Assembly (NCBI RefSeq): GCF_039962115.1
Contig: NZ_JAMPKJ010000022.1
Location: 1-64,000, forward strand
Direction of reading: 5' to 3'
Origin: Funiculus sociatus GB2-C1
Lineage (GTDB): Bacteria > Cyanobacteriota > Cyanobacteriia > Cyanobacteriales > FACHB-T130
DNA: 64,000 nt
Shown here: piece after piece, positions 1-64,000 of the stretch
Layout of the letters: each line of letters begins with the position of its first letter
How positions within the stretch are numbered: position 1 is the first letter of the stretch
Made by a program: the position numbers and the translations under genes
Notes under the pieces: generated by a model
Database searches by the model: none
What the model was told of the DNA's origin: nothing
Seen by the model: only the letters and a program-made list of their open reading frames with translations

Positions 1-158
1 AACATATTAACCGGAGACTAAAAATTTTTAAGATTCTAGCTGACCGTTATAGAAATCGCAGGAAAAGATTTGGATTGAGATTTAATTTGATAGCTGGACT
101 GCACAATTATGAACTCCGGCTCAGTTCAGCCAATGAGATAAGCAAGGGTTATGAATAA
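1..158 (+). CDS. IS5-type transposase, C-terminal end (enters from outside the window)
   Basis: Reading from base 3 there are 51 open codons followed by TAA at 156-158. The peptide contains RRLKIFKILADRYRNRRKRF and then GLRFNLIAGLHNYEL, which matches the conserved C-terminus of cyanobacterial IS5-type DDE transposases. The catalytic residues would lie outside the window, so I cannot say whether the copy is intact. A terminal inverted repeat should lie shortly after the stop; I could not define it because the left end is not visible. Family recognised from memory of the motif. Confidence 0.7.
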   Translation, partial: HINRRLKIFKILADRYRNRRKRFGLRFNLIAGLHNYELRLSSANEISKGYE

Positions 159-427
159 CGGGTAGCAATCGCCTTTGTTCAGTCCCCATAGTACCCCAGC
201 GATGACTTTTGCAAGAGGTCTAATGTCTTTCCAGGGCGAATCTTGGTCTGAGCGCGAAGCGGACATTGGCAGATGCTTGGATAAAAGTAGTTCAATGCCA
301 TCAAAATAATATTACACTCTAATTTTGAGTGTAGCGATCGCCCCTATTCTCCATCCTTTTATCGCACTAACTCTAGAGTTATAAAGCTTTCGGGCAATGG
401 CTCGAAAGCATTCAGCCATTCGTTATG

Positions 428-1975
428 TTAATTTTTAACTCCTAACTTTTTAGTGTTGCCAACTTCTAAAGGTAGGAAAATTGTTAGCACTTCACCTTGT
501 TGGGGTCTTTGCCGAACAATTAGTTTCCCTCCCAACGCTTGAAAAAGATTTTTCGTTACGTTGAGATTTAGGCTGAGACATCCAGTTTCTGGCTGGAACA
601 TTAACATTTGTCCAATAGACTTTAAAGTTGGCTGGTTTATATTCACCGCTGGCGAGTCGCCGTTTTCGTCAGGATATCTTTGAGATTGCGATTGAAGCTG
701 TAACTTTAACTGATCGCCTGCGGGTGTCACTTCTACTTGAATGTGACCGCCCTCTGGAATGCGGCGGGTAAAGTTCTCAATCAAACCCGTTAGCACCTGG
801 TCTAACATGGCTGGATTGCTAACTACACTTGGTAGCTTTTGGGGTAAAACGACATCTAAGGTTAAGTTGCGCCGACTTGCTTGTTCTTGCCAGCGGGGAA
901 TGCTGTTTTGGAACACTTGGGCGACAGACATAGCACTTAAGTGAACTTCGCGGCGCTTGACTGGTGCTGTTTCTACTTCCGCAGCCCGGAAAAATAGCTC
1001 CATGCGGTCAATTTGCTCAGTACACTCACGATCAATTTTTTCTAGACGCTTGATAATTTCTGGTGGTAAATCGCGGCGCTTCAATAAAAGTCGTGTCAGA
1101 GTGCGAATGGTAGTTAGAGGTGTCCGAACCTCGTGGGCAAAGGCTTGTAGTAATTCTATATCGCAAGAATTTTCAATTAATTGATTATTCAAGATTGAAT
1201 ATTCAGAATTATCTGGATTTTTAGCTTTTGCCTCTACTGGTTCAGCAGCATCACCTTTTGCCTCGTCTGGCAAATTTTTCAGCAGCAAGCGGCTAAACTG
1301 CGTGACGGTGCGATAATCGGGCGCTGTGGGTGGAAAGCGCTTGACTAAGGCTTCTAACTGACCGACGCGATCGAGGTTGGTTAATAATAAACGCGATCGC
1401 AAACTATACCATGCTTTCTCTACTACTTCCGGGTCAAAGGAATACATAAAGGCTTTTTGGTAGTTTACGTCTTCTCCTACTACCATCACCAAACTAAATT
1501 GAGAAGTTAAAACTACACAAAACTGTTCAGATGCCAACGGATCGGCTGAAATTAATGGCAGCTTAGGAAGGCATAAAGAGTCTTTTTCTGTGGCTTGTGC
1601 AGTTGCAGGAGGCAGTTGAAATGGCATTAAAGCCATAGGATTAAGTGATTCAACTGTAAAAATTCCTGTCTGGAAACGATTCATCACATCTGGATGGCTC
1701 AATACTGGCACAGGGCCAGCTAAAACCAATCCCAACGGCTCATCGGAACCTGTGGATTTGGCAGTTGAGAGATGCAACAACTCCTCCAAGGCTGCGATCG
1801 CTCCGCACCATTCCCTTTTAGCACGCATCTGCTTGAGTGCTTTCCGGCTGCTGGAGCGCTGTTGACCATCCAATTTTGCTGCTGTCTCTTGGGTAAAAGG
1901 CACCAGACTATCTGCCCCTGATGGTTCATGTTGGGCTAATACTTCACCGATGGTTGGCAATAACCACTTCTGCAC
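428..1975 (-). CDS. Sensor histidine kinase with degenerate ATPase domain
   Basis: 515 aa, soluble, no predicted membrane segment. Residues 1-240 form a sensory region, possibly DICT-like around residues 145-195. A dimerisation/phosphoacceptor helix follows with the H box HEVRTPL (His281). The C-terminal third should be the HATPase domain. An N box is partly recognisable (LIENFTRR), but the usual DxGxG motif is not visible and the second glycine box is reduced to a weak match near PETGCLSLNLNVTKNLFQ. It should autophosphorylate and pass phosphate to a response regulator, but no regulator is adjacent. ATP binding may be altered. The start is the first ATG of the frame; internal starts would cut the sensory region. 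Confidence 0.75.
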   Translation of the reverse strand: MQKWLLPTIGEVLAQHEPSGADSLVPFTQETAAKLDGQQRSSSRKALKQMRAKREWCGAIAALEELLHLSTAKSTGSDEPLGLVLAGPVPVLSHPDVMNRFQTGIFTVESLNPMALMPFQLPPATAQATEKDSLCLPKLPLISADPLASEQFCVVLTSQFSLVMVVGEDVNYQKAFMYSFDPEVVEKAWYSLRSRLLLTNLDRVGQLEALVKRFPPTAPDYRTVTQFSRLLLKNLPDEAKGDAAEPVEAKAKNPDNSEYSILNNQLIENSCDIELLQAFAHEVRTPLTTIRTLTRLLLKRRDLPPEIIKRLEKIDRECTEQIDRMELFFRAAEVETAPVKRREVHLSAMSVAQVFQNSIPRWQEQASRRNLTLDVVLPQKLPSVVSNPAMLDQVLTGLIENFTRRIPEGGHIQVEVTPAGDQLKLQLQSQSQRYPDENGDSPAVNINQPTLKSIGQMLMFQPETGCLSLNLNVTKNLFQALGGKLIVRQRPQQGEVLTIFLPLEVGNTKKLGVKN

Positions 1976-2261
1976 AAAGCACCCCCTTAACGGCTATCAC
2001 TGGCAGTGCGTTTAACTACTCTCTGATATGAGCCTACCTATACTTGGCATCTCTCGGTGGTCGTATAACCGTACTAAATAAAGGGCGATCGCCGCGCTCT
2101 GCCATAAAGATATCTCTTTCCTCTCGATTGATAGATAAAAGCTTACATCTGGGGACTGATGGAAAACCTAGAAAAAAAGGCGATAAATAAGAAAGAAAAG
2201 ATGAATAAAGCTGATTTGGTATTGGTTCTAACTGTTTCTTTGTTCATTTGGGGAGGAAAAA

Positions 2262-3611
2262 ATGACCGGCGACCAACGTAAGCGGGCTGTAGGCGTGTTT
2301 TCCAGTCCTCAAAGTGCGGAGTATGCGCTTAACGAGCTGAAAACTTCCGGTTTTTCCATGAGTCAGATTTCCATCGTGGCACGGGATAGAAACGGGCGCG
2401 ATGAAATAGCCGGAGTTGATGTACGCGACAATGCTGGCAATCAAACTGGCAGTGGGGCAACGGCGGGTGCTTTAGCAGGCGGTGCAGTAGGCGGTTTTGT
2501 TGGCTTACTCGGAGCCTTAAGCGCATTAACGATTCCAGGAATTGGTCCAGTGGTAGCAGGAGGCGCTTTAGCCTCTATACTGGGTGACGCTCTCATTGGT
2601 GGTGCAGTTGGTGCCGCAACAGGTGGCATTGTCGGCGCACTGATGGGTTTAGGTATTCCGGAAGAACAAGCTCAAGTTTATAACCACCGCTTATCCCAAG
2701 GCGATTACTTAGTAATAGTAGAGGGTACACAAGCGGAAATTACCAAAGCTGAATCAATTCTAGGGAACCAGGGAATTCAACATTGGGGCATCTATGATGT
2801 TAGCGGCATGGTTCCAAGCTATCCGGTGGCATACTCAACCAGCTTCGATCCACTAGGTGTCACTGACCCAACTTATACGTTAGGACTAGATCCCTTAGCA
2901 CTGAATCCCCTGAGTGCGGGATATACTGTACCTTACGCAGGCGATCCTAATGTCATTGATATGGATGCTATTCCCCATAAGCGTGCGGTGGGTATATTCT
3001 CCAGCCGTCGCGATGTGGAAGATGCGCTACATGAGTTGAAAAATTCTGGTTTTTTGATGGATAAAGTTTCTGTCGTTGCCAAAGATGCAGAACGGCACGA
3101 TGAGATAGCTGGGGTTGAGGTAAGCGATCGCATTAAGGATAGCAATGCTGATGAAGGTGCAACAACCGGAGCGATCGCAGGCGGTGCTTTAGGCGGTTTA
3201 ACCGGGTTGCTGATTGGGCTAGGTGCCTTAGCAATTCCTGGTGTCGGGCCTATCCTGTTTGCCGGAGCAGAAGCCACTGCTATAGCTACAACCATCGCTG
3301 GTGGTGGCATTGGTGCAGCCGCAGGCGGGCTGACTGGCGCACTAATTGGCTTAGGAATTCCGGAACAGGAAGCCAAAGTTTATCACGATCAATTATCTAG
3401 CGGTGATTATCTGGTTTTGGTAAACGGCACCGAAGAGGAGATCCAGCGTGCAGAATCTATTCTGAAAGCTAAAGGCATTCAGGAATGGGGTGTCTATAAC
3501 CTACCAGAAAATAAAACTTCGGGCATCTCTTCTCCGAAGATGGTTGCGGAGCCTCAAGATCAGTCTAGCCAGGTAAGCGATCGCGTCACCATCATCGACA
3601 ACCGGACATAA
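2262..3611 (+). CDS. Duplicated general-stress-protein-like glycine-zipper protein
   Basis: 449 aa built from two similar halves (about residues 5-175 and 238-415). Each half opens with a general stress protein 17M/YflT-type fold (RAVGVFSSPQSAEYALNELK; RAVGIFSSRRDVEDALHELK). Next come a Gly/Ala-rich hydrophobic stretch able to form membrane or glycine-zipper helices (GALAGGAVGGFVG, TGAIAGGALGGLTG) and a closing motif Q..V/E..KVYHDQLSSGDYLVLV. A Pro/Tyr-rich linker joins the halves. A GGAGGAAAAA ribosome site sits just upstream of the ATG. Relatives in cyanobacteria are linked to stress, but the biochemical role is unknown. A weak hairpin (3617-3645) follows the stop. Confidence 0.75.
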   Translation: MTGDQRKRAVGVFSSPQSAEYALNELKTSGFSMSQISIVARDRNGRDEIAGVDVRDNAGNQTGSGATAGALAGGAVGGFVGLLGALSALTIPGIGPVVAGGALASILGDALIGGAVGAATGGIVGALMGLGIPEEQAQVYNHRLSQGDYLVIVEGTQAEITKAESILGNQGIQHWGIYDVSGMVPSYPVAYSTSFDPLGVTDPTYTLGLDPLALNPLSAGYTVPYAGDPNVIDMDAIPHKRAVGIFSSRRDVEDALHELKNSGFLMDKVSVVAKDAERHDEIAGVEVSDRIKDSNADEGATTGAIAGGALGGLTGLLIGLGALAIPGVGPILFAGAEATAIATTIAGGGIGAAAGGLTGALIGLGIPEQEAKVYHDQLSSGDYLVLVNGTEEEIQRAESILKAKGIQEWGVYNLPENKTSGISSPKMVAEPQDQSSQVSDRVTIIDNRT

Positions 3612-3730
3612 GTTTTCTAAGCTCACCATTCTTTCGGTAGCTTAGTAAATCTGACCCTATGTCAGATAGTTTCTGCTGAATCGATAGCAATCGAATTTAA
3701 ACCATTACACTTTTCGAGCGGGATAAAACC

Positions 3731-4198
3731 ATGAAAAAACTTACCACACTTCTACTCAGCGGCGTTTTGATTTTTAGTGCTGCTGCTTGTAACGATACAG
3801 CTAGCACTAATGCTGATGCTCCTGAAACTACCGCAACAACGGGTCAAACCCCCGCAGCCGATGCAGCTAAAGAGGGCCAACAAGACGCAACTAGCGACGT
3901 TCGCAAAGATCAACTCAATTCTGATATTCGGGCGGCGGAGCAGCGAAACAATGTTACCGGAGGCGACGCAGAAAGAACTGATGGGGATTTGCAAGGCGAG
4001 GTTCGCAGTAAATTGGAAGCTAACCTACCAGCTAGTTTTCTGACAGTTGCTGCTGAAGAGGGCATTGTCACTATCTCCGGAACCGTTCCTACCCAAGAAC
4101 AATTCGCTAAAATTGAACCTTTGGCAAAAGAAATTAAAGGTGTCAAGAGCGTAACTAACAAAGCAACCGTTGCTCCCGCTAAACCAAAGGGTCAATAA
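3731..4198 (+). CDS. BON-domain lipoprotein
   Basis: 155 aa. A signal peptide ends in a lipobox (FSAAAC, Cys20), predicting lipid anchoring in the cell envelope. A disordered Thr/Ala/Asp-rich linker reaches to about residue 85. A single BON domain fills about residues 85-150: LQGEVRSKLEANLPASF, then IVTISGTVPTQEQFAKIE and VKSVTNKATV. BON domains bind phospholipid or periplasmic partners. The gene follows the stress-like protein 119 bases downstream in the same direction, so the two may answer the same envelope or stress signal (inference). Confidence 0.8.
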   Translation: MKKLTTLLLSGVLIFSAAACNDTASTNADAPETTATTGQTPAADAAKEGQQDATSDVRKDQLNSDIRAAEQRNNVTGGDAERTDGDLQGEVRSKLEANLPASFLTVAAEEGIVTISGTVPTQEQFAKIEPLAKEIKGVKSVTNKATVAPAKPKGQ

Positions 4199-4261
4199 CG
4201 GGTTAATCAGTAGTGTTTTTTAAGCATTACGGTATCATCCACTACCAAAAGAAGTTGTTTT

Positions 4262-4356
4262 AAACGCAAAGGTACGCAAAGGATATCGCCAAGGGACGCA
4301 GAAGTTTTAATTTCTTCCTCTTCTTCCTTGGCGTTCTTTGCGTCTTTGCGGTTTAT
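4262..4356. repeat. Fold-back repeat of the AACGCAAAG type
   Basis: Imperfect inverted repeat between two convergent genes. The left arm carries AAACGCAAAG, ACGCAAAGG and CGCCAAGG. The right arm carries CCTTGGCG, CTTTGCG and CTTTGCGGTTTA. The right arm covers the bioF stop codon. A related copy lies at 58549-58626. It can act as a bidirectional terminator, and its sequence is a dispersed type common in cyanobacteria. Confidence 0.6.
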
Positions 4357-5510
4357 CCTTCCATCAAAGCTTTCACCAACCGCTGAAAGTGGACAGGTTC
4401 GTGATTAGCCATAACCGTCATCCGAATCCGACTCGTGGGAACAGTAGGAGGGCGAATAGCAGGAGCAAAAATTCCGGCATCTTTTAGTTTTTGTCCCATT
4501 TTCAAAGCTTCTGCGGCATTTTTTAATTGCAAGCAGAGGATAGAAGACTCTGAAGGCAATAATTTCAGGTTTGGTAATTGCAGCAGATTCTTAAGAATAC
4601 CAACATTACGCCACAATCGGGCGCGGCGGAGCGGCTCTTGTTGAACAATTTTAACTGCTGCCAAAGCCGCAGCTGTATCCGCGGGCGAAAGACCAGTAGT
4701 ATAAATCCAACTAGGGGCGCGATTCCGCAAAAAGTCAATCAAAGCAGCGTTCCCAGCTACATATCCGCCCAAACTGCCTAAAGCTTTGCTCAGGGTGCCG
4801 ATTTGAATTAAAGTGCGATCGCTACAGCCAAAATGCTCCACACACCCAGCGCCCGTTTTTCCTAAAACTCCCGTGGCGTGAGCTTCATCTACCAGCAGCA
4901 TACAGCTAAATTCTTCCGCTAAATCCAACAAATATGGGATTTGACATAAATCCCCATCCATGCTGAAGACGCTATCAGTAATAATCAAGCAGCGGCGATA
5001 TTGTTGTCGGTGTTGATGTAGCTTGTTTTTTAAATCCGCAACATCGCAGTGCGGGTAGTCGATGACAGTGGCACCGCTAAGAATCGCCCCATTTTTGAGA
5101 CTAGAGTGATTGTACTGGTCAGATAGAATTAAATCGCGACCGCCAACTAAAGCAGCGATCGCGCCTAAAGAAGCCAGATAACCAGAACTAAATACTATAG
5201 CGTCTTCGGTTTGTTTGAGGGATGCGATCGCGCTTTCGAGTTCTCGATGCAATTGGCGATGACCACTAATTAATCTAGAACCTGTCGCACCCGTACCAAA
5301 TTCCTTTGTAGCGCCAACAGCAGCTTCAATTAAACGCTCATCTCCCGCCAAACCCAGATAATCATTACTAGCAAAATTGATAACTTCTCGTCCCTCCAAC
5401 ACCACCGTCGCACCAGGACGACTTTGGATAGTCTGAACTGAACGATACCAGTTAGCCTGATGAATCGTGGCGAGAGATGGTTCTATCCAAGCATAAGGGT
5501 CAGTAGGCAT
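4353..5510 (-). CDS. bioF: 8-amino-7-oxononanoate synthase (biotin synthesis)
   Basis: PLP-dependent alpha-oxoamine synthase that condenses pimeloyl-thioester and L-alanine to 8-amino-7-oxononanoate, the first committed step of the conserved biotin pathway. Visible motifs: [22 protein letters not shown], the [10 protein letters not shown] aspartate site, and [11 protein letters not shown] with the PLP lysine. I chose the ATG at 5510 (MPTDPYAW), which fits the family start. An in-frame GTG at 5531 adds seven residues coded by a HIP1 octamer (alternative 4353-5531). No other bio gene is nearby. The Uma2-type gene lies just upstream on the same strand and may be cotranscribed. Confidence 0.93.
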
Positions 5511-5536
5511 GAGAGCGATCGCGCTTTCCACATTTA

Positions 5537-6217
5537 TTACAAATCTTCTGGCTCCACACCTAATTCTCGCAGCTGACGAACCAGACGTTCTGCGCGTGCT
5601 TGTGCCTGTTCTGCCCGTTGCCTTTCTTGTGTTTCAGCTTCTTGCGGAGTAGGAACCACTTCCCCTTCAGGCGTCAAGAACCTTAACTGTTGTCCCACAA
5701 TGCCCAAAAACAACTGTAACTCCTCACTCCAGCGCCATCCCTGTTCCTGAAGAGGAATCTCTTCATAAGTACCGTAGTTGAGTTTGAACCCGGCAAACTC
5801 TAAACTGTAGGGGTCAAACCAAAAATACTCAGGTGTGCGAAAAACATCTTGATACAATTGCTTTTTCAAGCCTCGGTCGTTCTTAGCTGTCGTGTCCGAA
5901 AGAATTTCTAAAATAAAATTGGGATACTTGCCGTCTTCTTCCCAGACCGCCCAACTTTTACGCTCTCTGCGTTCTGTGTTGAGAACCACATAAAAGTCTG
6001 GCCCTCTAAAGTCTTGCGATCTAATTTGACGCAGGCTGAAATAAATACTCTGGTTAGCACCGACATGAAAATCATTTCGGTTTTGCCACAACCGCTCTAA
6101 GCAAATTAAGAGTAAAATTAGCTGTCTAAGATGGCGATCGCTCTCCAATGGCGGCTCCTCGCTCCAAAGGTCGCATGGCGGGATTGTCGGGATGTCGGAT
6201 TGACCACTAAGTACCAT
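5537..6217 (-). CDS. Uma2 family (DUF820) putative endonuclease
   Basis: 226 aa, PD-(D/E)XK-like fold typical of the family greatly expanded in cyanobacteria. The conserved core is visible: [10 protein letters not shown] (Asp), then [20 protein letters not shown] (Glu and Lys) and [17 protein letters not shown]. The C-terminus is a charged helix rich in Glu, Arg, Gln and Ala (about residues 190-220), probably a coiled coil. Enzymatic activity is assumed from the fold and the cellular role is unknown. It ends 26 bases before the chosen bioF start, on the same strand. Confidence 0.85.
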
Positions 6218-6334
6218 ATCAAACCTGCTTGGTGGCGAAAGGACATCTTTATTCTGTCAAATAGAATGCTCAGCAGAGCGATTTTTTCATATACCCGTAG
6301 CGTCATCACGAGAGCCACTGACCCGATGCCTCTC

Positions 6335-6697
6335 TTACAGTTTGCTTTGCATATAGCTTAACAACCAGTTCGCAGCCGTCGCTCTACGAGTCTGTCTTGG
6401 GCCAAATTCACCTACTTTATAACCTTTAAAACCCAGCTTTTCTTTTAAAAGCTGCTTGTTTTCTGGAGGAATGGAACGAGTCAGTTTTACTGTTGCCGGG
6501 CGACTTTCAATAAAATTAGGCGGCTGCGGATATTCATCCCGCCATTCTGGTGCAACACCGCTATTATCCCAATTTTGGGCAACATCGTAGCGATAACCCA
6601 AACAATGCCAAACCAAATGATTCACTGTGGAATCATCTATTTCCTCGTTCAGAATAGCCCAAATCGTTTCGGTGTTAAGCGGCGGCAAGTTAGACAT
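6335..6697 (-). CDS. Conserved cyanobacterial protein, DUF1823 type
   Basis: 120 aa, no signal peptide or membrane segment. Conserved blocks I recognise are VNHLVWHCLGYRYD, ATVKLTRSIPPENKQLLKEK and FGPRQTRRATAANWLLSY, typical of the DUF1823 family restricted to cyanobacteria and plastid-bearing lineages. The function is not known. It stands alone between two genes on the same strand with spacers of about 75-120 bases. Confidence 0.75.
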   Translation of the reverse strand: MSNLPPLNTETIWAILNEEIDDSTVNHLVWHCLGYRYDVAQNWDNSGVAPEWRDEYPQPPNFIESRPATVKLTRSIPPENKQLLKEKLGFKGYKVGEFGPRQTRRATAANWLLSYMQSKL

Positions 6698-6773
6698 AGC
6701 ATTAACTACAAAGCCATTAGCAGTATAGATTGGGTTAAGCTAAAGCTCAACCTAATCTACAAAGTTACTAACT

Positions 6774-8294
6774 TTATGCCACTGATTCCAACTCGTTAGT
6801 AATTTCTTCTTGTTGGCGTTGAACTACTGGAATTTCAATAATAAACTCAGTTCCTTCTCCGGGTTGCGAGATACACTCAATTGACCCTTGGTGTTTTTCT
6901 ACCACTATCTGATAACTGATTGATAAACCTAATCCGGTGCCTTTACCAACTGGTTTTGTGGTAAAAAATGGTTCAAATAATCTTGCTTTTACGTCTTCCG
7001 TCATCCCGTGTCCGTTATCAGCAATCCTGAGAAGGATAGTATCGCGCTGGCAAACTCCTGTAGAAATTGTTATCTTTTTAGGATAGCTGCAAACGTCACT
7101 GCTGATACTTTCTAATTCATCAATAGCGTTACCAATTAAATTCATAAGTACCTGATTTATTTGCCCCGAATAACATTCAATTAAAGGCAAATTCCCGTAC
7201 TCTTTTACAATTTCAATTCCTTCGTTGTCACCATGCGCTTTCAGCCTGTTTTGCAAAATTAACAGAGTATTATCAATCCCTTCGTGAATATCCACAACCT
7301 GAATAAGTTCTTCATCAGTACGAGAAAAATTTCGCAAGCTACGTACAATCTGATGAATGCGCTTTGCTCCGACTTCCATTGAGTACATGACTTTTGGCAA
7401 GTCTTCTTTCAAAAATTCCAGGTCTATTTCGTCAATTTTCTCTTGCAGCACGACACTGGGTTTAGGATATTCTTCCTCATAAACCTTGAGCAGATCGAGC
7501 AAATTTTGGATATAGTCAGTTGCGTAATTGAGGTTACCGTAAATAAAACTGACAGGATTATTAATTTCGTGAGCTACACCCGCTACCAGACATCCCAAAT
7601 TAGACATTTTTTCTTTTTCAACTAGCTGGGATTGAGCTTGTTGCAGTTCTTTCAAAGCTTGCTCTAATTTCTTTGCCTGACTAACTGCTTGGGTAGTAAC
7701 GGCACAACTTTTTTCATATAATTGAGCTTGATAAATGTGAATTGCCAGTTGTTCAGTATCACTTTCTTTTTGATACTGGTTCACTACGGCATCCAAGGCT
7801 TCAACTAGGTTTTTTGAAGACTCGGTGAGAATGTAGCATAAATGGGGATTATCTGGTGTTAGTTCCTCACTGCTGCTTCGAGCGATCGCTCTAGCTTGGT
7901 CGATATATTGCCGTACCTGCTGATCTAAATTTAAAGGTGCCGCAAAGTACATAGATTGGACTGTTGGCGAAGGATGACCGGGTAATTTCAGATCGCGATC
8001 GCCTTCAATTAAACCTTTGTGTGACCTTTCCATCAAATCTAAATCGGCTAGCAACCCTGAGCGCAATTCTTTCTGCGCTTGCTTATCTTTTGTACATACC
8101 AGCCTTAAGGCGAACAGTGCAGTCCGTTGGGATAGCATACGTTGACGACCGCTAACATTGACAACCGCCGCATTAATTTCCCGCACTGTATTGATTTCGT
8201 CTAAGTGTAAATAAGTAGTCAAGACAGGTACCGACAATTTTCCTAAAATAAATAAGGTCTGACGATCTCTACCATTATAAAGTTTTTTTGTCAT
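6774..8294 (-). CDS. Sensor histidine kinase with PilJ-type N-terminal domain
   Basis: 506 aa. The N-terminal part carries the signature of the type IV pili methyl-accepting N domain (VVNVSGRQRMLSQRTALFAL), which in related proteins senses ligands. A coiled coil (about residues 175-235) leads to the phosphoacceptor motif VAGVAHEINNPVSF. A complete HATPase domain follows with N box NLIGNAIDEL, G1 DNGHGM, F box FEPFFTTKPVGKGTG and G2 GLGLSISYQIV. No membrane helix is seen, so it may be cytosolic. Its ATG overlaps the stop of an upstream coding remnant (8291-8482). It shares architecture and motifs with the kinase at 51471-53396. Confidence 0.87.
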   Translation of the reverse strand: MTKKLYNGRDRQTLFILGKLSVPVLTTYLHLDEINTVREINAAVVNVSGRQRMLSQRTALFALRLVCTKDKQAQKELRSGLLADLDLMERSHKGLIEGDRDLKLPGHPSPTVQSMYFAAPLNLDQQVRQYIDQARAIARSSSEELTPDNPHLCYILTESSKNLVEALDAVVNQYQKESDTEQLAIHIYQAQLYEKSCAVTTQAVSQAKKLEQALKELQQAQSQLVEKEKMSNLGCLVAGVAHEINNPVSFIYGNLNYATDYIQNLLDLLKVYEEEYPKPSVVLQEKIDEIDLEFLKEDLPKVMYSMEVGAKRIHQIVRSLRNFSRTDEELIQVVDIHEGIDNTLLILQNRLKAHGDNEGIEIVKEYGNLPLIECYSGQINQVLMNLIGNAIDELESISSDVCSYPKKITISTGVCQRDTILLRIADNGHGMTEDVKARLFEPFFTTKPVGKGTGLGLSISYQIVVEKHQGSIECISQPGEGTEFIIEIPVVQRQQEEITNELESVA

Positions 8295-8482
8295 ACTTCT
8301 TTAGGCTGTTTTTCTAGTGATGGAATGAAAAACTTTCGCGAATATACTTTTTGTATAGTCGCGTTAAATTCTGCTAGAAGTTCTGGCTCGCCTTTAAATA
8401 TGCGGCTCGGATCTTTAGCTAATAGTTGATTGGCTGGTACTGAAAAACTATGAACTAAAGTGGTGTCAAGTTTCGTACATTT
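8291..8482 (-). pseudogene. Coding remnant upstream of the histidine kinase
   Basis: An open frame of 63 codons ends in TGA that overlaps the kinase ATG (ATGA). The peptide includes VHSFSVPANQLLAKDP and RIFKGEPELLAEFNATIQ, with codon use like real genes. No start codon precedes it and the frame closes upstream at 8483-8485. It looks like the C-terminal end of a gene, once translationally coupled to the kinase, that lost its 5' part. I do not recognise the family; a solute-binding sensor partner is a guess. Confidence 0.5.
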
Positions 8483-8533
8483 TTATACAGATTAAAAAAA
8501 TTAGGTTGACCGAGAGTAGAGCTTTGCCCGTAA

Positions 8534-8570
8534 ATTAGTAGGGATATGACAATGCCATATCCCTACTAAT
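8534..8570. repeat. Dispersed palindrome, GTAGGG...CCCTAC type
   Basis: Arms ATTAGTAGGGATATG (8534-8548) and CATATCCCTACTAAT (8556-8570) are perfect reverse complements around a 7-base loop. It is a diverged member of the family also found at 19785-19813 and 23056-23084. Confidence 0.75.
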
Positions 8571-8742
8571 TCAACATCTATTAGGTTTTCCCAGGAATAA
8601 ATCATCCTGTCTTATGAGCCATACCCTTTGGGCTTATCGATGCAACACTTGAATTATTGAAATTGCCTATAGGCAAGGCTTTCAAAATCCTTGCATCCTT
8701 GCATCCAAAATGGTACTAGGTGTCTCGCCCCACCCTACCAAA

Positions 8743-10425
8743 CTAGCCTTTAGTATCAGCGCCTAAGCGGAAGAATACCTTGCTGCGTTGAACGCCAGCG
8801 TCAGTACCGTAGCTACTAAAGGTGAGGGAATTAAGCTGGTTAAACAAAGGTTTAGCAAACAGCTCCACCACCCTGACAATTGGCAACTGACGCTCTAAAA
8901 TCGGCTGACTTGATACCCAGTTTAGATACAAGTAGCCATTATTAGGTTGAGGTAAAGAAGCGATATTTGTCTGGAAATTATCACTTTTTAGCAGAGAATT
9001 TTCCGGAGCTTTGAGGGCTTGATCCATCGCCTCAATGGAAGTGGTGAAAATCTCATATTTGCCTATGCTGGCGCGGACACCTTGAACTTTTGCCTCTAAT
9101 CTTACAGAATTTTGCTCTTTACTTTCTTTGCTTGGGGGAACGGTTGTTAGTTTTGTCCAGGCAAAGATGGGATGATTTTCTAGGGTAAAAGAGCTAACGC
9201 TTAGTCCCTGCTGCTTGGCAACGTCGTCTAAATGGTTAATTCCCGCCTGAGCTGTGTTTTCTGCTGATTCGGCGACAAAAATCCAATCTGGACTGCGATC
9301 GCTCCGAGGCAGTATTCCCAAAGCATACTCACCTTGTACCCAGCTGAAGATATCTTGCTCCACATCAATGCCCCAACGAGTTTGTAGATCAGCTAAGGGT
9401 TGATTGATCAGTTGGGAGAGGGTATCGTCGCTCTTCTGTGTAGATGATAGTTCTCGCAATTGATCAAGATGGGTGCCAGCAGCAGCGATCGCTATTTGTT
9501 CTGGAAGATACTGCAATGCTCCGACTGCTTGAGATACTGTAGGAGCCATAGTTGTGTCTGACCCGGCAGTTCCTTGCAGAGCGGTTTGCGCCAGCAATCC
9601 TTGGCGGTTAATTTCGAGCGCGATCGCTAGAGTTTCATACTTCTGGGTAATCGATGACTCTGATTTGTTACCTAGCAACTTAGCCAATCTGGGGAGATTG
9701 ATATAAGTTAGCCCAATCTTCGAGCCAGTAATGTTCTCCAAAGCCTTCTGATAGGCAGGATCTTCACTCAAACTCAGATCGGGGGCTTGAACATTGTTAA
9801 TAGCTGCGCGCAGCACTTTGGGATTATTAGCAAAAAGCACAAAGCGATCGCCTACTACTGCACTAGCAACAGATTTTTCTTTTCCTTGCGTGTAAATCAG
9901 CTTTACACCTTTGTATTGTTCAAACTCCAAAGAAGCGCCTTCGCTAGATTGCTTCTGCCAGAACAAATCTACAAACTCGTTGCTGCGTTGCGGGTTTTTG
10001 CTAGTTGCAATCAGCAGCAGTCCCCGTTGTTCCCCATTTTGGCTTGTACGGTCAAAATCTAAGCTGGTGACGGAAAAAGTAATTTCATCTCCCAGCCAAG
10101 GCTGGATATCTTTCTGGTAATCGAGATCGGTGTTAGCCAGTAAACTTTGTTTAACTTGGTCTAGTTCGACACGCGATCGCCCACGGTTCCCCGAACGATC
10201 CACAGCCTGCCGAACCCCCTCCTCCAAGCGATCTGGATTCACCAGCAATGACACCATGACTGGTGCCTGTTTCGGCACAAACATCGCGGCAGATGGCGTC
10301 ATCTGTCCGCCCGACATCATGGCGAGGGGACTTGGCGATCTTAACCAGTAAAAGCCACCAGCACCAATCAACAGCAGCACTAAAACGCCAGCTGCTAAAG
10401 CGTAAAAAAATGAGCGTTGCTTCAT
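8743..10425 (-). CDS. DUF3352 family membrane-anchored protein
   Basis: About 560 aa from the ATG at 10425. It starts with a short basic N-terminus and one hydrophobic anchor (FFYALAAGVLVLLLIGAGGF), followed by a large extracytoplasmic domain. Conserved pieces such as AAMFVPKQAPVMVSLLVNP near the N-terminus and VGALQYLPEQIAIAAAGTHL mid-protein mark the DUF3352 family of cyanobacteria. The function is unknown. The frame stays open to an ATG at 10515, adding 30 residues; I prefer 10425 because it puts the basic residues directly before the anchor. It is divergent from the rhodanese gene. Confidence 0.8.
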   Translation of the reverse strand: MKQRSFFYALAAGVLVLLLIGAGGFYWLRSPSPLAMMSGGQMTPSAAMFVPKQAPVMVSLLVNPDRLEEGVRQAVDRSGNRGRSRVELDQVKQSLLANTDLDYQKDIQPWLGDEITFSVTSLDFDRTSQNGEQRGLLLIATSKNPQRSNEFVDLFWQKQSSEGASLEFEQYKGVKLIYTQGKEKSVASAVVGDRFVLFANNPKVLRAAINNVQAPDLSLSEDPAYQKALENITGSKIGLTYINLPRLAKLLGNKSESSITQKYETLAIALEINRQGLLAQTALQGTAGSDTTMAPTVSQAVGALQYLPEQIAIAAAGTHLDQLRELSSTQKSDDTLSQLINQPLADLQTRWGIDVEQDIFSWVQGEYALGILPRSDRSPDWIFVAESAENTAQAGINHLDDVAKQQGLSVSSFTLENHPIFAWTKLTTVPPSKESKEQNSVRLEAKVQGVRASIGKYEIFTTSIEAMDQALKAPENSLLKSDNFQTNIASLPQPNNGYLYLNWVSSQPILERQLPIVRVVELFAKPLFNQLNSLTFSSYGTDAGVQRSKVFFRLGADTKG

Positions 10426-10552
10426 GGCGAAATTCAGACCTTGCGCGAGAGCGATTGAGCTTAGAACACTAATCCAGATGTCAGAGAATATTATGGCTGC
10501 CTGCCGTCCACCCAAACTATTAAAATCTTAGTTAATCTCGAAACGCAACATC

Positions 10553-10912
10553 ATGTCAGCTCAATCTTATCCCCGACAGATTTCCCAGATTAGTGTAGAA
10601 GAACTCAAAAAGCGTCTGTGTGATGCCCATGAGGGTTTACAACTGGTGGATGTGCGAGAGCCTTCTGAAGTAGCGATCGCCAGCATTGAGGGGTTTGAAA
10701 TCCTCCCTCTGTCGGAGTTTACCGAATGGTCTGATGAAATCCCCACCCGCTTCGATCCCGGCGCGGAGACGCTAGTAATGTGCCATCACGGTATCCGTTC
10801 GGCTCAGATGTGTCAGTGGTTACAAAGTCAAGGCTTTACCAATGTTAAAAATATTGCAGGTGGTATCGATGCTTACTCACTTCTGGTAGATTCCACAATT
10901 CCCCGGTATTAA
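10553..10912 (+). CDS. Single-domain rhodanese-like protein
   Basis: 119 aa covering one rhodanese domain. Visible are LVDVREPSEVAIASI near residue 35 and the active-site loop CHHGIRSAQM with the catalytic cysteine, then GFTNVKNIAGGIDAY. Family members carry sulfane sulfur on this cysteine and act in sulfur transfer or detoxification. The true substrate here is unknown. The gene is monocistronic, followed by a hairpin at 10919-10948. Confidence 0.88.
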   Translation: MSAQSYPRQISQISVEELKKRLCDAHEGLQLVDVREPSEVAIASIEGFEILPLSEFTEWSDEIPTRFDPGAETLVMCHHGIRSAQMCQWLQSQGFTNVKNIAGGIDAYSLLVDSTIPRY

Positions 10913-11278
10913 TTCCTTCTTTTAGAGGCGGTCGCCTCCCCCAAAAGCTAATAATCACCAAAATGGGGAAGCGATCGCTTCCCAGGCATAGCCCGGAGAA
11001 CGAGAATAAATTGCCCCTACACCTGAACAACTAGAATCTTGTGTATATATTCTGGAGAAATGTGCCAGAGTAAGTCTTATCTTAGTTTTTCCACTGTTTG
11101 CTGCTACTACCACAATTTTACTGATCGGCAGGCAGAAGACAGCATCTGCTATTGTGATTTAACCTGTAATTAAACGGCTGCTCGCTTGTCAAGAACGCCG
11201 GGCTTACGATAAATCAATAATCGTAAGTCCCCGAATTTTCATTGTGTTTAAAACCTATTAGATTCGGCTTTTGTTTAA
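10913..11278. other. Intergenic region before hrcA
   Basis: Holds two inverted repeats: CTTTT-GAGGCG/CGCCTC-AAAAG at 10919-10948, terminator-like for the rhodanese gene, and the perfect 18-base palindrome GGGAAGCGATCGCTTCCC at 10966-10983 centred on a HIP1 octamer. I looked for a CIRCE operator (TTAGCACTC-N9-GAGTGCTAA) before hrcA and saw none. Confidence 0.6.
10966..10983. repeat. HIP1-centred palindrome 1
   Basis: Perfect 18-base palindrome with GCGATCGC at its centre, 54 bases after the rhodanese stop. One of several such palindromes near 3' ends in this window. Confidence 0.8.
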
Positions 11279-12391
11279 ATGTCTAAACAAGTAAAATTAA
11301 CTGATCGGCAACAACGTATTCTTTGGGCAACAGTTCGTCATTATATAGCGACGGCAGAGCCTGTAGGCTCAAAAGCATTGGTAGAAGAATATAATCTCAG
11401 CGTCAGCCCAGCAACTATTCGCAATGCGATGGGTGCTTTAGAAAAAGCTGGATTACTCTATCAACCCCATACTTCCGCTGGACGGGTTCCCTCTGACTCT
11501 GGCTATAGAATTTATGTTGACCAACTAATAAAGCCTTCTGAGGTATTGGGGAGACAGGTAGAGGAATTATTTACAAAAAATCTGAACTTAGAGGATGGGA
11601 GCTTCGAGGCTTTGCTACGAGGAGCAGCGCAAATTCTCACCACGCTCAGTGGTTATATTACCCTGATCACGATGCCTCAAAACCGTACTACTCACTTACG
11701 ACATTTGCAGCTGGTGCAAGTTGAGCCAGGACGGGTGATGCTAATCGTGGTGACAGATGCTTATGAGACGACTAGCGTTTTGATGGAGTTACCGCCGCTG
11801 GCTTCAGAGGATACCGAACCCGATACAGAAATTGTAGAGCGGGAGTTGCAGATTTTATCGAACTTTTTGAATAGCCAGTTGCGAGGGCGATCGCTTGTTG
11901 AATTAGTTGCCCTAGACTGGAGTGAGTTAGGTCGGGAATTCCAAAGGTATGCGGATACTTTGCGAAGTTTAGTCTCTGACTTGATCCGTCGCACCACAAA
12001 ACCCGCCTCAACCCAAATTATGATTCGCGGTGTTGCGGAGGTGTTACGTCAGCCAGAATTTTCTGAGTTGCAGCAAATCCAAATGTTAATGCACCTATTG
12101 GAAGAGGAACAAGACAAGCTTGGGCCTTTAATCTTTGAATTACCTACACCAGAGATTCAAGGAGTGACAAATCTGCCACAAGGTTCGCGAGTGACAGTAA
12201 GAATTGGTTCCGAAAATCCCTTAGAACCGATGCGTACTTGTACGCTAATTTCTGCAACCTACCGACAAGGTTCCGTTCCGGTAGGAAGTGTGGGAGTTTT
12301 GGGGCCAACTCGGATGGTATACGAAAATGCGATCGCGCTCGTTGAAGCCGCCGCCGATTATCTTTCCGATGCCCTTACTCAAACCGCTTAA
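11279..12391 (+). CDS. hrcA: Heat-inducible transcription repressor HrcA
   Basis: 370 aa, full length for cyanobacterial HrcA. The N-terminal winged helix includes [39 protein letters not shown] and [20 protein letters not shown], the family signature. The C-terminal GAF-like domain ends with [20 protein letters not shown]. It represses chaperone genes (groE, dnaK) through CIRCE in many bacteria. No chaperone gene or CIRCE is in the window, so its targets are elsewhere. Confidence 0.95.
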
Positions 12392-12488
12392 TCGATTTTG
12401 AATTTTGGATTGAGAGAGATTGGTGATTTCCAATTTACTCTCTTCCCCTCTTTCCTAACTATCTTTGCGGTTCATTTCTTTAAAATAA

Positions 12489-13175
12489 ATGACTAGAAAA
12501 ATAGGCTTTTGGTTGCTATGGGTAGGATTAGTTAGCTACGCCTTTGTATTAGCGCCTCCTAATCAACCAGACACGTTTGAACTGATTAAAAATCTGTCAA
12601 CAGGTCAATGGACAGGCATCAACCCTTTGATTATTGCCCTATTTAATATCATGGGTGTCTGGCCTATGATTTACGGTTGCCTGTTATTTATAGACGGCAG
12701 AGGGCAAAACATACCAGCTTGGCCTTTTGCAACATTCTCCTTTGGAGTAGGAGCCTTTGCTTTATTACCTTATTTGGCAATGCGCGAACCGAATACACAA
12801 TTTTCATGGCAAAAAAATCTATTTTTGAAAATACTTGATTCTCGCTGGCTCGGACTTATGCTAACAATTGGCAGCGTTATTTTGGCTAGTTACGGCTTAC
12901 TAGGAGCAGATTGGGCAGATTATGTTCAACAGTTCCAGACGAGTCGTTTTATTCATGTTATGAGTCTGGATTTTTGTCTATTGTGCTTAATATTTCCTGC
13001 CCTACTAGGAGATGATATGGCACGGCGAGGAATCAACAATCCTGCACTTTTTTGGACTGTGGCGCTGATTCCGCTTTTTGGCCCTTTGGCATATCTTTGC
13101 CTGCGCCCGCCCTTACCAGAATCTACTGCCGAGGTGGTATCGAAACAGCAGCCTGTCTCAAACGTAAGTAGGTAG
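12489..13175 (+). CDS. Six-TM membrane protein, first of three tandem paralogues
   Basis: 228 aa with about six hydrophobic segments. Features shared with its two neighbours: the N-terminal (M/V)xRK then LLW or LIW, APP or APL followed by DT and IKN or VKN, NP then GVWPMIYGCLLFIDG, YLxxREPN, LDSRW, GDDMARRG, and a C-terminal PLFGPLAYLCLRPPLPES. The DSR and DDMARR motifs probably sit in loops and are the best candidates for functional residues. I do not recognise the family and assign no function. Confidence 0.75.
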   Translation: MTRKIGFWLLWVGLVSYAFVLAPPNQPDTFELIKNLSTGQWTGINPLIIALFNIMGVWPMIYGCLLFIDGRGQNIPAWPFATFSFGVGAFALLPYLAMREPNTQFSWQKNLFLKILDSRWLGLMLTIGSVILASYGLLGADWADYVQQFQTSRFIHVMSLDFCLLCLIFPALLGDDMARRGINNPALFWTVALIPLFGPLAYLCLRPPLPESTAEVVSKQQPVSNVSR

Positions 13176-13314
13176 GTATAAAAAGCCCTATTGAGAAATC
13201 CTGTTTCTTCGGTTTGGGAAATTGTAGATTAACTTGACCAAAGACAGACGTAACCGATTTTGTCTCTGCTTTAAAGTTAGTTAACAAACAAGCGTGGAAT
13301 TATCGGTCAAGCTC

Positions 13315-13968
13315 GTGGGTAGAAAAATAGCATTATGGTTGTTATGGGGTGGCTTTATCCCCTATGTCTTGCTGCTGGCCCCTCCAATTACGGCGGACAC
13401 ATTCAGGCTAATTAAAAACATATTGACTCTTCAGTGGGCAGAAGTTAACCCAATTATCCTCTCCATATTTTCCCTCATCGGCATCTGGATACTAATCTAC
13501 GGTTGCCTTTTATTTATCGATGGCAGGATGCAAAAGATTAGTTTTTGGCCCTTTGCTTTGGGCGCAGCGGGGACAGGAGTAATTAGTCTAATCCCTTATT
13601 TAGCTTTGCGGGAACCGAATCAAGAATTTTCCGGGCAAAAGGATGCCTTCCTGAAAGTTTTTGATTCTCGCTGGACGGGCATAATCCTCAATTTAAGTAC
13701 GCTTATCTTACTGGCATTCGGCTTGCTGGCAGGTGATTGGGGAGACTTTATTCAGCAGTTTCTAAGCGATCGCTTTGTCAATGGTATGAGTTTGGCTTTT
13801 TGCCTGTTCTGCCTGCTGTTTCCAACCGTTCTCGGCGATGACATGGCGCGTCGAAGTTTCCAAAATCCCCAAATTTTTTGGGCAGTGTCGCTGGTTCCGT
13901 TGCTTGGCCCACTTGCCTATCTGTGCCTTCGTCCACCTTTGCCAGAAAGCAATGCTGAAGCGGCATAG
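13315..13968 (+). CDS. Six-TM membrane protein, second tandem paralogue
   Basis: About 217 aa. The frame opens at a GTG at 13294, but I prefer the GTG at 13315 because its product (VGRKIALWLLWGG) aligns with the starts of the other two copies (MTRKIGFWLLWVG, MARKVVLFLIWVT). It keeps FDSRW, GDDMARRSF and PLLGPLAYLCLRPPLPES. It lies 139 bases after copy 1 and 156 before copy 3, so the array came from tandem duplication. Function unknown. Confidence 0.72.
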   Translation: MGRKIALWLLWGGFIPYVLLLAPPITADTFRLIKNILTLQWAEVNPIILSIFSLIGIWILIYGCLLFIDGRMQKISFWPFALGAAGTGVISLIPYLALREPNQEFSGQKDAFLKVFDSRWTGIILNLSTLILLAFGLLAGDWGDFIQQFLSDRFVNGMSLAFCLFCLLFPTVLGDDMARRSFQNPQIFWAVSLVPLLGPLAYLCLRPPLPESNAEAA

Positions 13969-13995
13969 ACAGGGAGCATCCCGTTGAGTGCAAAT

Positions 13996-14080
13996 ATAAG
14001 CCCACAGGCTTTGTTTGTTTAGCCGCGACTTTAGCCGTCGGACATTTCTTAAGAGAGACGCAAGCGATCGCGTCTCTCTT
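13996..14080. repeat. Dispersed repeat and terminator-like hairpin with HIP1 loop
   Basis: 13996-14042 resembles the GGCT-TTTGTTTGT-TAGCC repeat also found at 19629-19713. Next to it, AAGAGAGACG (14051-14060) and CGTCTCTCTT (14071-14080) pair around CAAGCGATCG, followed by TT. The hairpin could end transcripts of paralogue 2. Confidence 0.55.
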
Positions 14081-14124
14081 TTAAAGTTAATCTACACCGC
14101 AGCGTCAAATCATCTGTCAAAATT

Positions 14125-14835
14125 ATGGCCAGAAAAGTTGTATTGTTCCTAATCTGGGTGACATTTGTTGCCTATACCATTTGGTTGGCTCCTCTAGATC
14201 AACCAGACACACTGCCACTGGTTAAAAACCTGTTAACATTTCAGTTGGAAGAAGTTAACCCCATTCTAACGAGCATATTTTGGCTAATGGGTGTTTGGCC
14301 CATGATTTACGCCTGCCTGATGTTTGCTGATGGCAAAATGCAAAATTTTCGTGTTTGGCCTTATTTTATTGGGTCGAATGGAATAGGAGTAATTTGCCTC
14401 ATACCCTATTTAATCTTGCGGAAATCAAATCAAGATTTTGATAGTAGAAAAGATTATTTACTGAAAATTTTAGATTCTCGTTTAACAGGAATTTTTCTAG
14501 TTTTAAGTACGATTGGCTTACTTTCCTACGCCATAGTAGCAGGAGATTGGGCAGATTATATTCAACAGTTCCAAACCCGTACCTTTGTTCACCTGATCAG
14601 CTTAGATTTTTGCCTGATGTGCCTAACCTTTCCTTTGACATCCTTATTTGATGATGATATGGCACGTCGAGGTTTGAAAGATTCCCGAATTTTTTGGGCT
14701 GTAGCGTTGGTGCCACTTTTCGGACCTTTAACTTATCTTTGCCTGCGTCCATTGTTACCAGAAAACAGTAGGGTGGAATTGCCTGGGGTCACAAAGAAGG
14801 CATCGCCTATTAGCCATTTAAAGCCTCTAGCTTGA
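14125..14835 (+). CDS. Six-TM membrane protein, third tandem paralogue
   Basis: 236 aa with the same layout as the two preceding genes: MARK start, NPILTSIFWLMGVWPMIYAC, ILDSR, DDDMARRGLKD and PLFGPLTYLCLRPLLPEN. It is the most diverged of the three (FTS/LFDDDM in place of GDDM; KSNQ in place of EPN) and has a longer polar C-terminal tail. A strong hairpin 47 bases downstream may end transcription of the array. Function unknown. Confidence 0.74.
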   Translation: MARKVVLFLIWVTFVAYTIWLAPLDQPDTLPLVKNLLTFQLEEVNPILTSIFWLMGVWPMIYACLMFADGKMQNFRVWPYFIGSNGIGVICLIPYLILRKSNQDFDSRKDYLLKILDSRLTGIFLVLSTIGLLSYAIVAGDWADYIQQFQTRTFVHLISLDFCLMCLTFPLTSLFDDDMARRGLKDSRIFWAVALVPLFGPLTYLCLRPLLPENSRVELPGVTKKASPISHLKPLA

Positions 14836-14881
14836 AACAAGATAAATTCTTTATAGTAGTCCTAAATGACTTGTGAAGGCG

Positions 14882-14914
14882 AGATACCCGACTTCTCTAA
14901 GAAGTCGGGTATCT
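14882..14914. terminator. Perfect 15-bp hairpin after the paralogue array
   Basis: Arms AGATACCCGACTTCT (14882-14896) and AGAAGTCGGGTATCT (14900-14914) with a 3-base loop. No T-run follows. The sequence is a dispersed type I associate with cyanobacteria (GATACCCGACTTCT), so it may be a repeat as well as a terminator. Confidence 0.5.
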
Positions 14915-15066
14915 GAAGGGCTGGCACCTTACAACTCAAATATGATTGCTATAATTTATCTTTCTCAGTATCCTATACGCCTCGAAAAGAGACTTTTACA
15001 TAGACACTTATCTAAATGCAAATAATCAACCGTTACCAGTTTTAGAACGCCATATATTAAACCTTT

Positions 15067-15255
15067 TCAACCTTCGTATTCGCTATCAATTTCTATATCC
15101 AGCGTGTCTTCATCAACTCGCACATACAAAATATTTGGGCGACAGCAGACTTGACAATCTTCTATGTAAGACTGTTGTCCACCCGCACTAAGGTCAATAA
15201 AAGTAACATTTGGTTCGCCGCAAAAGGCGCAGTAAAACTCAGATGTATTTTGCAT
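15067..15255 (-). CDS. CPXCG-motif small zinc-binding-like protein
   Basis: 62 aa. Two cysteine pairs are visible: FYCAFCGEPN and YIEDCQVCCRPN, with the family's SAGGQQSYIEDCQVCC core, so it should bind one zinc ion. The first pair reads CAFCG where the family name motif is CPxCG. The C-terminus is acidic. Function unknown in the family. Too short for more detail. Confidence 0.75.
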   Translation of the reverse strand: MQNTSEFYCAFCGEPNVTFIDLSAGGQQSYIEDCQVCCRPNILYVRVDEDTLDIEIDSEYEG

Positions 15256-15312
15256 TTACTTTAATCCCCGCCAGCACAAAGTCCGGCAGGGAAATCTCCT
15301 AAAATCCAGCTA

Positions 15313-15777
15313 TCACTTGATCGCTACTTGCATTTTGTAGCTGGCGTTACCTCTAGTTCCGCCAACAACAATCTTATAATCTCCCGTCGCAGGCAATACA
15401 CCACGCCAGCTAGTTGCCTCTTGCCTAATAATCCGCCCATTGGGAGCTACAACATCAAAAACAGCGTTTTTCTCCAAGGAGGTGATGCTGAGTGTCATTG
15501 TCTGGCGTGCCTTAGCACTAAGTAGATAGGTATCTCTAGTACCTCGCACTACCGCATACTCTACAAGCGCTGAACTTTTACCAGGTGCAAACCGGATGCG
15601 TTGTGTGCGACCCCGTGCTTGCGCGATCGCAAAGCTAGGTTCAACTGATGCACTACGGGTAGAGGCGAAGGTTGTGGTTATAGCCTCTACAGAGGGTGTC
15701 AAGCATAAAAATGCCCCTACACCTACTAAAGCCAGTTTTGAGACAATACCATTAAATTCGGGTTTCATGGATGCCAT
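15313..15777 (-). CDS. Secreted beta-sandwich-like protein (PPC-like)
   Basis: About 154 aa from the ATG at 15777 (MASMKPEF); an ATG nine bases further in is equally possible, and the frame extends to 15843. A signal peptide (LALVGVGAFLCLTPSVEA) precedes one domain with RIRFAPGKSSALVEYAVVRG, a conserved LSAKARQTMTLSITS and a C-terminal GDYKIVVGGTRGNASYKMQV. The pattern resembles pre-peptidase C-terminal beta-sandwich domains. The protein at 32789-33256 has a similar plan. Role unknown; location is likely periplasmic or extracellular. Confidence 0.65.
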   Translation of the reverse strand: MASMKPEFNGIVSKLALVGVGAFLCLTPSVEAITTTFASTRSASVEPSFAIAQARGRTQRIRFAPGKSSALVEYAVVRGTRDTYLLSAKARQTMTLSITSLEKNAVFDVVAPNGRIIRQEATSWRGVLPATGDYKIVVGGTRGNASYKMQVAIK

Positions 15778-15896
15778 GCGATCGCTTACTTTTCGAGGGT
15801 AAAATATTTTCTCAGTTTCTCGAAAGTTTTCCCGCAATCGCATCGGTGGTATTGCGGTTTTTACTTACTCGATTAGCTTAGCTTAACGCCGGAAGC

Positions 15897-15929
15897 CTCA
15901 CGCCATATTTGTACTCAAATTGGCGTGAG
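15897..15929. repeat. Left-end hairpin of the TnpB element
   Basis: Arms CTCACGCCA / TGGCGTGAG and ATTTG / CAAAT with one unpaired T and loop TACT. A second perfect hairpin (ATCTCCGGGGT-TCAAC-ACCCCGGAGAT, 15945-15971) follows inside the element and may insulate tnpB from outside transcription. Confidence 0.8.
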
Positions 15930-16125
15930 ATGGATAGGTGGTTAATCTCCGGGGTTCAACACCCCGGAGATTGACAGTCTTCTGATGAGTTCTCGCAACA
16001 CATCATTTTGTGTGCGCTTCGTCAACTTGCAATACTGTATGAAATGCTCGTGTTCTCGCTCTGATGGTCTAAGAGTTATTTTCGCCATGCCGCCATATTG
16101 CCGTCAATTACGGTATAACTATGGC

Positions 16126-17424
16126 ATGAGAACTGCTTACCAGTACAAACTACGTCCAACCAAACAGCAGGCAGCAGAGATTGATAGATGGCTATCGATG
16201 CTCTGTAGCCAGTACAACTATTTGTTGGCGGATAGGTTTAATTGGTACGAGCAAAATTGCTCTCCTGTGAACGCTTGCCCCCTTGTGTGCCACTTGCCGG
16301 AGCTTCGCGACAAGCCTGATTATTTTTCACAGAAGCGGGCATTACCGCAGCTCAAAAAAACGCATCCTTGGTACTCTGAAATTTATTCCAGTGTTCTCCA
16401 GGATGTCGTTAAGCGAGTCAAAATAACGTTTGACCGATTCCTTAAGGGTGACAGCAACGGTAAACGTAGCGGCAAGCCAAGGTTTAAACCTCGTGATCGT
16501 TACCGCACGTTTACTTATCCTGAGATAAAGCAAAATTGCTTACAAGTAACAGGAAAAAAGAGTTCAATTCTCCTGCCAAAGCTCGGAACAATCAAGGTCG
16601 TCTTGCATCGCCCTATCCTTGACGGATTCAAAATCAAAACGGCATCTGTCACAAAAAAGGCTGATGGTTATTACTTAACGCTATCCCTTGAAGATCCAAC
16701 AGTTCCAGAAATCAAGCCAGATTTCAATCCAAATAAAATAATTGGGATTGATGTTGGCTTAAAGGAATTCCTCACAACTTCCGAGGGTGAAGCTGTTGCC
16801 ATTCCTCAGCATTACCGGAAAACTCAAAAACGTTTGCGAGTCATCCAGAAGCGGGTATCGCGCCGTAAAAAAGGCAGTAACCATAGACAAAAAGCAGTTA
16901 AACAGCTAGGGCGTCAACACAAGAAGGTTGCGGACAAGCGCAAAGACTTTCACTTCAAGACAGCCAATCGGCTGCTATCAAAACATGATGTAGTTGCTCA
17001 CGAAGATTTAAATGTAAAAGGTTTGGCTCGTACCCGACTGGCTAAATCTGTGTTAGATGCTGGGTGGTCAAGCTTTCTGTCGATACTAGCAACTAAAGCC
17101 GAAAATGCTGGGTTGCTAGTTGTGCCAGTCAGTGCCCATAACACATCACAGAATTGCTCCAATTGTGGCGAGAAAGTTCCGAAAAAGCTGCACGTTCGTT
17201 GGCATGACTGCCCTGATTGTGGGTGCAGTCTTGACCGTGACCACAATGCAGCTATCAACATCAAAAATAGGGCTGAGGGTCATCCAGTCCTTAAAGCGCA
17301 ACGCCTCCTAAGCAATAGCCGGATTGGTTGCGAAGCCAGCGCTCATTTTAATAAAGATAGGGCGCATGGAGATGTCACTTCTGGGGAATTAACTATAAAC
17401 AACCGAAAACAGATAGAGCGGTAG
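16126..17424 (+). CDS. tnpB: TnpB RNA-guided nuclease / IS605 OrfB
   Basis: 432 aa from the ATG at 16126 ([15 protein letters not shown]), the family start; the frame is open from 15985 but the extra residues are not TnpB-like. The RuvC catalytic triad is intact: Asp209 (GIDVGLKEF), Glu293 ([11 protein letters not shown]) and Asp372 ([11 protein letters not shown]). The zinc ribbon has CSNCG and CPDCG (Cys344, 347, 362, 365). TnpB proteins are guided by an RNA transcribed from the element's 3' end. After [12 protein letters not shown] the usual C-terminus is replaced: the frame runs through a duplicated segment into unrelated residues ([14 protein letters not shown]). This tail change may not affect the nuclease core. 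Confidence 0.92.
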
Positions 17425-17483
17425 GGCATTCCGTTCTTAAAGCGCAACGCCTCCTAAGCAATAGCCGGATTGGTTGCGAAGCC
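17279..17483. repeat. 59-base segment duplicated at the tnpB 3' end
   Basis: Copies at 17279-17337 and 17425-17483 are identical over about 47 bases from TTAAAGCGCAACGCCTCC to GGTTGCGAAGCC, with a few differences at the 5' end. They are 146 bases apart and separated by about 87 bases of unrelated sequence. Copy 2 joins directly to the right-end hairpin; copy 1 lies inside tnpB. Confidence 0.85.
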
Positions 17484-17514
17484 TACACCATATCTGTACT
17501 CAGGTTGGTGTAGG
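17482..17514. repeat. Right-end hairpin of the TnpB element
   Basis: Arms CCTACACCA / TGGTGTAGG, inner ATCTG / CAGGT with one T-G wobble, bulged T, TACT loop. Same design and orientation as the left-end hairpin. Confidence 0.8.
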
Positions 17515-17566
17515 AGGTGTCACGTTACTCCGTGCGATCGCGGTGGCCATTGGGCTGTAACTTAGA

Positions 17567-19189
17567 TTAAGCAGGCATCAAACTCTGTGCTGTGGCTAGG
17601 TGCTTCTGCAAGGTTTCCACTGGTAGTGGCCCAGCTAAGTGACTCCAGGGCAAAACTTGCTCTAGCGACCAGTTGGCGTGGACGTAGTAATCTAGTTCAG
17701 GCACCTGTCCTCGCAGTTCTTTGAAAGCACGGCGGTAACTGCCTAGAGAATCACCGTAATGCCGCGTCAGTTCCAATAGATAAGATAAACGTCTGTCTCC
17801 TCTGGATATTAGCGCTTGCATTACCGACCAGTTATAACTTTCCGGTCGAAAGTTAATACCCTCGCGTCGCAATTCCTTGTCTAACTTTTTGAGGCGTTTT
17901 TCGGCTTCTCGATTTACGCCAAACCACTGAAACGGCGTGTGTGCTTTGGGTACAAAGGTACTGCATCCCAATGTTAAGCGTAAACCGGGAGCAGCTCGTT
18001 TTAGAGATCGCATCATCGCCACTGTTGCGTCCAAATCCTCTGGTTCTTCCCCAGGAATTCCCGCCATCCCGTAAAGTTTCAGTCCAGTTAATCCACCAGC
18101 TTTGGCATTTATCGCCGCTTGCACGATTTCATCGTTATGCAGCTTTTTGTTGATAATCTGGCGCAAACGTTCCGAACCACTTTCTATAGCAATAGTAAGC
18201 GATCGCGTATCTCTTTTCGCCAAAGTTTCCGCCAACTGAACCGTCACTGTATTTGTCCGCACCGACGCAATACTTAGACGTACATCGTCATACTTTGGCT
18301 GACTCAAATATTCCAGCAGAGTTTGAAATTCTGGGTGTTGTGTAACAGAAGCACCTAACAATCCTAACCGATTTGTCACCGCCAACCCGCGCTCAATTGC
18401 CGGAATCAGCGAATCTTCTAAACTAGCCGTGCGAAAAGGTAAAGTGAGGTAACTTGCCAGACAGAAACGGCACATCTCCGGACAACTGCGTACCACTTCC
18501 ACCATGTAGATATTTTCCCACGCCGCCTTTTCTGTTACTACGGTTGAAGCAGACAAAGTATTACCTCGATAAGTCTGCTTTTCTACCCGACTGGGAATTG
18601 CCTCATCTACTGGCTGAATCGACTTTATTAAACCATCTGCATTGTGATATTCCACCACATACAAACTGGGAACATAAATTCCCGGAACTTGCGCCAAACG
18701 CTTCAACTGAGTTTGTCTATCAGCTTGTCGGACTTCCTTGTAAGCTTCAATGAAATTTGGCAGGAGATTTTCCCCATCTCCTAGCAATATCACATCAAAA
18801 AAGTCAGCAAAAGGTTCAGGATTAGCAGTTAATACTGGGCCTCCACCAAATACTAGGGGATGATTATCAGAACGGGCAGCAGCGCGACTGGGAATTTCTA
18901 ACGATTCCAGTAAATTGAGGATATTTACATAATCCAGTTCCCAAGAAACAGAAAAACCTACTAATTCTGGATTTCTCGGTAGTTGTTCCTGGGTATCCGT
19001 AAACAGGCGACTCACCTGCACATCGCAGCGCATTGCCAAAGTCGCCCACACCACCTGATAGCCCAGGCTAGTGATGCCAACGCTATACTCATTTGGGAAG
19101 CCAAATATTGTAGGTATGGCATCGTTGTCAGGCGTTGCAGGTGTAAATAAAAGACGTTCAGCAGCAAATACTCCGGTCATCACAGGCAA
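17567..19189 (-). CDS. B12-binding-domain radical SAM protein
   Basis: 540 aa. The N-terminal third has a cobalamin-binding-like Rossmann region (GITSLGYQVVWATLA, then LVGFSVSWELDYVN and VFGGGPVLTANPEPF). The radical SAM core carries the cluster motif RSCPEMCRFC (Cys-x3-Cys-x2-Cys). Further radical SAM features are IAIESGSERLRQIINKKL and GLTGLKLYGMAGIPGEEPED. The C-terminal part resembles the extensions of YgiQ/TIGR03960-like proteins. The substrate is unknown. The gene stands alone between the TnpB element and the SemiSWEET gene, which ends 21 bases upstream of its start and runs the same way. Confidence 0.85.
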   Translation of the reverse strand: MPVMTGVFAAERLLFTPATPDNDAIPTIFGFPNEYSVGITSLGYQVVWATLAMRCDVQVSRLFTDTQEQLPRNPELVGFSVSWELDYVNILNLLESLEIPSRAAARSDNHPLVFGGGPVLTANPEPFADFFDVILLGDGENLLPNFIEAYKEVRQADRQTQLKRLAQVPGIYVPSLYVVEYHNADGLIKSIQPVDEAIPSRVEKQTYRGNTLSASTVVTEKAAWENIYMVEVVRSCPEMCRFCLASYLTLPFRTASLEDSLIPAIERGLAVTNRLGLLGASVTQHPEFQTLLEYLSQPKYDDVRLSIASVRTNTVTVQLAETLAKRDTRSLTIAIESGSERLRQIINKKLHNDEIVQAAINAKAGGLTGLKLYGMAGIPGEEPEDLDATVAMMRSLKRAAPGLRLTLGCSTFVPKAHTPFQWFGVNREAEKRLKKLDKELRREGINFRPESYNWSVMQALISRGDRRLSYLLELTRHYGDSLGSYRRAFKELRGQVPELDYYVHANWSLEQVLPWSHLAGPLPVETLQKHLATAQSLMPA

Positions 19190-19210
19190 ATTAAGCGTCA
19201 GAATAACATT

Positions 19211-19465
19211 TCATCTATATCTAATTTTAAACCATAGAATTATAAGATTAAAAATTAAGGTTAATGAGTTGGCAATAATTATTGGTAAAGCTTGAATAAA
19301 AATTCCGTACACCAGCCACAGGAAAACGCCACTACAGAAAATAATCAGCATTTCCAAAGAAACATCTTTGGCTGATTTCGAGCGCCATATTTTAAAAAGT
19401 TGTGGCAAGAATGCAATGGTAGTCAATGTAGCTGCGAACAAGCCCAAAATTGTAATAAAGTCCAT
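19211..19465 (-). CDS. SemiSWEET-type PQ-loop transporter
   Basis: 84 aa with three membrane helices. The PQ motif sits in helix 1 (TTIAFLPQLFKIWRSKS), followed by SLEMLIIFCSGVFLWLVYGI and a third helix. Bacterial SemiSWEETs work as dimers and move sugars down gradients. The substrate cannot be read here. It lies 21 bases upstream of the radical SAM gene on the same strand and could share its transcript. Confidence 0.87.
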   Translation of the reverse strand: MDFITILGLFAATLTTIAFLPQLFKIWRSKSAKDVSLEMLIIFCSGVFLWLVYGIFIQALPIIIANSLTLIFNLIILWFKIRYR

Positions 19466-19628
19466 TTAGATTCTGTAATTGACAATTATATTTTTAGCGT
19501 CTAGGTACCGCTCGCTAAATTGATTGGCGCGAAAGGAGATTATAATTATGATACCGTTTGGGAAGTGTCTGGTTTGTGGCGGCAAGCTGCGCGAGTAAAA
19601 ACATCTTACAGCTAAAGGGCACAGCTAC

Positions 19629-19713
19629 AAAAGCTAAGCCTTACTCCGCAGGCTTTTAAGGCTGCAAATGCTGTTTTTATTTGTGTAGCCACACTCTTTA
19701 GGATGTGGACTAC
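19629..19713. repeat. Dispersed repeat, GGCTGC-TTTTT-GTAGCCACA type
   Basis: Shares AAAAGCTAA, AAGGCTGC, TGTTTTT and GTAGCCACAC with 49092-49163. Its end folds into a hairpin (GTAGCCACA / TGTGGACTAC). A weaker copy is at 13996-14042. Confidence 0.6.
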
Positions 19714-19784
19714 AAAAGAGATATATAGCCGCTATTATTTTAAAACTACTTCAGATATGGATTTATTTACTTTCAATTACCTGC

Positions 19785-19813
19785 GTAGGGGCATGGCAAT
19801 GCCATGCCCCTAC
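19785..19813. repeat. Dispersed palindrome, GTAGGGGCATGGC type
   Basis: GTAGGGGCATGGC and GCCATGCCCCTAC form a perfect palindrome around AAT. Same family as 8534-8570 and 23056-23084. Confidence 0.8.
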
Positions 19814-20377
19814 ATGTGGCATTCTTTATAATTAACTTAATCTCTGAATTCAGTGAAATAAATTGATATTTAGAGTCTAAGAAGTTTACCTTGTGATTTT
19901 ATAGTTTTTTCTTTCCTAAGTTGCTCTCGCAAGATAATTTCAACGGTTGGTAAAAGTTGATGCTTTTTAACTCAATTCAACTCAATATCAGTAATTTTTA
20001 TTCCTAAGTTAACTTTTCGTAGTATGAAGAGCAGATTAGAAGAAGATGACTCTGTATAATTAGTTGCCTGATACTTGGACTTCAGGATAGTAAAATGTTC
20101 TGTTTGGCTGGGGAACTGTTGATATATATGAAGTTGCGGGATCAAACCGGATGTAAAGGAAACTATAACTACACAGCAGCTATATAAGAAACCGGAAAAT
20201 TACCTACATCACAAAATGCGATCGCATTCTGGTTATCCTTAATAAGTGCTGTTCGCAGGGTGCATAATTGTAAACTATAGTCTTGGATATAAGAGGCAAA
20301 TTCAGATCCCAAGCCTTACAATAAGCAAGAACAAGGGCGAGTAGTAGCAGGGCTTGTGGTGTGATTAAGGAGTTGAC

Positions 20378-23029
20378 GTGGCAAAGTTCATCTCAAGGCT
20401 GAAGGATATATCAGGCAAGTTCAATGCAGGAGTCTCAACTGAACCAGTCGATACGCCTAAGATTGATAAACAACCAGATAACCCAGATAAGGTAGATAAA
20501 CAGACATTGCGGCGGCGGCGGGAAATCAAGCGAAGTCTCTTGCGGATGAAGCGCTTCTCTGGCCAGCAGTTGGAAGTTATCAAAAAGCCTTTCACGGGAG
20601 AAAATCCCCTTCATCACAAAAAGCGATTTTGGATCGGCTTGGGTGTGGGAGGAGGAGCGATCGCGCTGGGTGTTGCTTGGTCATCTTTTGAAAGCAGCTT
20701 ACCGGATACTGGCGATGTATTAACTTTAATGCGCCCAGAGACTTTGACCATTAAAGCCTCTAATGGCAAAATACTTCAGCAAATTGGCCCCACTACCCGC
20801 GAAGCCCTGAAAATTGACAAAATTCCTAAAAAGCTGATACAAGCCTTCATTGCCATAGAAGACAGACGCTTTTACCAACACCAAGGGGTAGATTATCAGG
20901 GCGTAGGGAGAGCAATAGTTTCTAACCTGGTAGCCAGAGATGTCGTTGAAGGCGCTAGCACTATTACCCAACAACTAGCGAGGATGGTTTTCCTCGATCA
21001 AGAGCGTAGCGTCTGGCGCAAGCTCAAAGAAGTTCGTACTGCACAAAAAATTGAGAACGGAAACACCAAAGATCAAATTCTGGAACGTTATCTGAATTTG
21101 GTTTATTTGGGAGAAGGTGCTTATGGAGTAGCAGATGCGGCTTGGGTTTACTTCACCAAGCCAGTGTATGAGCTAACGTTGGCGGAAATGGCAACGCTAG
21201 CCGCAATACCACCAGCACCCAATGAATACTCGCCCCTGAAGAACCCGCAAGTTATCAAACAGCGGCGAAATTTGGTATTAAAACGGATGCAGGAGGCTGA
21301 CTTCATTACAGCAGAAGAAGCCGACAAAGCGATCGCTTCCCCATTAATTACAAAAGCAAGCCCTCCCAAACGCCTCGAAAGATTCGCCCCCTACTTCACC
21401 GAATACATCCAACAGGAACTGCCCAAATACGTTTCCAAACAAGCGCGGGAAGTCGGCGGTTTAACTGTGGAAACCTCCCTGCACCCAGAGTGGCAGGAAG
21501 CAGCGGAAGAAGCTGTCACAAAAACCATAGAAAACACGGGAAGAGGTCAAAACTTTGAACAAGCTGCTCTAGTTGCCATCGATCCGCGTACCGGAGAAAT
21601 TAAGGCGATGGTCGGGGGAAAAGACTTTTTCAAACAACAATTTAATCGCGTCACCCAGGCACAGCGCCAACCTGGTTCTACATTTAAAGCATTTGTTTAT
21701 GCAACAGCAATGGCAGCTGGATTTACTCCCTATCGCGGCTACCTGGACTCACCTTACAAAGTAGACGGCTATACCCCCAAAAATTACAGCGAAACCCACC
21801 GGGGCTGGATCTCCATGAGAGATGCCCTGATCGGCTCAATAAATGTAGTCGCTGTGAAAGTTTTGGTAGATGTCGGGTGGGAACCAACGATCCAACTGGC
21901 ACGCAAAATGGGAATTGAATCAGAACTCAAACCCACCTACTCCACAGCTTTAGGTGCCTCCGAAGTTAACCTGTTGGAACTAACTAGCGCTTATGGCACT
22001 TTTGCCACCAACGGAACACATACAAAAGCCTTTGGCATCCGCCGTGTTCTCGACCGACGCGGCAACGTAATTTACAACGCCAAATCTAAATCAGAGCGCG
22101 TCTTACAAGAAGACACATCTGCCATTATGACTTGGCTGCTGCGGGGTGTTGTGAACGAGGGTACAGGTCAAGCTGCCTCTTTAGGCGATCGCCCCGTCGC
22201 TGGCAAAACCGGAACCTCTGACGAAGCCCGCGACCTGTGGTTTATTGGTTACATTCCCCAAATGGTTGCTGGTGTTTGGCTGGGCAATGACAACAACAAA
22301 CCTACTTGGGGTGCCAGCAGCACAGCCGCCTACACCTGGCACGAGTTCATGGAGAAAGTGGTAGAAGGGATGCCCATCGAGAAGTTTCCCCCTCGACCTA
22401 CCCAATTAGAAGGGCGCAAACCCCAAATCGACGTCAAGCCAATCAAGCCTCGAAGCAGCTATTCTGGGCCTATAAACACAGATAAAAGCGACAACGACGA
22501 GCAAACTCAAACCCCCCGACGGAGAAGATCCCGCCGTACATACAGCGAAGACAACTCCAGCAACGAAACTCCCCGGCGTAGCCGGAGCCGCAGTAACACC
22601 TACCAAACCAACAGTGTACAAAGTGGCGAGGAGCGCCCTCGCCGCAGGCGGCGACGCAGCCAAGAAGTCCAGACTCAAGAAGTCCCCACACCCACCTATC
22701 GCCGTCGCCGTCGTAGTTCACAAAACACAGATTCTCAGAGCCAGCAAACTCAAGAAACGCCTACGCGCAGCAATCGCCGCCGTCGTCGTAGTTCACAAAA
22801 CACACAATCGCAGGAGTCGGCACCAGTGGGGCGTAGTAGTTATCGCCGCAGGTCATCAGAATCGACTTCCTCAACTTCCTCGACTTCCTCGACTTCTCGC
22901 CGCCGACGGAGGAGCAGACAAACAGTACAAAGCTCTGAGCCACCAGCACCACGCGCACCCAGAAGGGAGTACAACTCCGCTGCGCCACCAGCGCCTCCAG
23001 CTGCTAGGAAGGATAGTTCTTCACAGTAG
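20378..23029 (+). CDS. Class A penicillin-binding protein with long Arg/Ser tail
   Basis: 883 aa starting at GTG with AAGGAG upstream. One membrane anchor (about residues 84-101) follows a basic cytoplasmic N-terminus. The GT51 transglycosylase domain has Glu161 in AIEDRRFYQHQGVD and the ASTITQQLARM motif. The transpeptidase domain has Ser434-x-x-Lys (QPGSTFKAF), S487-I-N and K611-T-G. The protein polymerises and crosslinks peptidoglycan in the periplasm. From about residue 690 to the end there is an unusual tail of RRRRR blocks separated by Ser/Gln/Thr/Pro-rich spacers, absent from typical PBPs. The tail would lie in the periplasm and is strongly cationic. Confidence 0.93.
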   Translation: MAKFISRLKDISGKFNAGVSTEPVDTPKIDKQPDNPDKVDKQTLRRRREIKRSLLRMKRFSGQQLEVIKKPFTGENPLHHKKRFWIGLGVGGGAIALGVAWSSFESSLPDTGDVLTLMRPETLTIKASNGKILQQIGPTTREALKIDKIPKKLIQAFIAIEDRRFYQHQGVDYQGVGRAIVSNLVARDVVEGASTITQQLARMVFLDQERSVWRKLKEVRTAQKIENGNTKDQILERYLNLVYLGEGAYGVADAAWVYFTKPVYELTLAEMATLAAIPPAPNEYSPLKNPQVIKQRRNLVLKRMQEADFITAEEADKAIASPLITKASPPKRLERFAPYFTEYIQQELPKYVSKQAREVGGLTVETSLHPEWQEAAEEAVTKTIENTGRGQNFEQAALVAIDPRTGEIKAMVGGKDFFKQQFNRVTQAQRQPGSTFKAFVYATAMAAGFTPYRGYLDSPYKVDGYTPKNYSETHRGWISMRDALIGSINVVAVKVLVDVGWEPTIQLARKMGIESELKPTYSTALGASEVNLLELTSAYGTFATNGTHTKAFGIRRVLDRRGNVIYNAKSKSERVLQEDTSAIMTWLLRGVVNEGTGQAASLGDRPVAGKTGTSDEARDLWFIGYIPQMVAGVWLGNDNNKPTWGASSTAAYTWHEFMEKVVEGMPIEKFPPRPTQLEGRKPQIDVKPIKPRSSYSGPINTDKSDNDEQTQTPRRRRSRRTYSEDNSSNETPRRSRSRSNTYQTNSVQSGEERPRRRRRRSQEVQTQEVPTPTYRRRRRSSQNTDSQSQQTQETPTRSNRRRRRSSQNTQSQESAPVGRSSYRRRSSESTSSTSSTSSTSRRRRRSRQTVQSSEPPAPRAPRREYNSAAPPAPPAARKDSSSQ

Positions 23030-23055
23030 TTAGGGCTTACGCACGTCAACACGCT

Positions 23056-23084
23056 GTGAGGGCATAGCAATGCCATGCCCCTAC
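23056..23084. repeat. Dispersed palindrome, diverged copy
   Basis: GTGAGGGCATAGCAATGCC then ATGCCCCTAC; it differs from the 19785 copy at a few left-arm bases only. Lies 27 bases after the PBP stop. Confidence 0.7.
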
Positions 23085-23286
23085 GACAGAATGAGGCATT
23101 CACTAATTAACTGCGTAAGTCCTGAGTAGGCATCTTGGCAAGAAAAGCTGAACAACTCAGGGGCTGAGGGAGAAATTGAATTCAGGCTCTCCCTTATCCC
23201 CTACTCTGGGGATCAAACTCAAGGGTGATAGAGGATTCTCTTAAGTTTGGTACGATAACCAAAAATCGATAAGGAGATTACAAAAA

Positions 23287-23499
23287 ATGAGTTTACTTAT
23301 GGACGTTGCTGCTGCTAGTGGGCCTCATTTTCCAGTTTCTGCTACTGCTGTGTACGCAGTTGGTTTTATTGCTGCTGTAACTATTGGCTCGGTTGCTTGG
23401 TACAACTCTAAGCGTCCTGTGGGTTGGGAAGATAAAGAGCGTCCAGATATTGTGCCTGATGTTAAAAAAGAGGAAACCCCTGGTCTGGGCAAGCCATAA
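23287..23499 (+). CDS. psb35: Psb35-like photosystem II-associated small protein
   Basis: 70 aa, one membrane helix (about residues 19-39; AVYAVGFIAAVTIGSVAWYN) and a polar C-terminus with NSKRPVGWEDKERPDIVPD. I recognise this as the Psb35 family of cyanobacteria, reported to bind photosystem II subcomplexes and small high-light-induced proteins. AAGGAG lies 8-13 bases before the ATG. A strong terminator follows at 23571-23627. Recognition is from memory of a short sequence, so it is moderately sure. Confidence 0.65.
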   Translation: MSLLMDVAAASGPHFPVSATAVYAVGFIAAVTIGSVAWYNSKRPVGWEDKERPDIVPDVKKEETPGLGKP

Positions 23500-23570
23500 A
23501 AAAGGAAAAAGGCAAAAGTTATAAAATCCATATTGGTCTAGTCGCACCTAATAAATATAGGCCGATAAAA

Positions 23571-23627
23571 AAAGAATTGAAAAGAGACACTTTTCGCTAA
23601 TTTGTTAGGTGTCTTTTTCAATTCTTT
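23571..23627. terminator. Hairpin between convergent genes
   Basis: AAAGAATTGAAAAGAGACAC pairs with GTGTCTTTTTCAATTCTTT with one bulge and an 18-base loop. Poly-A on the left and T-rich on the right allow bidirectional use for psb35 and the gene ending at 23676. Confidence 0.65.
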
Positions 23628-23675
23628 AGATTTATCTATGGGATTTTTACTCTGGCATTTTTGCATTTTTCCTGG

Positions 23676-24323
23676 TTAGCGCAGTGCTACAGGAGAACGC
23701 AAGGTCACATTCAAATCGGTGTTGGGGTCAATAACTACAACATCAACTTTTCTTTGTCCGAAAAACAGCCCACCCAAGGCACCTAAACCAGCACCGCCAA
23801 GGATTTCTTCAGTAGCAAGCGCTTTGTCACCAGTCAAAGCAGCGATCGCGGCCGCAGCTGCTCCACCAAGGGCAGCACCTTTGAAAATAGAACTGGTGTT
23901 GCTTCCCTGACTTACCTGTTGGGTTCTGGTAATTACTTTAGAAGCACCATTGATACGCGCCCGTTTACCGTTGGAAAACACTAATTCCTGGGCAACAAAT
24001 CGGGAACCTTTCCCATTAGGAGCAGGGCGTAGTTGACCAACAACCTGAGTTCCAGCAGGAATTACAATAGCACCGCTAGAGGCTTTAACGTTGCTTGCCA
24101 CGCTCAGAGTTACAGGGGCAGTTTCGGTAGGAGTAACGACGATTTTATTGGCTTTGTCATACCTGACAGCAATCCTGGTTCCAGATGCGAGGGTGACTGA
24201 AGTTGTGGGAAATTCATAAGATTGTGCAGCCGCAGGCGCAGTTGCGATCAGTGTTGGGGCAGCTACACCAGTAGTGATGGTTAGTGCCATGAGTGCAGCA
24301 GTTGCAGATTTCCAGCTAGTCAT
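23676..24323 (-). CDS. Secreted protein with glycine-zipper C-terminus
   Basis: 215 aa from the ATG at 24323, which has AGAGAGAG upstream; a GTG three codons earlier (24332) is an alternative. A signal peptide ends near ATAPAAAQS. A beta-rich domain follows (LASGTRIAVRYDKANKIVV, IPAGTQVVGQLRPAPNGKGS, VAQELVFSNGKRARINGAS) that resembles the TrbI/VirB10-like beta barrel. A Gly/Ala-rich segment near residues 150-195 (GAALGGAAAAAIAALTG, LGGAGLGALGGLFFG) could insert in a membrane. The conjugation-family resemblance does not imply conjugation here; no other transfer gene is near. Confidence 0.65.
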   Translation of the reverse strand: MTSWKSATAALMALTITTGVAAPTLIATAPAAAQSYEFPTTSVTLASGTRIAVRYDKANKIVVTPTETAPVTLSVASNVKASSGAIVIPAGTQVVGQLRPAPNGKGSRFVAQELVFSNGKRARINGASKVITRTQQVSQGSNTSSIFKGAALGGAAAAAIAALTGDKALATEEILGGAGLGALGGLFFGQRKVDVVVIDPNTDLNVTLRSPVALR

Positions 24324-24670
24324 AGAAAACACTCTCTCTATTTACGCGGTTATATGTAGGGACGGCTTGTTGGTGAGATTGTTTCTTGACAATTTAACCG
24401 CTATAGGATTAAGAAGAAGACGATCGCCTATAAGTCTTATGAGGTGGACATCTTACTCGCCCTCAACAGGTGTTTTCAAGACGTGAAGCGCAAGCGCGAC
24501 GAAAGTCGTTCGCGCTTTCAAAGGCAACACTTACCAACATCTATTTACAGGGTAGCTAACGCCTAAAACCAAGCTAACCGCAATACCCGATCCTTAACGT
24601 ACTGGATACCCTACACCTCCCATGAGGGCGATCGCGCTTTGTGGTGAAGGGGGAAATAAATGCGATCGCG
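24324..24670. other. Intergenic region, no gene seen
   Basis: The left part is the leader of the secreted protein. The rest has two HIP1-containing stretches (near 24628 and 24662) and a weak inverted repeat near 24489-24520. I see no convincing frame, promoter or RNA gene. Confidence 0.5.
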
Positions 24671-27037
24671 CTACATTGATTCTCTTTTTCGTTGCTCAAT
24701 CTCTGCTATGGGTAACAACAAGGTATCTTCTATCTTTCGTCGCACCTCGCGACTTACATAACAATCGCTATTCAGGCACTCCACCAGCAACTTATTGGCA
24801 TCGTAATACTGCTTAAATAATTCCTGTTGGTGTTTGCTGAACTGCCAATTGTGACCCATATTATACTTAATCATCACGGCTCTGAATTGCTCAGCCCAAG
24901 CTATACCGTTAGCTTTCCACCATTGCTTATTTTGTGCCCAGTCTTTCGATTTAAGTAATTTAGGTAATTGATCTCTAAGTTGTTGCAACGAGTTCTTTAA
25001 TTCTGGTTCGCGGCTGCGGGCGCGGTCAAGGACGCGGTCGAGGGCGCGGTCGAGGACGTGGTCGAGGTCGCGCTCGAAGGCGGGGTCGAGGGCAAGGACG
25101 CGGTCGCGGGCGTGGGCGAGGTCGCGGGCGAGGGCGTGGGCGAGGGCGAGGTCGAGGGCGCGGGTGAGGTCGAGGTCGTGGTCGTGGTCGAGGGCGTGGG
25201 CGAGGGCGAGGTCGAGGGCGCGGGTGAGGTCGAGGTCGTGGTCGCAGGTGAGGGCGGGGTCGAGGGCAGAGTAAAAAGCGCGGACTGCTGCTGACTTATA
25301 GTTATATGAAATTTGGACTGACAGAGATTTCTTACTTACCCACATTAGGAACTGCTGCAACTTCTCATCACCAGCTACAATTTCATCAACTTGATGTTTC
25401 ATTAACTGTAGTAAACGATCTGCTTTTGGCGACATCCCAACTGCTAAAAAGAAAACTTCTCGCCAGTGTTCTTCGGTAATGTGATTAACCAAACGTTGCA
25501 ACGCCTCCTCTGATGACTGTTTTACAACAACAATTTCTCTAGCAGTGAAATACTCGTGAAATGTTAGATGGGAAAACGAGTAAATCCCTTTAGCGCGTTC
25601 CACTACTAGACCATGATGATGCTCAATTGAGCGCAAAACTTCCTCACTGTCCAGTTGTAATGCTTCCTCATCAGTATTAGCACTAGGTAAATTACGGATG
25701 TAATCTGTGATGTATTGCTCGGCTGTTTTTTGCTTAAAGAAATAGTCACCTTGCTCAAACGTAGTCAGGGCGATTTTACTGAGTAAATTTTCCTTACCCT
25801 GAATTGATAGCTTTTTGTAAACTTGAGCGCGTTGAATCCCGCGCTTGGCATCCCATTTTTTCAGTAGCGCATCCAGTCCTTCTTTGTATAGTTCAGAACG
25901 ATTCGCCGGGAAATCCCCTGACTCTTCAAACGCCAAACATAGGAGCGTCAGCAGTAGCGGACTTGTGGCGAGTTCGTTGATCCGTTCATTGTCTGTGAGG
26001 CATTCGATAAAAGTTTCTGGTTTAACAGCTTTACCCTTAAACCAGTTGGTTGCAAAGGTGGCAATTTGTTCACTATCAAAATCAGCAACTTCTACCTCTG
26101 TAAATTTCTCGAAGGTATATTCTCTCGCTGCAATTCGGCAGGTCATCACAAAATGATTGTCACGAAACTGGTCAGAAAACTCACGAATCTCTTTTAAGAC
26201 ACGCTTATTATCGTCCTCTCTAACTTCATCCAAACCATCGAGTAAAATCAATCCTCTGCCGCATTCGATTACATCTTGTAGAGACACGATAACCCTTGCC
26301 TCTCCAACCCCGCAGCCCGCGAATTGCTGATTGATGTATTCCAATAAACTTGGTTTATTAGCGGTTTCAGCAAAGTCTTTGAGGGTGACAAAAATCGGCA
26401 CGCGATCAGTCTGAAACTTATCCTGATTGCACTGAACTGCTAAATACTTCAAAAATGTGGTTTTACCAGCCCCAGGCTTCCCCAAAATCATCAACTTGGG
26501 ATATTTATTGACCGCATCCAGTCCGGGGATTCGTTTTTCAGTAATTCTGCCCAGTCCAAAGCGATCAAACTTCTCAAAGTTGCACTCTTGCAGTAATTCA
26601 GAAATATCTTTGCGCGTGCGTCCAGTAATTTTCTCTAGAATGTTGACGTTGGTGTAGATATCATTCAACCCAATGGGGTGAGTCATATCTAGCACCCGCA
26701 TTGTGCCGCAGTCTTCTTGAATGCTGGGTTTTATCTTGCCCCGTACCTCTTGCACTAGAGCATCAATATCAATGCTGTTTTTCTGATTCTGGTCAGATGG
26801 AACAGGTACAGCGTCTTTAGGTAAATCAGCAATCTCCTGCCAATCCAAACGTAACTTTTCACAAAGACCAACAAATATCTCGCTTTTAACTGCTTTACCT
26901 GTAAAGAATTTTGTGATCGGTTGACGACTGATACAAACTACACCGATTAAATCAGTCTGTTTCCATCTGTTGGCGATTAGAGCTTGTTTTGCCAACTGGA
27001 TACCTTTTGGAGACGCCTGGAGCGATCGCGCTGTCAT
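24671..27037 (-). CDS. NACHT-domain STAND NTPase with HTH N-terminus and repeat array
   Basis: 788 aa. Residues 8-75 form a helix-turn-helix-like module (QTDLIGVVCISRQPITKFFTGK). The NACHT NTPase has Walker A GKPGAGKTT (186-194) and Walker B RGLILLDGLDEV (261-272), followed by sensor-like TCRIAAREY and the C-terminal SHLTFHEYFTARE helix. Residues about 592-672 are a low-complexity array of Leu-Asp/Arg-Asp/His-Asp units. The end (CLNSDCYVSREVRRKIEDTL) resembles the C-terminal helical domain of cyanobacterial conflict NACHTs. Bacterial NACHT proteins include antiphage NLR-like systems; a defence role here is inferred. A small membrane protein and a toxin-antitoxin pair lie next to it. Confidence 0.9.
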   Translation of the reverse strand: MTARSLQASPKGIQLAKQALIANRWKQTDLIGVVCISRQPITKFFTGKAVKSEIFVGLCEKLRLDWQEIADLPKDAVPVPSDQNQKNSIDIDALVQEVRGKIKPSIQEDCGTMRVLDMTHPIGLNDIYTNVNILEKITGRTRKDISELLQECNFEKFDRFGLGRITEKRIPGLDAVNKYPKLMILGKPGAGKTTFLKYLAVQCNQDKFQTDRVPIFVTLKDFAETANKPSLLEYINQQFAGCGVGEARVIVSLQDVIECGRGLILLDGLDEVREDDNKRVLKEIREFSDQFRDNHFVMTCRIAAREYTFEKFTEVEVADFDSEQIATFATNWFKGKAVKPETFIECLTDNERINELATSPLLLTLLCLAFEESGDFPANRSELYKEGLDALLKKWDAKRGIQRAQVYKKLSIQGKENLLSKIALTTFEQGDYFFKQKTAEQYITDYIRNLPSANTDEEALQLDSEEVLRSIEHHHGLVVERAKGIYSFSHLTFHEYFTAREIVVVKQSSEEALQRLVNHITEEHWREVFFLAVGMSPKADRLLQLMKHQVDEIVAGDEKLQQFLMWVSKKSLSVQISYNYKSAAVRAFYSALDPALTCDHDLDLTRALDLALAHALDHDHDLDLTRALDLALAHALARDLAHARDRVLALDPAFERDLDHVLDRALDRVLDRARSREPELKNSLQQLRDQLPKLLKSKDWAQNKQWWKANGIAWAEQFRAVMIKYNMGHNWQFSKHQQELFKQYYDANKLLVECLNSDCYVSREVRRKIEDTLLLPIAEIEQRKRESM
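25020..25260. repeat. GC-rich repeat array inside the NACHT gene
   Basis: A nested array built on GGTCGA/GGGCGA hexamers. A 60-base unit occurs twice in tandem (25131-25190 and 25191-25250, the first 54 bases identical), giving a 20-residue protein repeat. It is far more GC-rich than the flanking gene. The unit length keeps the frame, so the array can gain or lose units without disrupting the protein. Confidence 0.9.
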
Positions 27038-27189
27038 AAATAAACTACAAACTTTCGCCTATTTTACTCGCCTCGATTGCTTGTCTGTCTTCCAAAACAT
27101 ACATCTCAGTCACGAAGTCAGGCATGGGGCGTTCCTTGCTCAGACAGGATTACAGCCATCTTGAAAGAATAGTGATTCCAGGTTCTTTT

Positions 27190-27393
27190 ATGAACATCGT
27201 TCTGATGCTTCTGCTGTGGGTAGCCGAAAAATTCGCGGAAAAAGCTTTGGAGAAGTTATTAGAGAAGATATTAAGCGATCGCAACTTCAAGCGTCTAACC
27301 ACTGGCTTTAAACTCCAGATTTTAGTGTTGTATCTGGACTGGCTACTGCAAAAGACTTCATTTCAGGAGCCACCCGATCGGGATGGCAAATAG
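27190..27393 (+). CDS. Small hydrophobic-helical protein divergent from the NACHT gene
   Basis: 67 aa from the ATG at 27190 (MNIVLMLLLWVAEKFAEKALE); the frame opens at 27124 but the extra residues are less plausible. One membrane helix is followed by amphipathic Lys/Glu/Leu helix (KALEKLLEKILSDRNFKRL) and a second hydrophobic stretch. I do not recognise the family. It starts 152 bases from the NACHT start on the opposite strand. Confidence 0.5.
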   Translation: MNIVLMLLLWVAEKFAEKALEKLLEKILSDRNFKRLTTGFKLQILVLYLDWLLQKTSFQEPPDRDGK

Positions 27394-27577
27394 ACGAAGA
27401 CCGCTAAACCACCCGGAAGTCAAGTTCCGGGCTAATAGCTTAAGTCCATTAAAATGGACTCAAACCTTTGAACAGTCCTCAGTGCTAGATTTCAGTTTGC
27501 AAAATAACGATGTGGTGCGATCGCGCAACGTAGCCTTAAAAGAGCGATCGCATTCCCCTAACCCACAAGTAAATCCG

Positions 27578-27862
27578 ATGACAAAAACAGAAATATTGGC
27601 AGCACTCAAGCAGATGACAACCGAAGAGCGCTTAGAAATCATCGAAGCTGCTTCGCGGATGATGCGGGAAGAAATAGAAGACAAGGGGCGGATAATAGCT
27701 GAGAAGAAAAAGCGACTCAGAGCAGCTGCTGAGGCTGCAATCCCAGATTATCTGCCTGGAGGTGCGCTACACGATCTATGGTCGCCTGACAGTGAACCTT
27801 ATTATGACTCTGAGGAAGAATTACTTGAAGCTCTTAACGCTGAGGTAAAAACTAATGCGTAG
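27578..27862 (+). CDS. Antitoxin of a PemK/MazF-type pair
   Basis: 94 aa from the ATG at 27578 (MTKTEILAALKQMTTEERLEI); the frame extends upstream to 27383 without a plausible start. It is highly charged and helical, with an acidic C-terminus (PYYDSEEELLEALNAEV) suited to binding a basic toxin. It overlaps the toxin gene by 8 bases, the usual antitoxin-first order. There is no clear DNA-binding motif, so autoregulation is uncertain. The antitoxin role rests mainly on context. Confidence 0.7.
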   Translation: MTKTEILAALKQMTTEERLEIIEAASRMMREEIEDKGRIIAEKKKRLRAAAEAAIPDYLPGGALHDLWSPDSEPYYDSEEELLEALNAEVKTNA

Positions 27863-28196
27863 AGGCGAAGTCTGGCTAGTCAGTTTCAATCCTATAATTG
27901 GCGATGAAATCGGGAAAATTCGTCCAGCAGTGATAGTGAGTAAAGATTCTGTTGGATTTTTGCTACTCAAAGTTATTGTTCCAATTAGCAAATGGCAGGA
28001 GCGATATGCAGATCGAGACTGGATGGTGCGGCTGGAACCTAATGCAGAAAATGGTTTGAGTAAACTTTCAGTAGCAGATACTTTTCAAGTGCGATCATTG
28101 TCACAACTTAGGCTAATTCGACAATTGGGCAATCTTTCTGACGAAGCCATCCAAGAAATTACCGCAGCCTTAGCCATTGTCCTCAGCATATTATGA
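27855..28196 (+). CDS. Type II toxin, PemK/MazF family
   Basis: 113 aa. The N-terminus MRRGEVWLVSFNPIIGDEIGKIRPAVIVS is the family hallmark, followed by VPISKWQER and VADTFQVRSLSQLRLI. MazF/PemK toxins are sequence-specific mRNA endoribonucleases that stop translation when freed from the antitoxin. The start overlaps the antitoxin end, which couples translation. It may stabilise the accessory block that holds the NACHT gene (inference). Confidence 0.9.
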   Translation: MRRGEVWLVSFNPIIGDEIGKIRPAVIVSKDSVGFLLLKVIVPISKWQERYADRDWMVRLEPNAENGLSKLSVADTFQVRSLSQLRLIRQLGNLSDEAIQEITAALAIVLSIL

Positions 28197-28381
28197 TAAT
28201 TTTGCCTTCCTAAAGTTCGCCTGCGCGAACTTCGTTTTTATAGCCCTTGAATTCTATTTGGCAAATATTTTTAGAGCAAATTGGCAAATTTATCGCAAAA
28301 ATCCTATTTTCAACCGTTAAACTAGGCAATAGTGCAGATGTACTGCTATTTCTAAATAAGAGGTACGGCGCTTTACCCTGA

Positions 28382-31300
28382 ATGATCCCACTGCAACTGG
28401 TTCTCAAAAACTTCCTCAGCTACCGCGAGGCAAATTTAGATTTTAGCGGCTTGCATACAGCCTGCATCTGTGGTTCTAATGGTGCGGGTAAATCTTCCCT
28501 TTTAGAGGCTATCACCTGGGCAATTTGGGGAGAATGTCGTGCAGCTACAGAAGATGATGCTATCAATGCTGGTGCTAAAGAAGTTCGCGTTGATTTCACT
28601 TTCCAATGCAATCAGCAAACTTATCGGGTGATTCGGACTCGTCAGCGGGGACAGGGTGGATCTCTAGAATTTCAGGTACAGAGTTCCAACGATTTTCGCT
28701 CTTTGACTGGGCGAGGAATGCGGGCGACGCAACAGATGATAATACATCACCTAAAGTTGGATTACGAGACTTTCGTGAATTCCGCTTATCTGCGTCAAGG
28801 TAAAGCGGACGAGTTTATGCTCAAGCGTCCGAATGAGCGGAAACAAATTCTCGCTGATTTGCTGAAGCTGTCTCAGTATGAAGAATTAGCAGAACAGGCG
28901 AAGGATGCGTCTAAACAGTATAAAGCGCAGGCGGAACAGTTAGAGCAGAGTTTGCTATCGATAGAGCAAAAACTGCAACAACGGGATGCGATCGCTCTCC
29001 AACTCTCCTCCGTGGAAACTCAGTTGAGCGAGTTGCAACAAGCCCAAACTATTGATAATGGTAAAGTCCAAGGTTTGCTTGCCCAGCAGCATCAGCGGCA
29101 AACTTTTGAACAACAACTGAGTTTTATCAAGCAGCAGTATCAAAATCTTAACCAAGATTGCGATCGCTATCGGCAAGAAATCGCCGCAACTCAACAGCAA
29201 CAACGGCAATTAGAAAATTTACTCCAAAAAGAAGACGAAATCTTAGCTGGTTACGCCAATTTTCAAGGCTTGCAACTTCAGGAAGAAACTCTCACTTCTA
29301 AATCTCAAGCTTACCAAGATGCCCAACAACAACTCGGTAAACTACAGCAAAAGCTAAGCGAACAAATTAACGAGCTTAATTTACAACTCAGACAAGAGCA
29401 AGGACAACTTGACGCTTTGCGGCAATCTAGAGCAGATATACAACAAATCTTGAGCCGCACCGAAGAAGTAGAAGCGGGGTTGCAAAAATTACAGCAAGCG
29501 CGAGCTTATTTAACTCATCTCGATCAGCTACAGGTGCAAGTGGCTCCCCTGGTGCAACGTCGCACACAGGTGCAAACTGAACTAGATCGCGTCCACGCTC
29601 GATTATCTGCCAGATTAGAAGAACTCCGCAAGTCAGTTCGCGATCTGCAAAAACAGCAACAACGTCAACCCAAACTGCAAGAAACATTACAGCAGGTTGA
29701 AGGACAAATTCAGCAACTCGACAAAAAGCGAGTTTATCAGGAACGAGTCCAAGAAAAAGAATTGCATCAGCGTAGTTTCCGCGATCGCTTGCAAGCAAAT
29801 CAGCGGGAATGGGAAAATAAACTCACAGAATTAGCCCAAAAGCTGCAATTGATCCAGAATCCTAATTCTAGTTGTCCGCTGTGCGATCGCGCACTGGATG
29901 AACATCACTGGCAATTGGTAGTGCAAAAAACCCAAAGTCAGGAACAAGCGGTTCAAGATCAAATTTGGGATGTAGACGGGCAAATAGCTTTATGCGAGTA
30001 TCAGTTACAAACCCTTACTCGTGAGTTAAAGGAAATATCCCAAGAACTTGCCAACTACGATGCTTTGCGGGAACAACGCGGACAACTGGCAGCAGAACAC
30101 TCAGCTATGGCTGAAATCCAGACTCGTCTGCAACAGATTTTAGTAGAAAAAGAGCAAATTGAGCGATCGCTTTCTTCTAACGACTATGCTCCCGATAAAC
30201 AAGAAGAACTGCACCGCCTTGACCAACAATTGCAACAACTTAAATATAATGAGCAAGATCATGCCTTAGCTAGAGGTGAGGTAGATCGTTGGCGTTGGGC
30301 AGAAATTAAACAAGCAGAAATCAAACAAGCACAGCGGCGACAAGCCCAAATAGACGCACAACAACCAGAATCATTAGCGAAGATTGCTCATCTGCGATCG
30401 CAAATTCAGCAGCTACAAGTTAATTCCGATTTATCTCGACAGATAGAAGCTCTGAATCAGCAGATGGCGGAAATTGGTTATGAGCGATCGCAGCATGACA
30501 CCCTGAGAAAAGCGTTGCGTCAGGCGCAGGCGTGGCAATTCCGCTATCAAGAACTCCAACAATCACAGCAGCAATATCCTCTGGTGAGACAGCGATCGCA
30601 AGATTTAGCGCAGTCTTTGGAAATGCGATCGCAAGACTTGCAACAAATGACCTCTCAAATGGATGCTATTGTTCAACAATTGCAACAAACCCCAGATACT
30701 AAAGGCGAACTTCGAGATTTAGAACAGCAGATACACCAGCGGCAACTGTTACAAAATGACCATCAACGACAGTTAGGAAGCTTACAACAACAGCAACAAC
30801 ATCTCGAACAACTCAGCACTCAACACGCAGAACTCAAAAATCAGCACGTAACCACCCAACGGCAATATCGAGTTTATCAAGAATTAGCACAAGCTTTTGG
30901 TAAAAACGGCATCCAAACTTTGATGATTGAAAACGTGTTGCCACAGTTAGAAGCTGAGACAAATTCTTTACTTTCTCGGCTTAGCGGTAATCAATTGCAC
31001 GTCCAATTTGTAACTCAAAAAGCCGGACGTAGTGGACGCTCATCCGCTAAAAAAGCTGCAAAATTAATTGACACCTTAGATATTTTAATTGCTGATGCTC
31101 GTGGCACCCGTCCTTATGAAACTTACTCTGGGGGTGAGGCATTTCGGATTAACTTTGCAATTCGTCTGGCGTTAGCAAAGATGTTAGCGCAACGTGCGGG
31201 AACGGCTTTGCAAATGCTGATTGTCGATGAGGGATTTGGTACCCAAGACGCCGAAGGATGCGATCGCTTAATTGCGGCGATAAACGCAATCTCTCCTGAC

Positions 31301-31411
31301 TTCGCCTGCATTCTCACCGTCACCCATATGCCACAATTCAAAGAAGCCTTCCAAACCCGCATCGAAGTCTATAAAACCCAGAATGGCTCTCAGTTGAGCC
31401 TGATGATGTAA
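28382..31411 (+). CDS. sbcC: SbcC-type SMC-like nuclease subunit
   Basis: 1009 aa. The N-terminal ATPase half has CGSNGAGKSSLLEAITWAIWG (Walker A) and FVNSAYLRQGKADEF. Long coiled coils of Gln/Glu/Leu-rich heptads follow, broken near residue 500 by the zinc hook CPLCDRALDEHHW. The C-terminal half has signature YSGGEAFRINFAIRLALAK and Walker B QMLIVDEGFGTQD. With SbcD it forms a complex that cleaves DNA hairpins and ends and processes replication-fork structures. sbcD is not adjacent. The ATG at 28382 is the first of the frame. Confidence 0.93.
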   Translation: MIPLQLVLKNFLSYREANLDFSGLHTACICGSNGAGKSSLLEAITWAIWGECRAATEDDAINAGAKEVRVDFTFQCNQQTYRVIRTRQRGQGGSLEFQVQSSNDFRSLTGRGMRATQQMIIHHLKLDYETFVNSAYLRQGKADEFMLKRPNERKQILADLLKLSQYEELAEQAKDASKQYKAQAEQLEQSLLSIEQKLQQRDAIALQLSSVETQLSELQQAQTIDNGKVQGLLAQQHQRQTFEQQLSFIKQQYQNLNQDCDRYRQEIAATQQQQRQLENLLQKEDEILAGYANFQGLQLQEETLTSKSQAYQDAQQQLGKLQQKLSEQINELNLQLRQEQGQLDALRQSRADIQQILSRTEEVEAGLQKLQQARAYLTHLDQLQVQVAPLVQRRTQVQTELDRVHARLSARLEELRKSVRDLQKQQQRQPKLQETLQQVEGQIQQLDKKRVYQERVQEKELHQRSFRDRLQANQREWENKLTELAQKLQLIQNPNSSCPLCDRALDEHHWQLVVQKTQSQEQAVQDQIWDVDGQIALCEYQLQTLTRELKEISQELANYDALREQRGQLAAEHSAMAEIQTRLQQILVEKEQIERSLSSNDYAPDKQEELHRLDQQLQQLKYNEQDHALARGEVDRWRWAEIKQAEIKQAQRRQAQIDAQQPESLAKIAHLRSQIQQLQVNSDLSRQIEALNQQMAEIGYERSQHDTLRKALRQAQAWQFRYQELQQSQQQYPLVRQRSQDLAQSLEMRSQDLQQMTSQMDAIVQQLQQTPDTKGELRDLEQQIHQRQLLQNDHQRQLGSLQQQQQHLEQLSTQHAELKNQHVTTQRQYRVYQELAQAFGKNGIQTLMIENVLPQLEAETNSLLSRLSGNQLHVQFVTQKAGRSGRSSAKKAAKLIDTLDILIADARGTRPYETYSGGEAFRINFAIRLALAKMLAQRAGTALQMLIVDEGFGTQDAEGCDRLIAAINAISPDFACILTVTHMPQFKEAFQTRIEVYKTQNGSQLSLMM

Positions 31412-31616
31412 AACCTAACCCCAGGTTTCCGACAGGAATCAACCTTGCCCCACCCGAACTATACTATTCGGTATTCTCACCCTAATTCCCTCACTCAGAC
31501 GATGCCCTTCAGCATGGGAATCGCTACGATCAAAGTAACAGAAAGAAAGTGAACAACACAACATCTTCCTCCAGGCTGAATTGTCAGCCATTCTTATCAC
31601 TCCTGCGAGAGGTTTT

Positions 31617-32339
31617 ATGATTCGATTTCTCGTTAGCGTGCTAGTGTTTGTTATCGACACGCTTTATCGCGATCGCCCTTATCAACGCTTCTACGTATTA
31701 GAAACAGTGGCTCGCGTCCCCTACTTTTCCTTTTTGTCAGTCTTGCACCTTTACGAAAGTATGGGATGGTGGAGAAAAGCTGACTGGCTGAAAGTTCACT
31801 TTGCCGAATCTTGGAACGAACTGCACCACCTGCTGATTATGGAATCCTTAGGCGGGAACCAACATTGGAGCGATCGCGCTCTCGCCCGAACTACAGCCCT
31901 AATTTACTACTGGGTAGTTGTAGCACTTTACATCGTTTCGCCCCGCACCGCCTACAACTTCATGGAAATGGTGGAAGAACACGCCTACCATACCTACGCG
32001 ACGTTCTTGCAAGAGCATGAAGCTGAACTAAAGGCGCAACCTGCACCGCAAGTAGCAATTCACTACTACCGCGACGGCGATCTCTACCTATTTGATGAGT
32101 TTCAAACTGGTGTAGTACCTGAATCTCGACGGCCTGTAGTTGACAACCTTTATGATGTTTTTGTCAACATTCGGGATGACGAAGACCAACACGTCAAAAC
32201 CATGATCGCGTGTCAAAAAACCGACGCTCAAAATACTTTCCAGAGTCCCCATTCCCTACCTTACACCGAACAGAAGGTTCTCCTGCCTCAACTATCAGGT
32301 GCCGAGGTTGAGTATCAGTTAGCCACTGCTAAAAGTTAA
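31617..32339 (+). CDS. Alternative oxidase, plastoquinol oxidase (PTOX) type
   Basis: 240 aa from the ATG at 31617 with GAGAGG upstream; a TTG at 31581 is in frame but weak. Di-iron carboxylate ligands are visible: LETVARVPYF (Glu), SWNELHHLLIME (Glu and His), MEMVEEHAYHTYATF (Glu and His) and RDDEDQHVKTM (Glu and His). These are the six ligands of the family. It oxidises quinol and reduces oxygen to water without pumping protons, probably bleeding electrons from plastoquinone in the thylakoid or plasma membrane. Membrane binding is interfacial. It is an unlinked single gene. Confidence 0.92.
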   Translation: MIRFLVSVLVFVIDTLYRDRPYQRFYVLETVARVPYFSFLSVLHLYESMGWWRKADWLKVHFAESWNELHHLLIMESLGGNQHWSDRALARTTALIYYWVVVALYIVSPRTAYNFMEMVEEHAYHTYATFLQEHEAELKAQPAPQVAIHYYRDGDLYLFDEFQTGVVPESRRPVVDNLYDVFVNIRDDEDQHVKTMIACQKTDAQNTFQSPHSLPYTEQKVLLPQLSGAEVEYQLATAKS

Positions 32340-32355
32340 CTGATTCTCCAGCATT

Positions 32356-32389
32356 CATCTCCTTCTCCGTTTGCACTGAGAAGGGGATG
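32356..32389. terminator. Hairpin between convergent genes
   Basis: CATCTCCTTCTC (32356-32367) pairs with GAGAAGGGGATG (32378-32389), one mismatch as a T-G wobble. It lies 17 bases after the oxidase stop and 16 before the stop of the small gene on the other strand. Confidence 0.5.
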
Positions 32390-32404
32390 AGAGGCTAAAA
32401 AATA

Positions 32405-32566
32405 TTATTCCCCAAAGCACCAGACGAATAACACCACCAAAGTTGTAAGAATCAACCAGTTAGGTATAGATACCAAATGCACGATACTCAAAGGCCACAA
32501 AACTAGAATTTGCGAAAATATCCAGCTGGCGGTTAACATTAGCACAGTCAAGATAACCAGTGGCAT
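32405..32566 (-). CDS. 53-residue membrane protein
   Basis: An ATG at 32566 follows a strong ribosome site (AGGAGAG, 4 bases of spacing) and opens 53 codons ending in TAA. The peptide starts MPLVILTVLMLTASWIFSQI and has two hydrophobic helices, the second including NWLILTTLVVLFVWCFG. The strong ribosome site and the membrane-like composition support a real gene. Family unknown. It faces the oxidase gene across a terminator. Confidence 0.65.
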   Translation of the reverse strand: MPLVILTVLMLTASWIFSQILVLWPLSIVHLVSIPNWLILTTLVVLFVWCFGE

Positions 32567-32788
32567 AAAACTCTCCTAAACTAAAGCGATATAAAAATTA
32601 CTTTCTCTTTCTGGTTCACTGAGCATTTTTTCGACGAAACACTTTGTAAATGTGGCAGACAAATAGGTGTCACTTGTGCTAAGCACAAATTGCATAAACT
32701 TGATTAAAACGGTAAGTAGTCTTATCTGTACTCGTACTCACCTGCGGGTAGAAAATTAAATCCGTGGTTGAAAAGGAGGGTACCTGCA

Positions 32789-33256
32789 ATGCAGCGATTC
32801 AGAGTTATTGGTAGTTTAGCTTTAATCTCAGCCTTAAGCGCTACAGCCGTTTTAGCGAAAGAAGCAAATTTTGATAATTTAATTATGTCAGCCGAGCGGA
32901 GAAATGCCAGAAGGGTTGCCACAGGTTACACTGGCGGCTCTTTTTCCCTGACATCAATTGCAAATCGCGATCGCTCTGGAAACCCTTGTATCGGTTATGG
33001 TTCGCCAAATCCCGATCATATTTTAGTCTTGCAGAAAGATTATCCCCGCCTAAAAATACAAGTAGACAGCGGAGGACAAGACACAACTCTACTAATCAGA
33101 GGACAATCCAACGTTATTCGCTGTGGCGACGATACTGGCTCCCGTAAGGATGCCAGCGTCGAAGATACAGGTTGGAAAGCTGGTAGATATCGCATTTGGG
33201 TGGGTTCTATAGACGCTGGGAAACGGCGAAATTACACCATTTCCGTACAAGAATAA
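32789..33256 (+). CDS. Secreted small protein, PPC-like domain
   Basis: 155 aa from the ATG at 32789, with AAAGGAGGG upstream; a TTG at 32768 is less likely. A signal peptide (IGSLALISALSATAVLA) is followed by one compact domain containing SGNPCIGYGSPNPDHILVLQ and IRCGDDTGSR, two cysteines able to pair, and a closing AGRYRIWVGSIDAGKRRNYT. The end resembles the close of pre-peptidase C-terminal domains. Function unknown; likely periplasmic or extracellular. Confidence 0.75.
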   Translation: MQRFRVIGSLALISALSATAVLAKEANFDNLIMSAERRNARRVATGYTGGSFSLTSIANRDRSGNPCIGYGSPNPDHILVLQKDYPRLKIQVDSGGQDTTLLIRGQSNVIRCGDDTGSRKDASVEDTGWKAGRYRIWVGSIDAGKRRNYTISVQE

Positions 33257-33385
33257 GTCTTCCTCCTTCCCAGTTTCCGACTGAAACGCAACTCTTAAAG
33301 GTGCCTCCCACAAGCCTCGCGAAAGCTGAGAATACGTGAGCCTCACAGTAGCGCCATTTCCAGACGGGGGACTGAGAACAAGAAA

Positions 33386-33560
33386 AGCCCCTTTTTTAAG
33401 CCGCGTACACACAAGTCAGCAGACCTCTCCCCAAACCCCTCTCCAACACCCAAAGGAACTTTCAAAATGGCTCCCTCCGGCTCCCCTTCCCTGGCAGGGA
33501 AGGGGCTGGGGGTTAGGTCTGCCACTTGTGTGTACGCCGTAGCTTTTTAAGAGGGGGTTC
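33386..33560. repeat. 175-base fold-back element
   Basis: Left arm CGTACACACAAGT...GCAGACCT (from 33404) pairs with AGGTCTGCCACTTGTGTGTACG at the right. Outside these the arms continue with TTTTTTAAG and CTTTTTAAGAGGGGG. The centre has CCCCTTCCC. It fills most of the gap between convergent genes and looks like a non-autonomous repeat. Confidence 0.7.
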
Positions 33561-33578
33561 GAGAAATCTCCTTATACC

Positions 33579-35414
33579 TTAATCATTTCCCAGCATTTGC
33601 AACTTGTACAAACTCGCATAAAGGCCGCCTTGCTGCAATAATTCTTCGTGGCTGCCCGACTCCACCAATTGCCCACGCTTCAACACCAAAATCCGATCCA
33701 CATTGCGGATAGTAGAAAGTCGGTGAGCGATGATAATAGCTGTGCGTCCTTCTAGCAACTTATCTAAAGCATCCTGAATTAAAGCTTCTGTAGCAACATC
33801 CAGACTTGCCGTTGCCTCATCTAACACTAAGACACGGGGATTGCGGATAGCAGCACGGGCGAAAGCTAACAACTGCTTTTGTCCGCTAGAAATATTAGTG
33901 CCTCGTTCTCTGAGCTGGGTGTCGTAGCTTTGAGGCAGCTGTTCAATGAAACTATCAACATTGGTTTTTTGAGCTGCTGCCTTAACTTCCTCGAATGAAT
34001 AGGTGTCTCCCAGCGTGATATTGCTCTTGACATCGCCAGCGAAGAGAAAACCATCCTGAAGAATAACGCCCATGTGTTCCCGCAGTTCTTGTTGCGGTAA
34101 GTCCCGGATGTTTATCCCATCAAGGAAGATACGACCTTGGGTGGTGTCGTAAAGGCGGCACAGCAGACGGATAATAGAACTTTTTCCGGCACCTGTGGGG
34201 CCAACTAGAGCAACTTTTTCACCAGGCTTGATGGTGAAGTTTAGGTTTTTGAGGACGTATTCATCATTTTTGTAGGCGAAAGAGACATTTTCAAAGCGAA
34301 TTTCACCTTTTCGTCCGTCGTCCGTTGTCCGTTGTCCGTTGAGCGTTGCCAATGACGACTCTGAATCGCGGATTTCAATCGGCTCACTTAGAATATCAGT
34401 GATGCGCTCGACAGCGGTGAAACCAGATTGCAGCGCGGTGAACTTTTCGGCAAATTGACGCAAGGGATCGAATAGACGCTGGGCATACAGGATAAAAGCT
34501 GATAGGGTGCCAAAATTTATGGAATTCCCCATAATCAGGATGCCGCCTAACCAGAGTACGCCAGCGATCGCTACCAAGGCAACCCACTCCAGGGTCGCCG
34601 ATACCGCTGAGTCGTGAAAAATGGTTTTATCAACTTCACGGACGTATCGCTGGTTGGTAGTGCGAAACAGTTCGGCGTTGAATTTCTCCCGCCGGAACAA
34701 CTGCACCACGTTCACACCAACGATATTTTCTTGCAGCGTCGAGTTAAGCGCAGAAAGTTCGTCCCTAGCTTTGTAATTAGCTTTGCGGTACTCCTGCTGG
34801 AAGTAAATAATCAAACCTGTTACTGGTACCAACAACAGCACCAGCATCAATCCCAGTTGCCATTGCAAGGCAAACATGGTGATAGCAATTACCAAAATCG
34901 AGACTAAATCGCTGACAATCCCAACAGCACCCGTAGAAAAGACATCCCCCAAGGCTTCTACATCGCTGGTGAGGCGCGTAATCAATCTCCCCACTGGTGT
35001 CCGGTCAAAAAACCGCACTGCCAGAGAGGTTACATGGTTAAATAAATCGGTACGAATTTCTGCGGTAATTTGCTGCCCAACCTTCTGCACCGTGTAACCT
35101 TGGATTGCTGTAAACACCAGCCTTACTACCATTGTTACCAGCAGTAAAAGCGAGAGAATATTGATCCCATCTAATAAAGGTTTACCCCGGAGAAAAGGCC
35201 AAACTTGTTCGGAGCGAATCAACGAGATTGCTTGCCCGATTATGATTGGTTGAATAGCTCCTGCTACGGATAGCGGCAGCAACAATATGAGAGAAATTAT
35301 TAGTAGACCACGACTGCGACGCGCATAGGGTGCTAGTCGTAGGAAAAGCCGCCAGTCGCTTTCGCGCCGACGCGGTTTTGCCAAATTATCCGAAACAAGC
35401 GGGGATTGAGTCAT
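33579..35414 (-). CDS. ABC exporter (fused permease and ATPase)
   Basis: 611 aa. The N-terminal membrane domain (about 35-325) has six helices, including the conserved TRLTSDVEALGDVFSTG region. The ATPase domain has Walker A GPTGAGKSS, Walker B VLVLDEATASLD, H loop IAHRLST and a signature reading ISSGQKQLLAFARA rather than LSGGQ. The SSGQ form is known in the heterodimeric MdlA/MdlB and YheH-like exporters. The substrate is unknown. A heptamer repeat lies in the linker before the ATPase domain (34314-34348). It follows hisG and a small gene on the same strand. Confidence 0.92.
   Translation of the reverse strand: MTQSPLVSDNLAKPRRRESDWRLFLRLAPYARRSRGLLIISLILLLPLSVAGAIQPIIIGQAISLIRSEQVWPFLRGKPLLDGINILSLLLLVTMVVRLVFTAIQGYTVQKVGQQITAEIRTDLFNHVTSLAVRFFDRTPVGRLITRLTSDVEALGDVFSTGAVGIVSDLVSILVIAITMFALQWQLGLMLVLLLVPVTGLIIYFQQEYRKANYKARDELSALNSTLQENIVGVNVVQLFRREKFNAELFRTTNQRYVREVDKTIFHDSAVSATLEWVALVAIAGVLWLGGILIMGNSINFGTLSAFILYAQRLFDPLRQFAEKFTALQSGFTAVERITDILSEPIEIRDSESSLATLNGQRTTDDGRKGEIRFENVSFAYKNDEYVLKNLNFTIKPGEKVALVGPTGAGKSSIIRLLCRLYDTTQGRIFLDGINIRDLPQQELREHMGVILQDGFLFAGDVKSNITLGDTYSFEEVKAAAQKTNVDSFIEQLPQSYDTQLRERGTNISSGQKQLLAFARAAIRNPRVLVLDEATASLDVATEALIQDALDKLLEGRTAIIIAHRLSTIRNVDRILVLKRGQLVESGSHEELLQQGGLYASLYKLQMLGND
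34314..34348. repeat. Heptamer tandem repeat inside the exporter gene
   Basis: TCCGTCG then three TCCGTTG units and AGCGTTG, 35 bases in all. In the gene frame it codes for part of the linker LNGQRTTDDGRKGE. Confidence 0.85.
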
Positions 35415-35419
35415 GATCC

Positions 35420-35475
35420 TTAGTCTTTAGTCTTCAGTCATTAGCCCTTAACTAATCGCTAACGACTAATGACTA
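35420..35475. repeat. Heptamer tandem repeat in the operon spacer
   Basis: Eight consecutive heptamers of related sequence: TTAGTCT, TTAGTCT, TCAGTCA, TTAGCCC, TTAACTA, ATCGCTA, ACGACTA, ATGACTA. The last ones are near reverse complements of the first, so the spacer can also fold. It covers the leader of the exporter gene. Confidence 0.8.
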
Positions 35476-35478
35476 ACC

Positions 35479-35712
35479 TTATTCTTTCCCCTTCAGGAGT
35501 GCAGTGGCAGCTGCCTGGAGAGATATGTAGGCAGTTTCTGGTTGTCCGTTGATGTACGAATTGCCGTCTTCGCCTTCGCAGAGGAGTCCTATTTTTTGCC
35601 CATCAGCACCAACTACCTCTAGTACGTCCTGAATCGTCTCGATGTCAAAACCTTCGACAACTGAACTCCAATCACTTTTGTCAACTGCACGAATTTTAAT
35701 AGTTTCTTCCAT
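35479..35712 (-). CDS. Small acidic conserved-looking protein
   Basis: 77 aa with no membrane segment; it starts MEETIKIRAVDKSDWSSVVE and includes DGQKIGLLCEGEDGNSYING. It begins 14 bases after the hisG stop and precedes the exporter, so the three are probably cotranscribed. I do not recognise a family; the sequence reads like a real cyanobacterial hypothetical protein. Confidence 0.65.
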   Translation of the reverse strand: MEETIKIRAVDKSDWSSVVEGFDIETIQDVLEVVGADGQKIGLLCEGEDGNSYINGQPETAYISLQAAATALLKGKE

Positions 35713-35726
35713 CTAGTTGCCTACTC

Positions 35727-36368
35727 CTAACAATTCAACGTTGCGCTTCGCAACTGTTCCACCCATTTATGAATATCGCCACCGTTCAGACGATATGAGA
35801 GAGGATGGGCAATCAGCCGCGCCGTACTCTCAAATAGTGTATCAATTTCTACTAAGCCGTTTTCTCGTAGAGTGCGACCTGTGGAAACCAAATCGACAAT
35901 CGCCTCGGACATTCCCGTAATCGGCCCTAGTTCCACTGAACCATACAAAGGCACGATTTCTACAGGTAAATCTAAGCTATCAAAGTATTCGTGGGCGCAG
36001 TGAACATACTTAGATGCGACTCGACCATGAGGCGGCAATTCCAGCACAGAACGGTATGGACTTTCGGCACGTACTGCCACGGACATCCGACAGCCTCCAA
36101 ACTGAAGATCGGCTAAATTAGCTACCAGGGGATTTTTTTCCCGCAGCACGTCATAGCCGACTATTCCCAAATGCGCTTGCCCATATTCAACGTAAACAGG
36201 GACATCTTGCGCCCGTACCAGTAGCGCTTTAGCTGTACCTGTGGGATCTTCAATCTGGAGTTGGCGGTTGGCAGAATCTTGAAAGGCGCTAAAATCTAGT
36301 CCGACAGCTTGCAACAGCCGAATGCTATCAGATAAGAGTGCGCCTTTGGGCAATGCAACAGTAATCAT
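35727..36368 (-). CDS. hisG: ATP phosphoribosyltransferase, short form
   Basis: 213 aa from the ATG at 36368 ([12 protein letters not shown]), the family start; the frame extends upstream to 36446 with non-family residues. Visible are [39 protein letters not shown] and the phosphate-binding [20 protein letters not shown]. It catalyses the first step of histidine synthesis from ATP and PRPP. This short form needs HisZ as a regulatory partner; no hisZ is in the window. It heads the leftward operon. Confidence 0.95.
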
Positions 36369-36460
36369 GAATAGTGCAGTAAACGTCCTGCAAAATGGTA
36401 GCTGAAAGCTGACACTTTGCACCGTCACTCTGAAGAAGAATGGCACTGATTTAAGACTTA

Positions 36461-36494
36461 GAGGATAGGTAGCGCGATCGCGCTACCTATCCTC
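36461..36494. repeat. 34-base perfect palindrome centred on HIP1
   Basis: GAGGATAGGTAGC-GCGATCGC-GCTACCTATCCTC, all 34 bases symmetric. It lies between the nucleotidase end and hisG, both leftward. It may act as a terminator for the first or an operator for the second. Confidence 0.85.
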
Positions 36495-36583
36495 TCCCTT
36501 ATTTTAGTTGGATTTCTCGCCCCTAAGCCTTCGGCTCTTGCCGGAAGAAGGTAAAAAGAAAACTCTAAAATGTTATTCTGGCT

Positions 36584-36610
36584 CCCCTTCTCTGATGATG
36601 GGAGAAGGGG
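36584..36610 (-). terminator. Hairpin after the nucleotidase gene
   Basis: CCCCTTCTC (36584-36592) and GAGAAGGGG (36602-36610), 18 bases past the stop on the minus strand. Followed by a T-rich stretch in that direction. Confidence 0.5.
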
Positions 36611-36627
36611 GTGAAGGGCATTGTTAC

Positions 36628-38685
36628 TCAGTTACCCCTACGACGCTTCAGGCGAGTAAGCCCTAGACCAACTGCCACTAAACCTAGTAGCGTAGTCGGT
36701 TCTGGCACGGAAACACCATTGCCATCACCAGGTACAATTACCTGACCCCCAGTTGCAGGAGCAACCAAGGATGAGACATCGCGGACACGAATGCCTTCAC
36801 CGCTCTTAATATCGCTCTCATCAATTGTGCCTCCCAGATTTTCGCGGATATACTGTTCCAGAGCTTGCTGGTAGCTAACACCTGAGAGCGTGAACTTGCG
36901 ATTTTGAGGAATATTCGCCAGAGTTGCGAAGTTGTCCCCACCGTTGGCGGTAAAGTTAATTGTTGCCAGATCGAAGAGTCCTTGGTCAGAGTTTAGCAGG
37001 AAGCCACCCTGAGCCACATCATAGAGGAATTGTCCCGTCCGGTCATTGTCAGGATCGAGGAAGATACTCTGAATGCGCGAGCCAGGAGTAGTAATGATGC
37101 CATCCGCAGTCACCACCTGAGCAGGGCTGGTAACATCATAAACAACCTCTAACCCGGATAGCTGGAGGAATTGACCGCCACCACCCACATCGGGTGCACT
37201 TTGCCCAGAAACGGCTCTTTCTAAGATTTCCAGCAGTTCTGACGCTGTGATGTCTGTAACTACTGAGACAAAATTCGAGAAGGGCAGAACATCGAAAGTG
37301 TCAAACTCTGAGATCGTATCACCGGGCAAGAAACGGCGATCGTTGCGAATGCCACCTCCGTTCTGAATGCCTACTAAAATATTTTCTGGATCTAAACCTA
37401 CACTTTCTGCACCATCGCGGGCAGCATCACGCACAGCATCAGCAATCAAACTACCAGCAAGCGTACTTTTGGCACGAACATTGGTACGAATGCTGTCCAG
37501 AGCTACATTCGTTACTCCAACTGGTGTTTGTTTCAGCCTATCAACAAATGCGGCAACTGGGTTCTGAACTTGCTCTACCAAATCTTGACGAGGAGTCAGC
37601 CCATCTAGACTTGTGTTGCGCTTGGGGCCACTTTCTGGTTCTAGAATGCTTGTAACCCTACCATCAGCGAACTCTACCTGCAAGTTGCCCAGATATTTGT
37701 ATTCGCCATCTGTGGAAACAATCAGCACGGGTTCGCCCGTCACCGCAGCCAGACTGTTGACCTGTGTGCCAGTGCTGGAGTCATAGATCAGGGGGTAAGA
37801 GGGAACTGGCGTTTCTCCCGTAAGGGGCAGCAAAGAGTCATCTGGATTTGCTAGACGAGTATCGCTGCCAGCTGCAACGATGATGTCTACGTCTTTGAGT
37901 AGACCTGCTAGAGCTTTTTCTTCGTTGATGTTCTGGAGGTGAGAAACCAGTACAACTTTATTGATGCCTTGCTGAGTTAGTTTGTCAACTTCGGTCTGCA
38001 CCTGGTTGGCTAAGGCGGCAAAACCAGGAGTACCTACCACGTCACCGATTGTCCCCACATCTTCGGGGCTGGAAATTGAGCGCAGTAATGGGGTTGTCAC
38101 GCCTACAACACCAAGTCGCTCTTGCACTCCATTAACGGTCTTGGTGACAATGGTACTGGGCTGAATCAATCCTTTGAGGGGATTGTTGTCTGGAATAATC
38201 AGGTTGGAGGAGACGAAGGGACGGAAACCAGTACCATCGCTTTCCGGGTCGATGAATCTAGCCAGCACATCTGGGCCAAAGTCAAATTCGTGGTTGCCGA
38301 TGCCACCGACATCAATGTTAAATAGTTCTAGTGCTTTTGCATCGTAGAATTGCTGCCCTTCTGGGAGGCTCAGGCTTGCCTGGAATTGCGGCCCTGATAA
38401 GTAGTTATCTCCAGCTGTCACCAGTAGGTCAAAATCTGTGCTGCTGGCGTTGCGTTGCCTATCGATTAAATCCGCAAACAAGCCAACGCCACTATACTCA
38501 AATGTGGTCGGTGGCGTGGTCGTTGGGGAAACAGTGCCAGTCCGGGTTAGCAGGGAGGATTCGGCATCGCTGAAGTGCAGCAGGTTGAGTGTTAGGGCGT
38601 GTGTTGTGGTGGATACTAAGGCACTGGTTAAACTCAAGCTGGATACTAGCAACCAGCGCTTGCCACCAGAAAGTTGCTGAAACAT
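36628..38685 (-). CDS. Secreted 5'-nucleotidase / metallophosphatase with PEP-CTERM tag
   Basis: 685 aa. A signal peptide (residues 1-30, ending THA) is followed by a metallophosphatase domain: LNLLHFSDAESS, VTAGDNYLSGP, GIGNHEFDFGPDVLARF and VLVSHLQNINEE are the metal-binding blocks. The 5'-nucleotidase C-terminal domain (about residues 390-640) has GIQNGGGIRNDRRFLPGD and NFTANGGDNF. It ends with a PEP-CTERM sorting signal, VPEPTTLLGLVAVGLGLTRL then KRRRG. UshA-like enzymes release phosphate from nucleotides outside the cell. The HxD of the first block is altered (HFSDAES where NDxHG is usual). Confidence 0.88.
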   Translation of the reverse strand: MFQQLSGGKRWLLVSSLSLTSALVSTTTHALTLNLLHFSDAESSLLTRTGTVSPTTTPPTTFEYSGVGLFADLIDRQRNASSTDFDLLVTAGDNYLSGPQFQASLSLPEGQQFYDAKALELFNIDVGGIGNHEFDFGPDVLARFIDPESDGTGFRPFVSSNLIIPDNNPLKGLIQPSTIVTKTVNGVQERLGVVGVTTPLLRSISSPEDVGTIGDVVGTPGFAALANQVQTEVDKLTQQGINKVVLVSHLQNINEEKALAGLLKDVDIIVAAGSDTRLANPDDSLLPLTGETPVPSYPLIYDSSTGTQVNSLAAVTGEPVLIVSTDGEYKYLGNLQVEFADGRVTSILEPESGPKRNTSLDGLTPRQDLVEQVQNPVAAFVDRLKQTPVGVTNVALDSIRTNVRAKSTLAGSLIADAVRDAARDGAESVGLDPENILVGIQNGGGIRNDRRFLPGDTISEFDTFDVLPFSNFVSVVTDITASELLEILERAVSGQSAPDVGGGGQFLQLSGLEVVYDVTSPAQVVTADGIITTPGSRIQSIFLDPDNDRTGQFLYDVAQGGFLLNSDQGLFDLATINFTANGGDNFATLANIPQNRKFTLSGVSYQQALEQYIRENLGGTIDESDIKSGEGIRVRDVSSLVAPATGGQVIVPGDGNGVSVPEPTTLLGLVAVGLGLTRLKRRRGN

Positions 38686-38799
38686 TTTATTTATTTCCCT
38701 TCAATTACTTAGGTTTCTGCAAGTGGGAAGGTTGGGTCGCTAATAGGTAGCGATCGCGCCCTATGGGTTGCTCCAATTTCTCCCCACTTTTTCGGGGTT

Positions 38800-38922
38800 A
38801 GATTAATAAAGATTAAGTAACTACCCTATACGTATTTGTACGAGTTAGTTCTGAATATCTGATAAACTTCTAGTAAAGAAGAGATTAATAAACTTAATAT
38901 TTACTTAATCTTCATATAAACA
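38800..38922. promoter_or_regulatory. PHO-box-like direct repeats between divergent genes
   Basis: Two groups resemble the cyanobacterial PHO box (CTTAACCT repeated with 3-base gaps). At 38893-38922: CTTAATAT-TTA-CTTAATCT-TCA-TATAAACA, facing the regulator gene. At 38800-38817 (minus strand): CTTAATCT and ATTAATCT spaced by 2 bases, facing the nucleotidase. Matches are imperfect. Confidence 0.4.
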
Positions 38923-39116
38923 GCCGATGGCTTCACAAAAGCTTTATACATTAAACGGATTGTCAGTTTTTATACTCAATGGGTCGAAAAAAGTAGCTAA
39001 AAGCTGATAAGCAGTTCCTTTATAGGTTGTGGCGAGTCTGTCCTTTTTTCGAGGCGTTATATACGTCTCGGAAGAAGAAAATTTTATGATTCATAAAGAA
39101 ATTGCCATAGCTAGTT

Positions 39117-39809
39117 ATGCGGATTCTTTTGGTAGATGATGAAATTGAGCTTGCTGAACCGCTTTCTCGCTTACTTAAGCGTGAGGGGTACAGTGTTGAT
39201 GTGGCTAATAATGGCGCAGATGGCAGCCAGATGGCAATGCAAGGCGGTTACGATTTGCTGATTTTGGATTGGATGCTACCGCAAATGACTGGGTTGGAGA
39301 TTTGTCAGCAGATGCGATCGCTCAAACTTACCACACCAGTTCTGTTTCTCACTGCCAAAGATACTCTAGACGACCGAGTTCTGGGGTTGGACGCGGGTGC
39401 TGATGATTATCTGGTGAAGCCGTTTGAACTGCGGGAGTTATTAGCAAGAGTTCGCGCCTTGTTGCGGCGTTCGGCTGCTGATGCGTCTATAGCACCATCA
39501 GCATCAAATATACTTCACGTAACAGATTTAGAGCTTGACTGCGACAACCAGCTGGCATATCGTCGAGGACGCACCATTGAGCTATCGGAAAAGGAAAGCC
39601 AACTGCTTGCCTATTTTATGCGTCATGCTGGGCAGTTGCTAACTCATAACCAAATTTATCACCATTTGTGGGATTCCGGAGAACAGCCGAGCAGCAACGT
39701 TTTAGCAGCTTTAATTCGCCTGTTGCGGCGCAAAATTGAAGCATCTGGGGAAACACCACTAATTCATACTGTTTATGGCAAAGGTTATCGTTTTGGCGAT
39801 GGTAGTTGA
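39117..39809 (+). CDS. rppA: OmpR-family response regulator, RppA-like
   Basis: 230 aa. The receiver has the acidic pair DDE near residue 8, the phospho-accepting Asp in LLILDWMLP and the conserved Lys in DYLVKPFELRELLARVRALL. The winged-helix output domain spans about residues 130-228 (ESQLLAYFMRHAGQLL then HTVYGKGYRFG). The receiver closely resembles RppA of Synechocystis as I remember it, but no histidine kinase follows, so the partner is elsewhere. Its gene is divergent from the nucleotidase, sharing PHO-like repeats. The stop codon lies inside a HIP1-centred palindrome. Confidence 0.82.
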   Translation: MRILLVDDEIELAEPLSRLLKREGYSVDVANNGADGSQMAMQGGYDLLILDWMLPQMTGLEICQQMRSLKLTTPVLFLTAKDTLDDRVLGLDAGADDYLVKPFELRELLARVRALLRRSAADASIAPSASNILHVTDLELDCDNQLAYRRGRTIELSEKESQLLAYFMRHAGQLLTHNQIYHHLWDSGEQPSSNVLAALIRLLRRKIEASGETPLIHTVYGKGYRFGDGS

Positions 39810-39833
39810 ACAATAGCGATCGCGCTTGTTCAA
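39806..39833. terminator. HIP1-containing hairpin at the regulator stop
   Basis: TTGAACAA and TTGTTCAA flank TA-GCGATCGC-GC. The left arm includes the stop codon TGA. It can form a stem-loop that ends the transcript. Confidence 0.5.
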
Positions 39834-40006
39834 TTCTTCCTACGGGATTGCGCTCGCTGTATTGAAGTTGTAATTTAGTATAAATTTTTATAAAAATATA
39901 ATATAAATAATGCTCTACTAGGAAATGGAGTTAACTGTTGAGTTGTCTATTTATCTTGACTACAATGAAAATAGCTCAAAATTAAATTACAAAAAACAGA
40001 GTTGAT

Positions 40007-40234
40007 ATGCCTGAAGATTTTAAAGATCCATTGATAGCTTGGAACTTGAGAAATTTAGATATCATTTTTACGAGTATTCTGTTTATCGGTTTAGCATTGC
40101 TTCTGGGCCGGCTCACTCGAAAAAATCCCTATGCTATGTGGACTACGCTAGTTACTGCTGGCTTAATAATTCTATTATTATTAGTTACGCAGAACGATCA
40201 TGGTTTTGGTTTTTTCAGCTTGAAACTTGAATAG
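40007..40234 (+). CDS. Small two-TM membrane protein
   Basis: 75 aa with two hydrophobic helices (FTSILFIGLALLLGRL and TLVTAGLIILLLLVTQ) joined by a short basic loop TRKNPYAMW. The N-terminus is polar. No family recognised. The frame is supported by the membrane-protein composition only; no strong ribosome site is seen. Confidence 0.55.
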   Translation: MPEDFKDPLIAWNLRNLDIIFTSILFIGLALLLGRLTRKNPYAMWTTLVTAGLIILLLLVTQNDHGFGFFSLKLE

Positions 40235-40352
40235 TTAGCTTAGTGTAAAACTATTCAAACTAAACAGTTGATATAGGTTGGGGAGCCACCCTCTCCGCTG
40301 TGTTCCCAGCGTTGAAGGGCTTGGCGTTTGAGGAACCTCACCCAACATTGAC

Positions 40353-40398
40353 AAAATTAAAAATTAAAAAATATATTAAATTTTTAATTTTTAATTTT
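40353..40398. terminator. AT-only inverted repeat between convergent genes
   Basis: AAAATTAAAAATTAAAAA (40353-40370) and TTTTTAATTTTTAATTTT (40381-40398) are perfect reverse complements built of TTTTTAA heptamers. It may be a bidirectional terminator of low stability. Confidence 0.45.
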
Positions 40399-40409
40399 TA
40401 CTTCTTTGA

Positions 40410-41012
40410 TTACTGCTCCATAGCCGAGCGTCCTTGCTTGCCTAGTCGAATCAGGACAAAATAGCTTAAGTACAATACATAAATTATCAATCCTACCATT
40501 CCCAGAAAACCTAAAAATTGGGGTGAAGTTGTGGAACCGGCGTGGAAAAACTGTTTGTAAAGTCTGGGGGCTTCCAACCAGACATCGCAAAATGGAGATT
40601 TAATCGATCCAGGGGAAAACGCACAAGACAGGAAAGGCAGAAAAGCTAAAGCGCCCAAGGTTAGGTAAACAGTCACAGCCCAACGCCATGCTGTTAGCGC
40701 TAGTTTCAAAGGACGCAGGGGCCGGTCGTCAATGTCATCGTTGATATCTTCCCAAAACCAGAGAGAGATGGGAACCAGAAGGCGAGATCCGAAAGAAGCT
40801 ACAAAAGCAATAGGCCATGCAGGAATCATCAGGTAAAGTGCGATTGCCATCAAACTAGAGACGCGCCAGTAGATAATTAACAAGCGGACAATGGCATCAG
40901 CTCTCTGGACAAAAGCCCAAATGAGCAGAATCAGGGGAATGATAACAGTAAACAACACTCCCAGTCGGTAGTCCATCCAAACTAGCGGTCGAAACCAGAT
41001 GTCATTTTGCAT
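40410..41012 (-). CDS. DUF3177 family membrane protein
   Basis: 200 aa with about four to five hydrophobic segments. The stretch RPLVWMDYRLGVLFTVIIPL, IYWRVSSLMAIALYLMI and FWEDINDDIDDRPL recall the DUF3177 family of cyanobacteria. A conserved acidic loop (EDINDDIDD) lies between membrane segments. The function is unknown. It stands alone. Confidence 0.75.
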   Translation of the reverse strand: MQNDIWFRPLVWMDYRLGVLFTVIIPLILLIWAFVQRADAIVRLLIIYWRVSSLMAIALYLMIPAWPIAFVASFGSRLLVPISLWFWEDINDDIDDRPLRPLKLALTAWRWAVTVYLTLGALAFLPFLSCAFSPGSIKSPFCDVWLEAPRLYKQFFHAGSTTSPQFLGFLGMVGLIIYVLYLSYFVLIRLGKQGRSAMEQ

Positions 41013-41219
41013 GGGCGGTGTATGGCAGAAATGGCGATTTTTACCAATTTATTCTACCTGCCATTAACACCTTGCACCATGCCCATAGCGTCTCTATGCG
41101 ATCGCGCTACAGCATAACGCACCCAAAAAACAAGCAAGGAGAACGCCCTTGTTAGACATTCTCCTTGCTCATGTTCTCAGAACTATGCCGGAATAGCGGC
41201 GTTTAGCACCACGTTAAAT

Positions 41220-41441
41220 CTATTCTTCGTAAATGCGGCACTCAGCAGCGTCCGGATTATCGTCGCAGTATAGCTCAAGAGAGTTTTTCGGTTTTTGTTG
41301 ACGCTTATGAGACGCTTCGGCTTGCAGTTCTTCAACAGCATCCCACGCAGCAGCGCACTCACCGGAAGTGTCACCCTTGGCATCACAAACAGCCCGGGCT
41401 TGATCGCGTTCTTGTTCGATTTGTTCTTGGATATTGCTCAT
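41220..41441 (-). CDS. cp12: CP12, redox regulator of the Calvin cycle
   Basis: 73 aa. The family layout is complete: N-terminal cysteine pair (AVCDAKGDTSGECAAAW), AWDAVEELQAEASH core, and C-terminal YCDDNPDAAECRIYEE with the second pair. CP12 is intrinsically disordered when reduced. When oxidised in the dark it binds GAPDH and phosphoribulokinase and switches both off. The gene is monocistronic. Confidence 0.95.
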   Translation of the reverse strand: MSNIQEQIEQERDQARAVCDAKGDTSGECAAAWDAVEELQAEASHKRQQKPKNSLELYCDDNPDAAECRIYEE

Positions 41442-41846
41442 GACTTTATTAGTCCCCGTTTCTTCTTTCAGTTCAGGAAACCTGGTGAATACCGACCTTT
41501 GGCGCCATCCAGTCAGGTGTACTACTTAACTTACTCAGTTATTTCAATGATTCCTTATTTGTCATATCTGAATATGCAGTACCAGCACTGGATTGATCTT
41601 TATCTTTTAAGATTTGGTCATTTCTCCCTCACCGATGTGCCAGTATACACAACATCTGGCGCATCTAGGTTCATATTAACTAATGTTAATACACCATTAC
41701 ACTAACTTGGTTCCCCCATAGAGATATTGCCCTGGTAGTATAACCAAGCTAACCCGTGCTGGTGTTAGGCTTATGATAAAGCTTTGACATCCTGCCAATC
41801 TACCCAAAGGCATCGGATTTCTAGGTGAGAGTTTTGTGTAATCCCT
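41442..41846. other. Intergenic region between cp12 and the FIST gene
   Basis: Divergent promoter region of about 400 bases. AT-rich, with no dispersed repeat and no long frame of its own. Promoters for both genes must lie here, but I cannot place them. Confidence 0.45.
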
Positions 41847-43118
41847 ATGACTAACCAGATCAAGTGGGCAAACGCCTTATCAACCCGTCCCTCTTTGGAA
41901 GCGGCAGTCGAGGAAGTGGTCGAACGCGCCACTAAATCGTTAGAAGCAACTGCTGACTTGGGTTTGGTGTTTATCTCCTCTGCTTATGCAAGTGAGTATA
42001 CGCGGTTGATGCCATTGCTGGAGGAGCGGCTAAAAACGAAAGCCTTGATCGGCTGTGGTGGCGGCGGCATTATTGGGATGAACTCGTCTGGCGAAGTTGA
42101 GGAAGTTGAGGGAAAACCAGCTTTAAGCCTCACCTTGGCTCATCTGCCTGGGGTTAAGGTTCACGCTTTTGATATTGCTGGCAATGCTCTACCTGATTTG
42201 GATAGCCCTCCTGATGAATGGGTGGAACTGGTTGGCGTATCGCCTGCTGATGAACCGCAGTTCATCTTGTTAGGTGATCCTTTTTCTTCCAAGATTAACG
42301 ACCTGCTCCAGGGGCTAGATTTTGCTTATCCGGGATCGGTAAAGGTGGGAGGGTTGGCTAGCGGTCGCAACATTGGAGGCAATGCTGGTTTGTTTTGTAA
42401 CTACCAGTTATACGATGAGGGCGTTGTCGGGGTTGCCTTGAGCGGGAATATTGTTCTAGAAACGATTGTGGCGCAGGGTTGTCGTCCTATTGGTGCGCCT
42501 TATCGGGTAATTCAAGGGGAGCGGAATATTGTGCTGTCTGTTTCCCAGCAGGATAATGCTGATGTCAGCAGCAGCGATGGGCAATCTCAGACACCCCTGG
42601 AAGCGCTACAGGAGCTAATTGAGAACCTAAGCGAGATAGATAGGCAGTTGGCGCAGGATTCGCTGTTTGTGGGCATTGTACGGGATGAGTTTAAGCAGCA
42701 GCTAGAACCGGGAGACTTTCTCATCCGCAACTTACTGGGGGTAGATCCAAGAGTGGGGGCGATCGCTATTGGCGATCGCGTCCGCCCCGGTCAGCGCATC
42801 CAATTCCACCTCCGAGATGCTCACACCTCCGCCGAAGACCTGGAACTGCTACTCCAGCATTATCAAAAAGCAGCCACAGGCGAGACACCCACCGCCCAAG
42901 AAGCAGGTGCCTTGATGTTCTCCTGTCTGGGGCGCGGAGAACGACTTTATCAACAGCCTAACTTTGACTCCCAGTTGTTCCGTCGCTATCTGAAAAATAT
43001 TCCTGTGGCAGGTTTCTTCTGTAATGGCGAAATCGGCCCAGTGGCAGGTAGTACCTTTCTACACGGCTACACCTCGGTTTTTGGCATATGTCGCCAATAT
43101 AAAAGTGCTGAGTGCTGA
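41847..43118 (+). CDS. FIST-domain sensory protein
   Basis: 423 aa. The FIST N domain shows LIGCGGGGIIGMNSSGEVEE, PQFILLGDPFSS and PGSVKVGGLASGRN. The FIST C domain has GCRPIGAPYRVIQGERNIVL and ends in GFFCNGEIGPVAGSTFLHGY. FIST domains are thought to bind small ligands such as amino acids, usually fused to signalling modules. This one has no output domain, so it may act with another protein. A strong terminator follows directly. Confidence 0.88.
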   Translation: MTNQIKWANALSTRPSLEAAVEEVVERATKSLEATADLGLVFISSAYASEYTRLMPLLEERLKTKALIGCGGGGIIGMNSSGEVEEVEGKPALSLTLAHLPGVKVHAFDIAGNALPDLDSPPDEWVELVGVSPADEPQFILLGDPFSSKINDLLQGLDFAYPGSVKVGGLASGRNIGGNAGLFCNYQLYDEGVVGVALSGNIVLETIVAQGCRPIGAPYRVIQGERNIVLSVSQQDNADVSSSDGQSQTPLEALQELIENLSEIDRQLAQDSLFVGIVRDEFKQQLEPGDFLIRNLLGVDPRVGAIAIGDRVRPGQRIQFHLRDAHTSAEDLELLLQHYQKAATGETPTAQEAGALMFSCLGRGERLYQQPNFDSQLFRRYLKNIPVAGFFCNGEIGPVAGSTFLHGYTSVFGICRQYKSAEC

Positions 43119-43120
43119 TT

Positions 43121-43156
43121 TTTTCTGATTGCCAGCCGAGGCTGGCAATCAGAAAA
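43121..43156. terminator. Strong bidirectional terminator
   Basis: TTTTCTGATTGCCAGCC and GGCTGGCAATCAGAAAA, 17-base perfect arms with a 2-base loop. It fits exactly between two convergent stop codons and offers T-runs on both strands. Confidence 0.85.
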
Positions 43157-43870
43157 TTAAGAGCTTACAAAAGCAGTAATTTTTTCTGAGTTGTCTGAAT
43201 TACTATTTCGCTTTTGAATTACCTTTGCAGGAACTCCAACTGCAACTGAGTAAGGTAGAATATCTTTTGTGACAACTGCGCCTGCGCCAATGACGCTCCC
43301 CTGGCCAATTGTGACTCCATCAAGTACCTTTACTCCAGTGCCTAGCCAACAGTCATCCTCAATTGTAATTCCCTCAAAGGTAACGCCCTGATCCATAATT
43401 TTGCGTGTAGGATCTGCAAAAATGTGATTGCTGGCATAGATGGTTGTATGCGATGCAATTAAACAGGATTTGCCAATTTTAAGGTACTTGCCAGCCAGAC
43501 AGGTGTAACTACCAATGCTTGTACGTTCGCCAATCTCGATATAGCCGTTGATTTCAACTTTGATATCAGCGCCACGGTTAATTTTGACTTGCTCTTTAAT
43601 ACAAATCTTACTGTTGTTACCACGACCATTTAAGTAAACGCCGCTGTGAATATTTACTTTATCCCCAATTTCAATACAATTTGTATGGTTAAATTTAACT
43701 CCAGGTTCAATGTAAACAGCGTTGCCCATCCGAGAAAAAATATTAGGGTACAGCAGCTTTCGCAACTTTAAGCCAGGCGACAAGGGAATCCATCCCAGGG
43801 ATGCAATTGCTACAGATTCTTTCCGACGCGCCCACTGTGAAAGAAAAGGTAATGTATTTTCAATGGTCAT
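43157..43870 (-). CDS. Hexapeptide-repeat acyltransferase, copy 1
   Basis: 237 aa, left-handed beta-helix of the WcaF/Maa type. Repeats run from about residue 55 to 225, with the active-site His loop at [15 protein letters not shown] and the end [19 protein letters not shown]. Such enzymes acetylate sugars of capsular or exopolysaccharide. It is a tandem paralogue of the next gene with the same orientation, separated by 174 bases that include a 96-base inverted element. The C-terminal 50 residues are almost identical in both copies. Confidence 0.88.
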
Positions 43871-43903
43871 TGCTATTCCTCAACAAGGTTGAATTGTTTA
43901 GAC

Positions 43904-43999
43904 TATAGCGGTTCTTATACGAGTGAGGTACACCAAAATCTAGTATTATCAAGCTTCCCAGTTTTGAGACTGTACCTCACGCAACCGAGAACCGCTATA
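43904..43999. repeat. 96-base element with TATAGCGGTTCT ends
   Basis: Perfect 12-base terminal inverted repeats TATAGCGGTTCT (43904) and AGAACCGCTATA (43988). An inner pair GTGAGGTACA / TGTACCTCAC adds a second stem. The form is that of a small non-autonomous element, lying between the two acyltransferases. Confidence 0.75.
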
Positions 44000-44044
44000 A
44001 ACAGGAGCAGAATAATAGGAAGCTTGTTAATTAAAATCTCTCTA

Positions 44045-44773
44045 TTATGCTGCTTGTTCAGGAATATTTCGCTTTTGAATTACCTTTGCAGGCACGCCAA
44101 CTGCAACTGAGTAAGGTGGAATATCTTTGGTGACAACGGCACCTGCGCCAATGACGCTACCTTGACCAATTGTGACTCCATCAAGTACCTTTACTCCAGC
44201 CCCTAACCAACAGTCATCCTCGATCACAATTCCTTTGCGGGTGACTCCTTGGTTCCATATATAACGAGAGGGATCTGCAAAGTTATGATTGTTTGCATAA
44301 ATCCCAACGTATGATGCAATTAAACACTTTTTACCAATTTTGATATTACCGGGGCCAGCTAAACAGGTGTAGGGGGAAATGTGCGTACCTTCACCAATTT
44401 CAATATGGCAGTTACCTTCGTGAGGAACAACGTTGATATCAACACCTCGATCGAGGCAGACATTAGATCCAATACGGATCTTACTATTTTCTTCGCAAGC
44501 ATTTAAGCGAACGTCACGGAGAATTTTGACGTTATTCCCAACCTCAATACAACTAGCACCAATAAATTCACACCCAGTCTGAATATATACAGACTTACCT
44601 ACCCAACCAAACATTTTAGGGTATAGTAGTTTCCGCATTATAGTGCCTACGGGCCGCCGAATTTGTCCTAATAATATAGTCAATACAGCTTCTTTCACAC
44701 GCGACAAACGTGTAAGAGAATGATGTTCTGGTGAAGGAAATTGAGATTTTTCATTATTGATAACAAGACTCAT
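44045..44773 (-). CDS. Hexapeptide-repeat acyltransferase, copy 2
   Basis: 242 aa, same fold and layout as copy 1 ([52 protein letters not shown]). The N-terminal 120 residues are diverged from copy 1, the end is not. It is probably the first gene of a two-gene unit. A perfect 26-base palindrome lies 34 bases upstream of the start. Confidence 0.88.
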   Translation of the reverse strand: MSLVINNEKSQFPSPEHHSLTRLSRVKEAVLTILLGQIRRPVGTIMRKLLYPKMFGWVGKSVYIQTGCEFIGASCIEVGNNVKILRDVRLNACEENSKIRIGSNVCLDRGVDINVVPHEGNCHIEIGEGTHISPYTCLAGPGNIKIGKKCLIASYVGIYANNHNFADPSRYIWNQGVTRKGIVIEDDCWLGAGVKVLDGVTIGQGSVIGAGAVVTKDIPPYSVAVGVPAKVIQKRNIPEQAA

Positions 44774-45377
44774 GGCAAATACACTCCCTGGTTGTTACGT
44801 AAAATCAAAGTTGGTTTTTAAAAACCAACTTTTGTGGTAGCAAATTTTGCAGTTTGTTGGATAGCTTTTTCGACTGAATGAAGTCAGTCTAAAGTAGCGA
44901 TCGCTTGCAATTATTTAGGGAAAATCTCTCAAAGAAGTTAATACATCAGGCAGACTTCTTTGAGGTTGCTATTAATTTCTTTCCAGCCAAAAAACGTACT
45001 TACTAGAAACTGGTATAGTTTTTAGTAGTATCTGTAAGGTATTTATGGAGAAGTAATTTAAACCTACGCAGTTACTTCCCACAGATGTGTCTTAATAGCT
45101 GTGACCCAAATTAGGGTGGATTATCTCCAACTTCAGCCATCACGTTGAAATTTACCATCGGTGCAAATAATAAAGGACTTCCACGACGGCTATAGCGACT
45201 TTCCTGCAACCAATTTTTTTCTTCTACTGTTAGTGACTTCACGATGTAGAGAGTGAATTTATAAATTGAGTACAGACAGACTACAACTAAAGTTATATGT
45301 TTTAAGACTTAATCTAGTCAAGGCAGATATTCAACACCATCCCCCTAATGGTAGATATTAGGAGTAGGGATCGTAAA
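44774..45377. other. Intergenic region with palindrome and small frame
   Basis: AAAGTTGGTTTTT joined directly to AAAAACCAACTTT is a perfect 26-base palindrome at 44807-44832, upstream of the acyltransferase. A short coding-like frame is on the minus strand at 45111-45242. The rest is AT-rich without recognised features. Confidence 0.55.
45111..45242 (-). CDS. Possible 43-residue protein or coding remnant
   Basis: GTG start, 43 codons, TAA. The peptide includes LTVEEKNWLQESRYSRRGSP and reads like real protein. The frame is open for 20 more codons upstream without a standard start. It may be the end of a broken gene. Family unknown. Confidence 0.3.
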   Translation of the reverse strand: MKSLTVEEKNWLQESRYSRRGSPLLFAPMVNFNVMAEVGDNPP

Positions 45378-46481
45378 TTAAATGAATAAAATTGTGGAGT
45401 TGTCGATAAGCTTAGGAGTGCCATCGGTAGCGATCGCGCCAAATGACTCGAAATATCGCTTTACTGCGGGAGGAAATTCCGAAAAGTCAAATAAAGCGTC
45501 GCCATTAGCAATATCTGCCCAAAAATAGCGCAAATTTGGGACTAATTTTTCTGCTTCTGCTATTGGCAGATTTAAAGGCGCATCGGTTAGCAGTTTGAGC
45601 ATAAAGGGAACAGATCGATCGCCCATCCACTCTCTCGATTTCTGCGATAGCATTGGGTAATTTGGCACAGATTCTACCCGTGGTGAATCAATCTGTAAGG
45701 ATTTTCTGCCTTCATTGTCGGTGCGAAAATCCAATATCCGGTAGGGATGAGGATAGCTAACTAGAGAACCCGTGGTAATATCAAATACATTGCGATCGCA
45801 AGCGATATCCTGAACGTGTAAATGCCCTGTAAATACCAGATTTACTCCAGAATCGCGGAGTATTTGCAACAGTAAAGGCGCATTTTTCAGCATATACCTA
45901 CGTCCTAGCTGATGTTGCGATTGTCCAGGCAAATGCTCGACAACATTGTGATGCACCATCACCAGCACCAACTCATTATCATCAATATCTGCTAACACCT
46001 GTCGCAGCCAAGCTAACTGTTGCTCATCTAAACATCCTATCTGTTTTCCCTGATCATCAAACTGATTAGAATTCAGCCCAATTAGCCGTACTCCAGGCAA
46101 AATTTCACAAGTATAATACAGCTGCTCTGGATTTTTATAACCGAACTGCTGATAGTAGTAGGGAAAATCTTTTAGCCCAATATTTTGCCCAGTTGATACT
46201 AAACTCAGTACATCATGATTCCCCGGAACGACGTAGACTGGGAAAGGTAGCTTGAACAGACGCTTAGCAAGCCAAGCGTGATTATCTGGTTCCCCATCTT
46301 GGGTTAAATCTCCGGGTAACAACAGAAAATCTAGGTCGAGCTTTTCTAGATTTTCTAGTACAATCTCTAGTGCTGGGATACTTACTTCCACCAGATGAAA
46401 TCGGCTGGGATGATCGGAAATAGTGTGAGGAAGCGCGATGTGTAAGTCGCTGACTACAGCAAAGCGAAAATTCAGACTCAT
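45378..46481 (-). CDS. Calcineurin-like metallophosphoesterase
   Basis: 367 aa from the ATG at 46481 (MSLNFRFAVVSDLHI); the frame extends to 46538 with poor residues. Metal-binding blocks are FAVVSDLHIALP (Asp, His), LLPGDLTQDGE (Asp), VPGNHDVLS (Asn, His), MVHHNV and FTGHLHVQD (His). This is the class III phosphodiesterase (CpdA/Icc-like) pattern. The substrate cannot be stated. The C-terminal 100 residues are an extra domain not seen in CpdA. Confidence 0.88.
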   Translation of the reverse strand: MSLNFRFAVVSDLHIALPHTISDHPSRFHLVEVSIPALEIVLENLEKLDLDFLLLPGDLTQDGEPDNHAWLAKRLFKLPFPVYVVPGNHDVLSLVSTGQNIGLKDFPYYYQQFGYKNPEQLYYTCEILPGVRLIGLNSNQFDDQGKQIGCLDEQQLAWLRQVLADIDDNELVLVMVHHNVVEHLPGQSQHQLGRRYMLKNAPLLLQILRDSGVNLVFTGHLHVQDIACDRNVFDITTGSLVSYPHPYRILDFRTDNEGRKSLQIDSPRVESVPNYPMLSQKSREWMGDRSVPFMLKLLTDAPLNLPIAEAEKLVPNLRYFWADIANGDALFDFSEFPPAVKRYFESFGAIATDGTPKLIDNSTILFI

Positions 46482-46806
46482 AGAGATAATGCCAAGAAAG
46501 ATCGGGGGATGTAATAATAACTGATCCCTGTAGATCATAACCTTTGCTACATTACCTTACGACAAAAGCTGGCGCAGAGCTTCAGTCTGGCGCTACACAA
46601 ATTAAGCCGGAGGAGAGTAGGCTTATTATCTATAGCAGTCCTATTTGATTCGTAAAAAACGAACCACTCCAAGCGCAGAGGGCGCAGATAAATAAAAGAG
46701 AGAGGGTTACAACTGATTTAGGATTGTTATATAGCTTGCTGCCTTCAGGCTTAGCATGTTCCCCCTTGACTTTAGTCGTTGAATATTTGAAAAAGGAGTT
46801 TAAATT

Positions 46807-47439
46807 TTGGGATCTGTCCGAGTTCGCCAACACGTTAACCCACTTTCACAGAAGTATCTTGAACCAGTGAATCCTCCCGACTGGGAGAAAATTTATGCCG
46901 ATCCGACACAACCGCTGCATTTGGATATTGGATGCGCCAAAGGGCGATTTTTGTTGAATATGGCAACTGTGGAACCTGATTGGAATTTTCTAGGTTTAGA
47001 GATTCGAGAACCGTTGGTAGAAGATGCAAATGAACGGAAAGTAAGCGCTGTATTGCAAAATCTCCACTACATATTTTGCAATGTGAATAATTCGTTAAAT
47101 CCTCTTTTAGGTTCTTTGCCAGATGGCACCTTGCAGCGCGTGACAATTCAATTTCCCGATCCGTGGTTTAAAAATCGCCATGCTAAACGTCGGGTCGTGC
47201 AGCCAGAGATGGTGGAAGTTTTAGCAAAATATCTTGTTAGTGGAGGAGTTGTATTTTTCCAGTCAGATATTAAGGTTGTAGCAGTAGAAATGCGCGATCG
47301 CTTCTCATCTCACCCAGCTTTTCAAAGGCAAGGTGACACCTGGTTAGATCCTAACCCATTACCAGTCCCGACTGAGCGCGAAGTATCTACTATTTCTTCT
47401 GGTGAACCTGTTTATCGCGCCATATTTAAAAAGCAATAA
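46807..47439 (+). CDS. trmB: tRNA (guanine-N7)-methyltransferase
   Basis: 210 aa starting at TTG, with AAGGAG seven bases before it; the first residues GSVRVRQHVNPLSQKY are conserved in cyanobacterial TrmB, which supports this start. SAM-binding LHLDIGCAKGRFLL, FLGLEIREPLVE and the catalytic IQFPDPWFKNRHAKRRVVQ are clear. The enzyme methylates G46 of tRNAs. It stands alone. Confidence 0.95.
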   Translation: MGSVRVRQHVNPLSQKYLEPVNPPDWEKIYADPTQPLHLDIGCAKGRFLLNMATVEPDWNFLGLEIREPLVEDANERKVSAVLQNLHYIFCNVNNSLNPLLGSLPDGTLQRVTIQFPDPWFKNRHAKRRVVQPEMVEVLAKYLVSGGVVFFQSDIKVVAVEMRDRFSSHPAFQRQGDTWLDPNPLPVPTEREVSTISSGEPVYRAIFKKQ

Positions 47440-47492
47440 ACAGGTTTCTCTCGTTCTCTAGGCATAAGCTTGGAGAACGAGCAATAATTTTT

Positions 47493-49013
47493 CTAAACCC
47501 AATTTGGCAACCATTGGCGCAACCAAAACGGCACATATTTACCATTAAAGCGCGGCATTCTCCAATTATAAGCTTCCGGTGATAAAGGTAAACCTAGATA
47601 AATCGGCATCCAAAATATAAAAGCTAACAAAATTGCCACAATTATTGTGATAGCGATCGCGCGAAACTCAGGTGTCGGACTAAATAGCCATCGATCGACA
47701 ATCCAAGCTAGGGCCAATGCAGCAAACACACATGCTCCCATGTAATGATACAAAAAAGTGCAGCGTGTCACTCTCACCCAAGGCAACAAGTTTGCTAACC
47801 AGTTAAAAACTAAATACAGGGCTATCCAGGTTGACGCACTTGGTGTATATTTCCAACTTTTTTTAGTTAAAAACCGTTGAGTTACTAGCAACAGCAGTAG
47901 AATAATTGCCGCTGTTGACAGCCACCACAAAATAGGATTCCCCATTGCATGAACATCATAAATTACTTTTGCTGTACCTACAGGCAAAGGTGGTAAATTT
48001 GGTACAGTTTCAGCAGTATTTTGAGCGGTTTGGTAAAAGTAAGCAACTGGGCGCAGCATCAACAGCCAAGTGTACCATCGGGAGCAGTAAGGATGAACTT
48101 TAGGCCCATCACCTACCCCTTGGTGGTAAGTCAAAATTTTCTTTTGCACCTCCCAAAATCCAAATTCTGGGTTTAGTTTTAAGTGAGGAATCCAGATGAC
48201 GGAGTAAAACAGGAAAGGGATTATTGCTAGATTTATTAAAATGTGAATTAACTTTATTTGCGTTAAATTTTGTAGCGGTATTCTGGGAATAAGAGGGGAT
48301 AAATTATCGGTAACAGCCGAAAGATTCTCTTTAGCTTTATTTTTAAATATTTTATTATTAACTAATTGTAGTATCCAGGCAAAGCTCCAGATAAAATATA
48401 CTCCTAATAGAAACCATAAGCCATTCCATTTTATAGCAACTGATGCGCCGAAAAACATCCCAGAAAGAGCAAGAGTTAACCAACGTCGTGTTGATTGGCT
48501 AGCTAATGCCAACAGGAAAAAATATTGTCCTAGCAGCCCAAAAATAACTAGGTAAACGTTATTGAGGGCATAGCGGGACTCTACCAGGAATAAACCATCA
48601 GCGGCGGCAAATATGGCGGCGATTAAGGCATAGCTGCGGCGGTAACTCAGTTGATAAGCGATCGCTCCCACAACTAAGGGAATAAAAGAGCCGGTGAGTC
48701 CGTTCAGCCAGCGGTAACTCCAAGGCGATCGCAAAGAACCCGATAATCCATTCATCCCATCGCCCACAGGGAAGCGATCGCCTATCCACATCCCCACGGC
48801 GATGATGTATTTACTCAGAGGCGGATGTCCATCAAAAAAACGAGTTTGAGTTAGATAGTTGTTGGCAAATTTAGCATAGTAAACTTCATCAAATACCAGA
48901 GTGTTAAATCGTTCCAAACCCCAAAATCTCAGGGCAAGCGAAACTAGAAATACGCCAGTCATGCCAAGCCAGAACCAGTGGTGCCTGATAGAAAAGTTGT
49001 TCGATGAGGACAT
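47493..49013 (-). CDS. PMT-type (GT39) membrane glycosyltransferase
   Basis: 506 aa with about 9-11 membrane helices. The first loop carries FDEVYYAKFANNYL, the Asp-Glu pair typical of dolichyl-phosphate-mannose mannosyltransferases, and FFDGHPPLSKYIIA. The C-terminal part has FLYHYMGACVFAALALAW. Such enzymes move mannose from a polyprenyl carrier to secreted proteins or lipids. The acceptor here is not known. It converges with trmB. Confidence 0.87.
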   Translation of the reverse strand: MSSSNNFSIRHHWFWLGMTGVFLVSLALRFWGLERFNTLVFDEVYYAKFANNYLTQTRFFDGHPPLSKYIIAVGMWIGDRFPVGDGMNGLSGSLRSPWSYRWLNGLTGSFIPLVVGAIAYQLSYRRSYALIAAIFAAADGLFLVESRYALNNVYLVIFGLLGQYFFLLALASQSTRRWLTLALSGMFFGASVAIKWNGLWFLLGVYFIWSFAWILQLVNNKIFKNKAKENLSAVTDNLSPLIPRIPLQNLTQIKLIHILINLAIIPFLFYSVIWIPHLKLNPEFGFWEVQKKILTYHQGVGDGPKVHPYCSRWYTWLLMLRPVAYFYQTAQNTAETVPNLPPLPVGTAKVIYDVHAMGNPILWWLSTAAIILLLLLVTQRFLTKKSWKYTPSASTWIALYLVFNWLANLLPWVRVTRCTFLYHYMGACVFAALALAWIVDRWLFSPTPEFRAIAITIIVAILLAFIFWMPIYLGLPLSPEAYNWRMPRFNGKYVPFWLRQWLPNWV

Positions 49014-49091
49014 AAAATTACGTTAAAAATATTCCTGATATTCCTATTACAGTGCGGCTAGACAAACGAAGCTTGACAAGAGCAGGCTAAC

Positions 49092-49163
49092 AAAAAGCTA
49101 ATGCTTAAAGGCTGCCAACACAGTTTTTGTTCAAGTAGCCACACCGTTGAGGGTGTCGCCTAC
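49092..49163. repeat. Dispersed repeat, copy of 19629-19713 type
   Basis: AAAAAGCTAA, AAAGGCTGC, AGTTTTTGTT and GTAGCCACACC align with the copy at 19629. It ends in a hairpin-like GGGTGTCGCCTAC. Confidence 0.6.
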
Positions 49164-49256
49164 TCTCAGGATTCACCTCCTCAAAACTGTGTAGCATCAT
49201 CCCAAAAGTTATTCAATAAGAGTTTATCCTGAGTGCAGTAGCTGCTGGGTACAACC

Positions 49257-50696
49257 ATGAAACACGATGATTTGACCGATCGCGAAGTCGTTGCTAGTCG
49301 CGGATCTTCTCCGCCGCCGTCTGGCTGGGAAGGCGCGATCGCGCGATTCTTTAAGTTTGACGAATTCAACACTAACTTTCGCACTGAGGTGTTGGCTGGT
49401 GTCACCACCTTTATGACAATGGCATATATTTTGGCAGTCAATCCGGGGATTTTGTCAAATGCCATTTTTCTCTCCCAGCCGCAGGATTTGTTTGGCGAGT
49501 TGGTAATAGCGACGGCACTTTCCAGCGCGATCGCTACCTTGGTAATGGGCTTAACGGCAAATTATCCCTTTGCCCTTGCGCCGGGGATGGGGCTAAATGC
49601 CTTTTTTGCTTTCTCCGTAGTTTTGGCGCTAAAAATCGATTGGCGGGTGGCTTTAAGCGCTGTCTTAATCGAAGGGCTAATTTTCATTGCCCTTACCCTA
49701 TCAAATATTCGCAGCCAAATTATTAAAGCAATCCCCGAATGTCTCAAACAAGCCACAGCAGCGGGAATTGGGTTATTTATTGCTTACATCGGTTTGGCGG
49801 GCGATCCCAAGACTGGCGGCGCGGGAATAATTGTGGCAAACCCCGCCACGAAAACCGCTTTGGGTAATTTTGCTCAACCAACGACTTTGGTAGCGATCGC
49901 AGGTATTCTCATCACCGCCGCTTTTGTCGCCCGCCGGATCAAAGGGGCGCTACTGTGGGGAATTCTCGCAACTGCCTTACTCGGATGGATTCTTCGCATC
50001 GCACCTGCGCCTTCTGGTATTGTCGCATTACCCCAGTGGCCTGGAGATTTATTTGGGCAAGCTGTCGTGGGTTTGAGTCAAATTGGTAGAACTAATATCT
50101 GGGATTTAGTCGCCGTTATCTTTGTCTTTCTATTCATAGACTTATTCGACACCATTGGTACCCTCGCAGGTGTCGGAACGCAAGCAGGCTACATTGATGA
50201 AAATGGCGAACTTCCCCGCGCCAGCGAAGCGCTGATGGCAGATGCGATAGGAACTACAGTAGGTGCAGTTTTGGGAACTTCCACCGTCACCACTTACATT
50301 GAATCTGCCGCTGGAGTTTCAGAAGGAGGACGCACTGGTTTTACTGCTGTTGTCACTGCCATTTTATTCACCCTATCGATATTTTTTATTCCCCTCCTTT
50401 CAGCAGTCCCTGCTTTCGCCACAGCACCAGCATTATTAATTGTTGGTGTATTAATGGCGGGAAATGTGCGGATGATTCATTGGGACGACCCAGCCGAATC
50501 TATTCCCTCGTTTTTGACAATTTTACTAATGCCTTTAACTTACTCAATTGCCGAAGGTCTAGCGATTGGCTTTATCACTTATCCGCTGATTAAATCGTTT
50601 CAAGGGAAAGCCCATGAAATCAGTTTAGCAGTGTGGATTTTGGCTGGGATTTTCGTGCTGAGATTTGTGTTGATGGCTGTAAGAGCGGGTAGTTGA
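49257..50696 (+). CDS. NCS2 purine permease, AzgA type
   Basis: 479 aa with about 12 or more membrane segments. AzgA-family marks are TNFRTEVLAGVTTFMTMAYI, NPGILSNA, FALAPGMGLNAFFAF, DLFDTIGTLAGVGTQAG and GTSTVTTYIESAAGVSEGGR. Members import adenine, guanine or hypoxanthine with protons. A single Glu in YIESAAGVSEGG is the usual substrate residue. It starts at ATG 49257. A HIP1 hairpin with a T-run follows. Confidence 0.93.
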   Translation: MKHDDLTDREVVASRGSSPPPSGWEGAIARFFKFDEFNTNFRTEVLAGVTTFMTMAYILAVNPGILSNAIFLSQPQDLFGELVIATALSSAIATLVMGLTANYPFALAPGMGLNAFFAFSVVLALKIDWRVALSAVLIEGLIFIALTLSNIRSQIIKAIPECLKQATAAGIGLFIAYIGLAGDPKTGGAGIIVANPATKTALGNFAQPTTLVAIAGILITAAFVARRIKGALLWGILATALLGWILRIAPAPSGIVALPQWPGDLFGQAVVGLSQIGRTNIWDLVAVIFVFLFIDLFDTIGTLAGVGTQAGYIDENGELPRASEALMADAIGTTVGAVLGTSTVTTYIESAAGVSEGGRTGFTAVVTAILFTLSIFFIPLLSAVPAFATAPALLIVGVLMAGNVRMIHWDDPAESIPSFLTILLMPLTYSIAEGLAIGFITYPLIKSFQGKAHEISLAVWILAGIFVLRFVLMAVRAGS

Positions 50697-50698
50697 AG

Positions 50699-50716
50699 AA
50701 TGCGATCGCATTTTTT
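50699..50716 (+). terminator. HIP1 hairpin with T-run
   Basis: AATGCGATCGCATT palindrome followed by TTTT, starting three bases after the permease stop. Confidence 0.55.
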
Positions 50717-51075
50717 CATAAACGCGATCGCTTCCTACTTCCTACAATTTGTCTTCTTCTTTCACTAAATTTTTAATGTATATCGTCCTCTGTAATCCGC
50801 TAAAATTGCTTTCTGCTTAAAAGGCTTTATATTACACATAAGTTCTTTCCCATAAACAACACATTGCAGAGGTAAAAACTTGGACAAGCCCATCATATTA
50901 AGAAGTTTAGTAATACGATGCCTCAAATAATTTATTGATAAGGTAATAAAAAACCATGCCTTTTTCTACAAATTTAGAAAACTGCATGGGAACTATCTGG
51001 TATTTTATCTATCATTAAACTAGCTCGCTAGTTGTGCAATAATTTATTACTATATATTTACCACTAACAATTTAT
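50717..51075. other. Intergenic region, no feature seen
   Basis: AT-rich stretch before the small conserved gene. I see no frame, repeat or RNA gene in it. Confidence 0.45.
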
Positions 51076-51375
51076 ATGAGCAATTCTGTAGCACAGCGTC
51101 TGGAACAGTACACCGTCAAGCGATCGCAAGAGGTTTTACTTGTCACCGTTTTAGTTGCTGAGGAAGAAGATCAAATTGCCATTTTTAAAGGATACTCTAG
51201 TTCTTTGATGCGCCCCACAGCTTTTGATCCCGATATTCCGGTGCTGCCAGACAATGCAAAAATTATCTCTATTGATAGGCTATTTGCACCCTATAATCCC
51301 TCTTCTCCCCATTATATACAGCAAGGGTTAACGTGGGAGACACTGCAACCGCTCTTGTCTGAGGTGGGAGTTTGA
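51076..51375 (+). CDS. Conserved small protein (possibly DUF7734 type)
   Basis: 99 aa, soluble. The middle reads IAIFKGYSSSLMRPTAFDPD and IDRLFAPYNPSSPHYIQQGL, motifs I associate with a family in cyanobacteria and chloroplasts. Function unknown. It precedes the histidine kinase by 95 bases in the same direction. Confidence 0.65.
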   Translation: MSNSVAQRLEQYTVKRSQEVLLVTVLVAEEEDQIAIFKGYSSSLMRPTAFDPDIPVLPDNAKIISIDRLFAPYNPSSPHYIQQGLTWETLQPLLSEVGV

Positions 51376-51470
51376 GCAAAACTAAGTTAGGCTGATAGTA
51401 AAAGAAGAGTGTAAATTTAAGTAGTGACAGGTTAAGAATAGTATTTAAGTATTTCACTTAACCCTTGACT

Positions 51471-53396
51471 ATGCCACCTCAAGACCCTGGTTTTTCCCCA
51501 AGAAGCAAAGTTGTAGCTGATAATCCTGAGCTAGAGAGTCAACCTAGGCTCTCACAACCTTCATCCCAGTGGGTAAGCAAACTTATCCATCATTCCAGTA
51601 TTAGAAAAAAAATTGGCTTCGGCTATGTCCTTGCCCTTTCTGTAGCCATTGCAGGAACTAACATTGGGCGTATAGTAGGAAGTTATTTATATGAAATTCA
51701 TGCTAAGGAAAAGCTAGAGGTTGCCCGTAAAGAAACACTTATTTTCCATGAATTGAGATTTAACGTATTAGAGGCACGAAACCACCAGCAACAATTTATA
51801 TCTTTTATATCTCAACCAGAGGAATTTAAAAAACACTATTCCCACTATATTGAGCATTCAGATGAAGTTGTGCATCTGCTGTCTGAAATAAAAACTTTAG
51901 CAGATAGCACAAATCGCCAGGATTTGCAGCAATTTCTCCAAAATCAGCACAAGCAAGTAGAAGGCTACTTTCAGCAAGTAGAAGCCCTTTTAAAGCAAAT
52001 TAACTGGTCTAATTTAAAACCCGAAGAAATTCCAGCCGCACAACAGGCACTGATCGCTTTTACAAACGACAGCGTGGCTACCGATTTCGATGAATTTTCT
52101 GAAAATATAGAAAACTTGATTGCGATCGCTCGCAAGGCAGAAGATGAAGCCTATCTTGCCCTACAGGAGGCAGAGACTTTAGGAACAAAGGTGGCAATTA
52201 TCGTAATGCTACTGTCGATCGCGATCGCTACAGTTATCGCCATTTCTACCAGTCGCGCGATCGCTCGTCCTATTGAAGCTGTCACCAGAGTAGCGCAAAA
52301 AGCGACGGAGGAAGCTAATTTTGATTTGCAAGCTCCTGTCACCACCAAAGATGAAGTAGGCGTATTAGCGATCGCTTTCAACAATCTAATTCACCGAGTA
52401 AAAGACTATACCGAAAAATTAGAGCTATCTCGCATGACATTAGAAAGACGAGTAAAAGAACGCACCGTCGAACTTTGGCGCAAACATGAGCAGCTAGAGG
52501 AAGCTCACGAAGATTTGCAACAGCTAAATATGGAATTAATATCTCAGGCTGACGATCTCAATCAAGCTCTGCAAAATCTCCGAGAGACCCAGGCACAGCT
52601 GATTCAAACAGAAAAGATGTCCAGCCTGGGGCAGATGGTAGCAGGTGTAGCACATGAAATTAATAACCCAGTCAACTTCATCTATGGCAACCTGTCATAC
52701 GTCAATGAATATACTCAAAATTTATTAACTTTAATCGACTTTTACCAACAACGCTATCCTAATCCTGACCAAGAACTCCAAGACTACATAGAAGCCATTG
52801 AACTAGACTTTTTGGGTGAAGATTTACCGAAAATGCTTTCTTCGATGAAGATGGGAACTGACCGCATCCGCCAGATTGTTCTTAGCTTGCGGAACTTTTC
52901 TCGTCTCGACGAAGCTGCTATGAAATCTGTCGATATTCACGAAGGAATTGATAGTACGCTATTGATTCTCAATAGTCGTCTCAAGCAGGTAATTGAAATT
53001 ACTAAGAAATATGGAGATTTGCCTTTGGTTGAGTGTTATCCAGCTCAACTAAATCAGGTATTTATGAATATATTGAGCAATGCGATTGATGCTCTGCTAG
53101 AACAAGTAGAGCAACCAGTCAAACAGATAGAGATTCATACAGAAACTGTAACTCCAGAAAATAATATCCCATCTGTACTGGTGCGGATTTGTGACAACGG
53201 CCCCGGCGTTCCTCCAGAAATCCGAGGTAAACTATTTGAAGCGTTTTTCACGACGAAGCCAGTAGGAAAAGGCACCGGGCTAGGGTTGGCCATTTGTTAC
53301 CAGATTGTTGAAAAGCATGGCGGTAGAATTGAGGTAATTTCGCAGGTTGGACAAGGAACCGAGTTTGCGATCGCATTACCTATTCAACATTCTTAA
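51471..53396 (+). CDS. Membrane sensor histidine kinase with HAMP domain
   Basis: 641 aa from the ATG at 51471; a TTG two codons earlier is in frame. Two membrane helices (about residues 48-66 and 250-270) flank an extracytoplasmic helical sensor of about 180 residues. HAMP follows (RAIARPIEAVTRVAQKATE), then a coiled coil and the phosphoacceptor VAGVAHEINNPVNF. The HATPase domain is complete: NILSNAIDAL, DNGPGVP, FEAFFTTKPVGKGTG and GLGLAICYQIVEKHGG. No regulator is adjacent. Its C-terminal half is closely similar to the kinase at 6774-8294. Confidence 0.92.
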   Translation: MPPQDPGFSPRSKVVADNPELESQPRLSQPSSQWVSKLIHHSSIRKKIGFGYVLALSVAIAGTNIGRIVGSYLYEIHAKEKLEVARKETLIFHELRFNVLEARNHQQQFISFISQPEEFKKHYSHYIEHSDEVVHLLSEIKTLADSTNRQDLQQFLQNQHKQVEGYFQQVEALLKQINWSNLKPEEIPAAQQALIAFTNDSVATDFDEFSENIENLIAIARKAEDEAYLALQEAETLGTKVAIIVMLLSIAIATVIAISTSRAIARPIEAVTRVAQKATEEANFDLQAPVTTKDEVGVLAIAFNNLIHRVKDYTEKLELSRMTLERRVKERTVELWRKHEQLEEAHEDLQQLNMELISQADDLNQALQNLRETQAQLIQTEKMSSLGQMVAGVAHEINNPVNFIYGNLSYVNEYTQNLLTLIDFYQQRYPNPDQELQDYIEAIELDFLGEDLPKMLSSMKMGTDRIRQIVLSLRNFSRLDEAAMKSVDIHEGIDSTLLILNSRLKQVIEITKKYGDLPLVECYPAQLNQVFMNILSNAIDALLEQVEQPVKQIEIHTETVTPENNIPSVLVRICDNGPGVPPEIRGKLFEAFFTTKPVGKGTGLGLAICYQIVEKHGGRIEVISQVGQGTEFAIALPIQHS

Positions 53397-53700
53397 AATA
53401 GAAATCCATTCATTCTCTTTTCCCATGCTGTGGGCGAATGTGGAACCAAACGCACAAAGCTGGCTCAGATTCTGAATCTGGGTTTAAATACTTAATATTC
53501 GGCAATTGAAAGAAAATATATAAAAAGCTATATGGGGTGAACCCAGAGGCAGGACAAGAAAGCAACCTGCCTTCAAAATCGTCCCACCATACCTAGTGTA
53601 ACTGCCAAGCGGCTAAATATCTGTGCCTATAGCAGTAGAGTGTCAATCCTGAAAGTGCTATTCTCCACTGTAAGTGTGTTGTGTGGAGTGATTATAAAAT
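53397..53700. other. Leader region of glmM
   Basis: 304 bases without a frame. A weak AGGCAGG / CCTGCCT pair is near 53552-53576. No promoter placed. Confidence 0.45.
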
Positions 53701-55188
53701 ATGGTTTCATCCCCTATTCGGACTCAGCCCTCTGGCCTGTCTGAATCTACCTTGTCTTTGGCTGATGCGGCACCAGCTGTAAAAAACCTTAATCTTAGAG
53801 CTGGTTCGAGTCCCCTAGCATTACCAGCCACACCACTGTTTGGCACAGATGGGATTCGTGGAAAATTCGGAGAACTGCTGAGTGAAACGCTCGCCTTGCA
53901 AGTGGGCTTCTGGGCAGGACAAGTGCTGCGAGCATCGGCAAAAACAGCCGGGCCAGTGATTATTGGGCAGGATTCGAGAAACTCTAGCGATATGTTGGCG
54001 ATGGCGCTTGCTGATGGTCTGACCTCGGCAGGGCTTGAAGTTTGGAATTTGGGGCTATGCCCAACTCCCTGCGTTGCTCATCTGGTGAGCGCAACGGATG
54101 CGGTGGGAGGAGTGATGATCTCTGCCAGCCACAATCCGCCAGAAGATAATGGGATTAAGTTTTTTGGCTCAGATGGTACGAAACTGCTCCCGGCGATGCA
54201 GCAGGAGATTGAAGCGGGGTTGAGAGGAAATGGGAATTTTGCAATTTTAAATAAAAGTTGGGGACAGCACTATCATCGACCGGAATTGGTGAGAAATTAT
54301 GTTGACTCGCTTCAGCAAAGTTTGCAACCATCGATAAAATTACAAGGTTTGCGGGTTGTGCTGGATCTCGCTTGGGGTGCTGCTGTGCATCTGGCACCTG
54401 CGGTATTTAAAGCTATGGGAGCAGAGGTTATTTGCTTGCACGATCTTCCTGATGGCGATCGGATTAACGTTAATTGCGGTTCCACTCACCTGGCCTTCCT
54501 CCAGTCAGCCGTAAAGCAGCACGGTGCAGATATAGGTTTTGCCTTTGATGGGGATGCTGATCGAGTGATGGCAGTTGATTCCCAAGGTCGCGTCGTTGAC
54601 GGCGATTATATCCTTTATTTCTGGGGAACAACCCTCAAAACATCGGGGCAGTTGCCTGGGGATTTGATTGTCGCGACGGTGATGGCAAATTTAGGTTTTG
54701 AGCTGGCTTGGAAACAGCTAGGCGGCAAATTTGTTAGGACTTCTGTAGGCGATCAATACGTCCAGGCAGAAATGCTGCGGACAGGGGGAAAACTGGGCGG
54801 CGAACAATCAGGGCATATCCTTTGTCACCATTACAGCCTCACCGGAGATGGACTGCTGACCGCTTTACATTTGGCGGCTCGTGTGCGTAGCACCGGAGAA
54901 TCCCTATCACAATTGGTAGATAAAAGCTTCCAGACATATCCGCAGGTGTTGCGGAACGTGAGAGTGGAAGATCGCGATCGCCGTCGGCGATGGCAAGAGT
55001 GCGATCCATTGATGAATGCGATCGCTAAAGCCGAAGCCGCAATGGGAGACTCTGGACGAATTTTAGTTCGCGCCTCTGGCACCGAACCCCTCATCCGCGT
55101 TATGGTAGAAGCCCAAAGCGCCGAACTCACGTACCACTGGACAGAACAGCTGGTACTAGCGGTTGAGCAACACCTAGCCGTCTCCTGA
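53701..55188 (+). CDS. glmM: Phosphoglucosamine mutase
   Basis: 495 aa; the first 45 residues are an extension before the core start [15 protein letters not shown]. The active-site serine loop is [20 protein letters not shown], the metal loop is [12 protein letters not shown], and the substrate loop is [33 protein letters not shown] is the phosphate-binding site. The enzyme converts glucosamine-6-phosphate to glucosamine-1-phosphate for peptidoglycan precursors. A terminator follows. Confidence 0.94.
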
Positions 55189-55221
55189 GACATCAGCAAT
55201 CCACTCAATTAAATCTTACTG

Positions 55222-55260
55222 GGAGGATAGGAAAAGCCTGTCCTCCTAATTATTTTATTT
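55222..55260 (+). terminator. Rho-independent-like terminator after glmM
   Basis: GGAGGATAGG and CCTGTCCTCC pair (one G-T) around AAAAG, followed by TAATTATTTTATTT. Confidence 0.7.
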
Positions 55261-55360
55261 GCCAATATAAACCTGAGGCAGCTATCTTGGAATGGGCATC
55301 TTGCCCAGCCCATATCTGCTCTTTTAGGCTAACATCAACTTTAATTGAGAAAAAACAACG

Positions 55361-55663
55361 ATGAATCAGGCGATGGAGATGAATAAAAATGGCATTCGTT
55401 TAAATATTGGGTCTTGGATAGATGTAGCTGAAGGATTGGGAAACACAGGAAGTAGAATTACTATTAAAGAGCGGCTTAAAGAATTATTCTCTAATTCAAG
55501 ACATCAATGGATGTGGGATGAACCATCACTTACAGAGGCTTCGATAAAGCATGGTTTTAAAAATATACGACGCTGCGAGTATGGCAATTGGTCAAATCCC
55601 ATTGGAACTGTCGAAAGTAAAGATAGACATGGGGATGCTATCTGTATAGAAGTAACCAAGTAA
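55361..55663 (+). pseudogene. C-terminal remnant of a SAM methyltransferase
   Basis: 100 aa. The second half (HQWMWDEPSLTEASIKHGF, NIRRCEYGNWSNP, then DRHGDAICIEV) matches the C-terminal end of type-11 methyltransferases often found in polysaccharide clusters. The SAM-binding N-terminal half is missing and the first 50 residues do not look like it. It lies just upstream of the hps genes, fitting a decayed cluster member. A short functional protein is possible but less likely. Confidence 0.55.
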
Positions 55664-55696
55664 TCAGACGGAGTATTTTATAATTTTTACTCCACC

Positions 55697-57391
55697 ATGC
55701 CACGTACAAAATCAAAATCGAAAAGTAAATCTAAAAAGCAGCCAACTCCTGAAGCTCCAGCTCTTAGTAAGAAGGAACAATCAGCACTAAAGCGTAAGGC
55801 TACTCAGGAGCGCGAAGAATTCATAGGGTTTACCAGCGCCACCTTATTTGGCTCTCTTTTTCTGGGTTTATTCCTATTTCCATTTGGCGGCCCGAAAATA
55901 GCCGGGGGAGCAGTTGGAGCAATAGTTTCTATAGCTCTTTCCTACAAATATCCCCGTAAAGCTCTTTGGTTATTCCTGATATATATGCCATTCGGAGGAA
56001 CGGTAGTATATATGTTGGCTGGCGGAAATGCCCTACTTCAGGTAGCTAAAGATGCTTTTTATATTCCAGCAGCGATCGCCCTGTATCAAGAATGTAAAAA
56101 GAAACGCTTGCCCTTCTTGCTTCCTAAAGGGCTGAAGACACCCTTAAACATTTTGTTGGGGTTCTGTATAGTCACCTTGCTGTTAGTAAATGGTTCTCAG
56201 CAGTTTATAAGCAAAAGACCAGGCGAACAGCCGATTGCAATGGGGCTTTTAGGTTTGAAAGTTCTGCTGGGATACCTTCCCCTGATCGCTTGCGCTTACT
56301 ATCTAATTCGTAGCAAGCGAGAGTTACTTTTCCTAACTCGATTACACGTAGTTCTCGCTATTATCTGTTGTGTGCTGGGATTGGCGCAGTACAATATGCT
56401 ACTCACTGGCATCTGTAAGAGTACAGAAGCTTTTGCTGTCGAAGGAGCAGATTTATTTAAAGCCAGTCTAGAGGCAAAGTGTTTAGTCGGTGGCTCTCTA
56501 CTGTATAGTACGTCGCAGGGAGTAATCCGCTTGCCTGGTACGTTCGTTTCTCCCTGGCACTGGGCATGGTTCCTAATATCTAATGCCTGTTTAACTTATG
56601 CCACTGCCTTCAGCGACCCTAACATTTTCTGGCGGCTGGGAGGTTTAGCTGGTATGGCAATCGTGTTTGTCAATGCCGTGATATGCGGACAAAGAATAGC
56701 CTTGATCTTAGTTCCCATTGTCATAATAATCCTGCTAATACTCACAGGTCAAATAGCTAACCTGAAAAGATTTATACCAATTGCAGTAGGATTAGCTGTA
56801 GTTATAGCAATCGGCATGGCCATGTTTCCTGGCATAGTACAAGAGCGGTTAGATAGCGCTGTTGCACGTTGGAATGCTTCGCCACCCACAGAATTTATTG
56901 CCTCTCAAGCTGAATTTACATCTAAAGGTCAAGAAGGAATTTTTGGTAATGGCTTGGGTCGAGCTACAAACTCTACCCGTTCCTTTGGCAAAGTTAAGCT
57001 GATAGAGACATACTATCCAAAATTGCTCTATGAAATTGGGCCTGTGGGAACAATCGGTTTTTTAGCGCTTGTTACCACACTCACGGTGATTACCTTCAAA
57101 ATTTACCGTTCTGTTAAAGAGCAGAATTTACGAAGTTTTGGAGCCAGTTTCTGGGTTTTCATTTTAATTATCAGCTACAACACCTATTGGTATCCACTTG
57201 ATACAGACCCGGTAGCCATTTATTACTGGTTTTTGGCTGGAGTTATTTTAAAATTGCCAGAAATAGAGCAGCAAGAACAGGAGAAGCTAAAAGCTGCTCT
57301 GGAAAATGAGCCTGAACCTAAAAAGAAAAGAAACCTCAATAAATCAAGAGTTATGAGTCATGAACCAGAAGTTAAGATTCAACCCTCATAA
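55697..57391 (+). CDS. hpsL: HpsL-like polysaccharide polymerase/ligase
   Basis: 564 aa. A Lys/Ser-rich N-terminus (KSKSKSKSKKQ) precedes about 11-12 membrane helices. Family stretches include SYKYPRKALWLFLIYMPFGG, LAKDAFYIPAAIAL-like DAFYIPAAIALYQECKKKRL, GGSLLYSTSQGVIRLPGTF and GNGLGRATNSTRSFGKVKL. I recognise HpsL of the hormogonium polysaccharide set, an O-antigen-ligase/Wzy-like protein. It likely joins or polymerises repeat units at the membrane. It opens a four-gene rightward cluster. Confidence 0.8.
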   Translation: MPRTKSKSKSKSKKQPTPEAPALSKKEQSALKRKATQEREEFIGFTSATLFGSLFLGLFLFPFGGPKIAGGAVGAIVSIALSYKYPRKALWLFLIYMPFGGTVVYMLAGGNALLQVAKDAFYIPAAIALYQECKKKRLPFLLPKGLKTPLNILLGFCIVTLLLVNGSQQFISKRPGEQPIAMGLLGLKVLLGYLPLIACAYYLIRSKRELLFLTRLHVVLAIICCVLGLAQYNMLLTGICKSTEAFAVEGADLFKASLEAKCLVGGSLLYSTSQGVIRLPGTFVSPWHWAWFLISNACLTYATAFSDPNIFWRLGGLAGMAIVFVNAVICGQRIALILVPIVIIILLILTGQIANLKRFIPIAVGLAVVIAIGMAMFPGIVQERLDSAVARWNASPPTEFIASQAEFTSKGQEGIFGNGLGRATNSTRSFGKVKLIETYYPKLLYEIGPVGTIGFLALVTTLTVITFKIYRSVKEQNLRSFGASFWVFILIISYNTYWYPLDTDPVAIYYWFLAGVILKLPEIEQQEQEKLKAALENEPEPKKKRNLNKSRVMSHEPEVKIQPS

Positions 57392-57496
57392 TTCAAAACT
57401 CGCAGCGAGCAGGTTTATGTATATTATCTGTGAGATGCCAGCACTATCATCAACCCCGCCTCTACAACTCATAACTTTTGCAAGGAGCCGTAAAAT

Positions 57497-58531
57497 ATGA
57501 ACTGGCCTTTGATTTCGGTGATTATTCCCACCTACGGACGTGAGGAGCCTTTGCAAGATACGCTAAAGGATGTTTTAAAGCAAGATTACCCAGCTTTTGA
57601 AGTGCTGGTAGTTGACCAAACCGCTACGCATAAGCCGGAAATTCAAGCTTATCTAGAAGAGCTAGCAGAGTCGGGAAAAATTCGCTGGTATCGAGTTGAT
57701 TGGGCTAGTTTACCTGGAGCGAGAAATTATGCTGCACGGCGCTCATCTGGAGAAATTATTCTGTTTATTGATGATGACGTACAGATGCCAATTGAATATT
57801 TAACAGCCCACGCTCGTAACTATTTGGAAAACCCAGAGATTGGGGCAGTAGCTGGAAGGGTATTCGACCGGATGAAACTGGCAGATTCAAAAAAGGAAAA
57901 ATCGGGGGATAACCTTTACGAAATTGAATATTTACCCCCAGAAGCGATGGACCCTGGAATTGCCTGGTATCATATTGATTTGGTGCATACGGTAAAGCCG
58001 CAGCAAGTGCTAACAGCTAGAGGCTGTAATATGTCCTTCCGCCGAGAAATTTTTACTAAGTATGGACTGCGGTTTGATGAGCGATTTCGTGGCAGTGCGG
58101 TGCGAGAAGAATCAGATTTTTGTCTGCGGATACGGCAGACGGGTTACAAGATATGGTATGACCCAGAGGCTTATTTGGTACACCTGGGCGAAGAAACTGG
58201 TGGATGCCACGATATTAGTACGCGATCGCTAAAATATCAGTTAACCTTCTATCACAACCACTTCCTACTAGGGCTTAAAAACCTTACTCCAAGTCAATGC
58301 CTGAGATTCTTTGCCAAGCTGTTTGACTGTCATGTACTAGGGCATCCTCCTTGCAACAAAAGCGGCTCCCCTTTAAAAGTCTTGACTCGCTTTGCTTCCT
58401 ACACTTTAGGCTTTTTCAATGCACTTAGTACAGTTATCCAATCCAGCTGGCAAGACGGTCAAATTTACACTCAGCAAGACCAAGAAGCAGAATCATCAGC
58501 CGTCAATAGTCCGTCTTCCGTCGTCAGATGA
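57497..58531 (+). CDS. hpsN: HpsN-like family 2 glycosyltransferase
   Basis: 344 aa. GT2 fold: ISVIIPTYGREEPLQDTLKD, LVVDQTATH and the DDD-like IILFIDDDVQMP metal site, then GAVAGRVFDR and RGCNMSFRREIF. The acceptor side ends with FRGSAVREESDFCLRIRQTG. The catalytic domain covers residues 1-250; a C-terminal helical part may bind the membrane. Position between hpsL and hpsO supports the name. The last residues (VNSPSSVV) come from a heptamer-like repeat. Confidence 0.72.
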   Translation: MNWPLISVIIPTYGREEPLQDTLKDVLKQDYPAFEVLVVDQTATHKPEIQAYLEELAESGKIRWYRVDWASLPGARNYAARRSSGEIILFIDDDVQMPIEYLTAHARNYLENPEIGAVAGRVFDRMKLADSKKEKSGDNLYEIEYLPPEAMDPGIAWYHIDLVHTVKPQQVLTARGCNMSFRREIFTKYGLRFDERFRGSAVREESDFCLRIRQTGYKIWYDPEAYLVHLGEETGGCHDISTRSLKYQLTFYHNHFLLGLKNLTPSQCLRFFAKLFDCHVLGHPPCNKSGSPLKVLTRFASYTLGFFNALSTVIQSSWQDGQIYTQQDQEAESSAVNSPSSVVR

Positions 58532-58548
58532 AATGCTAATTATTCGGA

Positions 58549-58626
58549 ATTTAAACGCAAAGCAGGCTCAGGTTAACGCCAAGATTCGCAAAGGAAAGCC
58601 TAACTCTGCGCCCCTTTGCGTTAAAA
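58549..58626. repeat. Fold-back repeat, AAACGCAAAG type
   Basis: TTTAAACGCAAAG at the left and CCCTTTGCGTTAAA at the right, with TTAACGCCAAG and CGCAAAGG between. Related to 4262-4356; it fills the hpsN-hpsO gap. Confidence 0.55.
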
Positions 58627-58654
58627 AGCAAGAAACTATACTTGGAGTTGCGCG

Positions 58655-59830
58655 ATGAGGATTTTGGTTGCTAGTCACACTTATATCGTTGACCTCAATT
58701 GTGAGAAACTACGCGCGATCGCTCATTTAGAACCAAACATTGAGGTTACTGTCGTTGTGCCGAAGCGTTGGAAGCCTGGGGGTGTCCAAATTAAGATTAT
58801 TGAAACTCAGCTGCGTGAAGAAGGCAATTTTCGCATTGTACCAGTTTCTAATTTCAGCCAGAATAATCAGGGAATTCTTACATTTGGCGCTGATTTAATT
58901 GGGCTATTAAAGCAGTTTCGCCCTCAGATTATTCAGGTAGAGCAGGGTGCAAAAGCTCTCGGTTATGCGGAGATGATTGCCCTCAATCGCCTGTTGGGAT
59001 TGAAAGCAAAAAATCTCTTTTTTACCTGGTGGAATCTCCCCTACAAACTGAAATTTCCTATCTCTTTGCTGGAAGCTTATAATCTGCGGAACACTCACGG
59101 AATTATTGCTGGGAATCAAGACGGAGTAGACATTTTACGGCAACGCGGCTACAAAGGCCCAGTTAAAGTTATGCCTCAGTTGGGTGTAGACGAAACCTTA
59201 TTTAAACCCCAGACACAGCCAGATTTAGCTGCTAAACATGGAATTTCACCAGATGAATTTGTAGTTGGATTTGTAGGTCGATTTGTGGAGGAGAAAGGCT
59301 TAATAACGCTTTTGCAGGCGTTAAGTGGATTGCAAGAACATTCTTGGAAATGTTTGCTTCTCGGTCGAGGCCCATTGCAGTCAGTGCTGATGGAACGCGC
59401 TACCGAACTGGGTATCAAAGATAGGTTAATTTTAATAGAAAGCGTGTCTCACGATGAGGTAGCCCGCTATATAAATTTGATGAGTACGCTGGTGCTACCT
59501 TCAGAAACAACTTATCAGTTTAAAACTTTGACTGCCGCTGGTTGGAAAGAGCAGTTCGGTCACGTGCTGATTGAGGCGATGGCTTGCCGGGTGCCAGTTA
59601 TTGGTTCTGACTCCGGCGAAATTCCTCACGTCATTAAAGAGGCTGGGTTGGTGTTTCCAGAAAAGAATGTGGCAGCACTACAAAATTGTCTGCGACAGCT
59701 AATAGAGCAACCAGATTTAGCTGATAAGCTGGGGCAGTTAGGTTATGAACGAGTAATGAACCAATATACAAATAAAGCTTTAGCCAAGCAGCAATTAGAC
59801 TTTTACAAAGAGCTAATAGCTAATAGCTAA
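58655..59830 (+). CDS. hpsO: HpsO-like family 4 glycosyltransferase
   Basis: 391 aa. GT-B fold: an N-terminal acceptor domain with LGLKAKNLFFTWWNLPYKL, then VGFVGRFVEEKGLITLLQAL, LLGRGPLQSVLMERA and the nucleotide-sugar motif FGHVLIEAMACRVPVIGSDS with GEIPHVI. It transfers a sugar to the growing polysaccharide. The stop codon lies in a tandem heptamer array (59811-59838). Confidence 0.72.
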   Translation: MRILVASHTYIVDLNCEKLRAIAHLEPNIEVTVVVPKRWKPGGVQIKIIETQLREEGNFRIVPVSNFSQNNQGILTFGADLIGLLKQFRPQIIQVEQGAKALGYAEMIALNRLLGLKAKNLFFTWWNLPYKLKFPISLLEAYNLRNTHGIIAGNQDGVDILRQRGYKGPVKVMPQLGVDETLFKPQTQPDLAAKHGISPDEFVVGFVGRFVEEKGLITLLQALSGLQEHSWKCLLLGRGPLQSVLMERATELGIKDRLILIESVSHDEVARYINLMSTLVLPSETTYQFKTLTAAGWKEQFGHVLIEAMACRVPVIGSDSGEIPHVIKEAGLVFPEKNVAALQNCLRQLIEQPDLADKLGQLGYERVMNQYTNKALAKQQLDFYKELIANS

Positions 59831-59838
59831 TAGCTAAT
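59811..59838. repeat. Four AGCTAAT heptamers at the hpsO stop
   Basis: AGCTAAT four times without error. The gene's last residues (ELIANS) and stop are read from it. Confidence 0.9.
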
Positions 59839-59866
59839 ACGCTTTTAAACAATTAACAATTATCAA

Positions 59867-61054
59867 ATGCGTATTTTACAAATTATTCCTTCGATTTCCC
59901 TTGTCTATGGTGGCCCTAGTCAGATGGTTCTAGGACTATCGGAGGCGCTGGCGCAAGAAGGTGTAGAGGTGACGGTACTAACAACAAATAGCAACGGAGA
60001 TGTCGGTCAGCCGCCCTTGGATGTGCCTCTCGACCGCCCGGTGGAACAAAACGGCTATCAGGTGCGTTATTTCCCCTGTTCCCCGTTTCGACGCTATAAA
60101 TTTTCCCTGGATTTGTTGCGCTGGTTAGCGGGACACGCGACTGAATTTGACTTAGCTCATATTCATGCTTTATTTTCGCCTGTAAGCACGGCAGCGGCGA
60201 CTGTGGCGCGATCGCGTCATTTACCGTATTTAATGCGTCCTTTGGGGACGCTAGACCCCGCAGACTTACGCAAGAAGAAGAGAATCAAGCAGATTTATGC
60301 GGCGTTGCTGGAACGTCCCAACTTAGCAGGCGCGGCGGGCATTCACTTCACCAGCCCCCAAGAAGCTAAGATTTCCGAACGCTTCGGAACTTCAACTCCA
60401 GATGTGGTGATTCCCTTGGGCGTAAAGCAGCCAGCGATGCTCCCGAAAGGGCAAGCTAGAAAGGAATTAGGCATTCCGGAGACTCAGCCTTTGCTGCTGT
60501 TCATGTCTCGGATTGACCCGAAAAAAGGGCTAAATTTACTGATTCCAGCCCTGGAAAAACTTTTAGAAGATGGTGCTGATTTTCACTTTGTGCTGGCGGG
60601 TGGAAATCCGCAAGATCCAGCTTATGAGAACAAAATTCGAGAACAATTGCAAGCGTCACCTTTACGCGATCGCACTACTATAACCGGATTTGTAACTGGT
60701 GAGTCGAAAACTGGCTTACTACAAGATGCCGATTTATTCGTCCTCCCTTCTTACTACGAAAACTTTGGCATTGCTGTAGCCGAGGCGATGTGTAACGGAA
60801 CCCCGGTGGTAATTTCTGACCAAGTTTATATCTGGGAGGAGATTCAACAAGCAGAAGCTGGCTGGGTTTGCGCCTGCGATGTAGAGAGTTTAACTAAACA
60901 ATTGCGCGATTCGCTTGCTGACGCTTCTGAACGACAGCGACGGGGAACCAATGCTCAAGAGTACGCTTTGAAAAATTACAGTTGGAAAGCGATCGCTCAA
61001 GCAACCATTAAAGCTTACCAACAAATTCTTACAAGCAAAAGTAGGTTGGGTTGA
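59867..61054 (+). CDS. hpsP: HpsP-like family 4 glycosyltransferase
   Basis: 395 aa. GT-B fold: MRILQIIPSISLVYGGPSQM, HIHALFSPVSTAAATVARSR, LLLFMSRIDPKKGLNLLIPA, VLPSYYENFGIAVAEAMCNG and TPVVISDQVYIWEEI. The Glu in the ENFGIAVAEAM motif holds the nucleotide sugar. It is the last clear gene of the polysaccharide cluster. The final residues KSRLG and the stop lie in a dispersed repeat (from 61041). Confidence 0.75.
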   Translation: MRILQIIPSISLVYGGPSQMVLGLSEALAQEGVEVTVLTTNSNGDVGQPPLDVPLDRPVEQNGYQVRYFPCSPFRRYKFSLDLLRWLAGHATEFDLAHIHALFSPVSTAAATVARSRHLPYLMRPLGTLDPADLRKKKRIKQIYAALLERPNLAGAAGIHFTSPQEAKISERFGTSTPDVVIPLGVKQPAMLPKGQARKELGIPETQPLLLFMSRIDPKKGLNLLIPALEKLLEDGADFHFVLAGGNPQDPAYENKIREQLQASPLRDRTTITGFVTGESKTGLLQDADLFVLPSYYENFGIAVAEAMCNGTPVVISDQVYIWEEIQQAEAGWVCACDVESLTKQLRDSLADASERQRRGTNAQEYALKNYSWKAIAQATIKAYQQILTSKSRLG

Positions 61055-61195
61055 GGTACGAAACCCAACATCACATCCGATATTTGTTCAATTTCACTAA
61101 GCTCGATCGCATCTCAGCGACGATGAGATGGAAGCACAAAAATCAACATCACATTAGATATTTGTTCAATTTCATCAAAGGCGATCGCATCTCAA
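61041..61195. repeat. GTAGGTTGGGTTGAGG repeat and 76-base tandem
   Basis: GTAGGTTGGGTTGAGG-ACGAAACCCAACA starts at 61041. After it, a unit with CAACATCACAT and GATATTTGTTCAATTTCA occurs twice (near 61068 and 61144), each followed by GATCGCATCTCA. Confidence 0.7.
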
Positions 61196-61275
61196 CCCAG
61201 CAGTTCATCTACCGCCACGCTGAACCCTTGCAAAACAACTTGAGTGCTAACCACCTCACCAGAAATAAACACAAG

Positions 61276-61731
61276 TCACTGATTTTTAGTAACTACAATA
61301 ATCCAACGATTCTCAGGAAACACCAGCCAAACTTCCTCAGCACCAGACTGTAAATATTCTTGAGATTTAGGAATTACATCTTCAGCAATATCTGTAGGCG
61401 AAACAATTTTAGCAATTAGCGGGAAACTCTGGGGAAATACAGCAGGTTCGCCAAATTGATTAAGTAGTTCTGGTGTCAGATAAGCAACATCAGGAGAACG
61501 TCCCTGCTTATTAGTACGACAGGGAGGTGAAATATAGACACTTCCCTCTTGAGTGCTAGAATGCCTGTAATTTTCCCAGTAAGCAGAGAGTCCAGCTTGA
61601 ATTCGACCATGAGTTAATGTAATTCCGTTTTTTTCTACTAATTTCCCATCCACCCATTCTGTACCATGAGGGGGATTTTGCATCCAGTCTTCTAAAGAAA
61701 TAATTTTGGAATTAGTTATATAAAATCCCAT
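61276..61731 (-). CDS. Uma2 family protein, short
   Basis: 151 aa, against about 190 usual. The core is present: EWVDGKLVEK, HGRIQAGLSAYW, QGRSPDVAYLTPELL (Asp), and SFPLIAKIVSPTDIAED, where the family normally has a P-x-ExxSP motif. YLQSGAEEVWLVFPENR is followed by a stop where about 35 more residues are expected. The conserved Glu is replaced (IAKIVSPTD), so nuclease activity is doubtful. It is probably decaying. Confidence 0.75.
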   Translation of the reverse strand: MGFYITNSKIISLEDWMQNPPHGTEWVDGKLVEKNGITLTHGRIQAGLSAYWENYRHSSTQEGSVYISPPCRTNKQGRSPDVAYLTPELLNQFGEPAVFPQSFPLIAKIVSPTDIAEDVIPKSQEYLQSGAEEVWLVFPENRWIIVVTKNQ

Positions 61732-61795
61732 TGCTGCCTACTTGCGTTACGAATACTTACTATTAATTACCGCTTACTACTGCTCTAAGAAAGTA

Positions 61796-61950
61796 GTAGG
61801 TTGGGTTGAGGAACGAAACCCAACATCAACAAGCATTTGTTCGGTTGCGGGATAGAGTTAACCTAACCTAGAATTATTTTTAACTGTTTTATCAGCGAAA
61901 CCCAATAAAATCCTCATAAAGTTGGGTTTCGTGGACTCAAACCAACCTAC
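61796..61950. repeat. 155-base element with GTAGGTTGG ends
   Basis: Left end GTAGGTTGGGTTGAGG with CGAAACCCAAC; right end GTTGGGTTTCG with CTCAAACCAACCTAC. The ends are inverted repeats with few mismatches. The left end matches the 61041 repeat. Confidence 0.75.
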
Positions 61951-61976
61951 ACGATCTTACATATCTTTGTTAGTTT

Positions 61977-62372
61977 ATGTCCATTGACTCTCTCGAACAC
62001 TATACCTTTACTCTACAGTCTTTGAAAAACTATACTTTTACTGTAAGTATGTTCTGCGGGTATGATCAGCAAGGAAATAATTGGAAAGAACCAGAAATTA
62101 CATCCATGCGTAAGAAAGGTTTAATAATTAAAGAGTATGCCGTAAAAACCGTTTTCTTTGAAAATATACTTCTTGGCTACATACAGGAATGCTTAGACGG
62201 TACTTGGTCTGCACATAGCCCATATAATGCTTTAAGTGTGGGTGATATGGAAATTTCTGGCTTCATTGATGAGGTTTACGCTGTGCGGTATCTGCATCAA
62301 GTGACGAAAGCAAATTATCCAGACGAGATTGGGGACTTTAGTTGTCTTCCTTGGGAGAAAGAAAACTCCTAG
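61977..62372 (+). CDS. Uncharacterised protein
   Basis: 131 aa, soluble. Begins MSIDSLEHYTFTLQSLKNYT; a duplicated YTFT motif opens the protein. The centre reads TVFFENILLGYIQECLDGTW and the end is acidic. No family recognised. It could be accessory DNA, since it lies among repeats and broken genes. Confidence 0.5.
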   Translation: MSIDSLEHYTFTLQSLKNYTFTVSMFCGYDQQGNNWKEPEITSMRKKGLIIKEYAVKTVFFENILLGYIQECLDGTWSAHSPYNALSVGDMEISGFIDEVYAVRYLHQVTKANYPDEIGDFSCLPWEKENS

Positions 62373-62422
62373 ATTTAAACCACAATGCTTATCGTTTAAC
62401 TACTGTTAAGAACAGGGTTATT

Positions 62423-62542
62423 TCATTCTGAATAAGTCTTTGAGTGTGTTAAGACTAAAGCCAGCACGTCGTTGGGCTTCGTTCCGCCAGTGAAATCTTT
62501 TTCTCCCCCAGCGTACTTTCTGAGCAATTCTTCTCTATCCAT
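62423..62542 (-). pseudogene. Truncated N-terminus like a pentapeptide-repeat protein
   Basis: ATG at 62542 with GAGGTG upstream, then MDREELLRKYAGGEKDFTGG, like the N-terminal cap of cyanobacterial pentapeptide-repeat proteins. After about 19 residues the frame leaves this pattern and stops. The repeat region is missing. The 3' part (GGAACGAAGCCCAACG) resembles the dispersed repeats nearby, which may have interrupted the gene. Confidence 0.4.
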
Positions 62543-62733
62543 AACTCGACACCTCAAGTAATTAATCAACTCAACCATAGCCCAAGGAATATTTGGTCAA
62601 ACCTACCCACTACGAGGGGATGTGATCGCATCCCCTGCATAAAACGCGATCGCGTTCTCGTGTCAAAGAGCGATCGCATAAGCTAAAACAAGGTAGTCCC
62701 CTCTACAGCTGTTGGTTTTAGTTGGAAACAACA

Positions 62734-64000
62734 ATGCAAACATCCTCTGCTACTCCCTCCGCTTGGCAACGGCTGAAAAATCGCGAAATTGACTGCGAAC
62801 AAGCCCTAAAACTCCTGATCGACGAGCAAGGAAGTGTTAACCTAGCTCTACTTGACCGAGAAGTGAGTTATCGGTTTTTTAGGGAATTTCAGGATAGAAA
62901 AGTTTTGCCCCCAGTGGTTCCGCTGCTACTCTGGCGAAACTGCTACTACCTGGGAAGCCCGAAAACTGTGTCGTTGGAAGCTATCAAAGAAATAAGCGAT
63001 CGCACCTTCACCGACATTAAAGTTATCCCAATTGCCGACAAAAGTTATCGCACCTGGTATCACACTCAAAATCTTAACCCCAACTCCATTTCCTCGGCTC
63101 CTCTGGTAAATCCCCTCACCGGAGAACAGGAACAAGAAAACATCAGCGAAACCACAGAACTATACCTTTCCAAAGCAGTTGACCAAATTGGGCGGATTAA
63201 AACCCTAATTTCCGGCGCATTGCGGAACCGCGCCAGCGACATCCACATGGAACCCGCGCCAGAAGGCTTAAGAGTCCGTTATCGCATTGATGGCGTACTG
63301 CGAGATATTACCACCCTGCCGCTCAATGTTAGCCGCAAGGTAATCGTCGCCCTGAAAGTCATGTCTGAAATAGACATCGCTGAAAGCCGCCGTCCCCAGG
63401 ATGGACGAATTGGAGAAAAATACGCTTCTGGGGAAGAATTAGAACTGGGAATGGATATGCGGGTCAGTACCCTCCCCTGTGTTGGTGGGGAAAAAGCCGT
63501 AATTCGCTTACTCCCGCGCAAAAATCCCTTTTCTAAAATCCAAAACTTAGGCTTCACTCCCACAACTCTCGAAACTTACAAAAACTGGTTGGAACAGCCG
63601 CAGGGAATGATCATCCTCACAGGCCCCACAGGGAGTGGTAAAACCAGTACGCTGTACACCAGTCTGCAATCCGTCGCCAAGGAACACGTCAATGTAGTGA
63701 CGGTAGAAGACCCGGTGGAGTACATTTTGCCCCGCATCACCCAAACCCAGGTGAATGAAGCCGCGGGGATGACTTTTGCTGCTGGTTTACGGGCAATTTT
63801 GCGCCAAGATCCGGATATCATCATGGTGGGAGAAGTCCGCGACCATGAAACCGCAGAGACAGCCGTTAGAGCAGCGCTCACCGGTCACTTAGTTTTTACC
63901 ACCCTGCACACTAATGATGCTCCTGGTGCTATTCCCAGAATCAAAGATATTGGCCCAGATCCCGGCTTAATCAGCGATGCTCTCTTGGGAATTGTAGCGC
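62734..64000 (+). CDS. GspE/PilB-type secretion or pilus ATPase (5' part)
   Basis: ATG at 62734, open to the window end (422 codons seen). An unusual N-terminal 130 residues (WQRLKNREIDCEQALKLLID; PVVPLLLWRNCYYLGSP) precede the ATPase. N2-type block: RNRASDIHMEPAPEGLRVRY, then Walker A ILTGPTGSGKTSTLYTSL, Asp box VTVEDPVEYILPR, Walker B ILRQDPDIIMVGEVRD and His box TGHLVFTTLHTNDAPG. Such ATPases power type IV pilus extension or secretion. It may be the second pilB-like copy of cyanobacteria rather than the main pilB, whose N-terminus I remember as different. Confidence 0.9.
   Translation, partial: MQTSSATPSAWQRLKNREIDCEQALKLLIDEQGSVNLALLDREVSYRFFREFQDRKVLPPVVPLLLWRNCYYLGSPKTVSLEAIKEISDRTFTDIKVIPIADKSYRTWYHTQNLNPNSISSAPLVNPLTGEQEQENISETTELYLSKAVDQIGRIKTLISGALRNRASDIHMEPAPEGLRVRYRIDGVLRDITTLPLNVSRKVIVALKVMSEIDIAESRRPQDGRIGEKYASGEELELGMDMRVSTLPCVGGEKAVIRLLPRKNPFSKIQNLGFTPTTLETYKNWLEQPQGMIILTGPTGSGKTSTLYTSLQSVAKEHVNVVTVEDPVEYILPRITQTQVNEAAGMTFAAGLRAILRQDPDIIMVGEVRDHETAETAVRAALTGHLVFTTLHTNDAPGAIPRIKDIGPDPGLISDALLGIVA

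Follow-up and report, generated by a model that had tools for sequence, protein, structure and literature searches.

How bacterial NLR-like proteins acquire new specificities is an open question, and one gene in the window (the whole 64,000-nucleotide stretch of DNA analysed here) raises it directly, as it encodes a NACHT protein with a tandem array of two-residue units close to its C-terminus. The initial annotation described an HTH-NACHT protein with a dipeptide array before a C-terminal helical domain, and this architecture is confirmed by the translation of an intact open reading frame of 788 aa (24671..27037, minus strand, as are all parts of the gene given below), Pfam matches, an AlphaFold2 (AF2) model, and Foldseek searches. 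The interval 24671-27037, which had been assigned to the feature, is that of the whole gene, while the array itself lies at about 24989-25270.

The N-terminal helix-turn-helix (residues about 10-70; 26828..27010) is recognized by a four-helix pattern in the AF2 model, in which the HTH helices span residues 10-61, and by a match of the homologue L057 to HTH_26 that just reaches the cut-off. It is followed by the NACHT NTPase domain (residues 183-334; 26036..26491), matched with an E-value of 3e-17 and 63.2 bits against a Pfam cut-off of 26.7, whose Walker A and B motifs (GKPGAGKT and LILLDGLDEV) form invariant columns among homologues. A winged-helix/helical region of NLR type (residues 335-588; 25274..26035), assigned from AF2 and Foldseek, leads into the hypervariable region with the dipeptide array (residues 590-683; 24989..25270; hexanucleotide core about 25010-25265). 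The protein ends in NCH2 ("NACHT C-terminal Helical domain 2", PF22727; residues 680-776; 24710..25000; E 3e-35, 120.5 bits versus a cut-off of 27), a domain found at six loci of the window's own genome and matched in none of 14 control genomes. Given the domain, its motifs and the predicted fold, the gene product is an NLR-like STAND NTPase.

Mean pLDDT of the AF2 model is 86.5, and the best Foldseek matches are the animal receptors NLRP3, NLRC4 and NOD2 (prob 1.00, E 4e-11 to 1e-10), with low TM-scores of about 0.3 across the whole query. The predicted NACHT and helical fold is shared with these receptors, and the array stands where the LRR follows in NLRs; the window protein differs from them in that it has no LRR and carries a C-terminal NCH2. 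The model thus supports the proposal that the array follows an NLR-type helical domain, at the predicted place of the sensing part in such receptors. Structure prediction of the array, which had been put forward as a check, does draw helical hairpins, but at a pLDDT of only 60-88, and mostly 33-70 for the helices of the S/Y-rich L057 array. Judging from its family, the gene most likely acts as an anti-phage sensor or switch. The bNACHT proteins of clade 14 are described as carrying a short C-terminal domain (SNaCT) but lacking an evident effector, and phage defence is reported for two (PMC12169576). Compared by description only, they resemble the window protein in their central NACHT, short C-terminal domain and lack of a recognisable effector, and differ from it in that their description, as far as it is accessible, does not include a hexamer array.

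On the coding strand the array is built from a 6-nt unit, (G/T/A)NC CNC, which encodes alternating (A/D/S/N/Y)(L/R/H) residues. TRF reports periods of 60 nt (4.0 copies, 80% matches), 18 nt (12.6 copies) and 12 nt (21 copies), and identity at lag 6 is 0.67 versus 0.48 after codon shuffling (z 8.2), with 0.35 at lags 3 and 9. Near-identical adjoining 60-base units had been reported by the initial annotation; repeat comparison finds one such pair, an exact 56-nt repeat at 60-nt spacing (25129..25184 and 25189..25244) where a 60-nt shift gives 58/60 identity, but elsewhere in the array only 19-51 of 60 positions agree and the basic unit is the hexamer. The array was rightly called frame-keeping, yet this carries no weight by itself, since any unit of 6 nt, or two codons, stays in frame. 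The description of its DNA as GC-rich is borne out by values of 73-76%, versus 38-48% in the remainder of the gene. The third codon position is C in 50/50 codons of the best 150-bp stretch (18% in the gene body), and codon choice follows: Asp is GAC in 18/18 cases versus 11/41 in the body, and Leu is CTC in 19/22 versus 7/73. Entropies at codon positions 1, 2 and 3 of the same stretch are 0.32, 1.34 and 0.00 bits, compared with 0, 0 and 1.26 bits in a (PQ)n control array from another protein of the same order (one of only three control arrays of this type). The array thus varies at position 2 and holds C at position 3, the reverse of what (PQ)n arrays display. Variable array positions seldom carry Gly or Pro codons (G in 6/507 odd and C in 27/587 even positions).

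Selection on another frame was considered, as the +2 frame reads CCN CGN / CCN CTN, i.e. (Pro-Arg/Leu)n in which every variable site would be synonymous, and the window array indeed gives PRPR. Its probability is negligible: 13 of 15 arrays, including the allele of the same-species genome G064, contain 1-8 stops in this frame, whereas no array interrupts the NACHT frame, and an overlapping (PR)n frame was rejected on these grounds.

Templated diversification, by a diversity-generating retroelement (DGR) or from silent cassettes, is known for NACHT-associated genes; DGR targets adjoin NACHT proteins in other bacteria (PMC10907252), and the NNC codons of the array recall DGR variable regions. 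In multicellular bacteria, antigen sensors of that kind likewise add a diversified module to a NACHT system, a C-type lectin fold mutated by means of a reverse transcriptase and a template repeat (PMC10907252), but the window array differs in having no template and in turning over by repeat changes in place. A six-unit hexamer pattern searched with zero mismatches has no second match in the 6.47-Mb window genome; hence the array is not a product of chance, and a template repeat or cassette donor was rejected. Position 1 is also nearly constant in the window array, and tandem duplications account for its units, leaving templated diversification with a very slight probability.

A loose hexamer pattern run across the order returned mostly Pro/Gly/Gln-rich repeats and C-runs, and a strict pattern was chosen for that reason. 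This pattern skips most arrays, the window's own included, and so tests specificity rather than frequency; it matched in 3 of 386 cyanobacterial genomes, in all three at the same place of NACHT-NCH2 proteins. The array belongs to none of the repeat classes compared: no Pfam repeat domain was matched in it, identity at lag 5 in the arrays is 0.013 versus 0.159 expected, unlike the five-residue period of pentapeptide repeats, and its period of two residues is not that of a WD, ANK or TPR unit. No description of such an array was found in openly accessible papers. Elsewhere in the window, a penicillin-binding protein (20378-23029) ends in a long tail rich in Arg and Ser, and has a short 9-nt array at 22862-22896.

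A direct view of how the array evolves is offered by G064, a genome classed as the same species as that of the window and syntenic at this locus. Nucleotide identity is 94-99% in the flanks (most windows), 83-92% in the NACHT body, 51-67% at the HTH end, and 77% in the array where it can be aligned. Between shared anchors the array is 112 aa long in G064 and 94 aa in the window genome, with different super-repeats and residues, so the expectation that array length changes rapidly among close strains is borne out in the one same-species pair; G000/G064 was the only near-identical strain pair with young arrays found. The array gives dN 0.258 and dS 0.131, a dN/dS of about 2 that rests on a repeat alignment of uncertain homology, with C kept at third positions whatever the cause, versus 0.17-0.42 in the gene body. 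This agrees with the earlier suggestion that the array may be fast-evolving. As an internal control for hypervariability, two paralogues that lack a young array keep 92% and 99% protein identity between both genomes, variable region included. The copies of Tolypothrix PCC 7712 and 7601 are identical to each other and array-free.

Not all of the divergence arises within the array. Values of dS are 0.28-0.42 in the gene body and about 2 (saturated) in the HTH, compared with 0.07-0.09 in the SbcC, penicillin-binding protein and 23679-24332 genes, and this excess over flanking genes indicates that an allele either old or imported plays a part. Since the two strains differ across the whole gene, part of the divergence is explained by allele replacement. 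The segment 26791-27488, which runs from the HTH-coding end through the intergenic DNA into the beginning of the next ORF, is nearly unalignable to G064, with DNA on its far side 92-100% identical; from the alignment, it looks like an allele swap. Adjoining and divergent from the NACHT gene is a toxin gene of PemK/MazF type, preceded at the antitoxin position by an ORF (27383-28196); this ORF had no Pfam match, and the pair has a raised dS of 0.22-0.25.

Homologues are widespread in Cyanobacteria, plasmids included. A quick tree was built from 96 NACHT bodies, on which change counts do not separate gain from loss, and an array was termed DNA-young where third-position C exceeded that of the body by more than 0.25. 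Young arrays are present in 21 of the 96 homologues. The tree divides into two halves of 48 rows each, and all 21 fall in the same one; their distribution requires at least 9 gains or losses, of which starred branches force 4. They range in length from 62 to 150 aa, vary in dipeptide phase relative to the flanking anchors, and differ entirely in composition (A/D-L/R in the window, S/D/Y-L/R in L057, S/N/D-L/R in L118). In the other half no young array was found, and the length of the region is near-constant within subclades (65-69 and 79-80). While arrays in draft genomes may be mis-assembled, complete sequences underlie those on plasmids of Nostoc N6, Nostoc C057 and Allocoleopsis PCC 7113. 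The array on Nostoc N6 plasmid pNPM4 is rich in Arg, Phe and Asp (RFRDRD...) and contains a duplicated SLSVVINH block; that on plasmid pMIC7113.05 of Allocoleopsis franciscana PCC 7113 proceeds in four-residue steps (LTSA/LDSA). The PCC 7113 plasmid member adjoins a type I restriction subunit gene, and a RelE/ParE toxin, an integrase and a transposase are located near the C057 plasmid member; such restriction, toxin and mobile-gene neighbours fit a defence role. Broken family copies with in-frame stops (G071:C33:246255-248332 and G002:C77:54708-56369) suggest gene turnover. In other cyanobacteria, four short ORFs consisting almost entirely of tandem repeat (L243, L239, L235 and L232; VLHHLLYS, RVAQ, NRVF etc.) are probably non-coding minisatellites.

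The family data bear on what the array does. One possibility is that the length of the array determines how far NCH2 can reach from the NLR core, and with it an activation threshold rather than specificity. The array does join two conserved helical parts and is highly variable in length, but residues at codon position 2 vary as much as length does, and the half of the family with near-constant lengths speaks against a tuning function, so we regard this mechanical or oligomerisation tuning as improbable. A stronger competitor, though still unlikely, is that the array is a tolerated microsatellite, i.e. a surface spacer accepting hexamer expansions, in which turnover is real, residues are nonspecific and variation is nearly neutral. 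The tolerance of such different lengths and compositions (R-F-D among them), the shifting phase, the low AF2 confidence in the L057 array and the existence of homologues without a young array are all compatible with a spacer. Against it stand the confinement of the array to one site, once in the window genome, with all strict matches in this NACHT-NCH2 family; the concentration of variation at nonsynonymous positions; the scarcity of Gly and Pro at variable positions; and a like array in a second, different NACHT-linked protein, described below.

Homologues without a DNA repeat retain a trace of its codon register. In their variable regions, residue identity is 0.47-0.60 of expectation at odd lags and 1.4-1.5 times expectation at even lags, while control segments of the same proteins have no parity effect. 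Ordinary alpha-helical periodicity was rejected as the source, as lags 3 and 7 are depleted and lags 4, 8 and 12 enriched even in these homologues; AF2 nevertheless draws helices. Across 37 dereplicated array-free regions, residues fall at the Leu parity in ratios of 126:29 for Arg, 86:29 for Pro, 51:23 for His and 142:44 for Phe, and Lys (35:46) does not follow. Leu, Arg, Pro and His have CNN codons in common and little chemistry, and hydrophobic/polar alternation was dismissed as the sole cause of parity because Arg, Pro and His follow Leu and Lys does not. Leu at that parity is encoded by CTN in 64% of cases versus 49% in the body, a difference whose p-value is inflated by the relatedness of the rows, and the DNA signature fades from strong through middle to weak arrays. 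These patterns suggest that much of the variable domain descends from decayed hexamer arrays.

Taken together, we consider it probable, if only just, that the array is a slippage-driven diversification module that varies recognition in a probable anti-phage sensor; its fast evolution is demonstrated by the comparisons above, and recognition is inferred. The region between the NLR-type helical domain and NCH2 would be made in place by hexanucleotide expansion and reshuffling, a turnover that the sequence comparisons support, presumably through slippage or unequal recombination within the array with no template elsewhere, and the two-codon unit would allow length and composition to change without loss of frame. 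Expansion from a seed would homogenise the DNA, leaving third positions as C, while amino-acid changes at position 2 would be kept by selection or be present in the seed already. Arrays may thus arise, turn over, fade at the DNA level and then arise afresh. In STAND proteins, ligand binding triggers oligomerisation and signalling. By analogy with them, ligand binding here would lead to NACHT-driven oligomerisation and to signalling via the HTH end. The array would most likely serve to vary the surface by which the receptor recognises a phage or a cell signal. Counted against recognition are the dN/dS from a repeat alignment, allele replacement and the low AF2 confidence in the array, and the dipeptide phase, which shifts against the flanks, would fit a tolerant spacer no less than a binding surface.

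The closest parallel to a recognition module of this kind is provided by fungal NLRs, in which highly similar repeats coincide with repeat-number polymorphism and diversifying selection (PMC4986451). In such fungal NLRs (the Podospora het-d/het-e/nwd family; WD, ANK or TPR units), a NACHT-type receptor likewise carries near-identical tandem units at the sensor position, with polymorphic repeat number and diversifying change at defined unit positions (PMC4986451); the window gene has both high-identity tandem repeats (the exact 56-nt repeat) and repeat-number polymorphism (112 versus 94 aa). It differs in its two-residue (6-nt) unit, in the absence of a WD, ANK or TPR fold, and in its cyanobacterial host, allorecognition being known for the fungal side only.

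A further protein touches on how general such a mechanism may be. In another cyanobacterial genome (G092, contig 182; L209, 2927-4162), a protein overlapping the end of a different NACHT gene (TM-NACHT) contains a long (D/Y/V/N)(R/L) hexamer array. It has a weak FGE-sulfatase match (E 0.007, below the cut-off), and in its relatives the variable region is not repetitive and a WEGIR(I/L)VRE motif is conserved at the C-terminus. With this second NACHT-linked protein, the device is not confined to one family. It is conceivable, though we would not call it probable, that two-codon repeat slippage is a general template-free device for new sensor modules in cyanobacterial NLR-like proteins, with the whole variable domain descended from arrays, as the codon register suggests, and with adoption by a second NACHT-linked protein of FGE type.

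If true, a sensor-position module regrown by repeat slippage, with neither reverse transcriptase nor cassettes, would give bacteria an equivalent of the hypervariable repeats seen in fungal NLRs. The codon-register fossil would be an example of a protein domain born from a microsatellite and then worn to ordinary-looking sequence. An array that differs between two strains of one species suggests a simple way by which a bacterial immune sensor, as this protein would be, may be varied.
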